From an uncultured Bacteroidales bacterium (GTDB taxonomy: Bacteria; Bacteroidota; Bacteroidia; Bacteroidales; Muribaculaceae), in assembly GCA_947072905.1 (NCBI GenBank), contig CAMTKF010000025.1, positions 1-38,188 on the forward strand: DNA of 38,188 nucleotides, written 5' to 3'. Under the pieces are notes generated by a model that ran no database searches, had not been told where the DNA came from, and saw only the letters and a program-made list of their open reading frames with translations. A program made the translations under genes and the position numbers. Shown piece by piece: positions 1 to 38,188 of this stretch; the first letter of the stretch is position 1, and every line of letters begins with the position of its first letter.

Positions 1-2
1 AT

Positions 3-42
3 TTAGGGCTGACTCCTGCAATAGGTGCCAGCCCTAATTTTT
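3..42 (+). terminator. Terminator-like hairpin at left edge
   Basis: A 9-bp inverted repeat (3-11 paired with 29-37) is followed by a run of T at 38-42, the form of an intrinsic terminator for plus-strand transcription entering from the left. It lies just beyond the abrupt end of the truncated methyltransferase gene. It may therefore belong to the end of an inserted element that continues outside the window; that link is inference. Confidence 0.5.
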
Positions 43-49
43 CAATCGC

Positions 50-2113
50 TCAAAAAAAGTTTAGCGGACAGTAATATTTGAATATCTTGAAAACCATGGA
101 TACTTTGTTCATCTCAGCTTCTATGGTGTCGTGGTATTCCTGTGCAGCAAAGAGGTCGCCCTGGTGGTCGGCATAAACAGAATCTGCATTGGCATAGCCA
201 ACAAGTGTATTGCCACATCGAATGTTGAAGTCAATGTCGGGCAATGGGTCGAGACCAAGGTTGTCAGCTCTATAGTCAACATCTACCACTGCCACCATTT
301 TCAAGAAAAGACGGAGTTTGGCAATCTCGGTGGCTTCTGCCATGATGTCAACGCCATATAGATTCCTGAGAATAATGGACTTGAAAATGAAATAGTGAAT
401 GTTTGAGCGGTACTTCGCTTTTATCTCATTAAGTGCCGCTTTTGTCTGCTCAGACTTGTTAGGATAGCTTTCAAGCTTGTTGATGCAGTCGTAGTATAGA
501 GGTTCGAGAATATTCATCGCAGCAAAGAGAAATGCACCTGAGCCGCATGTTGGGTCAAGGATTGTCACACTGCGCAAGGCATCGTAGAAATTGTAGATAA
601 ATGCCTGTGGCGGATCGTCTGCTGCGATAAGGTCAGCGGCGAAAGAACGGATGTCGAGATTGTATGTTATGAAGTCGTTGATCGAGGAAATCTCACCACC
701 TTTGATTTTGTCAAGTATTGATTCGCAACGCTGAAGTCGCTCAATTGTCTCACGCCAGATTTCGGTTGGCAATGCCCATGGCTCCGGAGTCCGAGTGTTC
801 CAATCCTTACGTCGTTCCAGCAATTCCGGTTTTGTAGTATCGAGACCTATGGCAATATTTGCGGGTATCAGTTCACGCCAATCAGGAGTAAAACCTTGCT
901 TGACGGCATCAAAAATATACCGGTCGCCACTTTCACGGAGTTTATTCCAGACCCAACCACCGGAAGCAAACAGTTTTTCCATAGAGCCTGAATTCTTCGC
1001 AACCTTGTCGAAAAGGAACGGCAGAATAGTTGAACGGCCAATATATTCAGTGATGTCTTCTTTTGTGTAGTAGGCACCCATAGCGGCACGGTCGTTGATA
1101 TACTGCTCGAAGATATAACCAAGGACATCGGGATTGATGTCACGACCTGAAGCAGTTACGCGGGTGTCAAGATGCCACTGCCATTTATCGAAGAACGAGA
1201 ACAGCGAAATGAAGGCATCGTCTGCAATGTCAATATCGGCATAGTCACGTTCAATCTGGTGATGGTCGAACATGCCTCCGTTAAGATATGGAATTCTTCC
1301 GAATTTGTCTATAAAGTCTTGGTCATGCTGCGGAGCGTTGAGACCGTCCGCGAAAAGACGAGTCAAAAATTCTTTATAGAATGAGCCAAAGAAACGGTTT
1401 TCCCCCTGCTCTCTACGCACCCATTCAAGTTTTTCTCTCAGATAATTTACATTGCCGTCAAGAAAACCTTTCTTCTGAATAAAGTAGCAGAACATCAGTC
1501 GGTTGAGCATGACCGAAGCGTACCATTGCTTATTACGGTTGTCTTTGACTGCAATATTGTCATCTATACCGGATATGAACTTGGCAAAGGCAGTGTGTTC
1601 CTTCTTGAACCCCGAATAGAAATCCTTTGTGATTTTTTCAGCGTTGACAGCGAAAGCGCGATGCACTCCCTCCTTTACATCAACAATGGTTGTGGCTTCC
1701 GCGGGGTCGAAAGTGATGCAATCGAGTTTTTGAAGTAGGAAGTCTGCCTTTGAGGGAGATTCATACTCAATGCTCACCAGATCTCGCTTGTCAACATTCT
1801 TGACAGGTACAATCCAAGCGTGGTGACCATCTCTGTCATTAGCCTTGTAAATAGCAATATAATCCTGTGCCTGTTTGCGTAGCTGCGCGTCTATACGCCG
1901 GGCAAGCGATGTGGAGGGGATATTCTCAACATCCACAACAACCACCTGCAATCCATTACGTTCAGCAACGCAGATGAATCTGTATTCAGTTTCGTCTATT
2001 ACAATAGGAAGAAGTCTGGGATTGCCTTTAGGCTTGTTCCATCCAAGTTCCATAAGGAAGAGACCTCGGAAGTCGGCCTCATTTATATAAGTGTTGAAAG
2101 TATTACGATTCAT
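50..2113 (-). CDS. Eco57I-like adenine-specific DNA methyltransferase, C-terminally truncated
   Basis: This is a class I SAM-dependent N6-adenine methyltransferase of the type paired with helicase-nuclease restriction or phage-defence proteins. A long N-terminal region precedes SAM-binding motif I (DPTCGSGAF, from residue 520). A conserved segment follows that in relatives lies shortly before the catalytic NPPY/F motif (DFNIRCGNTLVGY). The frame closes at residue 687 with no NPPY motif, whereas family members usually run several hundred residues further with a target-recognition region. The last residues do not resemble the family, so the gene is probably interrupted near position 75. The start ATG overlaps the 3' end of the upstream PLD-SNF2 gene by 11 bp, which points to translational coupling. 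As it stands the protein should lack methyltransferase activity. The family call is firm; the exact system (DISARM-like, BREX-like or another ATP-dependent R-M) is not resolved. Confidence 0.85.
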   Translation of the reverse strand: MNRNTFNTYINEADFRGLFLMELGWNKPKGNPRLLPIVIDETEYRFICVAERNGLQVVVVDVENIPSTSLARRIDAQLRKQAQDYIAIYKANDRDGHHAWIVPVKNVDKRDLVSIEYESPSKADFLLQKLDCITFDPAEATTIVDVKEGVHRAFAVNAEKITKDFYSGFKKEHTAFAKFISGIDDNIAVKDNRNKQWYASVMLNRLMFCYFIQKKGFLDGNVNYLREKLEWVRREQGENRFFGSFYKEFLTRLFADGLNAPQHDQDFIDKFGRIPYLNGGMFDHHQIERDYADIDIADDAFISLFSFFDKWQWHLDTRVTASGRDINPDVLGYIFEQYINDRAAMGAYYTKEDITEYIGRSTILPFLFDKVAKNSGSMEKLFASGGWVWNKLRESGDRYIFDAVKQGFTPDWRELIPANIAIGLDTTKPELLERRKDWNTRTPEPWALPTEIWRETIERLQRCESILDKIKGGEISSINDFITYNLDIRSFAADLIAADDPPQAFIYNFYDALRSVTILDPTCGSGAFLFAAMNILEPLYYDCINKLESYPNKSEQTKAALNEIKAKYRSNIHYFIFKSIILRNLYGVDIMAEATEIAKLRLFLKMVAVVDVDYRADNLGLDPLPDIDFNIRCGNTLVGYANADSVYADHQGDLFAAQEYHDTIEAEMNKVSMVFKIFKYYCPLNFF

Positions 2114-5100
2114 GGCGCAATCCCATTGAGCAGATTATTTGATTTTCTTTGGTTTCGATGTCTTCGTCGGCAATCACGCAAAGTTGACCGTTGCGACGCA
2201 GTTCAAGTACATAATCTACAATATCATCATCGGCAGCTCGTCCGCTGTTTTTAAGCATTCGTCCGATATTGAATTTTGCGTTTCCTTGGAGCGGATAGTT
2301 GTAGATGTCGTCGATAACGTATTTAAGTTCCTCCCGTCGATCTTCTCCAAAGAAAAGCGTTGTCGGTTGCTCGTAGTAATGATTGAGCAGGTCAACTATA
2401 CGATACCGTGTGGAGAAACGGTTGCCAAGAACACCTCCGGTGTTGTTCACGGTTTGCTCCTTTATTTTTTCAAGAGCCTCGCTGACCAAATCGTGGTGGT
2501 TTTCAAGAGGTGGCGCACACGGTGTATCCGGGTGGCAGGCAAGAGCCTGCATGATACGTTGTTGCGACTGAGAGACCACATTGCCATCAGTATCAAGCCA
2601 AGTCAGCACATCAAAATCGTTGGCTGTTCGGGTATAGGTCACAACACCCTGTTCTCCACGGCTGTCAACAAGGCGTGTGGAGTAAATCATATTCTGAAGT
2701 TGAGGGATAATCTCTTTTAATCGTTTGTCTACTTTAATAGCATTACTCCAAATTTGATATGCCTGAGAAGCAAGATCGACATCTCCATCGTCGGCATCAT
2801 CAAGAACACCCGATTTTTCGTTGAACATATCGCGCAGATTCTGTTCGTTACCCTCGAAGAACACCTCATCAGAGCCAACGATGTTGGCATTGGCGTTGAT
2901 GCGGTCGTTGAGGCGACCTCGGAGATTTATGATTTCCTCCACACCGTCGGCCGGGAAGAATGAGTAGCAATAAATCTTGTCGGCTTTCTGGCCGATACGG
3001 TCAACACGACCGGCACGTTGGATGAGCCGGATTATTGCCCAGGGAAGGTCATAATTGACAATTACGTGGGCATCTTGTAAATTGTGGCCTTCGGAAAGCA
3101 CATCCGTTGCGATGAGTATGCGTGTCTGTTTGTCAAGTGGGTATTTACAAACAGCTTCATTGCTGACAGGAGAGAAACGCTCAACAATTTGAGATGGATT
3201 ATCACTTCCTCCAGTTGCGAAGTCCACATTGGAGAAACCACGCTTGCGCAGTTGATAGTAGATATATCGGGCGGTGTCGGAGTATTGAGTGAAGACAACG
3301 ACTTTATCCGCCGCGTGTTCGTCGTATTCCTGATGTTTCCCGCGCAATAATTGCTCCAATTCGTTGAGCTTTTGATCCTCGTTCTGCTTCCATTTTCCAC
3401 AAAGCCGAATCATTTGCAGAATAATCTCGCAGTCGGCTTTAAGCTGTTGCTTAAGAGTCCGTTTGAAGAATTTAGCATCAAGCCAAGATATATTATTCTT
3501 CTGGGTGATAATATCGTAATGGTCTTTGGCCTTTCGTATGTAATCATCAAGATCAGTAGGAATATCAAGGGTTGCGTCAATAGCCGGCTCATTGCCGTCC
3601 TCTCCAAAGACATTCCCGTCATTGTCAAAGTCTTCAGTATAATCTTCTGGCAACGCATTACCATCACCAATAGGGACCGGCAGTTTGTTGTCGAGAGCGT
3701 AGATATAAACGCAGTTGCGGAGGATATGACGATAAAGTGTGAGCAGGAATGCAAAACCACTCGAATCCATACGTTTGAAGAAAGTGCTTTTGCAGAACCC
3801 CATCATACGTGCTCCTGCGCGTGAAAGATTGTCAATCAACGTCTGAATATGCTTTGGTGCATCAGCGGAGGCTTTGTCACTAATGAAATTGCTGAGACCG
3901 TAACGAGGCAAAGCAAGCGATTCCATCAGATCAATCATATCCGACGAATATAACCGTGAGTACTGATCACCTGAAATTGTGGCGAACTTTATGGAACGTG
4001 GTATCCGGTCGGGGAAATAGGATTTTGTTCCGTCGGGAAATTGCAAGTATTTTCCCTTCTCATCATACTTGGCAAAGTTATTACGGATAAAAGAACGTGT
4101 TCTTCTCACCAGGAATAACTTCATCAGCTCATTCCAATCCTCAACGTCCTCACTCTTTTGAAATGCTCCGATAGTGCGAATTGGTATGTCGCTATGCTGC
4201 ATCTGAAAACCTCGCTCACCTCCAAGACTTTCAATGTAACGTTCAGGTCGTATTCCGAGGTCTTGGTCATCGGATATAAAGAGTCGCAATTGATTTGCAA
4301 GGTCGGAATAATGCTTGTTGTATGGCGTTGCAGTCAGCAAAAGAACACGGCTCGACTGGTGTTCAATCAAGTTTTTGATATTCTGATACCGCTTGCCGCC
4401 ATTACGCAGATTATGGCTTTCATCGACAATTATCAGACGATAGAAACGAGCCTTTTCAACATCAATGGGTTTTGACATTGAAGTGACTTCTGCTTTGAGG
4501 TCGTATTTGACAATGTATTTTCGCCACATCTCCTGCAAATTGGCAGGACAGATTATAAGTGTGGTCCCGGCAAACGTTGTTTCGTAGATTTTCGCTACTG
4601 CACAGGCTGTAATGGTCTTGCCCAAACCCACAACATCGCCAATCATTGCACCCCGTCGCTTGTCATTGTTGAGATGACGTGCAACAATCTTAACCGCATT
4701 CTGCTGAAAATCGAATAGTTCGCGTTGAAATATCGGTGAAAGGGCAAATTCCTTTATGCCGTTACGCGCTTCTTCACTCAGGTGGTATGCGATTTTGAGA
4801 TAGATATAGTAAGGTGGAATTTCTCGCTCCGCGGCCCAACTTTCATCAATGGCTTTGATGAGTTCGTCTGTAATATCCACACAAAAGTTGTCATTCCACC
4901 TCGCTTCAAACCAAGCGGATAATTTTTCAGCTTGATCCCTATCTTGAAATTCTGCGTTTAGTTCTCCTTGTTTTGTAAGTCCCGAATAAGTTAGATTACT
5001 ACTACCCATAATCGCCAATATGGGATTGAATCGGTCTTCCGGGCGATATGCTAGATATAATTTTGCGTGGAGAGGTTTTTTGACAGAGAGTTTTACAACT

Positions 5101-5507
5101 ACTTTTCTTGATTTAAGCTGGGTGCTTAATCTGCGAAGCGTCCATTCATCATGTTTTGAGGGTATTCCCAGTAGCAGTTGACTGCGAAAATCCCGAGCGA
5201 TACGACGTTTGATTTTCTGTACAAGTTCAGAATCAGGTGTGTAATCGCCGTTGGAATAAAGCATCCGCACCAGTTCAGCCGGTGGCTGGTGCATACCTAT
5301 AAGCAAACGGCAAGTGCGATATTCGTTGGCGCGACCTTCAAAAACAAAATCTCCTTCAAGTTGCTCAACATGCTCAACCACCTTATCCCAACCCCGCAGA
5401 TTGAAATAGCCGACGCAAAAATCCACACGTTTAACACCTGAAGATTCTATAATATCTTTGAGTCCCTGCTCAAATTTTATTTCGATATTGTCGTAAATAC
5501 GAGCCAT
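2103..5507 (-). CDS. PLD-nuclease / SNF2 helicase fusion, restriction or defence protein
   Basis: This 1134-residue protein joins a phospholipase-D-type nuclease domain to a SNF2/DEAD superfamily 2 translocase. The PLD half shows an HxK motif (HAK, H147 and K149) and GSSN at 168-171. The motor half shows Walker A (GDVVGLGKT, from residue 290), a DESH Walker B at 362-365, a TATPYN motif, and a C-terminal helicase lobe with a QRAGRVDRIGQ arginine-finger motif near residue 830. Domains of these kinds act in DNA-translocating restriction and phage-defence systems such as DISARM and NgoAVII/CglI-type enzymes; here nuclease and motor are one polypeptide. The gene follows a promoter at about 5.9 kb and overlaps both the small upstream ORF and the downstream methyltransferase. 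The domains look complete, so this half of the module may remain active while its methyltransferase is broken. Confidence 0.9.
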   Translation of the reverse strand: MARIYDNIEIKFEQGLKDIIESSGVKRVDFCVGYFNLRGWDKVVEHVEQLEGDFVFEGRANEYRTCRLLIGMHQPPAELVRMLYSNGDYTPDSELVQKIKRRIARDFRSQLLLGIPSKHDEWTLRRLSTQLKSRKVVVKLSVKKPLHAKLYLAYRPEDRFNPILAIMGSSNLTYSGLTKQGELNAEFQDRDQAEKLSAWFEARWNDNFCVDITDELIKAIDESWAAEREIPPYYIYLKIAYHLSEEARNGIKEFALSPIFQRELFDFQQNAVKIVARHLNNDKRRGAMIGDVVGLGKTITACAVAKIYETTFAGTTLIICPANLQEMWRKYIVKYDLKAEVTSMSKPIDVEKARFYRLIIVDESHNLRNGGKRYQNIKNLIEHQSSRVLLLTATPYNKHYSDLANQLRLFISDDQDLGIRPERYIESLGGERGFQMQHSDIPIRTIGAFQKSEDVEDWNELMKLFLVRRTRSFIRNNFAKYDEKGKYLQFPDGTKSYFPDRIPRSIKFATISGDQYSRLYSSDMIDLMESLALPRYGLSNFISDKASADAPKHIQTLIDNLSRAGARMMGFCKSTFFKRMDSSGFAFLLTLYRHILRNCVYIYALDNKLPVPIGDGNALPEDYTEDFDNDGNVFGEDGNEPAIDATLDIPTDLDDYIRKAKDHYDIITQKNNISWLDAKFFKRTLKQQLKADCEIILQMIRLCGKWKQNEDQKLNELEQLLRGKHQEYDEHAADKVVVFTQYSDTARYIYYQLRKRGFSNVDFATGGSDNPSQIVERFSPVSNEAVCKYPLDKQTRILIATDVLSEGHNLQDAHVIVNYDLPWAIIRLIQRAGRVDRIGQKADKIYCYSFFPADGVEEIINLRGRLNDRINANANIVGSDEVFFEGNEQNLRDMFNEKSGVLDDADDGDVDLASQAYQIWSNAIKVDKRLKEIIPQLQNMIYSTRLVDSRGEQGVVTYTRTANDFDVLTWLDTDGNVVSQSQQRIMQALACHPDTPCAPPLENHHDLVSEALEKIKEQTVNNTGGVLGNRFSTRYRIVDLLNHYYEQPTTLFFGEDRREELKYVIDDIYNYPLQGNAKFNIGRMLKNSGRAADDDIVDYVLELRRNGQLCVIADEDIETKENQIICSMGLRHES

Positions 5508-5782
5508 TACATAATATGCCGCCGGCTCGAAGCGGAGATTGGGTTGATATTAACGAAAAACGGGGAGCCACACCATGCCCATTCCGCTATTCGTGGCCCT
5601 GAGACTGCCATTGCAACTGAATGAGCAATGGTAGAATCACCCCGCGAAGTATGTATATGCAAAAATTCCTGCCCATAACTTACCGTTTGTGGGAAGGAAG
5701 TACATAAACGTACCCATGGGGCATCTACTATTGCTTCATCCTTGGTTGCAAATTCAAAATTTCTCAGGTTCCGAATAGCCAA
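5507..5782 (-). CDS. Small ORF in the leader of the PLD-SNF2 gene, unrecognised
   Basis: A 91-codon frame opens with TTG directly after an in-frame TGA and closes with a TAA that overlaps the helicase ATG by one base. That overlap would couple translation, and no good ribosome-binding site is visible in front of the helicase ATG. I recognise no domain in the product. It could be a real short leader or partner protein, the tail of a decayed gene, or a chance opening inside a structured 5' leader, since several small hairpins lie just upstream at 5790-5856. The weak start codon and odd composition make me doubt it. Confidence 0.3.
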   Translation of the reverse strand: MAIRNLRNFEFATKDEAIVDAPWVRLCTSFPQTVSYGQEFLHIHTSRGDSTIAHSVAMAVSGPRIAEWAWCGSPFFVNINPISASSRRHIM

Positions 5783-5789
5783 GAATCAA

Positions 5790-5856
5790 GCGTTGGTAAA
5801 CGCCTTTCGTATGTAAAACGAACCACCCAACACCCGGTGTTAATCCTCCTCTGAGG
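5790..5856 (-). other. Run of small hairpins in the defence-module leader
   Basis: Four short inverted repeats follow one another: 5790-5803 (5-bp stem, 4-nt loop), 5806-5822 (5-bp stem), 5829-5841 (about 5-6 bp) and 5848-5856 (CCTC/GAGG). They lie between the predicted promoter and the first gene, so they would be in the 5' leader of the mRNA. This is compatible with a regulatory RNA, but the stems are short and some may be chance. Confidence 0.35.
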
Positions 5857-5880
5857 TACCACGCATCGCGGGGTTCAACT

Positions 5881-5911
5881 GCAAAATTACAAAAAAATTC
5901 GCAGACTACAA
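5881..5911 (-). promoter_or_regulatory. Promoter of the defence module
   Basis: Read on the minus strand this is TTG, 19 nt, then TAATTTTGC, matching the Bacteroidetes housekeeping promoter pattern (-33 TTG and -7 TAnnTTTG). Transcription would start near 5877 and leave a leader of about 370 nt before the PLD-SNF2 ATG at 5507, crossing several small hairpins and the doubtful 91-codon ORF. Confidence 0.6.
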
Positions 5912-5956
5912 TGAGGTTATGCTGCGTAACATATCATTATTGCCGATATTTAGCGT

Positions 5957-5992
5957 AAAAAGCCGCCGAGAGATTGGGTTCTCTCGGCGGCT
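5957..5992 (-). terminator. Rho-independent terminator of the mobilization operon
   Basis: A perfect 13-bp GC-rich stem (5961-5973 paired with 5980-5992) with a 6-nt loop is followed on the minus strand by TTTT. It sits 5 nt after the relaxase stop codon, so it ends the mobilization transcript. A decayed copy of the same sequence occurs near 15395-15430, beside the relaxase remnant. Confidence 0.85.
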
Positions 5993-5997
5993 GTATG

Positions 5998-7059
5998 TTA
6001 GTGGTGCATTTTGGGGCCTTTGCGCTGCTGGGCTTTGAGTTTCTGCTGTTCCTTGAATTTGCGTTTGGCTTCTTCGATGCTGAGGCCGGGGTGCATTTTG
6101 AGAAAGTGAGCGAAGTCGTCGGACAGACCTCCTCCTAGTACCATGTTGGTGTCGTCTGCCGATTGGCTTCCGAGTGATGGCGTTGAAAGGGTAATTGCCG
6201 GGGCTTGGGGCTGAGGCGCAGCTGCGGGTGTCAGAGCCGTCGTGGCGGCCTTGGCGGTCGGAGCCATTTGGCTTTTGAGGTTTGCCTCAAATTGGGTAAG
6301 TAAGCCGGTGGGCGTATAATCCTTGCCGATTTTGGATGCGATGAAAGAATGATTGCCTTTAGCATAGATGAGGGTCTTAATCTCAAGTTTCTTTGCATCG
6401 GGATCTTTCCACAGGCATTTCACATTCACGCCCCGTTCTTTCATCCTTCTCTGAAATGTCGGCCAGTCAGTGATGGATTTGTCTTTCAGGACTTCGTGAC
6501 CAATTTGGCGGATTTCAATACGGCTTTTCTCCGCGCCTCGCAGTTTTGAGGTGTCAATCGAAAGACTGTCCTCGGCAATGGTCAGGCCATGGCGTTCGGT
6601 TATATCGAAGCATACGCGCTTGTTACGGTGCCAATTCGTGACTGGCTTGATGATTTTTCCGTCGTAATCCACGCGGCTGAACATAAGGTGGCAATGGGGA
6701 TGGTCAGCATCCGTGTGCCTGACAATAACGTATGGAGTATTCTTTATCCCCATCGCCTCCATGTATTCTTTGGCGATCTGAGTCATGAATTCATCGGTCA
6801 GGCGGTGGGCATCCTCCGGTGCAAATCCCAACGTGATATGTCCGCACGGGTCTTTGATTTTAGACCTTGTCAGGGTTGGCCGCTCTATGTCGGCGGCGGC
6901 TCTCTTTCGCCAATCTTTCTCACCATCGGCAATCCTTACGCCGTCGCTGTCGAGGATTTTCCAGACACGCTTCTCTATAGGTTTGTCGTCCTGCTTGACA
7001 CGGGTTATATAGTCCAGACAGCCTCCAAATCCGTTACCTTTTCTTATCTTGGCAAACAT
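5998..7059 (-). CDS. Relaxase (MOBP-type mobilization nuclease)
   Basis: This is the DNA-nicking enzyme that starts conjugative transfer of the element at oriT. The 353-residue protein has the metal-binding histidine motif HTDADHPHCH (H115, H120, H122, H124), typical of Relaxase/Mobilization nuclease domains. A tyrosine at about residue 17 is a candidate nucleophile. Residues of roughly 260-310 are Pro/Ala/Thr-rich and look like a linker, followed by a basic helical tail. Relaxases of Bacteroides mobilizable transposons are of similar size. The gene starts 3 nt after the accessory mobilization gene and is followed at once by a strong terminator. No type IV secretion genes are present, so transfer would need a helper element. 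The 3' end is duplicated as a remnant at 15437-15608. Confidence 0.93.
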   Translation of the reverse strand: MFAKIRKGNGFGGCLDYITRVKQDDKPIEKRVWKILDSDGVRIADGEKDWRKRAAADIERPTLTRSKIKDPCGHITLGFAPEDAHRLTDEFMTQIAKEYMEAMGIKNTPYVIVRHTDADHPHCHLMFSRVDYDGKIIKPVTNWHRNKRVCFDITERHGLTIAEDSLSIDTSKLRGAEKSRIEIRQIGHEVLKDKSITDWPTFQRRMKERGVNVKCLWKDPDAKKLEIKTLIYAKGNHSFIASKIGKDYTPTGLLTQFEANLKSQMAPTAKAATTALTPAAAPQPQAPAITLSTPSLGSQSADDTNMVLGGGLSDDFAHFLKMHPGLSIEEAKRKFKEQQKLKAQQRKGPKMHH

Positions 7060-7062
7060 ATT

Positions 7063-7434
7063 TTAGGCCTTAATTTCATAGAACAGGTCGATGAGCGCAT
7101 TGTGTCTTTTCAGCACTGCCGTGGCTTGGTTTGCCACAGCGAAGCATCTTCCGCTGTTGCACGCCTTGGCGATCTGGTTAAGGTTGTTACCCTCGCGGAT
7201 AAGTTCGTTGAGAATCCTCATCTGCTCCGGCGAAAGGCGCTCCACAATCTGCGTATTGAGGATGCAGTCACGGGCGAATGTGGAGAAATTCCGGTAGCCG
7301 GCCTTGCGCTTGCGCTCGTTTGCGTGGTCGAGCTGGTTTAGAGAAAACTTGATTGTCTTGGGTAGGTTGATCACATCATACATATCCTCGACATCGTGCC
7401 CCGGCATGGGGCGGCGGTTCTTTTTTCTATTCAT
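7063..7434 (-). CDS. Mobilization accessory protein (MobC/MobA-like relaxosome component)
   Basis: This 123-residue basic protein lies directly upstream of the relaxase, separated by 3 nt. Its middle (an RKAGYRNFSTFARDCIL-type helix segment) and the following SPEQMRILNELIREGNNLNQIAKACN resemble the plasmid mobilization relaxosome family. These proteins bind oriT through a ribbon-helix-helix-like N-terminus and recruit the relaxase. Naming varies among Bacteroides elements, so I give no symbol. The candidate oriT lies directly upstream, at 7476-7547, where such a protein would bind. Confidence 0.85.
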   Translation of the reverse strand: MNRKKNRRPMPGHDVEDMYDVINLPKTIKFSLNQLDHANERKRKAGYRNFSTFARDCILNTQIVERLSPEQMRILNELIREGNNLNQIAKACNSGRCFAVANQATAVLKRHNALIDLFYEIKA

Positions 7435-7475
7435 ATCACTAAAGTTATTAAACGGTTATAGTCATTGTAGTGAAG

Positions 7476-7547
7476 AATGGAGGGGGAGTTTCGAGGTGCA
7501 GAAAACGGCTTGGTATTACCAAAGCCTAAACTCGCTCCCCCTCCATT
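7476..7547. other. Candidate origin of transfer (oriT)
   Basis: A 13-bp perfect inverted repeat (7476-7488 and 7535-7547) encloses a second, smaller inverted repeat at 7507-7526. Nested inverted repeats directly upstream of the relaxosome and relaxase genes are the usual setting for oriT in mobilizable elements. I cannot identify the nic site. A transcription terminator for the DUF3408-like gene is an alternative, but the wide spacing between the outer arms makes this less likely. Confidence 0.5.
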
Positions 7548-7657
7548 ATCATTGCGGTGGTTGTCGCCTATGGGCGTCAGTTTCCGCTGCGATTAAGAGG
7601 CTATAACCTCTCAAATTCGCCATCGGTTAGGGCTTGTGCTTAGGTGCTGTCTCAATC

Positions 7658-8404
7658 TCAGTCAAGTTTCGACCACTCCGAAATATCCGGCTCCATTTCC
7701 TTGAAAATCTCACGCAGGAGATTATTGATGAGGTAGGTCGGCCGCGCCTTGTGGTCGCCTGAGAGAGCACAAATCCGATAGGCCATTTTGATGAGGTCGG
7801 GGGAAATTGTTATCGGAGAGCCGTCCTTGGTGCTTGTCTTTACGAGATAGGAGTCGTGGAAGTCTGCAAGTTTGGTACGTCGCATCCTGGCACTGATTCG
7901 GGTGGGCTTCTTTTGGGACGGCATCTTGTCAGTTGACACCTCTTCTTCCTTATTGACACCACTCACTTCATTGACTGTATCAACCTCAGTCATTATAGTC
8001 ACATTAGTGGATAATGCGGATTGTATAGCGGAGGTAGAATCGCTCTCACGTTCTGCCATTTCCTCGGCGGCTACGCGTTTGGCCTCATCTTCGTCTATTT
8101 TTACTTGCTTCGCGTGCATCCTTTCCTTGATTGCCTTCGCTTCATCGGAAAGTGACGTGCCCGCTCCAATGGCTTTGTTGGCATCAGTCGTTGAAGTCGT
8201 TGGAGTGACTTCATCCTCCAGCCCTAAGATATTCATGTTGATATTGTCTATATCAAAGTTGTCCATCGGTTTGTCGGAAGATTTACTTTCTCGTGCCTTG
8301 GAATCCGACTCGCCGGGTTTCGCGTATGTCGGTCGTGAGGTTTCCCTCATCCATTCCATGAATTCATCTTGATCTTCAGGAACTACAATATTTTTATTAC
8401 TCAT
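7658..8404 (-). CDS. DUF3408-like mobile-element protein
   Basis: This 248-residue protein has a long low-complexity, charged N-terminal two thirds (Ser/Thr/Glu/Asp-rich, probably disordered). A compact C-terminal domain of about 75 residues ends in a helix, including LIKMAYRICALSGDHKARPTYLINNLL. That C-terminal layout resembles DUF3408 proteins, common in Bacteroides conjugative and mobilizable elements and thought to act in transfer or DNA binding. It lies between the RepA-like ATPase and the oriT-like region, in the same direction. The family match is by eye and only moderate; the biochemical role is unknown. Confidence 0.6.
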   Translation of the reverse strand: MSNKNIVVPEDQDEFMEWMRETSRPTYAKPGESDSKARESKSSDKPMDNFDIDNINMNILGLEDEVTPTTSTTDANKAIGAGTSLSDEAKAIKERMHAKQVKIDEDEAKRVAAEEMAERESDSTSAIQSALSTNVTIMTEVDTVNEVSGVNKEEEVSTDKMPSQKKPTRISARMRRTKLADFHDSYLVKTSTKDGSPITISPDLIKMAYRICALSGDHKARPTYLINNLLREIFKEMEPDISEWSKLD

Positions 8405-8500
8405 AATATCTATTTTAATTATTGGACAAAGGGGTTAAGAATGGCTTGTCGGTTCAAGTTTGGCTCGCTTATATACACCCCGTTCCAAACTGAACTGAAA

Positions 8501-9532
8501 TCAGTAGTAGAAATCGGGATTGTAGGCGTAGGCTCCGTTTTCTCTGACAATCATCCTCTTGTTCATAAGGAATGTTTTCAGTTTCGTCACCTTTCCGTCG
8601 CCGAATGGGAAGCCGCAGGCGGCATACGCCTGTTTGAGTCCGTCCTCGCAGTTCTGACAACCTTTGATTGCTCCATTCGCGAACGCTTTTTCCAATGCCG
8701 CGCGATGCTGTTCGGATGTCAGTTCATTGTAGGAGAATGTCTGCGGCTTCTGACGGTTGAAGGTATAGCCGTCGGCGATCTCAGGCAAACCGTTGTCGTT
8801 GATACGGAAGGCGAATGGCGAGAAGTCCATTGCACGGATGCAGGATGCCGACACTTCGGTCACTTCATCATCGGTCGCGCTTTTGCTGACTTGCAGAACG
8901 GTCTCAGCCTTGTTGTTCAACTCGGTGCCGACATGACCGCGTACGTTGTCATCGCTCTTGTTGAGATGGAGCACCGTGTGGATATGGATTTGATTGTTGT
9001 CTGTCCATTCCATCAGTTTGTTGATGAGGCGCGATGACTCGGTGGCGTTGTTGATGTCGAACATAAGGTCACGGATGCCGTCGATCACTACCAATCCTAC
9101 ATTTGGCGTTGTGGCTATCGCCCGGTCGATTATTTCCAGACGGGTGTCGGGAACCTGCGCCCTCAACTGCGAGAAAAACAGGTTGTCGGGGTGTCTGTCG
9201 GTGGGCAAACCTGCGAGTTCTATGGCGCGTCGTATCACTTTCTGACAGTGGTATGGGCTTTGCTCGGTGTCGAAGTACAGAACCGTTCTTTTATCGTCCG
9301 GGAACTCTGCCGAATATCCGAGGCATTCACCGTTTGTAAGCGCGGCGGCTACAATGGCACTGACATTGAATGTCTTCTTGCTCTTGGCTTTGCCTGTGGA
9401 CGCTGAGAAGTTGCCAAGTGTGCCGATAACAGAGCCGTTGCAGAACAACACTTCGGGAGCCATCGCCAATTCGTCTGTGACGCGTATCTGCGAGGCTTGC
9501 CAGAGCGTGTCAAGATCTTTCGCGTCCATCAC
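8501..9532 (-). CDS. RepA-like AAA/RecA-fold ATPase of a mobile element
   Basis: This 343-residue ATPase belongs to the RepA/AAA_25 group found in Bacteroides mobilizable elements, where it probably acts as a replicative helicase or replication initiator for the excised circle. A variant Walker A, TGKAKSKKT, lies near residue 46. An acidic DTEQSP segment follows, and a Walker B-like VGLVVIDGIRDL lies near residue 148. The C-terminal part (after about residue 260) looks like a small winged-helix-type domain. The start overlaps the stop of the HTH gene by 4 bases, so the two are translated as a pair. Confidence 0.85.
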   Translation of the reverse strand: MMDAKDLDTLWQASQIRVTDELAMAPEVLFCNGSVIGTLGNFSASTGKAKSKKTFNVSAIVAAALTNGECLGYSAEFPDDKRTVLYFDTEQSPYHCQKVIRRAIELAGLPTDRHPDNLFFSQLRAQVPDTRLEIIDRAIATTPNVGLVVIDGIRDLMFDINNATESSRLINKLMEWTDNNQIHIHTVLHLNKSDDNVRGHVGTELNNKAETVLQVSKSATDDEVTEVSASCIRAMDFSPFAFRINDNGLPEIADGYTFNRQKPQTFSYNELTSEQHRAALEKAFANGAIKGCQNCEDGLKQAYAACGFPFGDGKVTKLKTFLMNKRMIVRENGAYAYNPDFYY

Positions 9533-9840
9533 TGTCTTCCTCTTTCGATTATCAGACGGTCAACGTCGGCGCGGCGGTAGAGAATCTTGCGCTTCATCTT
9601 GACGGGAACAAGATAACCGGAGCGTTCCCAGTTCCAGAGAGTCGTTGGGCATACACCGAACATCTCCAGCACTTCCTTCTTGGGGATGCAGCTCTCCTGC
9701 GAGGCGTTGACCATTACTGGCAGAAGCTGCGCCTTGGCTTGTTCAATCATATCGGTCGCGAAGGCCTTGAGGTCTTCGATTGTCAGAGTGAGGGTCAGAC
9801 CGGTGACTCCACTCTCTATGAGGGTCATGATATTATTCAT
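9529..9840 (-). CDS. Excisionase-like helix-turn-helix protein
   Basis: The C-terminal half carries a MerR/excisionase-type HTH (KKEVLEMFGVCPTTLWNWERSG, then a KILYRRADVDRLI wing). Its N-terminal half is helical. Small proteins of this kind in integrative elements act as excision directionality factors or as regulators of the following replication gene. The frame is open from 9900, but the ATG at 9840 (103 residues) gives the more natural start, MNNIMTLIES; the upstream extension is low complexity. It overlaps the RepA-like ATPase by 4 bases. The family call is good; the excision role is inferred from position. Confidence 0.75.
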   Translation of the reverse strand: MNNIMTLIESGVTGLTLTLTIEDLKAFATDMIEQAKAQLLPVMVNASQESCIPKKEVLEMFGVCPTTLWNWERSGYLVPVKMKRKILYRRADVDRLIIERGRQ

Positions 9841-9900
9841 ATAATCATCGGATTCCGCCGGGGGGTAAGAATCTGTGGCGTTGGCGGAGTGATGCGCCAC

Positions 9901-10590
9901 AGCTCCATAAGACGAAAGTTACATTTTTCCGAAAAGACATAGCGGTGGCCGTACCGACTGCCGGGGCGGTCGGATAAGTTGCGGAATGTCCACGAAAAGA
10001 ATTGAAATGGGACGGGGTCACGCGCCCCTCACTACGATAAAAAGATTCCAGTGGCTCTTTGGCTATCCCACTGCCTCAAGCATTGGTATGGAATTGGTTT
10101 CTCTCCGGCATCAGGACTTCCATGGCAGTCCCGATAGCGCTATTATGCCATTGAGAAATAATGTCGGCATTAACCCGCCGTGGGTCAGTTGGTTGAAAAC
10201 CCTTGTCAGTCATTTGTCTTCATCAAGAGAAAAACATCGGGCAGCAATTCCTCAGAGTATAATTTTGAATGTGCCGGATGAGAATTCATCTCGATTTCAA
10301 CGCTCTACTTTTGGTCGGTCTTCGTATACAAAACACGTGTCTCAACCGCTTGGTTTGCATCGGGCAAACCTCGGACATTGCTATATTTCAGCGTTTTACT
10401 TCTTACATTTACTCAATCACAAGTGGTTAAGTATTGAGAAAAGTCCGACGGCGTCCGACGAATGTCTTGAATATTCTTTTTAATTTCCGAAGTTGTCCGA
10501 TAAGCGTCGCATCACTACCTACGGGAGTCGTGCTTTTGCCGTTCCTGCAAACAATATCTTGAACGCAAAGAGGACTTCATCAGCCGTAAT
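9901..10590. other. Noncoding region upstream of the excisionase-like gene
   Basis: I see no convincing gene here. A 9-bp GC-rich hairpin lies at 9955-9974. A weak -7-like box for the HTH gene is at 9913-9921 on the minus strand. A 13-bp sequence at 10284-10296 recurs exactly at 14020-14032 beside the integrase end and could be an integrase-binding repeat. The plus-strand frame at 9986-10483 has a composition unlike a real protein and I do not call it. Confidence 0.5.
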
Positions 10591-10596
10591 GCTCGA

Positions 10597-11165
10597 CAAA
10601 TATACAACATGCGGTCTTCGATTTCCAAATTTTCAGACCCCTTGGCCGCACAAAGTATATCTATGGCCGCATTTGGCCACGCTGACCAACTGGATTTCAG
10701 AAGAGAAACAAGCCATCAAAAAGAAAAGATTTCGCTTTTTCGTGCATTTCCCACGTTTGCACACACTTTTCCCAACATTGCCCAACAATAATTTTCCAGA
10801 TGAACATAACCGCGACTTCGTTGTTGCGGTCGATTATTGTGATGCAATTGAAAATCGCGAGTGAACTTGAAGCGCATGTCGGCTGAAAGCCGGTGCGCGG
10901 TGGTAACGCCATCAAGATTCACCGCAAAGTTAAGTCAGAGTCATACTGCTATCCAAATATTCAGGGCGCATGGGACTATCTTGCCTCTCAGTGCCTCAAA
11001 GTGACGCGACTCTGCAAAGTTACAATTCCATCCACTCCGAATCCAAATTTTCAGGCAGCATCGGCTCATCTTGCCCGGCATTGCCCAAAAGTGACGCGAT
11101 TTTGATGCAAAGATACATTCCCATCCTCTCCGAATCCCAAATCCGCGATAGCATAGGACTATGTG
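10597..11165 (-). repeat. Array of degenerate repeats, each carrying a promoter
   Basis: Three imperfect tandem units begin at 10924, 11014 and 11107 (spacing 90 and 93 bp), and a more diverged relative lies near 10597-10630. Read on the minus strand, each unit has a -33 TTTGG box and a -7 TAnnTTTG(C) box. Positions are 10924-10956, 11014-11046, 11107-11140 and 10597-10628, with 21, 21, 22 and 21 nt between the boxes. The sequence around the -33 box (CTGAAAATTTGGA-like) is also shared by most units. Between units 1-2 and 2-3 a further block is conserved, around AAAGTGACGCGA on the plus strand. No reading frame follows for about 1 kb, so the array may drive small RNAs, a long leader for the excisionase-replication operon, or serve as protein-binding iterons. 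Confidence 0.65.
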
Positions 11166-11275
11166 ACCGCTCACAGCTCCTCACAGCCGCTAAACTAAAA
11201 AATCCCGACTCGCCATGCCGAAGCATGATGAGCCGGGAGGTATAATTGTGTCGCCACTGGCGCCACAATCTATAA

Positions 11276-12391
11276 TTATTTCATTTCGTCTTCGTTTTCC
11301 GAAAGCTGTTCCAATGATGATTCTATCTCCTCGATAGACGGTAGCGTACTTTTTATCTCGGCAGGAATCAACTTGGTAAGCTCATATTGCGATATTCCAA
11401 GAGGCAGATTGTATGCTTCCAGAGAATACTGGGCCTCAATATTGTCTTTGTCTTTACAAATCAGAAGTCCGATGGTTGGATTGTCTTGCTCGGTTTTAAG
11501 TTGATGATTGACTGCGGTAACATACAGTCCCAATTGACCGAGGTGTGAGGCATTGAATGAACCGGTCTTCAATTCGATGCAGCAATAGGCATGTATCCGT
11601 GTATTGTAAAAGAGCAAATCAATGAAGATTTCCTTTTCTCCGACTTGCAGACGGTATTGTCTTCCCATGAAAGCAAAGCCGGTTCCAAGTTCAATAAGGA
11701 ATTTCGTGACGTTGGCAACAAGCGCATCCTCCAGTTCTTTCTCATTGTAAGCCTCAGTCATTGAGAAGAAGTTGAACACATACGGGTCTTTAGTAACCTG
11801 CTGCGCAAGGTCGCTCTGCAATGCGGGGAGGGTTTTACCGAAATTTGTAATGGCTTTCCCCTCTCGTTCATACAAATCTGTATCGAGGAAGTTCAGCAGC
11901 ACATTACGTCCCCAGCTATTCTGAATGACTTTACGGACAAAAAATAATGCCTTATGAACATCACCCTTACATTTGTCTATAATTCTTCTTTGATGATCCC
12001 AGGGGATAGAGCATATTTCAATCTTGAAATCGTCCGCACCTTGCGGATGATTCTTGTCCACAAAATCGTCCACACGCTGCGGACGATTCTCAATCAACTG
12101 AGAATAAAGATTATAAAAGTAATACATGTACTTGAGATTTGTCTCCGAGAATCCCTTTTCACCGGGCATCTCCAATCTCAAATCTCGGCTCAGATTCTTA
12201 TAAAAGCCAGAGCCGTATGTATTGGCATATTGTTTGGAGGCTATGTCACGCCCCAGACTCCAATAGTATTCCAACAATGTGCGGTTAGCATCGATGGAGG
12301 CTTTCAGACGTGCGGACAGGTATCGCTGTTTGAGTTCCTTTACCCAAACGTGATATTCCTTATCCTGAGAGAGATTTATAATTGGTTTCAT
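11276..12391 (-). CDS. YhcG-family PD-(D/E)XK nuclease domain protein (DUF1016)
   Basis: This 371-residue protein has the two-part layout of the YhcG/DUF1016 family. The N-terminal domain has LLEYYWSLGRDIA and the family-typical SETNLKYMYYFYNLY segment. The C-terminal PD-(D/E)XK nuclease-like domain has EIFIDLLFYN followed by CCIELKTGSF, so the acidic residue of the IDLLF segment and the E-x-K of IELK form the expected active site. Family members are widespread on mobile elements and are suspected of defence or recombination roles; their function is not settled. The gene sits 51 bp downstream of the integrase in the same direction and is a likely cargo gene. Confidence 0.9.
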   Translation of the reverse strand: MKPIINLSQDKEYHVWVKELKQRYLSARLKASIDANRTLLEYYWSLGRDIASKQYANTYGSGFYKNLSRDLRLEMPGEKGFSETNLKYMYYFYNLYSQLIENRPQRVDDFVDKNHPQGADDFKIEICSIPWDHQRRIIDKCKGDVHKALFFVRKVIQNSWGRNVLLNFLDTDLYEREGKAITNFGKTLPALQSDLAQQVTKDPYVFNFFSMTEAYNEKELEDALVANVTKFLIELGTGFAFMGRQYRLQVGEKEIFIDLLFYNTRIHAYCCIELKTGSFNASHLGQLGLYVTAVNHQLKTEQDNPTIGLLICKDKDNIEAQYSLEAYNLPLGISQYELTKLIPAEIKSTLPSIEEIESSLEQLSENEDEMK

Positions 12392-12442
12392 ATTGCGAAT
12401 TTACAAAAATTTATTCAAACTGCTATCATTAAGGCCCATATA

Positions 12443-13795
12443 TCAGTCGAGCAAACCGACAAGTTCCTTTTTCATGTCTTCGTCGATGTCGCGGTAGCGG
12501 GCGAAGGCGCGGCTTCCCTCGGAGTGGCCGCTTAGTGAGCCTACAAGGTTTGGATCCTTGACCTTCTTGTATAGGTTGCCGATGAAGGTGCGTCGGGCGA
12601 GGTGGCTGCTGGCGATTTCGTCAATGGGCCGTTTCTCCTCTTTCCCGGTGGTCGGATTCAGTATTGTCACCATCCGGGTCACGCCGCAAGTCTTGAATAT
12701 CTTTTTGATGGCGACATTGTATTTCTGTGAACTGATGAACGGAAAGAGTTTTCCATTCAGCCCCTCGCGTCCTTTGTATTTATCAACAAGAGCCAACGCG
12801 CGGGTATTCAGTGGCACGCGGACCACCTGCGGCCTTTCTCCGGCTGTTTTCTGCGGCATATATTCGATTGCACCGTTGATGATGCTGTCATGAGTCATCG
12901 CCAACAGGTCAGACACTCGACATCCGATCAGGCACTGAAAAATAAAAATATCCCGTTGTGACTCCAACGATGGATTAGCCGACAAATCGAAGTCAGCAAT
13001 CTGGTCGCGCTCCTCGATTGTGATATAGTAGGGAGTGCCGTATCGCTCGGTTGTCTTACCGTTGTATTTAGCAAACGGGTCATTCATAGTCATATCCTGC
13101 TCACGACACCAGCGATAGAATGCTCTCATCAGTCCGAAAAGGCCAATGATAGTGTTGTCGCCCTTTGGATGTGGCTTAGGTTTCTTTCGCTGGGAATGAG
13201 TGTCAGCCGGAATCGCATCATAAATTTTCGGATATTTAGTGTAGATAAAATGTTCTGAGCGCAAGAATTTCTCAAACTTATTGACATCATCAACCGTAAA
13301 CTCGTCGAGCTTGATTCGGTATTTCCTGTTGCCGTTGGCTTGCACGTATAGTTCGTAGCGCATTAGGGCGCGTTTCAACACACGAAGATGTTTGATGCGC
13401 CACTCCGATATGTTCTTTTTGGCGATATAATCCTCGAATATATCAAAGAACGATATTTCCGGTACCACCACCGTTTCCTCTTTCGGTGGGTTTAGGAACA
13501 ATTCCAACTGGGCAAGGACAAAATCTTTTGTCACTTTTTCAACCGGATTATCCTCACATAAACGGATAAGAAACTTCTCAATGCTTTCCAGTCTATCCTG
13601 CACCTCGCGAACTTCACGTTTCCCTTCCGGGTCACGCGGATTAGTGAATTTGCCGTCCTTGAAACGGTCGGCAGAGATATACAGACCACTCTTGATACGG
13701 TGGGAAACGCTATGCGAAACGGATACGCGGAGAAGAATCTCAGCGCGTCCGGAAGCATTTACTTTCGCCGATAAGGCTCTTTTGATTGTTGCCAT
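12443..13795 (-). CDS. Tyrosine recombinase / integrase of the mobilizable element
   Basis: This is a site-specific recombinase that inserts and excises the element. The 450-residue length and the long N-terminal arm-binding and SAM-like core-binding region fit the Bacteroidetes phage-integrase group. Catalytic residues visible are R293 (in GCRVSDLL), the HLARR box (His and Arg), the LSGH box and the nucleophile Y434 (in ARYRD). The start ATG at 13795 is supported by a good promoter about 45 nt upstream. The gene is at one end of the element, next to a tRNA-3'-end-like sequence at 14045-14063 that may be the attachment site. Confidence 0.94.
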   Translation of the reverse strand: MATIKRALSAKVNASGRAEILLRVSVSHSVSHRIKSGLYISADRFKDGKFTNPRDPEGKREVREVQDRLESIEKFLIRLCEDNPVEKVTKDFVLAQLELFLNPPKEETVVVPEISFFDIFEDYIAKKNISEWRIKHLRVLKRALMRYELYVQANGNRKYRIKLDEFTVDDVNKFEKFLRSEHFIYTKYPKIYDAIPADTHSQRKKPKPHPKGDNTIIGLFGLMRAFYRWCREQDMTMNDPFAKYNGKTTERYGTPYYITIEERDQIADFDLSANPSLESQRDIFIFQCLIGCRVSDLLAMTHDSIINGAIEYMPQKTAGERPQVVRVPLNTRALALVDKYKGREGLNGKLFPFISSQKYNVAIKKIFKTCGVTRMVTILNPTTGKEEKRPIDEIASSHLARRTFIGNLYKKVKDPNLVGSLSGHSEGSRAFARYRDIDEDMKKELVGLLD

Positions 13796-13836
13796 AGGAG
13801 AGAATGTTTATATTCGACATGACTTACTTTGTTGAT

Positions 13837-13868
13837 GCAAAGGTAATAATACCCTCTCAAATATACAA
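13837..13868 (-). promoter_or_regulatory. Integrase promoter
   Basis: On the minus strand, TTG, 20 nt, then TACCTTTGC matches the Bacteroidetes -33/-7 pattern. It lies about 42 nt upstream of the integrase ATG. Confidence 0.65.
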
Positions 13869-14060
13869 CAACTTTTGTCAGCGTTTTGTCAGCAAGTTCT
13901 AAACTTTAACAAATCAGAATCAATTTCACTCTCGCTTCAAATCAATTCATTTCGGTTTGTTTATATCTAATAATCAGTATATTACGAATTTTATTCTAAT
14001 CGGCTCAAAATTGACAGCGATTCATCTCGATTCAATATTAGTGTTCCTGTTCTGGGCACC
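13869..14060. other. Integrase-side end of the mobilizable element, possible att region
   Basis: There is no gene. The stretch contains related short repeats (ATTCATTTCG at 13945-13954 and ATTCATCTCGATT at 14020-14032), the second of which recurs at 10284-10296. It is followed at 14045-14061 by TCCTGTTCTGGGCACCA, which has the form of a tRNA 3' end (T-stem, acceptor strand, discriminator and CCA). Many Bacteroides elements integrate into tRNA 3' ends, so this may be the attachment core. No complete tRNA gene is in the window, so this is inference. Confidence 0.35.
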
Positions 14061-14110
14061 ACTAAAGCGACTTAACTAAGTATAAATTACAAGTTAAGTC
14101 GCTTTAGTTT
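14061..14110. terminator. Bidirectional terminator-like hairpin
   Basis: A perfect 17-bp inverted repeat (14061-14077 with 14092-14108) has a 14-nt loop and is followed by TTTTATT on the plus strand. It separates the integrase end of the element from the polysaccharide deacetylase gene. The stem is long enough to work in both directions. It overlaps the last bases of the tRNA-like CCA sequence, as a terminator just after a tRNA gene would. Confidence 0.7.
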
Positions 14111-14154
14111 TATTCTGCATGCAAATTGCCAATCATATTTTAACAACAATAGAA

Positions 14155-14898
14155 ATGAATCACAGCCCGGCTGCTCTTAGGATTGTTGCCATGATTGTCA
14201 TGGTGCTTATTACTTTGCCAATGTTTGCTCAAGTGAGTATCGCGAATTTCAAGGATAATCGGAAAGGCGCTTTGTCATTCACATTCGATGACGGCCTTGA
14301 AGAGCATTACACTGTCGTTTATCCCGAAATGGAGAAGCGTGCAATCAAGGGAACGTTTGCAATTGTCGGAAAAAATGTTGGAGGGAGCAACAAATATGGA
14401 CCGTGTGTGACATGGGGACAACTCAAGGAAATGGCAAACGCCGGCCATGAGTTGTCAAACCATGGCTGGGCCCACCGCACACTCACCAAGCTGACTCCGG
14501 AAGATATAGCAATTGAAGTCGCGCAAAACGATACCGCGATGTTCAACAACACCGGATTCCGGCCACTGACTTATGTTTATCCAGGCAACCGCACCAATGA
14601 CTCTATTGTAGAGTATGTAGGGCGCAACCGAATATGCACGCGCACATCTCAATTTTCCTTAGGATCCAAACGTACTGCTGAATGGTTTGAAAAGAAGGTC
14701 AGAAGTCTTATTGATAATGGAGAATGGGGAGTCAGCATGACTCATGGTATCACATACGGATATGATGCTTTCGGCACAGAGGAAGCCTTCACCAGGATGC
14801 TTGACATAGCATGTGCGGAGAGTGATAAAATATGGATAGCTCCTCTTGCCGAAATCGGAGCATACGTCAAGCAAAAAGATAATACCACCCTTAAATAG
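14155..14898 (+). CDS. Secreted polysaccharide deacetylase (NodB-like), frameshifted near the C-terminus
   Basis: This is a carbohydrate esterase 4-type enzyme that removes acetyl groups from cell-wall or other N-acetylated polysaccharides outside the cytoplasm. The catalytic TFDDG motif, a metal-binding HxxxxH (NHGWAHRT), the YPGN motif and MTHG near the end are all present. A signal peptide (hydrophobic stretch ending in PMFAQ) fits the ATG at 14155; an earlier in-frame ATG at 14119 is possible. The frame closes at 14898, but the next frame (14899-15113) continues the protein without a break. Restoring one A in the AAA run at 14894-14896 would rejoin them. The catalytic domain is nearly complete in the short product, so activity is uncertain. 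Confidence 0.85.
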   Translation: MNHSPAALRIVAMIVMVLITLPMFAQVSIANFKDNRKGALSFTFDDGLEEHYTVVYPEMEKRAIKGTFAIVGKNVGGSNKYGPCVTWGQLKEMANAGHELSNHGWAHRTLTKLTPEDIAIEVAQNDTAMFNNTGFRPLTYVYPGNRTNDSIVEYVGRNRICTRTSQFSLGSKRTAEWFEKKVRSLIDNGEWGVSMTHGITYGYDAFGTEEAFTRMLDIACAESDKIWIAPLAEIGAYVKQKDNTTLK

Positions 14899-15113
14899 AT
14901 GACAATGGAAAGATATTGTGCGTAAACCCCAAACTGTCATTATCCTCAGACATATTCAACCAAGCTCTGACGCTCCTCATTGACAAAGCCAAGTTCAACA
15001 CGATTGTTTCAGTGAAACAGAATGAAAAATCGCTTAAAATTACCGAGACAGAATCATATTATATGGTGGATTTTATGCCTCACGGAGGCATGATTATATG
15101 CAAATATAACTGA
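14899..15113 (+). pseudogene. Severed C-terminal part of the polysaccharide deacetylase
   Basis: Read in the frame one base earlier than the preceding gene, the sequence gives a coherent tail (starting IDDNGKILCVNPKLSLSS and ending GGMIICKYN). It would form a small beta-rich C-terminal domain of the deacetylase. A single-base loss in a short A run explains the break. The frame has an internal ATG, but no sign that it is translated separately. Confidence 0.7.
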
Positions 15114-15394
15114 TTGCTCAAAGGCAAGTCAATTGTATAGCCGGACGGGATTGAATTATGGTGGATAAAGATAATGCCTTTCGCGGCTGCTATTCGGTCT
15201 ATAGTCTGACTTCTTTTTTATCATATCAGCTAAAATTTCTTATAATTCCGGCAAATAACCATATCAACTGAAAGACGAGCCGATACCTAAAGTCAACATT
15301 CTCTCTTGTTTAGAATGATGAGGTGTTATATCGCTGATGCCAAAGCAAAGTCCTTATTTTGGTAAAAAACAGACATTTCAAATGCATTTAGCGC
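15114..15394. other. Gene-free stretch
   Basis: I see no gene, repeat or convincing regulatory site between the deacetylase tail and the relaxase remnant. It probably consists of decayed DNA from earlier insertions at this locus. Confidence 0.4.
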
Positions 15395-15610
15395 AAATAG
15401 CCGCCGAGGAATTGAGGTCTCTCAACAGCTTCGGGGTTAGCGGTGCATTTTGGGGCCTTTGCACTGCCGGGCTTTGAGTTTCTGTTGTTCCTTGAATTTG
15501 CGCTTGGCTTCTTCGATGCTGAAGACGGGGTGCATTTTTAGGAAGTGAGCGAAGTCGTCGGACAGGCCTCCGCCAAGTACCATGTTGGTGTCGTCTGTCT
15601 ATTGGCTTGT
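15395..15610 (-). pseudogene. Remnant of a second relaxase gene (3' end plus decayed terminator)
   Basis: About 169 nt (15440-15608) align without gaps to the 3' end of the intact relaxase (6001-6169). By hand count 14 positions differ, so identity is about 92%. The encoded tail ends in the same KRKFKEQQKLKA and KGPKMH segments and has its stop at 15437-15439. Similarity runs on into a damaged copy of the terminator (about 15395-15430). Beyond 15610 the match fades. The fragment lies outside the integrase end of the present element and has the same orientation, so an older related element probably occupied the neighbouring site and was mostly lost. Confidence 0.85.
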
Positions 15611-15664
15611 GTGCCAGAGGGGGCTGAGGGCGTGATTCTCGGCTCCAGTGGGGTTTTGACACAG

Positions 15665-15717
15665 CGATGGGCAAGGGGCTGCAGGTGCAGTCGTCTTGCC
15701 CATCGTGCTGATTATTT
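15665..15717 (+). terminator. Terminator-like hairpin
   Basis: An 11-bp perfect inverted repeat (15665-15675 with 15695-15705) contains an inner CTGCA/TGCAG stem and is followed by the T-rich ATTATTTTCT on the plus strand. It stands between the relaxase remnant and the 3' end of the convergent helix-hairpin-helix gene. No intact plus-strand gene now ends here, so it may be a leftover from a deleted gene, or act for the minus-strand gene despite lacking a T run on that side. Confidence 0.45.
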
Positions 15718-15756
15718 TCTAATCGTGTTTGTTATTTTCTCTGATAGAGCTGTTTC

Positions 15757-16164
15757 TTAGTATGTCATTACGGGGTCGAGTTCTTTGGCGGCTTCGATCA
15801 TCTTTTCGAGTTCTTTGGCCGAGGGGACGCGGCGTGTGAGTTTTTTCTCTGCGTTTACGGCTTCGAGTTTTGCGGACAGGGCTTCGGGTTTGCGGTGGCG
15901 CAGTTCTTTTACGGTATCTACTCCTGCAGCTTCGAGCAGTTCGGCAAACTGCGGTCCTATGCCGGGCACACGATACAGGTCGGTATGGTTGGCCCACTTA
16001 AGTATAAGTTTGCAGCTGATGTCGGTTTGCTCTCCGAGTTTTTTTCGTCCTGCCGGTGTCTTGCATACTTCAAGATATTGTGCAGCGGTCTCTATTCCGG
16101 CTTCGTTTAATTTCGCAGCATAGGCCTCGCCTACTCCTTCGATTTCAATAACTTTGTAATTCAT
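15757..16164 (-). CDS. DUF4332-like helix-hairpin-helix protein
   Basis: The 135-residue protein has two helix-hairpin-helix units. The first is near the N-terminus (EIEGVGEAYAAKLNEAGIET) and the second in the middle (YRVPGIGPQFAELLEAAGVDT). This is the pattern of DUF4332, a small family thought to bind DNA non-specifically. The C-terminal third is charged and helical. It is a stand-alone gene; no partner is evident. The domain call is solid, the cellular role is unknown. Confidence 0.8.
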   Translation of the reverse strand: MNYKVIEIEGVGEAYAAKLNEAGIETAAQYLEVCKTPAGRKKLGEQTDISCKLILKWANHTDLYRVPGIGPQFAELLEAAGVDTVKELRHRKPEALSAKLEAVNAEKKLTRRVPSAKELEKMIEAAKELDPVMTY

Positions 16165-16235
16165 GTCAATCTTATTTATGGTTGCGAAGCGATAAAATCG
16201 GCAATTATTTCTTAATTATTTTGTACTGCGGTGGA

Positions 16236-16466
16236 TTATTTGCCGAAGAGTCCGCCTATTTTGCCTTTGATTTCCTCAATTACGCTTTCTTGTACGCCGT
16301 CGCCGTCGAGGTCGCCAATAAGGCCTGAGCCTTTCACTTTCTCAATGATTTCTTCCATTGAGAATTTACTTGTGTCGATGCCTTTGAGGTGTTCGGTGAC
16401 TGCCGAGATGTCAAATGAGCCTCCGAATTTTGAAGTCAGTTCTGATATAATGTTCTGCAGATCCAT
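16236..16466 (-). CDS. Small protein with an EF-hand-like loop
   Basis: The 76-residue product starts best at the ATG at 16466 (MDLQNIISELTSKFGG); the frame opens further upstream, but that extension is unlike a protein. Two helical segments are followed by DLDGDGVQE, a calcium-binding EF-hand or dockerin-type loop, and a glycine-rich C-terminus. There is no signal peptide. I do not recognise a named family. Calcium binding is a guess from the loop alone. Confidence 0.65.
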   Translation of the reverse strand: MDLQNIISELTSKFGGSFDISAVTEHLKGIDTSKFSMEEIIEKVKGSGLIGDLDGDGVQESVIEEIKGKIGGLFGK

Positions 16467-16562
16467 AACTTTGAATTTTTTGGTTAGTATTATTGTTAAC
16501 TTATATCCTAACATATTTTACTGCCAAAATGTTTGTGCCGGATTTGCAATCAGCTTATCTTT

Positions 16563-17126
16563 TTATTGCTTTCGGCTACGGATTCGGCTCAGGCTTACCG
16601 GAGTGATTCCGAGGTACGATGCCAGGTTTTCGAGCGGGATGCGGTTGAGCAGGCGAGGCTGTTGTCTGAGCAGTTGCTCATAGCGTTCGCTACCGGTGGT
16701 AAATAGTTGTGGTATCAGCGATTTTTCGGCTCTGAGTATTTCTTTTTCTGCGAATTTGCGTCCCCAGTTAGCCAGATGTATGTCTTGTTTATACAGTTGG
16801 TGTAATTCTTCTGTCGAAATTTTGTACAGCGTGCAATCTTCAATGGTTACTATATTTTCATATCCCGGCAATCCGTTTACGTAGCTTTGCATCGACAAAG
16901 CCACTGATCCTTCTTCACCAATCCAGAATGTTATGTCGCGGCCTTTGGCATAGCAATATGCGCGTACAATTCCTTGTGCTACAAAGTAAACATCTTGGCA
17001 AATCTTATCGGCTTCGACTATCATGGTGCCTTTGCCCACTTCAAGTCTTTGCACCTTTTCAGTCATAATACGCAGCGACAGGGGTGGCAGCGGGTATATA
17101 TTATTCAATATCTCTGTCAATTCCAT
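16563..17126 (-). CDS. Crp/Fnr-family transcription regulator
   Basis: The 187-residue protein has an N-terminal cyclic-nucleotide-binding-type beta-barrel (residues about 20-120, including DVYFVAQGIVRAYCY) and a C-terminal helix-turn-helix (LENLASYLGITPVSLSRIRS). Bacteroidetes members of this group often regulate stress or metabolic genes without a known ligand. It is divergent from the SMR transporter gene, with 68 bp between the two starts, so it may regulate that transporter and its downstream PNPOx partner. That link is by position only. Confidence 0.88.
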   Translation of the reverse strand: MELTEILNNIYPLPPLSLRIMTEKVQRLEVGKGTMIVEADKICQDVYFVAQGIVRAYCYAKGRDITFWIGEEGSVALSMQSYVNGLPGYENIVTIEDCTLYKISTEELHQLYKQDIHLANWGRKFAEKEILRAEKSLIPQLFTTGSERYEQLLRQQPRLLNRIPLENLASYLGITPVSLSRIRSRKQ

Positions 17127-17194
17127 ACGCGAATTTACGAAATTATCAAATGTAAAGAGACGTTTGATCTGTATTAATTAATTTTGCCGTCGTT

Positions 17195-17515
17195 ATGAAC
17201 TGGATTATTCTTATAATTGCGGGACTTATGGAGGTTGCATTCACCTTCTGTCTCGGAAAGACCAAGGCGGCTGTCGGCGCCGGTGTGTATTGGTGGTGGG
17301 CCGGATTTTTGGTTTCGCTTGCTTTAAGTATGTATCTGATGGCCCGCGCGGCTAAGACAATACCGATAGGAACTGTATATCCGGTATGGACCGGTATTGG
17401 AGCGGTGGGAGCTGTCATAATCGGAATACTTTTCTTTAATGAACCCACCACATTCTGGCGCTTGTTTTTTATAACTACACTTATTCTCTCAATAATCGGC
17501 CTTAAGGTATTTTGA
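17195..17515 (+). CDS. Small multidrug resistance (SMR) family transporter
   Basis: The 106-residue protein is entirely made of four membrane helices, the size and layout of SMR proteins, which work as proton-coupled dimers exporting small cations. The conserved glutamate of helix 1 (AGLMEVAFT, E13) and the GTVYPVWTGIGAVG motif in helix 3 are present. The latter resembles the SugE/Gdx branch (guanidinium exporters) as much as drug exporters, so the substrate is open. A -7-like TAATTTTG at 17179-17186 lies just 8 nt before the ATG. The stop is followed one base later by the ATG of the PNPOx-like gene, so the two form an operon. Confidence 0.88.
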   Translation: MNWIILIIAGLMEVAFTFCLGKTKAAVGAGVYWWWAGFLVSLALSMYLMARAAKTIPIGTVYPVWTGIGAVGAVIIGILFFNEPTTFWRLFFITTLILSIIGLKVF

Positions 17516-17516
17516 T

Positions 17517-17993
17517 ATGGAACATAAGATGCGACGTTTCAGACAGCAGCTCTCCCCGGAGCGGTCTGTAGATATATTGAACAATTGCACAAACGGCATT
17601 CTGTCGCTTGTCAATGCCGACGGCTCGCCCTACGGGGTGCCTATCAGCTATGTGTATGACAACGCCGGACATATCTTCATGCACAGCGCAGCCGCCGGCC
17701 ATAAGATTGACTGCATCAATCACGACCCGCGCTGCTCATTCTGTGTGGTGGCGCAAGACCTGATTGTGCCAGAGGAATTCACCACTTACTTCCGCAGTGT
17801 GATAGTGACGGGCATGATAAGGATTCTCACAGACCCTGAAGAGATACGTTCGGCCTTGGTGTGCCTGTGCGACAAGTATTGTCCGGGCATTGATCCCACC
17901 GGCGAGATCAACAAGTTTATCAAGGCTGTAAAGGTTCTAAGGTTAGATATTGACGAAATCACAGGCAAAGAGTCGATAGAGCTGGTAAATTAG
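17517..17993 (+). CDS. Pyridoxamine 5'-phosphate oxidase-like flavoprotein (NimA-like)
   Basis: The 158-residue protein has the split-barrel flavin-binding fold of the PNPOx/NimA family: an ILSLVNADGSPYGVPISYVYD strand pair, then HSAAAGHKIDCINHDPRCSFCVV. The HSA..GHK motif is typical of family members that bind FMN; some relatives reduce nitroimidazoles. It begins one base after the SMR gene stop, so the two are co-transcribed, perhaps as a small detoxification unit. I would not claim nitroimidazole resistance from sequence alone. Confidence 0.85.
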   Translation: MEHKMRRFRQQLSPERSVDILNNCTNGILSLVNADGSPYGVPISYVYDNAGHIFMHSAAAGHKIDCINHDPRCSFCVVAQDLIVPEEFTTYFRSVIVTGMIRILTDPEEIRSALVCLCDKYCPGIDPTGEINKFIKAVKVLRLDIDEITGKESIELVN

Positions 17994-18042
17994 TTTGGAT
18001 TTTTTTAGTAACTTCGCAATCAATAACTAAAAAAATACCGAC

Positions 18043-18921
18043 ATGGAAATACGCAATCTTGAACATATTGATTTTGACTCGATATTCCATGGTTTTGAAA
18101 AAGCATTTGCCGATTACGAGATTCACTTTGAGAAAGAAGAAGTGCGCGCCTTGCTAAAAAGGCGCGGATATAATCCACAGCTTTCGTTCGCAGCCTTTGA
18201 CCGGGGTGAGATAGCGGCTTTCACCCTCAACGGCACAGGCAGCTTCAACGGCATCCCCACAGCATACGACACAGGTACCGGAACCGCAAAAGAATATCGC
18301 GGCCAAGGCATCGCCGGCAAAATCTTCGCTCATTCCCTACCCTTTCTTAAGGAAGCCGGTATCCGCCAATATGTGCTCGAAGTGCTTCAGAACAACCTTG
18401 GTGCCATATCAGTCTACCGCAGGCTGGGGTTTGAAACGACAAGGGAATTTGATTGTTTCAGACAATCCATTTCGCAGATCGACTTTTCGGGCAACAATGC
18501 CGAATGCACAATCAGTCAGACCGATACCGATACAATAATACGGGCGCGGCACTATTGCGGCCTTCGTCCCTCGTGGCAAAACAGCTTTGACTCCATAATC
18601 CGCGGCAGTTCCGGACTCACATGCTTGGGTGCATTTGCCGGCGACACCATGACCGGATATTGCGTATTCGACCGCCTCTCCGGAGATATAACGAGTATAG
18701 CTGTAATGCCCGCTTACCGCCGCAAGGGCACCGCAACGCGTCTGCTGCACGAAGCTGTCATGATGATGAAAACCGACTTTATAAAGGTCTTGAATATAGA
18801 CACCTGCGACCATCAGCTGCACGCATTTCTCAAAAACATGAATATACCGGTTGTAAGCAAGCAGTATGAAATGAATCTGCCGTTTTATAACAACTCTACG
18901 CCCAATGAATTGAGGTCTTAA
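18043..18921 (+). CDS. Double-domain GNAT N-acetyltransferase
   Basis: Two GNAT domains are fused in 292 residues. The first (about 1-145) has the acetyl-CoA loop YRGQGIAGKIF followed by LGAISVYRRLGF. The second (about 150-285) has YRRKGTATRLL. The substrate is unknown; tandem GNAT proteins acetylate small molecules or protein N-termini. A -7-like TAACTTCG at 18009-18016 lies 26 nt before the ATG, so it is probably transcribed from its own promoter. Confidence 0.85.
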   Translation: MEIRNLEHIDFDSIFHGFEKAFADYEIHFEKEEVRALLKRRGYNPQLSFAAFDRGEIAAFTLNGTGSFNGIPTAYDTGTGTAKEYRGQGIAGKIFAHSLPFLKEAGIRQYVLEVLQNNLGAISVYRRLGFETTREFDCFRQSISQIDFSGNNAECTISQTDTDTIIRARHYCGLRPSWQNSFDSIIRGSSGLTCLGAFAGDTMTGYCVFDRLSGDITSIAVMPAYRRKGTATRLLHEAVMMMKTDFIKVLNIDTCDHQLHAFLKNMNIPVVSKQYEMNLPFYNNSTPNELRS

Positions 18922-18971
18922 ACATCGTCTGCCGCATCTCTGTTATTAATATATCATACAACTAACAGACA

Positions 18972-19538
18972 ATGAAAAGACTCCTGCTGATAGTAGACCC
19001 ACAGGTCGATTTCATCTGTGGCGCCCTGCCGGTGCCGGGCGCCGAGACTGCCATGAACAACCTGGCCGGATATATCACCGATAACAGCGGCAGATATATA
19101 CACAAGGCAGTCACTGCCGACCGCCATCCCTTCAATCACAGCTCGTTTACCGAGTACGGAGGGATGTGGCCGCGGCATTGCGTCCACGATACTGTAGGGG
19201 CTGCTATATGGCAACCGGTATTCAACGCCTTGTATAACTCAGCCGGAGAGGTCTCAATGCTGTATAAAGGACAGATTGCCGACATAGAGGAATATTCCAT
19301 CTTCAAGAATCAGCAAGCTGCCGCCGCCATCGACCGACTGATCCGCGATCTCGGCATAGAACAGATTGATATATGCGGACTGGCCGGCGACGTATGTGTG
19401 AACGACACATTGCGTGATGGTATAGCCCGCTATGGCAGCGGCATGTTCAACGTCCTAATTGATTTTTCGCCCTCAATAGACAGAGGTGCAACACTTTACA
19501 AAACCATCAATGAAAATCGACTCAGATGCGACAGATAA
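18972..19538 (+). CDS. pncA: Nicotinamidase
   Basis: This isochorismatase-fold amidohydrolase converts nicotinamide to nicotinate for NAD salvage. The catalytic triad is visible: Asp in VDPQVDF near the N-terminus, Lys in YKG near residue 98, and Cys in GDVCVNDT near residue 142. Metal ligands are in the TADRHPFNHSSF segment, and WPRHC is also typical. The 188-residue length is normal. The last 13 bases overlap the next gene, nicotinate phosphoribosyltransferase, which uses its product, so the pair forms a complete two-step route from nicotinamide to nicotinate mononucleotide. Confidence 0.92.
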   Translation: MKRLLLIVDPQVDFICGALPVPGAETAMNNLAGYITDNSGRYIHKAVTADRHPFNHSSFTEYGGMWPRHCVHDTVGAAIWQPVFNALYNSAGEVSMLYKGQIADIEEYSIFKNQQAAAAIDRLIRDLGIEQIDICGLAGDVCVNDTLRDGIARYGSGMFNVLIDFSPSIDRGATLYKTINENRLRCDR

Positions 19539-20731
19539 TAACTCATTTCACAGACGACGACCTGTATAAATTCACCATGTGCTGCGCGGTGATAGAATGT
19601 TTTCCGCGCACACAGGTAAAATACAGGTTCAACGACAGGGATAACACGGTTTACCCACCCGGCTTTGCCGAGCTTGTGGCCGAGCAAATAGCCATGCTCG
19701 AGAATTTAAGGATAAGCGATGAGGAAATTGCATTCATGCGCGAGAAATGCAACTACATTCCGGCATGGTTCATGAGCTATCTGCGCGGATTCCGTTACGA
19801 CCGCAGGTGGACAAAGGTGTGGCAAGACCACGAGGGACATCTGCACATTGAGTTTGAGGGGAGCTGGAGCGATACTATACTTCTTGAAGTTAAAGTACTG
19901 GCCATAGTGTCGGAACTCTACTACATGGTGACCGGGCAATCCAAATCATTTGATTACGAAGACTATTACCGACGGTCATACGCCAAGGCCGGGCGACTGA
20001 TTGAGGCAGGATGCCGCTTCAGCGATTTCGGCACCCGCCGCAGAGCTTCAGCCGAGGCTCAGGAAACCGCAGTAAAGGCTATGGCCGAATGCAACAGGAG
20101 CCATAAGGGTCCCGGCCGATTCACCGGCACAAGCAATGTATATCTCGCCATGAAATACGACCTTACACCCATAGGCACTATGGCTCATGAATTCGTATGC
20201 GCCATAGCGGGCATGTACGGTCCGCTGATGGCCAACCACATAGCCATGACCAAGTGGGCGCAGACCTACAGGGGCGCGTTGGGCACATTCCTTTACGACA
20301 CATACGGCTGGCAGATTTTCAGCCTTAATTTCTCAACTGATTACGCCAATATGTTCAAGGGCTTGCGCGTTGACAGCGGCGACAACTGCGAGCAGCTCAA
20401 TCTCATAGTTGAGAAATATCGTTCGCTGCACATTGACCCGAGAACAAAACAAATCGTATTCAGCAACGGGCTGAATGTGGATAAAGCCATCGCCATACAG
20501 AAATATGCAGCCGACAGATGCCAACCCTCGTATGGCATAGGCACTCACTTCACTAATGATTTTCCGGGTATACGTCCACGCAATATCGTCATAAAATTAA
20601 CAGAAGTGAAAATCACCGAGTCGTGGCCGTTCTACTCCAAGACTTGCAAGCTGAGCGAGGATAAGGGCAAGTATTCCGGTGACCCGTCTACAGTAAAAAT
20701 CTTTATGGAAATACTACGGATGAATCATTAA
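19526..20731 (+). CDS. pncB: Nicotinate phosphoribosyltransferase
   Basis: This is the Preiss-Handler enzyme that joins nicotinate to PRPP, with ATP hydrolysis, to give nicotinate mononucleotide. The 401-residue length and motifs fit the PncB family: FTMCCAV near the start, the FSDFGTRRRAS segment, FTGTSNVYLA, the phosphorylated-His region TMAHEFV, and DSGD with FSNGLN in the phosphate-binding half. It overlaps the nicotinamidase gene by 13 bp. Confidence 0.95.
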   Translation: MRQIITHFTDDDLYKFTMCCAVIECFPRTQVKYRFNDRDNTVYPPGFAELVAEQIAMLENLRISDEEIAFMREKCNYIPAWFMSYLRGFRYDRRWTKVWQDHEGHLHIEFEGSWSDTILLEVKVLAIVSELYYMVTGQSKSFDYEDYYRRSYAKAGRLIEAGCRFSDFGTRRRASAEAQETAVKAMAECNRSHKGPGRFTGTSNVYLAMKYDLTPIGTMAHEFVCAIAGMYGPLMANHIAMTKWAQTYRGALGTFLYDTYGWQIFSLNFSTDYANMFKGLRVDSGDNCEQLNLIVEKYRSLHIDPRTKQIVFSNGLNVDKAIAIQKYAADRCQPSYGIGTHFTNDFPGIRPRNIVIKLTEVKITESWPFYSKTCKLSEDKGKYSGDPSTVKIFMEILRMNH

Positions 20732-20772
20732 CGCTTATTCCTTAACGTTTCACCCCATACCGACATAGCATC

Positions 20773-21687
20773 ATGGAGCATACCGATAACCATCACCACC
20801 ACGAGGCTGAGATCAGCAATCTCAACACGGCCTTTAAATTGGGCATAGCGCTCAATACGATATACGTTGTGATTGAAGCCGCATTTGGTTTCTACTACAA
20901 CTCCATGGGTTTGCTTTCCGACGCCGGACACAACCTGAGCGACGTAGCCACACTGGTCATAGCGATGATTGCCTACAAGATGGCGCAGCGTCCGGCCACC
21001 GAGCGCTACACCTACGGATTCCACAAAATGACCATACAGGCCTCGCTTGTCAATGCCGTGCTGCTGCTCATAGCCGTGGGTGCCATTTTGGTTGAAAGCA
21101 TATCAAAGCTTATACATCCGCAGGCTGTCGACGGCGATGCCATAGCATGGGTTGCCGGTGTGGGTGTCGTGGTCAACGGAGTCACGGCCTGGCTTTTCAT
21201 GCACGACAAAGACCGTGACCTGAACGTGAAGGGAGCGTTCCTGCACATGGCCGCCGACGCACTTGTTTCGGTTGGTGTGGTAGCATCGGGTATCATAATC
21301 CACTTCACCGGCTGGTATGTGATAGACCCGATAATCGGTATATGTATCGCCGCGGTCGTAGGATGGTCGACCAAGTCGCTGCTGCGCGAGAGCATGCGCA
21401 TGTCGCTCGACGCTGTTCCCGAGGGCATTGATTACGAGAAAGTGAAAGGGGCGATAGCTCATGTAGACGGAGTACGAAATGTGCACCACCTGCATATATG
21501 GCCTCTGAGCACCACCATAACCGCCATGACCACTCATGTGATAATAGACAATCCGGCACAGATTGACAGAGTGATAAACGACATCCGTATGAAAATGCAG
21601 CAAATGGGTATAGGCCACAGCACTATCGAAGCCGAGACCAAGGTGTCGTCTGCCGAAAAGACCGAATCCAACCCTACAATACTTTAA
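20773..21687 (+). CDS. Cation diffusion facilitator (CDF) family metal transporter
   Basis: The 304-residue protein has six membrane helices and a cytoplasmic C-terminal domain, as in CzcD/ZitB-type Zn(II) exporters. Metal-site residues are visible in helix 2 (SDAGHNLSDV, H and D) and helix 5 (HMAADALVSVG, H and D). The N-terminus is His-rich (NHHHHE), which fits metal binding at the cytoplasmic face. It lies 41 bp after pncB in the same direction and may be co-transcribed, although its function is unrelated. Zinc is the most likely substrate, by family. Confidence 0.93.
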   Translation: MEHTDNHHHHEAEISNLNTAFKLGIALNTIYVVIEAAFGFYYNSMGLLSDAGHNLSDVATLVIAMIAYKMAQRPATERYTYGFHKMTIQASLVNAVLLLIAVGAILVESISKLIHPQAVDGDAIAWVAGVGVVVNGVTAWLFMHDKDRDLNVKGAFLHMAADALVSVGVVASGIIIHFTGWYVIDPIIGICIAAVVGWSTKSLLRESMRMSLDAVPEGIDYEKVKGAIAHVDGVRNVHHLHIWPLSTTITAMTTHVIIDNPAQIDRVINDIRMKMQQMGIGHSTIEAETKVSSAEKTESNPTIL

Positions 21688-21720
21688 ACTCTAAACTTTA
21701 AATTTAAAATTTAAAATTCC

Positions 21721-21728
21721 TACCTTTG
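21721..21728 (+). promoter_or_regulatory. -7 box of the AlkD-like gene
   Basis: TACCTTTG fits the Bacteroidetes -7 consensus and ends only 4 nt before the ATG at 21733, so a transcript from here would be nearly leaderless. I see no good TTG 19-21 nt upstream in the AT-rich flank, so the promoter is only half supported. Confidence 0.4.
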
Positions 21729-21732
21729 CATA

Positions 21733-22500
21733 ATGATTTATGCAACCGACATAGAGAGTACCCTGCACGCACTGTCCGACGAGCGACGGGCAAGGCAATT
21801 GCTGCGCTTCTTCAAAACCGCACCGGGTCAGTATGGCGAAGGCGACATATTTCTCGGAATCAACAATCCACAGGTAAGGCAGGTGGTGAAAGAGGCTTGG
21901 AAAGAGACTCCGCTCTGCGAGGCTGTCAAACTCGCCAAATCGCCATTTCACGAAATACGTCTGTGCGGACTGCTTATATTGCAGGAGCACTACCTCAGAG
22001 CCATGAAGAAGAAAGACAGCGGCACGATGGACACGATTTTCGGCTCATACCTTGAGCTTCATCCCTTTATCAACAACTGGGACCTGGTGGACCTGTCGGC
22101 AATAAAGATAGTCGGGAACCATGAGGTACTCAACCCAGGCATCAAATTGATGGATGAATGGATCATACCGCAGGGCCACACCCTCTGGCAACAGCGTATT
22201 GCCATGGTGAGCACATGGATGCTTATACGCAATGGCAGAGCCGATATATGCTTCAACCGGGCCAAATTTCTGCTGTCGAGTCCTCACGACCTGCTGCACA
22301 AGGCCGCCGGATGGATGCTGCGCGAGGCCTGGAAGAAAGGATATCGCGATGATTTACGCGATTTCCTCGAAACCAACTCAGGTGCAATGCCCTCGGTGAT
22401 GCTGAGCTACGCTTGCGAGCAAATGACCGTAGACGAACGCCACAGGTGGCAACAGCTCAGAAAACAGGCACGACAAAGTGCTTGTCAGGCCGGCATGTAG
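21733..22500 (+). CDS. DNA alkylation repair protein (AlkD-like glycosylase)
   Basis: This 255-residue, wholly helical protein is of the HEAT-like-repeat DNA glycosylase family that removes alkylated purines without base flipping. The typical NNWDLVDLSA segment (active-site Trp and Asp) is present, followed by the QRIAMVSTWMLIRNG helix. It is slightly longer than the commonest AlkD proteins. The 3' end is followed 15 bp later by the stop of the convergent AraC-family gene. Confidence 0.9.
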   Translation: MIYATDIESTLHALSDERRARQLLRFFKTAPGQYGEGDIFLGINNPQVRQVVKEAWKETPLCEAVKLAKSPFHEIRLCGLLILQEHYLRAMKKKDSGTMDTIFGSYLELHPFINNWDLVDLSAIKIVGNHEVLNPGIKLMDEWIIPQGHTLWQQRIAMVSTWMLIRNGRADICFNRAKFLLSSPHDLLHKAAGWMLREAWKKGYRDDLRDFLETNSGAMPSVMLSYACEQMTVDERHRWQQLRKQARQSACQAGM

Positions 22501-22515
22501 ATGATATAAACTTTT

Positions 22516-23373
22516 TTATTGATTACTTATCTGTCTGTTTCTGTATTGTATAGGCGACATGCCTGTCTGTTTCCTGAAGATACGACAAAGATACGAAGGA
22601 TCGTCATAATGCAATCTCTCAGCAATTTCCTTCACGGTCAGCTCAGTTGTATCAAGCAGCATTTTAATCACGAGGCATAATTGGATGTTTATCTGTTCCT
22701 TGGCAGAAACCCCTAAAATCCGTTTGGAGATTATATTCAGGTAATTGGGCGATATATTGAGTTTCTTTGCGTAAAAAGCCACATCATGGTGACTGGTATG
22801 GTAGCGGTTGAGTAATCCAAGAAAAATACTGGAAATCAGCCATGCCCTGTTTTTCGTGTGATTGATTCCGGGCACACCAAAATGTGATTCAGCAAATTCA
22901 GATATTATCATCATGAAATTCTCCACCTCATTAAGCATCACCTTTTCGGCAGTGTCCTCCGAATATTTGGCATTAAGCCATTCAACAGATGCAAACCAGC
23001 GTTTTGCCATGTAACGCGCATCTCTATCCAACGCAAAAACCGGTGTAGTGTATACGTAATCCCAAAACCGGTTGGAGGTGATAAGAAAGAATAAATCTTG
23101 AGCGGTGTCAAAGTCAACGGAGATGAATTTTGCCAGAAAATCGTCCGACATCCTGGTCAGAACAGTTACTATGTCGAATACAATGAATGCCATATCTCCG
23201 GTGTGCATGACACATCGGCCGGAATTGCTTGTGATTTCCATCTCTCCCCGTTCGCAAAACAATATAATACAGCCATCCACCGGAAGCATTTGCTTTACTT
23301 CCCAACTGTTCTTATCTATTGCACCGATATGAAAGTGCTGTACTCTCTCTGATGGTATTTTTTCTTTCTTCAT
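22516..23373 (-). CDS. AraC-family transcription regulator
   Basis: The 285-residue protein has an N-terminal cupin-like sensing domain (about 1-160). A C-terminal AraC double helix-turn-helix follows, with VAFYAKKLNISPNYLNIISK in the first and VKEIAERLHYDDPSYLCRIFRKQTGMSP in the second. It is divergent from the MATE transporter with 138 bp between starts, so it probably controls that exporter, a common layout in Bacteroides. Its ligand is unknown. Confidence 0.93.
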   Translation of the reverse strand: MKKEKIPSERVQHFHIGAIDKNSWEVKQMLPVDGCIILFCERGEMEITSNSGRCVMHTGDMAFIVFDIVTVLTRMSDDFLAKFISVDFDTAQDLFFLITSNRFWDYVYTTPVFALDRDARYMAKRWFASVEWLNAKYSEDTAEKVMLNEVENFMMIISEFAESHFGVPGINHTKNRAWLISSIFLGLLNRYHTSHHDVAFYAKKLNISPNYLNIISKRILGVSAKEQINIQLCLVIKMLLDTTELTVKEIAERLHYDDPSYLCRIFRKQTGMSPIQYRNRQISNQ

Positions 23374-23387
23374 ATCACGTTCTTACT

Positions 23388-23419
23388 GCAAAGTTACGCA
23401 TGATTGGGTGTGAAAACAA
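23388..23419 (-). promoter_or_regulatory. Promoter of the AraC-family gene
   Basis: On the minus strand, TTG, 20 nt, then TAACTTTGC matches the Bacteroidetes promoter pattern. It starts about 15 nt upstream of the ATG at 23373. Confidence 0.65.
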
Positions 23420-23483
23420 ATATAGTTATAAAAAGTACCCGTATTGTGCAGATTTATACCATTTACAATTTTTGAATTGGCTG

Positions 23484-23492
23484 TAACTTTGC
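23484..23492 (+). promoter_or_regulatory. -7 box of the MATE transporter promoter
   Basis: TAACTTTGC on the plus strand is followed 19 nt later by the MATE ATG at 23512. No clean TTG stands at the expected upstream distance. A weak -33 fits a promoter that needs an activator, such as the divergent AraC-family protein; that is inference. Confidence 0.5.
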
Positions 23493-23511
23493 ACTCTCAA
23501 ATATCATCTGT

Positions 23512-24873
23512 ATGGAAAGAGATAAACTTGATTTCGGAAACGGAAAAATAAGACCGCTCTTCATGGCTATGTTTTTCCCGACTTTGATAGGCATGTTCTT
23601 CAATTCAGTGCTTTGCATCTGCGACGGTATGTTTGTGGGTCATGGTGTGGGCGCCAATGCACTGGCCGCCGTCAATATCGTGGCACCAATCTTCCTGATA
23701 TGTACAGGTATCGGGTTGATGTTCGGTATAGGTGCTTCTGTAATCGGTGGCATACGCATGGCGGAAGGGAACGTGAAGGCCGCAAGAATCATAATGACCC
23801 AGGCTTATATTGCCGGAGCCATCATATTCGGAGCGGTCATCCTGTGTTCATTGCTGTTCACCCGCCCGCTGCTGTATCTGCTCGGTTGCAGTCCACTTCT
23901 TGAAGATCTTGCCACCGATTACCTGCTATGGTTGCTCCCCGGACTCATGTTCTTTTATATGCAATCTGCCGGCATGATGCTTATCAGGCTTGACGGTTCT
24001 CCCCGTTATGCAATGAGTGTGCAGATTGTGGGGGCGGTCTTCAATATTTTTCTTGACTGGTATATGGTTTATCCTCTTGGATTGGGAATAAAGGGTGCAT
24101 CTATGGCTACTTCAATCTCCTGTATAGTCGCCGGAATTATGGTTGTGGCTTATTTCCTGTTTTTCTCCGACAAATTGAAATTCTATCCTCTCCGCCTCAC
24201 TGTTAAGTCTCTCAAGCTATCTGTCAGAAACACCGGATACATGGCTAAAATCGGCTTCGCCACTTTCATCGCCGAACTTGCAATGGGTGTAATGATGGTT
24301 ACAGGCAATTACATGTTTTTATCATTTCTGGGTGAAGACGGTGTGGCCGCATTCAGTGTCGGTTGCTATCTGTTCCCACTCATATTTTCCATAAGCAATG
24401 CCGTGGCGCAGGCTTCCCAACCTATTATCAGTTACAATTATGGTGCCGGACTCACAGAACGTGTGCGTCAGGCATTGAATGTGGCATTGGTGGCCGCTAT
24501 ATTCTGCGGATTGGCAATATCCTTGGTGATGTGGGGTGGTTCGGGAATCCTGACCGGTATATTCCTCGATTCCTCGGAAAATGCCTATGGGATTGCAAAG
24601 GTGGGATTGCCGCTGCTGGGACTGTGTGCATTGCCATTTGCGCTTAATATCACATTTATTGGATATTACCAGAGCTGCGAACGCGCTGTACGTTCCATCA
24701 TATATATGTTGCTCAGAGGAATCATCTTAATGATACCCGGATTCATTATTCTACCTGAAATAATAGGGTTTCCAGGCTTGTGGCTGGCAATACCCTTGTC
24801 GGAGCTGCTTACAATGATAATCATAGCCGCAGGCTACCTCATGCGCAGGGGTACGCTTACAGTCAATTCTTAA
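23512..24873 (+). CDS. MATE family efflux transporter
   Basis: The 453-residue protein has twelve predicted membrane helices in two related halves, the layout of MATE (NorM/DinF-like) exporters driven by sodium or proton gradients. Family features include the early FFNSVLCICDGMFVGHGVG segment and the SQPIISYNYGAG motif in the second half. It is divergent from an AraC-family regulator, and its 3' end overlaps the convergent nitronate monooxygenase-like gene by 11 bp. The substrate cannot be told from sequence. Confidence 0.93.
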   Translation: MERDKLDFGNGKIRPLFMAMFFPTLIGMFFNSVLCICDGMFVGHGVGANALAAVNIVAPIFLICTGIGLMFGIGASVIGGIRMAEGNVKAARIIMTQAYIAGAIIFGAVILCSLLFTRPLLYLLGCSPLLEDLATDYLLWLLPGLMFFYMQSAGMMLIRLDGSPRYAMSVQIVGAVFNIFLDWYMVYPLGLGIKGASMATSISCIVAGIMVVAYFLFFSDKLKFYPLRLTVKSLKLSVRNTGYMAKIGFATFIAELAMGVMMVTGNYMFLSFLGEDGVAAFSVGCYLFPLIFSISNAVAQASQPIISYNYGAGLTERVRQALNVALVAAIFCGLAISLVMWGGSGILTGIFLDSSENAYGIAKVGLPLLGLCALPFALNITFIGYYQSCERAVRSIIYMLLRGIILMIPGFIILPEIIGFPGLWLAIPLSELLTMIIIAAGYLMRRGTLTVNS

Positions 24874-25837
24874 AGTCAGCCATAAGCTCTTCCACTATCT
24901 CAGCCACAGGTTTGATGGTGCGGATGGTGGAGATACCGGTGTTGACACTTACGATGCCGTTTGTCACATCCCCATGGAGCATGGCCGGGCCCAGGCCGCC
25001 CTTTTCCATAATTTCTTTGTGCAGGGTCTCGGCCGACTCTCCGGCCAGCAGACGGCGGTTGTAGTCAATGGCAGCCGGTGTGGGCAGCGACCTTTCATTC
25101 GGCGCCACGGCTACTATCTCGTTGCCGCTGCCGGCCACAATCATGTCCTTGACAATCTGTGCCGCCGGGCATTCGGCAGACGTGATAAACCTTGTGCCTA
25201 CATAAACGCCTTGCGCTCCCAGGGCAAATGCCGCACGCACGCCACGGATATCGTTGATACCTCCGGCGGCCATCACGGGCACCGACTTCACGGCATCAAC
25301 TATCTCCGGAACTATGGTAAACGTGCCCATGCACCCCGCCGGAATCATGCCGCCTTCGTCAATGCCGGTAGCTACGATAATATCGGCTCCGTTATCCTCG
25401 GCCACTCGTGCCGATTCTGCTGTAGGATTTAGTTCGCGATGCACTATGATGCCCCCCGCAGCTTTTATGGCCTTGTAAATCACATCGTCAAATGTGCCCA
25501 CAAGGCAGTAGACATTCACATCGTTGGCCTTTGCCGCCGATATGGTTTTCATAGCATAGGCCCTGGTGCCGTCATCATGGGCCGAGAAGATATTTATACC
25601 CACCGGGGCGGATGTAAGCCGGCGCACCCGCGACAGCTCTATGCTTATACGTTCCTCAGTAGGGATTCTTCGGCCGTCGATTTCCTTGGGGCCGGCGTTG
25701 GGGCCGAGCACACCCAGCGCACCGGCATTTGACACCGCCGCCACCATTTCGGCGTTATTAATCCAGTTCATCGGAGCCTGTATCAGGGGGTAGCGTGTGC
25801 CGAGAATGCGGCATATTGTATTATCATTCATTTTCAT
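24863..25837 (-). CDS. Nitronate monooxygenase / FabK-like flavoprotein
   Basis: The 324-residue TIM-barrel FMN protein belongs to the NMO/2-nitropropane dioxygenase superfamily. It has YPLIQAPMNWINNAEMVAAVSNAGALGVLG at the N-terminus, ATGIDEGGMIP in the middle and PVMAAGGINDIRGVRAAFALGAQGVYVGTRF near the phosphate-binding end. The same superfamily includes FabK enoyl-ACP reductase; the catalytic distinction cannot be made here with confidence, because the His typical of class I NMO (EGGGH-type) is replaced by the EGGMIP segment. Its 3' end overlaps the MATE gene tail by 11 bp. Confidence 0.85.
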   Translation of the reverse strand: MKMNDNTICRILGTRYPLIQAPMNWINNAEMVAAVSNAGALGVLGPNAGPKEIDGRRIPTEERISIELSRVRRLTSAPVGINIFSAHDDGTRAYAMKTISAAKANDVNVYCLVGTFDDVIYKAIKAAGGIIVHRELNPTAESARVAEDNGADIIVATGIDEGGMIPAGCMGTFTIVPEIVDAVKSVPVMAAGGINDIRGVRAAFALGAQGVYVGTRFITSAECPAAQIVKDMIVAGSGNEIVAVAPNERSLPTPAAIDYNRRLLAGESAETLHKEIMEKGGLGPAMLHGDVTNGIVSVNTGISTIRTIKPVAEIVEELMADFKN

Positions 25838-25931
25838 GTATTTAAGAGTGTATTCAACATCATTAGAACAACTACGCCCTGCTGTGGGTTCATATATTTA
25901 TGAGCATCCGTTTAACTTGCACTGACGGGTT

Positions 25932-25962
25932 TTGCAATTTCGGTGAAAATTACTAACTTTGC
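25932..25962 (+). promoter_or_regulatory. Promoter of the PatB-DapF fusion gene
   Basis: TTG, 19 nt, then TAACTTTGC is an excellent match to the Bacteroidetes promoter pattern. The -7 box ends just 6 nt before the ATG at 25969, so the mRNA should be leaderless or nearly so. Confidence 0.7.
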
Positions 25963-25968
25963 CACATC

Positions 25969-28035
25969 ATGAGTGAAGAAAAATACAATTTCGATTGCGT
26001 GGTAGACCGCCACAATACATACGCTACAAAATTCGAGGAAATGGACCTTAAGTTCGGCCGTCACGACCTGCTTCCCTTCTGGATTGCCGACATGGATTTC
26101 CAAGCCTGTCCGGCGATAATCAACGCCTTGCGCAACCGCCTTAATCATACCGTACTTGGTTATACCACACCTCCCGAAGAATTCTGGAGCAGTATAACCG
26201 GATGGCTGCGCGCACGCCATGGCTGGCAGGTAGAGAATGAAGAACTTACGTTCATGCCCGGTCTGAAGAAAGGACTGAGCCTGTGTATCAACTACTTCTC
26301 GCGTCCGGGCGATGCTGTCGTAATTCAACCCCCGGTATATCATTCTTTTCACTCTGTGATCGAGGGCAACGGCCGCCGCGTGGCCGACAATCCTCTGCGC
26401 CGCGATGCCGACGGCACTTATAAAATGGATTTCGAGGGGCTTGTGAGGGTAATACACCGCGAGCGCCCTGCCATGATGATAGTCTGCAATCCCCACAACC
26501 CCATAGGTTTGCAGTGGGATGCCGACACCCTGGCCCACGTTGCAGAGATATGCCGCGACAACGGCGTGGTACTCATCTCTGATGAAATATACGGCGATAT
26601 GATGCTCGGCGGACGCCGCCACATACCTACCGCATCGGTATCGCCCGAAGCTCAGGAAATCACCGTGACCCTCGGCGCTCCGTCAAAGACTTTCAATATC
26701 CCCGGAATAGTGAGCGCCTGGACGGTGGTGAAGTCGCCCCGTGTGCGCGAAGCGTTTTTCAACTGGCTGTCGGCAAGCGAATTCAATGCTCCGCCCTTAG
26801 CGGCCATGGTAGCCACGCAGGCTGCATACACGCATGGCGGCCCATGGCTCGATCAGGCTCTCGAATATCTGCAGGCCAACGTTGATCATGCCGCCGACTT
26901 CTTCGCCCGCCGCCTGCCACAGATAAAGCTATATCGTCCGCAGGCCTCCTTTACCGTATGGCTCGATTTCAAAGGTCTCGGCCTGAGCAGCGAGGAACTC
27001 GTGGCTCTGCTTGTAGAGCGCGGTCATCTGGCCTTGAGCGAGGGCAGCACATTCGGCGCCGAGGGCATGGGCTTCATGCGCATGAATATAGGTGTGCCGA
27101 GGGCTATTCTCGACGAAGGTCTCGAACATCTTGCCGAGGCTGTAGACTCTCTCGCCGACGGGCACCCCGCTGTACCGGCCGCCAAGCTCACCAACATACC
27201 CTTTGTGAAGATGAACGGCTTGGGCAACGACTTTGTATACGTAGATTGCATGGAGCGTCCGCTCGACAATCTTCCCGACCTCGCCCGCCGGATAAGCCGA
27301 CGCCACACCGGAGTTGGCTCTGACGGCATTATCGCCATAATGCCCGGCAATGGAGCCGACTGCCGCATGCGCATATTCAATGCCGACGGTTCTGAGGCCC
27401 AGATGTGTGGCAACGGCATACGTTGCGTTGCAAAATATATCTACGACAACCGACTTGTAAACAGCAACACAATAAGTATCGAGACCCTGAGCGGCATCAA
27501 GACCGTAGAGGTTCATACCGGGCTTGACGGACTTACCGACACGGTCACCGTAGATATGGGTGCGCCATGCTTCGAGGCAGTCAATATTCCGGTTTCATGT
27601 GTAGACGAGCGCATGATCGACATGCCGGTAGAAGTTGACGGCAAGGAACTGCGGTTAACGGCAGTGTCGATGGGTAATCCGCACGGCGTGGTATTCGTAG
27701 ACAGCTTTGACGGCGACATCGTGTCGGAGCTCGGCCCTAAACTCGAAAATCACCCGATATGGCCCGAGAAGGCCAATATAGAATTTGTGCGTATCGACGA
27801 CACCCACAACCTCTCAATGCGAGCATGGGAGCGCGGTGCCGGCGAGACCATGGCTTGCGGCACGGGAGCATGCGCCGCTGCGGCAGCCGCTGTAGCCACC
27901 GGCCGCGCACAATGGCCTGTGACAATGCGCCTGATAGGCGGCAACCTCGGGCTTGACCTCAACACCGACGGCCACATAATGATGACCGGCCCCGCCGTAA
28001 CAGAATACTCCGGCACCTACTACCGCAGCGAATAA
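25969..28035 (+). CDS. dapF: Fusion of a PatB/MalY-like PLP aminotransferase-fold enzyme and diaminopimelate epimerase
   Basis: Residues 1 to about 395 are a fold-type I PLP enzyme of the MalY/PatB (cystathionine beta-lyase) group, with FWIADMDF, CNPHNPIGLQW and the PLP lysine K240 in SKTFNIPG. Residues from about 405 to 688 are a complete DapF, with the catalytic cysteine pair C480 (MCGNG) and C630 (ACGTGA) and the start MNGLGNDF. DapF converts LL- to meso-diaminopimelate for lysine and peptidoglycan. In many Bacteroidales dapF lies beside an LL-diaminopimelate aminotransferase gene; here it is fused to an aminotransferase-fold enzyme of another subgroup. The N-terminal half may act as a C-S lyase or supply the DAP aminotransferase step; I cannot say which. 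The reading frame is continuous, with a short linker around residues 392-405. Confidence 0.92.
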   Translation: MSEEKYNFDCVVDRHNTYATKFEEMDLKFGRHDLLPFWIADMDFQACPAIINALRNRLNHTVLGYTTPPEEFWSSITGWLRARHGWQVENEELTFMPGLKKGLSLCINYFSRPGDAVVIQPPVYHSFHSVIEGNGRRVADNPLRRDADGTYKMDFEGLVRVIHRERPAMMIVCNPHNPIGLQWDADTLAHVAEICRDNGVVLISDEIYGDMMLGGRRHIPTASVSPEAQEITVTLGAPSKTFNIPGIVSAWTVVKSPRVREAFFNWLSASEFNAPPLAAMVATQAAYTHGGPWLDQALEYLQANVDHAADFFARRLPQIKLYRPQASFTVWLDFKGLGLSSEELVALLVERGHLALSEGSTFGAEGMGFMRMNIGVPRAILDEGLEHLAEAVDSLADGHPAVPAAKLTNIPFVKMNGLGNDFVYVDCMERPLDNLPDLARRISRRHTGVGSDGIIAIMPGNGADCRMRIFNADGSEAQMCGNGIRCVAKYIYDNRLVNSNTISIETLSGIKTVEVHTGLDGLTDTVTVDMGAPCFEAVNIPVSCVDERMIDMPVEVDGKELRLTAVSMGNPHGVVFVDSFDGDIVSELGPKLENHPIWPEKANIEFVRIDDTHNLSMRAWERGAGETMACGTGACAAAAAAVATGRAQWPVTMRLIGGNLGLDLNTDGHIMMTGPAVTEYSGTYYRSE

Positions 28036-28103
28036 AGGAAGCTTCTGTTCTTATGATTTGGTTTTTTATCAATCTCTGAGGGTTATGTCACACTCGCGGG
28101 GAT

Positions 28104-29729
28104 TCATAATCTTACTAATGTGGCTTTTCCATCAGATACTTTGATGAAAACGCCACATGTGGGATTTTCAACCCTGATGCCATTCAGATTATAATAAACC
28201 ACATCATTACCACTTTCTGAGAACACATCCTGAACACCGGCGGATTGCAGGCTGATTGCTGTTTCTGTCACTTCAAATCTCACGCCGTCGCCCTTTCTAT
28301 CCAAATTTTGATATATCGGCTTCCAATCGAGTGTTTCGGTTTTGAAAACCGGATACACATCATAAGTACCAACGGGGAAATCCACCGCCGGTATTTCATA
28401 GAATCTGTTTAATGCCCTGAAACGATATCCATTCTGCCTATTATCACTCAAATAAAATTCAGCAGACCCGTCCGTTGGAACACATCTGATTCCATGCTGA
28501 ATCCGAAAATAGGTCAAGGACACATTTCGTATACCCTGCATGAACCATACCGTGGTTCCGGGAATCTTTTCATATTGAGATTTATCAGTTCTGAACATCT
28601 CTTCAAAAGCAAATGACGGTATGAATTCTGAATCATCCATCGCAGGTCGGATTCCTCTAACCATGGTATGATTTATCCGATAGTTTCCTCCTTCAAATGA
28701 GAAATCGTCTAATTTGAAATAGCCGTCGTTTTTGCCTTCCCAACCCCAATTTATATGGTAGAGACCCTCTTCTGAATAGCCGTCCATCACAAAGGCATGC
28801 CTTGAGTGCCACACATCATTTTCTCCGCCATATAAGATAGGGCGCCCCTGGGCAAGTTCCTGATAGCACATATCATCCCACTCATCGCCGGTAAACCATT
28901 TACTCTCCAGGTATTCCAGTCCCCGGTCATACCGCAAGTAATCAATCAAGCCTTTGCCGGCCAGATATACGTGCGAACCGCTCGCGTACGGTGTGTACTG
29001 CATCTCAGCTGCCGCGCCGCAGGCTGCCATCAACTCCGCAACGGCCCTTTGCTCCGACTCAGTGGAATTGCTCGAATATACATCGGCCATATTGTTCCAA
29101 TCAAATGTCACCGCCTCAAAATCATAACTATGGTCATGATTATAGCCATCACGTGCGCAAGTCCACTTAATAGTGCCGAGTCCCTTGTCAGGATACGAGT
29201 AAAATCGCATTATCTGAGCGATTGCAGTTGCCACACAACCGGTCACAGGCCTTATGCCATCATGCAGGGGGCATAAGTTATTGAAAGGCTCTGCCTGGCC
29301 CCATTTGGTTGACAACATGGGGCTTACAGGACTTCGCTCTGCATTATAACTACGCGAATGTGCTACATTGGCATCTACTGAAATTCCAATGCTCTCAGAA
29401 TACTGACCGATCAACCATTGCATGGAAGGCGACATATCTTCTGAAAAACCGCCTTCAAATGAGTAGGCAATCAGTCCGGGAAAAACGTCATCGGCAGAAG
29501 CAATTACATACATTGCCGGTGAAGAAAACACATATAATGTTTTTGCGCCATTATATTCTCGGCTATCCACCAACTTCAAATCAGCGACATTTGCATTTGT
29601 TTGCGTTAAAGAAGTCAATTCAAGCAACGCAGACTCCAACGCCTTGTCAGCACTTACACTTCTTGCACTCAACAGGCATGCGTCTAAAACACATAGCATT
29701 AAGAAAAATAACCGGAATACTTTTTTCAT
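28104..29729 (-). CDS. Secreted C10 (streptopain-like) cysteine protease
   Basis: This is an extracellular papain-fold protease of the SpeB/interpain family. Starting at the ATG at 29729 gives 541 residues: a signal peptide (MKKVFRLFFLMLCVLDACLL), a propeptide of about 100 residues, then the mature enzyme. The catalytic Cys is C165 (TGCVATAIAQIM) and the catalytic His is H311 (RHAFVMDGY), followed by the family-typical HINWGWEGKNDGYFKL. A C-terminal beta region ends in YYNLNGIRVENP, a Bacteroidetes secreted-protein tail motif. The frame is open to 30008, but the promoter box just before 29729 and the signal peptide settle the start. Confidence 0.92.
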   Translation of the reverse strand: MKKVFRLFFLMLCVLDACLLSARSVSADKALESALLELTSLTQTNANVADLKLVDSREYNGAKTLYVFSSPAMYVIASADDVFPGLIAYSFEGGFSEDMSPSMQWLIGQYSESIGISVDANVAHSRSYNAERSPVSPMLSTKWGQAEPFNNLCPLHDGIRPVTGCVATAIAQIMRFYSYPDKGLGTIKWTCARDGYNHDHSYDFEAVTFDWNNMADVYSSNSTESEQRAVAELMAACGAAAEMQYTPYASGSHVYLAGKGLIDYLRYDRGLEYLESKWFTGDEWDDMCYQELAQGRPILYGGENDVWHSRHAFVMDGYSEEGLYHINWGWEGKNDGYFKLDDFSFEGGNYRINHTMVRGIRPAMDDSEFIPSFAFEEMFRTDKSQYEKIPGTTVWFMQGIRNVSLTYFRIQHGIRCVPTDGSAEFYLSDNRQNGYRFRALNRFYEIPAVDFPVGTYDVYPVFKTETLDWKPIYQNLDRKGDGVRFEVTETAISLQSAGVQDVFSESGNDVVYYNLNGIRVENPTCGVFIKVSDGKATLVRL

Positions 29730-29732
29730 TTT

Positions 29733-29763
29733 GCAAATATACCGTTTTTCAGCAAAAAAACAA
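29733..29763 (-). promoter_or_regulatory. Promoter of the C10 protease
   Basis: On the minus strand, TTG, 19 nt, then TATATTTGC matches the consensus. The -7 box ends within about 4 nt of the ATG at 29729, so the transcript would be nearly leaderless. This argues against the longer open frame that begins at 30008. Confidence 0.65.
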
Positions 29764-29926
29764 GCTTTATCACTAAAAAACACAAGAATAAGGAAGAAGT
29801 TGTCACGATGAAAACGATGTGTATGCCCTCTTATCTCTCCATCATCATTATGGCGAAGCATGAATGGGCGGTCTGTTATTGCAGTCAGCTTATGCTCCGG
29901 AATTTTATTTTCTGTCAACACTGCAC

Positions 29927-30277
29927 TTATTTTCTTTTTAGATGGTTTGTGATAAGCATTGCGATAACTCCGATACACAGATACGTTGCGGCATAGGCAA
30001 TAAACCACGGTTCATGAATATCAAAGAACAGCCATGTACCGGCAAGAAACGCAGCCGCAGATATTAGAGGCAGATTCCATAATGCTTTGAGGTTTAGTCC
30101 GGCGACAATACCAAGTATTATGGAATAGATGGGGTTGATGACAAGGAATAGCATCATGCACAGGGCCATACCTGCACATTCTGATGCAAACTTGGCTACG
30201 GTAAAAGGCAGTATGAACATGACGGCAATGGTTATGCCTACCCATTTGAGAGATGTCCGTTTCAGTTCATCAGTCAT
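29927..30277 (-). CDS. Small membrane protein, last gene of the DJ-1/YciI operon
   Basis: The 116-residue protein has four hydrophobic segments and short charged ends (MTDELKRTSLKW at the start, NHLKRK at the end), so it is an integral membrane protein. I recognise no family. It starts 2 bp after the YciI gene ends, and four genes in a row are separated by 2-4 bp, so it is clearly the last member of that operon. Confidence 0.75.
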   Translation of the reverse strand: MTDELKRTSLKWVGITIAVMFILPFTVAKFASECAGMALCMMLFLVINPIYSIILGIVAGLNLKALWNLPLISAAAFLAGTWLFFDIHEPWFIAYAATYLCIGVIAMLITNHLKRK

Positions 30278-30279
30278 AA

Positions 30280-30567
30280 TCAGAATATGCCTTTTAGTCG
30301 TTCATCACAGAACATTGTTGGAGTGAATTCTACTATCTGATAGTCGGCGATACCATTGGTATTGAATGGGTCTTGCGAGATAATGGTGTTGACAGCCTCG
30401 CGGTCGGCGGCTTTTATCACTATAACACCACCTATGCGCGGATTTTGCGGGCCGGACATAATGATATCCCCGGCGGCATAACGCTCTTTAAGATAATCGC
30501 GATGAGCCTGAAGATATTTGTCAACTTCACTCATAGGTTTCTTGTAAGATACAATAGCTATAAACAT
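30280..30567 (-). CDS. YciI-family protein
   Basis: The 95-residue protein is a stand-alone YciI domain (dimeric ferredoxin-like fold). It has the N-terminal strand MFIAIVSYKKP, the central His of QAHRDYLKERYAAGDIIMSGP and an acidic residue later (ISQDPF). YciI proteins are proposed to be small-molecule enzymes; the reaction is unknown. It is the third gene of a tight four-gene operon headed by a DJ-1/PfpI protein. Confidence 0.88.
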   Translation of the reverse strand: MFIAIVSYKKPMSEVDKYLQAHRDYLKERYAAGDIIMSGPQNPRIGGVIVIKAADREAVNTIISQDPFNTNGIADYQIVEFTPTMFCDERLKGIF

Positions 30568-30570
30568 AAT

Positions 30571-30762
30571 CTAATCTTTTGAATTATTGTGGGTCAGTTG
30601 GCGCACCCTGCGACCGAATATGACAGATGCGGCTGATGCTGTAGCTACACAGGACAATGGCGCGATAGAATTGAAGGCATCGAAACAAGCCCGTATAAAC
30701 GCTATTATTGCAATCGCAGCAAATACATACTGCATTATCCGATAAAACCGTAGCGTCTTCAT
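30571..30762 (-). CDS. Small two-helix membrane protein
   Basis: The best start is the ATG at 30762 (MKTLRFYRIMQYVF), giving 63 residues. The longer upstream frame overlaps the DJ-1 gene and is unlike a protein. Two hydrophobic segments (about 10-28 and 33-50) are followed by a basic tail. I recognise no family. It starts 4 bp after the DJ-1/PfpI gene and is followed by the YciI gene, so it belongs to the same operon. Confidence 0.6.
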   Translation of the reverse strand: MKTLRFYRIMQYVFAAIAIIAFIRACFDAFNSIAPLSCVATASAASVIFGRRVRQLTHNNSKD

Positions 30763-30766
30763 TGCT

Positions 30767-31372
30767 TTATTTGAATAATTCGCAGAATCCCTGCTTGTTG
30801 AACTGATAGTACATCTCGATTCGCTCCGGGGTGTCGTTTTCAAGGAGCGACAACAGTTCCTTGGCAAATTCAAGTGTGGCCGAGCCATTGGCTGTCACAA
30901 TATTGGCATCCGATACGGCTTGTGCATTGATATATCCGTCGGGGTTAGTGTAGTTTTCTCCGCCCCATATACTCAACTGCTCAACTCCGTTGCCTGTGTG
31001 CTTGATGTTGTTGAGAAAGCCGTGCTTTGCCATGAAAGAAGCGGCATTGCAGATAGCTCCGACAATTTTAACTTTTGCAATGGCGTGCTTAACTATAGCC
31101 ACAACTTTGTTGGCAATGGGTGTAGCCCATCCAAAACCGCCAACAAGAACAAGAGCAGCATAATCATCAGGCATAGTATCAAACGAATAATCGGGTAACA
31201 GACGGAAACCTCCGATTGATTTAACAGGCTCCATTGTCGGCGCGACAAATTTGTTGACATATTTAGGATTCTCTTTCAGTGCATACTCGTCGGAAGCAAC
31301 CGCCTCAGCAAGAAAAACCATCTCATGCTCCGCAAAATCCGGAAGCAGGATATACAATATTTCGTTGTTCAT
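30767..31372 (-). CDS. DJ-1/PfpI-family protein
   Basis: The 201-residue protein has the DJ-1/PfpI fold. The nucleophile-elbow cysteine is in GAICNAASFMA, preceded by the LVLVGGFGWATP strand-loop. Members are chaperones, glyoxalase-like enzymes or amidase-like proteins, and many in Bacteroides protect against oxidative or electrophile stress. It heads the four-gene minus-strand operon (30767-31372, 30571-30762, 30280-30567, 29927-30277), with a promoter about 90 nt upstream. Confidence 0.88.
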   Translation of the reverse strand: MNNEILYILLPDFAEHEMVFLAEAVASDEYALKENPKYVNKFVAPTMEPVKSIGGFRLLPDYSFDTMPDDYAALVLVGGFGWATPIANKVVAIVKHAIAKVKIVGAICNAASFMAKHGFLNNIKHTGNGVEQLSIWGGENYTNPDGYINAQAVSDANIVTANGSATLEFAKELLSLLENDTPERIEMYYQFNKQGFCELFK

Positions 31373-31462
31373 AGTCTAATTGTTTTTATAACTACCAATG
31401 CAATATTCTAAGCCGAAGAACCACGTTCTCGACTTACAAGATAGACCTGCACCCATCCACAT

Positions 31463-31495
31463 GCAAAGTTACGATTTTTTTGAAAATTTCAACAA
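31463..31495 (-). promoter_or_regulatory. Promoter of the DJ-1/YciI operon
   Basis: On the minus strand, TTG, 21 nt, then TAACTTTGC matches the Bacteroidetes pattern. It lies about 90 nt before the DJ-1/PfpI ATG. Confidence 0.6.
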
Positions 31496-31611
31496 ATATG
31501 CGTGGTGGGCTTGCAGCTTGCCTTGCAAGAACCTATCCTCCGACGAATTGAAAATCGGTAAGTTTCATTAATATCAAAAAGCCGACTCACCACACCCCCG
31601 GAAAACCTTTA

Positions 31612-31710
31612 GCTCATCGACCGAATGGGAGATAGAAGCAATCAAGCAAATGCGGGCCAACCCTCACATCCCCGATGATGCCAAGCCCCCTCTCCCCGAG
31701 GGCTACTAAA
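31612..31710 (+). pseudogene. C-terminal gene fragment, unrecognised
   Basis: A plus-strand frame without a start codon encodes about 33 plausible residues, including EWEIEAIKQMRANPHIPDDA and ending PPLPEGY before a TAA at 31708-31710. The even codon use and amphipathic composition suggest the tail of a lost gene rather than chance. The rest of the gene is not visible upstream. It lies in the 330-bp gap between the DJ-1 operon and the accessory cluster, where nothing else coding is seen. Confidence 0.35.
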
Positions 31711-32236
31711 ATTTACCCCCGTTGGATAAATTTATTGATAAACCATATTTTTGAATCCGAATCATGTCTTGCCACGCGGCAAGACATGATTCTTTTAATT
31801 TAAGAAATCCTGCACATAATCCATTGGCATCTTTTTGAATGTCGACCTTATCTAAATTATTGTAGATTTTGGTATCATCATCAAGAATAACACTTATGAC
31901 TTCTGACAAGCAATCAATCCGGTCTACACAGAAGTGGTAATTTTTAATTTCGTTCCCACTAAAATTTTCTCGGATAAATGCGATTTTATCCATCACTTCC
32001 AATGCGTATCTCTCATATAGGCTGGATGCGTTTCGTATGGAATCGTTATCAGAAAATATGCTGTCAAGATAGAGCATTCGTGCAGTTTTATAGATACACA
32101 TCAGTTCTTCTTTCTCATATTCATAGATTGTATAGGTGTTATCAAGCCTCATAATCAGACGCTCTACTTCATGCAGTCTGTTTTCGTCTGTTACCACTAT
32201 ATTGGTTGGAAAGCCTCGGTAGATTTCAACATTCAT
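31706..32236 (-). CDS. Hypothetical protein, last gene of the accessory cluster
   Basis: The product is a mostly helical, soluble, mixed-charge protein of 176 residues from the ATG at 32236, or 184 from 32260. I recognise no domain or motif. It overlaps the end of the 237-residue gene by about 11 bp (with the 32236 start) and is the last gene on the minus strand. Possibly an immunity or accessory protein like its neighbours; there is no direct evidence. Confidence 0.6.
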   Translation of the reverse strand: MNVEIYRGFPTNIVVTDENRLHEVERLIMRLDNTYTIYEYEKEELMCIYKTARMLYLDSIFSDNDSIRNASSLYERYALEVMDKIAFIRENFSGNEIKNYHFCVDRIDCLSEVISVILDDDTKIYNNLDKVDIQKDANGLCAGFLKLKESCLAAWQDMIRIQKYGLSINLSNGGKF

Positions 32237-32939
32237 CGGAGTACTCGATTTTGATTTCATAATCGTATTCAGTTATCATCACAAGCCATCTCATTGGTAA
32301 ACTACACTCATCAAGCAAATTATGGAACGGCCAGCAATAGATGTATCCACTTTTCATTATATGCTCAGGAAGTCCACACCCGTGCGCCCATGAATGAATT
32401 TCTTCGTTCGGTTTGGCACCCCATATTTTATAGCGAATCAAATCACTGAGACTATCAACACGATTAAATCTTGAACAAAGTCTGACTTCAAGTCGATCAT
32501 TAGCATTGATAGTTTCCGCATTAGCATTCCATAAATCTTGGTCCAAGAAGTCATGGCTATCGGAATTAATCTTCGTGGATTCATACCGGATAGTCGGTAT
32601 TTTCAACCACGCAGTAATCGTCAGGTCATTAAGCAAATATCGCTCCGAAATGGATTCTATACATTTCCTATAAACACCATAGGCCTTGCAAATGACTTTT
32701 TCGGAATCCCGAACAAGTATCTCGTTTGCTCTTTGTAGCATTTGTTCAAACTCCAAAGAGAAGATTGTCTGCCTATTATAACGCAAAGCAAGTTCCTCCA
32801 TATATTGCCTTCTGATTCTATGTGGGATACCGGCATTTATACCAAATGACTCTTTTGTCATATCCCGCAAAGAACATTCCAGGTCTTCATCCGTGAGTTT
32901 ATCAAGGTTTTCTGATATGTATCCATAGGAGGTTATCAT
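32226..32939 (-). CDS. Hypothetical protein of 237 residues
   Basis: A soluble protein with an N-terminal helical part (SLRDMTKESFGINAGIPHR) and a C-terminal part rich in aromatic and acidic residues that ends in EYDYEIKIEYSDEC. I recognise no family. Its ATG lies 38 bp inside the out-of-frame tail of the decayed metallophosphoesterase, whose deletion probably brought it into this position. The C-terminal WPFHNLLDE-type segment shows no catalytic motif. Confidence 0.65.
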   Translation of the reverse strand: MITSYGYISENLDKLTDEDLECSLRDMTKESFGINAGIPHRIRRQYMEELALRYNRQTIFSLEFEQMLQRANEILVRDSEKVICKAYGVYRKCIESISERYLLNDLTITAWLKIPTIRYESTKINSDSHDFLDQDLWNANAETINANDRLEVRLCSRFNRVDSLSDLIRYKIWGAKPNEEIHSWAHGCGLPEHIMKSGYIYCWPFHNLLDECSLPMRWLVMITEYDYEIKIEYSDEC

Positions 32940-33201
32940 AACTACAGAATATAATTACATAGTTCAAAAGATGCTCATCACTGTAGTTTATATTATCATC
33001 GAAGTCGAGGATTCCGTATGCCGGTGAATGGGTAATCAGAATGTCGGTATCGGAAGGGATGCGGTCTATGTTGCTTTTCTGAGCCTCTGCCTCCGAGCCA
33101 ACCATGCAGAAGTCACCCGAATGCACCACCACGTCAGCCTCAGGCATATCGCCGAGGCTGACGTGGCTGCTATGAGTGTCAGACAGATGCAGGATTTTCA
33201 C
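32902..33201 (-). pseudogene. Decayed metallophosphoesterase
   Basis: The N-terminus (MKILHLSDTHSSH, then ADVVVHSGDF) is a calcineurin-like phosphoesterase with its first two metal-binding motifs (DxH and GDF). The next 30-50 residues, including the GNHE/D motif, are missing. The protein jumps in frame to IDRIPSDTDILITHSPAYGILD, then loses the final GHxH motif, and the last residues are unrelated. An internal deletion plus a 3' truncation explains this. It begins with GTG and shares one base with the stop codon of the nuclease gene upstream. It should be inactive. Confidence 0.8.
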
Positions 33202-34172
33202 TAGAGTCTATAAAATTCTTTAATTAATGGCAACGAATCTAAATAGGTTACTCTATTTTGAAAAACTTCTTGATACGTAATAGCGTCTTGGAGAATTGAC
33301 ACATTCTTATCATTAGGCCAAATCTTCTTAATGGCTTTGATTATATCTGAGCCATTTGAGAATACGTTTCTAAACAGTTCCGTGTATGACTTGTATTCAG
33401 AAAGGCCTTCACCAATATTGTCTGGATTATATATGATGGTTGCATAACAAAGCTCATCAGCCTTATTATAAGCCTCCATATATTTTTCATAATAGGATTG
33501 GGGATACGAGTCTTCGTCGATAAGCTTCTGAGGACCTCGCACTATGCCTATTAAGTGAGACAACGATTGCTTTATCCCCTCTATGTAAACATTATCTTCA
33601 TTAGAGAGGAGTATACCGTCCTGGGCCAATTTTGGCTCGTTTAATCCAGCTCCAGTCAACGCGTTCTTTACGGCATCTTTTTCGTAGACTTGCGCATAAC
33701 CTTTTCCTATGAGTAATTCTTTTTTTACACCATCGATGTATTCTGTCAGTTTAGACTCCATAAATAGTAGTTTCTTTTCGTCTTTAGATTGTAATACAAT
33801 GTCAACGCATGAAGGCCGACGTATTACTTTGTTCCTTATTTCAAAGAATACGCGACAGTACTTTACACCTCTGATCTCAATCTCAAAATGGTTATTTATC
33901 GAGTTGACCCATAAAGGATGAAATACAAGTAGAGGTAACAAAGCGGAAGATGCAACTGAGTTGATTTTCTTTAACTCATTGCCAATTCCTCCTGTCGAGA
34001 TTTGAAATACCTCGTCAAAAGTTTTAGCATCCTTAATATGGAATAAGTCACGAAACATTGCGGATAATGTCGTGGATTCAAAGAATAAAGGAACTCCTGA
34101 GAATGACTTGGAGCACCGTCCACCAGGAATTTTCTCTGCCAACTTTAACGAAAAATCTTTTGTTGTACTCAT
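33201..34172 (-). CDS. PD-(D/E)XK-like nuclease, putative restriction endonuclease
   Basis: In this 323-residue protein the segment CVDIVLQSKDEKKLLFMESKLTEY (around residues 118-141) has the spacing and hydrophobic strands of a PD-(D/E)XK nuclease core: Asp, then Glu-x-Lys. A C-terminal half with an IKQSLSHLIGIV helix is typical of a family annotated as putative restriction endonucleases (PGN_0703-like). I am fairly sure of the fold, not of the subfamily. The ATG overlaps the stop of the 247-residue gene upstream by 4 bp, and its stop overlaps the phosphoesterase start by one base, so it is translated within the cluster. No cognate methyltransferase is nearby. Confidence 0.65.
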   Translation of the reverse strand: MSTTKDFSLKLAEKIPGGRCSKSFSGVPLFFESTTLSAMFRDLFHIKDAKTFDEVFQISTGGIGNELKKINSVASSALLPLLVFHPLWVNSINNHFEIEIRGVKYCRVFFEIRNKVIRRPSCVDIVLQSKDEKKLLFMESKLTEYIDGVKKELLIGKGYAQVYEKDAVKNALTGAGLNEPKLAQDGILLSNEDNVYIEGIKQSLSHLIGIVRGPQKLIDEDSYPQSYYEKYMEAYNKADELCYATIIYNPDNIGEGLSEYKSYTELFRNVFSNGSDIIKAIKKIWPNDKNVSILQDAITYQEVFQNRVTYLDSLPLIKEFYRL

Positions 34173-34912
34173 ATGTTAAACTTATTAAATGGTAAAATCT
34201 GAACTCTTGGGATATATTCGTCCTCGGCCATCTCAATAAAACCGTTTTGATTGGCAACGATGACTTGCGGGCGCACAACATAAGAATCCCATGCAATATC
34301 AATGATCCGACTAATTCTCCCTTCTACGCACAATATAGGATAGTCTTCTCCAAATATTTGCATTCGTTCGCGATTAACTCTTTCACAAAGCTCTGCAACA
34401 AAGGCTTCGTCGAGTTTTTTTACCACAACGGCTGGGTACATCGCAGAAAGGGAATCCTCATCGTATTCATATCCCCACTCTACAATCCAAACCAAATCAC
34501 CCTCTTTTAATGGATTAGCATCTTCCAAATAATGTATTTGCCCCGGTTTATGTCCTCCGAATTCGTAATGGTAGAATTCTTGTTTGTCGGCCAAATACAA
34601 TTTAGAAAACTCAGGTGATTCATCATCCTCATAGTATTCATCAGGGTATTCTTTCTCAAAGGTTGGGTCAAATTCCTCATGGTCAATTTTACGTCCATAT
34701 TCGGGCCCATCAATAGTATAACCGATAACATTGCTTTCGTTTGGCAACATTGCAAGTGTAGATTCAGCCTCTTCGAGAGTGAAGTAGTGGCCTATGGTCT
34801 TGCGACGGCAGTCATACCATTTAGCCTCTGGGCCTATCACTTTCTTTGTACGCGAGGCATCAATATCTGATATGACGTATTTATACAATGTGATGCTTTT
34901 GTATTTTTCCAT
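34169..34912 (-). CDS. Acidic hypothetical protein of 247 residues
   Basis: A very acidic, soluble protein (EKEYPDEYYEDDESPEF in the middle) with no signal peptide. The C-terminal half has a beta-rich segment, GDLVWIVEWGYEYDED, then VVRPQVIVANQNGFIEMAED. I recognise no family. Its stop overlaps the start of the nuclease-like gene by 4 bp. High acidity is common in immunity proteins and in nucleic-acid-mimicking inhibitors, but this is only suggestive. Confidence 0.65.
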   Translation of the reverse strand: MEKYKSITLYKYVISDIDASRTKKVIGPEAKWYDCRRKTIGHYFTLEEAESTLAMLPNESNVIGYTIDGPEYGRKIDHEEFDPTFEKEYPDEYYEDDESPEFSKLYLADKQEFYHYEFGGHKPGQIHYLEDANPLKEGDLVWIVEWGYEYDEDSLSAMYPAVVVKKLDEAFVAELCERVNRERMQIFGEDYPILCVEGRISRIIDIAWDSYVVRPQVIVANQNGFIEMAEDEYIPRVQILPFNKFNI

Positions 34913-34935
34913 ATGGCAAAAGTATTGAACTGAAT

Positions 34936-35625
34936 TTAATTAAATCGTTTGCAGTTTGTGCTGCATAACACCTCAAATTTATCGCCGAGCAGCTCTTTGA
35001 GGCGGGATTCCGAGACTTCGTTGCCGGCATCGTTCCAGCGGGTGGTGATTGAGCGGATATGGTTATCCGGACCAACTTCGACTGCGAGGAGTGAAAGTCC
35101 ATAGTTGTCAAGTGGGAAGTTTGGTCCGGTTTGACAAGGGGCATCCCACCAATCTTCGTTCTCGCACAGATAGAAGCGAGATCCGGTTGCTACATAGTCA
35201 TTGTAAGACTCTTCTGAAACGACAATGCACCATCCCACCATATCTTTTAATATCTCAAGGTCTTCGTAGCTTTCAATTTCATGAACGTAGTAATCAGCCA
35301 CAAACGGTGATTCCTCGGCGACAACTTTAGAAGACATGCCAATAATGCCACATACCATATCGGGACTTGCCTCGTTGAATACGTTGTCAAAGAAGTCGAA
35401 ACCGGGAGATGAATTGATGATTTTCAATATAGCGTGAACTCGCTGCACATCTTCCTCTCTATCAAGGTCAATCTCGCCCATCATATTCCATCTGTACACT
35501 CCGACGGCAAACTTGGCCAGGCGGGTGTTGAATTCAGGGAAAAGCGACATCAGCCATTCATACTTGTCCTCGGCGCAGAATTCGCCGAGCCACCACTTGA
35601 TATGCCTTTCGTAAGGGTTTGTCAT
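34936..35625 (-). CDS. Hypothetical protein of 229 residues
   Basis: A soluble, acidic protein rich in Trp, Tyr and Glu. The ATG at 35625 (MTNPYERHIKWWLGEF) is preferred over a GTG at 35655 because it avoids overlap with the upstream gene. The N-terminal segment KWWLGEFCAEDKYEWLMSLFPEF and the C-terminal ESRLKELLGDKFEVL are the clearest blocks. I recognise no family. It lies 23 bp upstream of the acidic 247-residue gene and 8 bp after the SF0329-like gene, so they form one operon. Confidence 0.6.
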   Translation of the reverse strand: MTNPYERHIKWWLGEFCAEDKYEWLMSLFPEFNTRLAKFAVGVYRWNMMGEIDLDREEDVQRVHAILKIINSSPGFDFFDNVFNEASPDMVCGIIGMSSKVVAEESPFVADYYVHEIESYEDLEILKDMVGWCIVVSEESYNDYVATGSRFYLCENEDWWDAPCQTGPNFPLDNYGLSLLAVEVGPDNHIRSITTRWNDAGNEVSESRLKELLGDKFEVLCSTNCKRFN

Positions 35626-35633
35626 ACGGAGTA

Positions 35634-36074
35634 CTATAGTGTGGTCTTGCGACACATTCGCGAATCTATTATTTCTCTCACAATAGAGCTGTCGGTCTGT
35701 ATTTCTTGTAAACGACGTTTTCCAATACGTCGGTCACAAGCTCTGAGCACAGGTATCAAGCCCCAATGTTTATCCTCGTTGTCAAATGCCATCAGTCCGC
35801 TCTGTGGACAATCAATGTAATCGCGTAGAGTCTGGGATATGAAACTTAAATCACCGCAATATGGATAATACATTGCGTCAAGTTGCTCCTTCGGACAACA
35901 TTTTGGGAAATCCCAAACAATCTCCTTGCCGATTGTTATCCAGACACGAGGCACGGACTCATGCCCCCATCCGATTTTGGAACGCATGGGATATGCAACA
36001 CAATGAATCTGAAACTCTACTTCGGGTGCGATTATATCATATAATGCTTTTTGCAATTTACTCCAATGTTTCAT
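35634..36074 (-). CDS. SF0329-like protein, possible immunity-type protein
   Basis: The 146-residue protein opens with HWSKLQKALYD, has a beta-rich middle with VPRVWITIGKEIVWDFPK, and closes with a charged helical tail. The opening W-S-K-L and the WITI-type strand resemble the SF0329 family, which occurs near polymorphic (RHS-type) toxin loci. The match is by eye and weak to moderate. It sits in a run of small genes of the kind seen in immunity clusters; no toxin gene is in the window. Confidence 0.5.
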   Translation of the reverse strand: MKHWSKLQKALYDIIAPEVEFQIHCVAYPMRSKIGWGHESVPRVWITIGKEIVWDFPKCCPKEQLDAMYYPYCGDLSFISQTLRDYIDCPQSGLMAFDNEDKHWGLIPVLRACDRRIGKRRLQEIQTDSSIVREIIDSRMCRKTTL

Positions 36075-36106
36075 AGTGAGAGATTTGTGAGATACTGCAT
36101 AAGAAA

Positions 36107-36451
36107 TCAGTTGTAGATTATAAACATCTCCACCGTACCGATGGTACGCGGCTCACAGCATACGCCATATAACATCTTTAATCCTATTGCAGAGATTTCT
36201 TCTCCCGGAATTGCACCAATCAAAGAGAATGAATCCTCCGGATTACAGAATAGGACTATTGTCACCGTTTCCGAGGCAGAAAGATTACCGCTCTCGATGA
36301 ACGAGACTGCTTCGCCATTCACCGCTTCAGGTTTGCCTTCCAGTTTTAATACAGATGCATCGTCACCGAGTGAACACCAGTCTTCCGCGGAGAGTGAAAT
36401 CTGAACACTCTCTGCATTTTCAATCTTTTCGAGAACATCTTTGACTGTCAT
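36107..36451 (-). CDS. Hypothetical acidic protein of 114 residues
   Basis: The ATG at 36451 (MTVKDVLEKIENAESV) is chosen because the extra upstream residues are low-quality sequence. The product is acidic and mainly beta, with SLSAEDWCSLGDDASVLKLE and IGAIPGEEISAIGL as the clearest blocks. It has no signal peptide or membrane segment. I recognise no family. It starts 32 bp before the SF0329-like gene and follows a 240-bp gene-free stretch that contains a nested stem-loop element. Confidence 0.6.
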   Translation of the reverse strand: MTVKDVLEKIENAESVQISLSAEDWCSLGDDASVLKLEGKPEAVNGEAVSFIESGNLSASETVTIVLFCNPEDSFSLIGAIPGEEISAIGLKMLYGVCCEPRTIGTVEMFIIYN

Positions 36452-36528
36452 GATATTTTTTTGATTTAATGATTTATAATGGCTTGCTTTGTGAAAAGAA
36501 AAGCGTAGACTGAAATTCCACATCGATG

Positions 36529-36640
36529 ACGGAGGTCCTGAGAAAACCTGACAGACAGATATGGCAATAGCAGCCCACGCTATGCGTGAGAAACTATCAT
36601 GCCTTCCTTGTCTGTGCTTAGAAATTTCTCAGGTTTCCGT
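36529..36640. repeat. Nested stem-loop element
   Basis: Five pairs of inverted repeats nest within about 112 nt: 36529-36533 with 36636-36640; 36537-36545 with 36625-36633; 36551-36557 with 36609-36615; 36563-36566 with 36600-36603; and a terminal hairpin 36567-36571 with 36579-36583. The arms match in order, as in a single long, interrupted stem. This could be a structured RNA, a leader for the downstream genes, or a small non-autonomous mobile element. I could not look for other copies beyond this window; I saw none in it. Confidence 0.5.
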
Positions 36641-36761
36641 CAACAAGAGAGCATAATGCTTCCTAATTTCCACAATGTAATTGGTGCGACCTCAGTCACT
36701 CCAATCGCAAATTTAGTGAAAATATTCGGATTAGCATGTTCCTCACGCATAATTTATGGGC

Positions 36762-37154
36762 TTATGTTATTTTCTTAATGATTTCACAGAAATCGATAGT
36801 GTCAATTTCGTTATTCCAATATTGGAGCAATCCCTCTTTGTTCAATCTAATCCATTTTACGATTTGTGACCAGTTCTCATCCGAGAGCTTAGCTCCTTCC
36901 GGAACGATGATGCAAGGGTTATCTTCAATTGTGACAAACACTTGTGCTCTTTCGTTGAAATATTGTCCTTTGCGACAACTCTCTTTACAAACAATGACCA
37001 GTGGTTTCTCGCTTGGTTGACAGGTACAGATTAATACATCTCGGAATAGTCCGGTATGCTTGGAAGAGAAATGATCAACTCCCCACACCCAAAAACGATG
37101 GCCCAAAATGGTAATAAAGTCGTCATCTTCTTCAAAATCGTAATTTGTTTCCAT
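36762..37154 (-). CDS. Hypothetical acidic protein of 130 residues
   Basis: The N-terminus is strongly acidic (YDFEEDDDF). The middle is beta-rich, with CTCQPSEKPLVIVCKESCR, and the C-terminus is a helical WIRLNKEGLLQYWNNEIDT segment like that seen at the end of DUF4160-type proteins, which I regard as weak similarity. No signal peptide. It is 23 bp downstream of the SLOG-fold gene, in the same direction, and likely co-transcribed with it. Confidence 0.6.
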   Translation of the reverse strand: METNYDFEEDDDFITILGHRFWVWGVDHFSSKHTGLFRDVLICTCQPSEKPLVIVCKESCRKGQYFNERAQVFVTIEDNPCIIVPEGAKLSDENWSQIVKWIRLNKEGLLQYWNNEIDTIDFCEIIKKIT

Positions 37155-37177
37155 TGCCCGTAGTTTTATTATGGTTG

Positions 37178-37528
37178 TTATATGTTGATTATAATCACAG
37201 ATTTTCCTAAACGTTTTGCCTCGTTAATGCTGTGGAGTGTACCACGGGAATTGGAAGAGGGGAAAGCTATGACGCAGTTTGCTTCCCTGACGATTTGAGT
37301 ATTGCGTCTGAGCGTAGCGTATCTGCCAAATTTGGCGTAGTCGGGAAGAAACTCCATCAAAGGAATGTGATGGCGTGCTGCAAACCGTTTTGCAAAGGAG
37401 TCAATGCCTTTTGCGCCACCTGACACGACCATCGTCACATCAAATTTATTAACATTAGAGAGAAGAAGTTCCTCCCACTCTGCATAACTCACTCCCGGAT
37501 TTCGGGTTCCTACAATGGCTAATTTCAT
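37178..37528 (-). CDS. SLOG-fold protein (YspA/DprA-like, DUF2493-type)
   Basis: This 116-residue single-domain protein has the nucleotide-binding Rossmann-like SLOG fold. MKLAIVGTRNPG is the first strand and loop, VVSGGAKGIDSFAKRFA is the phosphate-binding GG.KG.D motif, and RRNTQIVREANCVIAFPSSNSRGT completes the core. SLOG proteins bind nucleotides or nucleotide-derived signals and often occur in anti-phage and toxin-related loci. It is the first gene of the minus-strand cluster and could be a sensor there, but nothing in its sequence shows a specific ligand. Confidence 0.85.
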   Translation of the reverse strand: MKLAIVGTRNPGVSYAEWEELLLSNVNKFDVTMVVSGGAKGIDSFAKRFAARHHIPLMEFLPDYAKFGRYATLRRNTQIVREANCVIAFPSSNSRGTLHSINEAKRLGKSVIIINI

Positions 37529-37767
37529 CTTCTTTTTGTAAAGGGTTATGCTATACTAATACGAAGAACGATTTTAACCAAATGTTAATAACTGTATATT
37601 TTAACTCCCGCCAGTATTAAATTTCTGCTTATATTTTAACATATAAGTCTTTGCATGCTGATACATTGTATTTTAGAAAGCCACAATATATTAACCTATA
37701 TTTATATATTTTAACTCATACTATGGAGTTGGTGACAGCTGATCAATACTGTTATGGAATAGTAGCT

Positions 37768-37813
37768 ATGTGGTGACCCGGCTGATTTTCGGTTGAGGTC
37801 ACCACATTTTCTC
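37768..37813 (+). terminator. Terminator-like hairpin
   Basis: An 11-bp inverted repeat (37768-37778 with 37797-37807) with an 18-nt loop is followed by TTTTCT on the plus strand. Confidence 0.5.
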
Positions 37814-38076
37814 CCACCGATTATATTTAAACTTTGTTAATATTTGGGATTGCGAGGCTATGGTGCGAGGTTGAATGATGGTGAATGACTATGAATGATG
37901 CTTTAATTTGCGTTGATTATCAATAAGTTGCGCATCGAGTAAAATAGATATACATTCACCGCGACACACATAATAATCAATATTTCAGTAGTTTACGATT
38001 GGCGTGGTGACTTTTGACTTGGGCGAGCCTCGTCGAGCTGAAGGTTGTGGTGACTCAGAGGGGTGTGATTGAAAGA

Positions 38077-38109
38077 AAGACCGCTAACTCATTGAGAATT
38101 AGCGGTCTT
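38077..38109. terminator. Terminator-like hairpin
   Basis: An 11-bp perfect inverted repeat (38077-38087 with 38099-38109) has an inner CTC/GAG pairing. On the minus strand it is followed by CTTTC, a pyrimidine-rich run, which fits a terminator for a minus-strand gene that begins outside the window. Confidence 0.5.
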
Positions 38110-38188
38110 CTGTGGTGCCACCAGCAATATAAAAGTTAAATTATTATCAATCAGCTTAAATTGTAATTAATGCTAATATACTGATAAT

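Follow-up and report, generated by a model that had tools for sequence, protein, structure and literature searches.

Stacked predicted promoters in a Muribaculaceae mobilizable element match transfer-gene promoters of two kinds of conjugative transposon

In CTnDOT, the intergenic region between the mob and tra genes is bound by the proteins Xis2d and Exc. NBU1 is a tyrosine-integrase element with a relaxase whose helper transposon carries an RteB-type regulator; RteA and RteB act on NBU1, and one report calls the RteB target on this element as yet unidentified (PMC1976400). The integrative mobilizable elements (IMEs) studied show no excision in the absence of a helper, since its main regulators are required for RDF expression (PMC5704250). 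In SGI1 and other IncA/C-mobilized islands, promoters on the island are controlled by AcaCD, the master activator of the helper, according to two further papers (PMC4605294, PMC5058578). Here we describe a locus that resembles both NBU1 and SGI1. Stacked promoters on a mobilizable element match the transfer-gene promoters of two kinds of conjugative element, which suggests that the element may listen for a helper before moving. Searching titles and abstract starts, with few subscription journals covered, we found no paper naming such shared tra-type promoters in Bacteroidales.

The window is the whole stretch of DNA analysed, 38,188 bp long. The element is read on the minus strand, with genes for a tyrosine integrase (12443..13795) and a DUF1016/YhcG nuclease (11276-12391) followed by a 1.4-kb noncoding stretch in which the promoters sit. 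Beyond it lie genes for an excisionase-like HTH_17 protein (9529..9840; ORF listed as 9529-9900), a RepA-helicase-like AAA_25 protein (8501..9532), a DUF3408 protein (7658..8404), a MobC/NikA-like protein (7063-7434) and a MobA/VirD2-type relaxase (5998-7059); past the relaxase gene come an SNF2/PLD helicase and a type IIG-like methyltransferase. The DUF3408 protein shares its Pfam family with the product of the gene following traA in the G388:C9 transposon. All four promoters face the genes from HTH_17 to the relaxase, which probably form one operon with HTH_17 as its first gene. The element has an integrase and a relaxase, a TraG match is absent from its genome, and the contig ends at base 1. 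We best explain the interval as a region that controls an IME. The first-pass annotation was supported in part: the region looks like the control region of mobilization genes, and each unit carries an intact predicted promoter. Inside the DUF1016 gene, positions 12027-12090 hold a direct repeat of 28 bp (86%), which doubles as an inverted repeat (84%) with 25-nt arms. Outside the element core, 28104-30008 on the minus strand encodes a streptopain-like Peptidase C10 with a Spi inhibitor domain.

The four promoters, P1 to P4, combine a -33 TTTGG box with a -7 TAnnTTTG box, all as first proposed and all on the minus strand. P1 (11102..11191) has its operator-like block at 11149-11191, its -33 box at 11141-11137 and its -7 box, TATCTTTG, at 11115-11108. 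The -33 and -7 boxes lie at 11047-11043 and 11022-11015 in P2 (11009..11098), at 10957-10953 and 10932-10925 in P3 (10919..11008), the -7 box reading TAACTTTG in both, and at 10629-10625 and 10604-10597 in P4 (10591..10680), where it reads TATATTTG. From P1 to P4 the -7 boxes are 93, 90 and 328 bp apart, in agreement with the earlier description of three units in tandem at 90-93 bp. The gap between boxes is 20-21 nt counted from TTTGG; the 21-22 nt given before is right when counted from TTTG. The strict pattern TTTGG-N19..22-TAnnTTTG has four matches in the 38,188 bp, both strands counted, all of them P1-P4; when the 569-bp interval was dinucleotide-shuffled 2000 times, four matches were never reached (maximum one). 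The sigma-ABfr-type promoter of Bacteroides consists of a -7 TAnnTTTG and a TTTG near -33 (PMC7366714), and this pattern is present in 4/4 units. In promoters of this type, transcription begins a short way past the -7 box. P1-P4 are predicted to be housekeeping-sigma promoters of the sigma-ABfr type, and the stack is a real, non-random set of what would be regulated promoters. Downstream of it, the first ATG of the HTH gene is at about 9840, 0.76 kb past the last -7 box and 1.1 kb past the third, which corrects the reported gene-free distance of about 1 kb. Part of the gap after P3 is a separate inserted hairpin repeat, the B element described below.

Other signals flank the stack on the same strand. 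An intrinsic-terminator-like hairpin (11203..11238; z -6.24 for the 71-nt stretch 11200-11270) stands after DUF1016 and before P1, and the leader holds two weaker terminator-like sites (10180-10165 and 10028-10009), where shuffles give 1.6 by chance. By eye, a leader box with inverted-repeat arms, CGTTCAA..GGAACG, lies downstream of P4 (10540..10565). A box of this kind, (C)RTTCAA..GGAAY(G), follows the -7 box by about 35-60 nt in most of the class A units (defined below) that were compared, and also appears in the G388:C9-type tra leader (window, L005 7757-8102 region, L065), and its arms change together (CGTTC/GAACG, CATTC/GAATG), all by eye.

Each promoter was extracted with the 76 bases upstream of its -7 box, and the units fall into two classes, class C with P1-P3 and class A with P4. 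Ungapped alignments over 90 columns hold 10 class C and 11 class A units. In both classes an operator-like block upstream of the -33 box is followed by a variable spacer and then by the -7 box. For 10 class C and 8 class A units, picked to limit near-duplicates rather than taken as all matches, mean pairwise identity was 0.66 and 0.70, respectively, in the operator, 0.56 and 0.76 in the -33 region, 0.30 and 0.49 in the spacer, and 0.82 and 0.78 in the -7 region. The repeated part of the units lies mostly upstream of each -33 box, at a fixed distance from it. Within the stack, tandem similarity is 77% over 64 nt at 90 bp and 75% over 52 nt at 93 bp. Sequence around the -33 box, said before to be common to most units, is alike in P2, P3 and P4 and less so in P1, with conservation placed mainly upstream of this box. 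Sequence-only models of class C (R1) and class A (R2) scored P1 at 63.0, P2 at 75.2 and P3 at 79.9 bits (R1) and P4 at 86.3 bits (R2), each unit being in the training set of its model; P1, the most divergent class C unit, fits R1 less well. By eye, both operators contain a direct repeat of about 10 bp, of the type GnGGC(C)AAnTGCGnGGC(C)A; in class A, this repeat is shifted upstream by roughly one helical turn relative to class C. These blocks are candidate protein-binding sites. Loss of the boxes among homologous elements with the rest conserved had been named as the sign of a mistaken reading, and the opposite was found: between the window and G342, changes affect 0/40 positions in the -7 regions, 3/56 in the -33 regions, 12/72 in the spacers and 25/172 in the operators.

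A search of 397 family genomes with the interval as query found matches in 80 of them, and these matches resolve into a mosaic of separate stretches. Class C units (R1) were present in 23/297 family genomes and class A units (R2) in 20/217, the own genome and partial matches being counted in both cases; in the order, class A was found in 3/198 genomes, namely the window's own, G025 and, as one weak partial match, a genome of another family. Several elements have more than one unit. The search for the unit in other Bacteroidales elements, suggested as a check from the start, found it in two settings, before traA and before the HTH_17 genes of smaller islands. In 11/11 transposon loci checked, traA lies downstream in the same orientation. 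Class A precedes it in the conjugative transposons of G025, G383, G365, G381 and G421, and class C in G388:C9, G514:C4, G334, G473, G449 and G434; Pfam confirms TraG (PF19044) for both G025 and G388 and, for the latter, a relaxase. A second class C match in G388:C9, limited to the operator, is found at a distance of 33 kb; the gene beside it matches HTH_17 weakly, and among the genes that follow it one has MutS domain I.

In the smaller islands, an HTH_17 gene downstream of the unit was identified by Pfam in G388:C15, G408 and G372:C62, by Pfam matches under the curated cut-off in G569 and G352, and by similarity in G511, G514:C14, G342:C506 and G328 (where the frame is broken). The class C islands of G511, G328, G514:C14 and G408 (L160-L164, L170) have a TraB-like and an HTH_17 ORF behind the unit, the TraB-like ORF of G408 being DUF3408 by Pfam; these islands look as if built on a captured tra promoter plus traB. 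PADLOC, applied to selected cargo proteins from G511, G328 and G514:C14 and to three proteins of the window, reported ZorA in G328, DrmA in G511 and MkoA in G514:C14 among the island cargo, and type I restriction was recognized by eye in the G388:C15 and G569 islands.

Distribution also set limits on what the unit can be. It is not a general tra promoter, because it is missing before traA from five further conjugative transposons of this family (G328:C33, G372:C344, G372:C385, G342:C139 and G514:C11). On these five, R1 gave 0 matches and R2 one weak partial match, in G342:C139 and elsewhere than before traA; G342:C139 has one plain promoter-geometry match 0.8 kb before this gene. Nor is the array a core feature of all HTH-AAA_25 elements, as units occur at just two, L088 and L096, of 69 loci that have an AAA_25 relative. 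A plasmid or phage origin was rejected, since 10550-11270 had no blastn match in the plasmid and phage collections.

We then compared the transposons of the two classes for candidate regulators. Two RteB-like proteins, RteB_A and RteB_C, are NtrC-type by Pfam, with a sigma-54-activator domain and a Fis-type HTH, plus a response-regulator receiver domain in RteB_C. Among 22 genomes searched, RteB_A at 75% identity or more occurred in 5, exactly the five genomes with the class A transposon (G025, G383, G365, G381, G421), on the contig of the unit in four and on another contig in G365. RteB_C at 92% or more also occurred in 5 of the 22 (G388, G334, G514, G473, G449), which are five of the six genomes with the class C transposon and no others, and in all five it lies on the contig of the class C unit before traA. 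In the sixth, G434, RteB_C was not found; this assembly is split into about 380 contigs. Identity between the two proteins is 26%, against 91% for TraG across classes. Mob (51%), Int (54%), TraA (57%) and the Xis2d-like HTH (38% over 77 aa, with only weak HTH_17 matches) also differ by class, and therefore no regulator is singled out. The co-segregation with RteB class amounts to two transposon lineages, and RteB is a candidate regulator, not a proven one. RteB_A was not found in G000, G342, G393, G388 and G372, which nevertheless have class A units. In the window's genome we found neither RteB_A nor RteB_C above about 30% identity, and with the missing TraG match this means that no helper is seen there now.

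By sequence, then, island and helper transfer promoters have a regulatory module in common, in classes A and C. We give an even chance to the reading that these are helper-responsive promoters, on which a regulator of the helper transposon would act. Every promoter is preceded, at constant distance, by an operator-like block of one of two classes; a helper regulator, possibly an RteB-like or an Xis2d-like protein, would bind the blocks and switch on the HTH and mobilization genes while the helper is active. Such activation might also bear on excision or transfer. A more elaborate version, in which the element assembled tra-promoter modules of two transposon classes and works as a sensor that either helper can wake, is tentative and rather unlikely; three copies (class C) would serve one helper class and one copy (class A) the other.

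The element's own HTH_17 could instead bind the direct repeats of about 10 bp in the operators, so that the stack tunes the element's own genes and the likeness to tra promoters reflects shared descent. Xis-like proteins are expected to bind direct repeats of about 10 bp, and repeats of this length were seen by eye in the operators. The downstream genes also begin with HTH_17, both in the window and in several islands, and an RteB relative was not found in the island stretches L160-L165, L170 and L171. On the other hand, the HTH proteins of the class A islands G388:C15 and G342:C506 share 62-68% identity with their class C counterparts in G511, G514:C14 and G408, while other HTHs under class C units are only about 26-30% identical, and both operator classes occur on one element, that of the window. 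HTH_17 type is thus not supported as the determinant of operator class, and because the HTH_17 of the islands does not follow this class, simple autoregulation is disfavoured and we regard it as unlikely. Passive remnants, in which promoters were captured by repeated cargo exchange and the repeats are recombination substrates, would account for G393, with one class C unit, similarity to the window that stops just before the P3 operator and different upstream cargo, and for G342, with three units downstream of other sequence. Against this very improbable explanation, 40/40 positions of the -7 regions are unchanged relative to G342 while the spacers drift.

Two further explanations had come from the first-pass annotation. 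In one, the units are an iteron-like region for replication or excision, bound by a Rep/AAA protein. A RepA-like AAA_25 gene adjoins the array, and an iteron-like box of TTGGG(R)AA repeats with 10-12-bp spacing, TTGGGCAATG TTGGGAAAAG ... CGTGGGAAATG, was located at 10746..10795 on the minus strand. Similar boxes were seen by eye 0.4-1.0 kb upstream of the HTH gene in 8/13 related elements, and a script counted three or more repeats in 5/13. We noted iteron-like boxes upstream of HTH genes in L089, L090, L095, L096 and L116. The 90-bp units, however, are not short iterons, their -33 and -7 boxes keep a fixed distance, and they accompany the related AAA_25 gene in only 2/69 loci. The iteron idea is therefore quite improbable for the promoter units, which do not fit it, and may apply to the separate box of repeats of about 10-11 bp. 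In the other explanation, each unit would yield one member of a family of small RNAs. Each unit does have an intact predicted promoter, and the P3 transcript, with the B insertion, would begin as a strongly folded RNA. Yet shuffled sequences fold as well as the two inter-promoter segments tested (z +0.58 and +0.14), the minus strand lacks terminator-like sites between units, and conservation lies mainly upstream of the -33 box, on which grounds we rejected a small-RNA array and leave it only the slightest probability. Rfam had no match in the window at gathering score and, at E up to 5, two weak unrelated matches outside the array. With no unusual folds and no separating terminators, the units look like regulated promoters and not like small-RNA genes.

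The B element is a 76-bp three-way-junction hairpin repeat at the P3 start site (10848..10923, minus strand; z -3.88) and is probably unrelated to the promoter stack. It is absent from this site in G342 and G393. TTGC flanks it on both sides and occurs once in the empty site of G393, so that the window has 80 extra bases. The alignment of B has 31 of 40 listed copies, five L018 rows (duplicates of L037), two further G529 array copies and one second copy each from L043 and L044 having been dropped, and the G466 copies being outside that list. In this alignment, 18/25 pairs show changes on both sides and 97.1% of cells pair; 0/500 shuffles get that far, and sliding the structure lowers the figure to 28.8-39.2%. 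Two-sided changes occupy 72 cells and one-sided ones just 8, all of them G-U, which suggests that constraint or copying acts on the DNA and not on RNA alone. Of the 31 copies, 25 lie directly after TTGC and 12 directly after a TAnnTTTG box plus C. Tandem arrays include five copies spaced 81 bp apart in G529, four spaced about 160 bp apart in G466, another array in G652 and units of about 84 bp in G642, which lie before a gene resembling dnaE when read by eye. The window's genome has three matches at E up to 0.01; outside the family there were four, all in 1/243 genomes searched. REP/RAYT-type mobile hairpins are structured repeats moved by a Y1 transposase; B has a structure, and Y1_Tnp was found in 6/7 genomes, the exception being G466 with its four-copy array. 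In five loci with B, Rfam gave no match at E up to 1, and the titles and abstract starts of the papers listed revealed no published repeat like B.

Returning to the helper-responsive reading, the candidate sites of the locus are short and concrete, the operators fall into two classes, and each class is matched by a candidate regulator, which makes the question testable with reporters. If helper control holds true, the spread of phage defence would be tied to the activity of conjugative transposons through the modules before defence islands.

Set beside the systems introduced above, the window element differs from SGI1 with AcaCD in phylum, sigma factor and regulator family; its promoters are stacked in one control region and belong to two classes, and their activation is a proposal. 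In contrast to NBU1, it has an HTH_17-AAA_25 core. The likeness to CTnDOT would lie in how the tra operon is controlled, namely from within the stretch that separates the divergent mob and tra genes.
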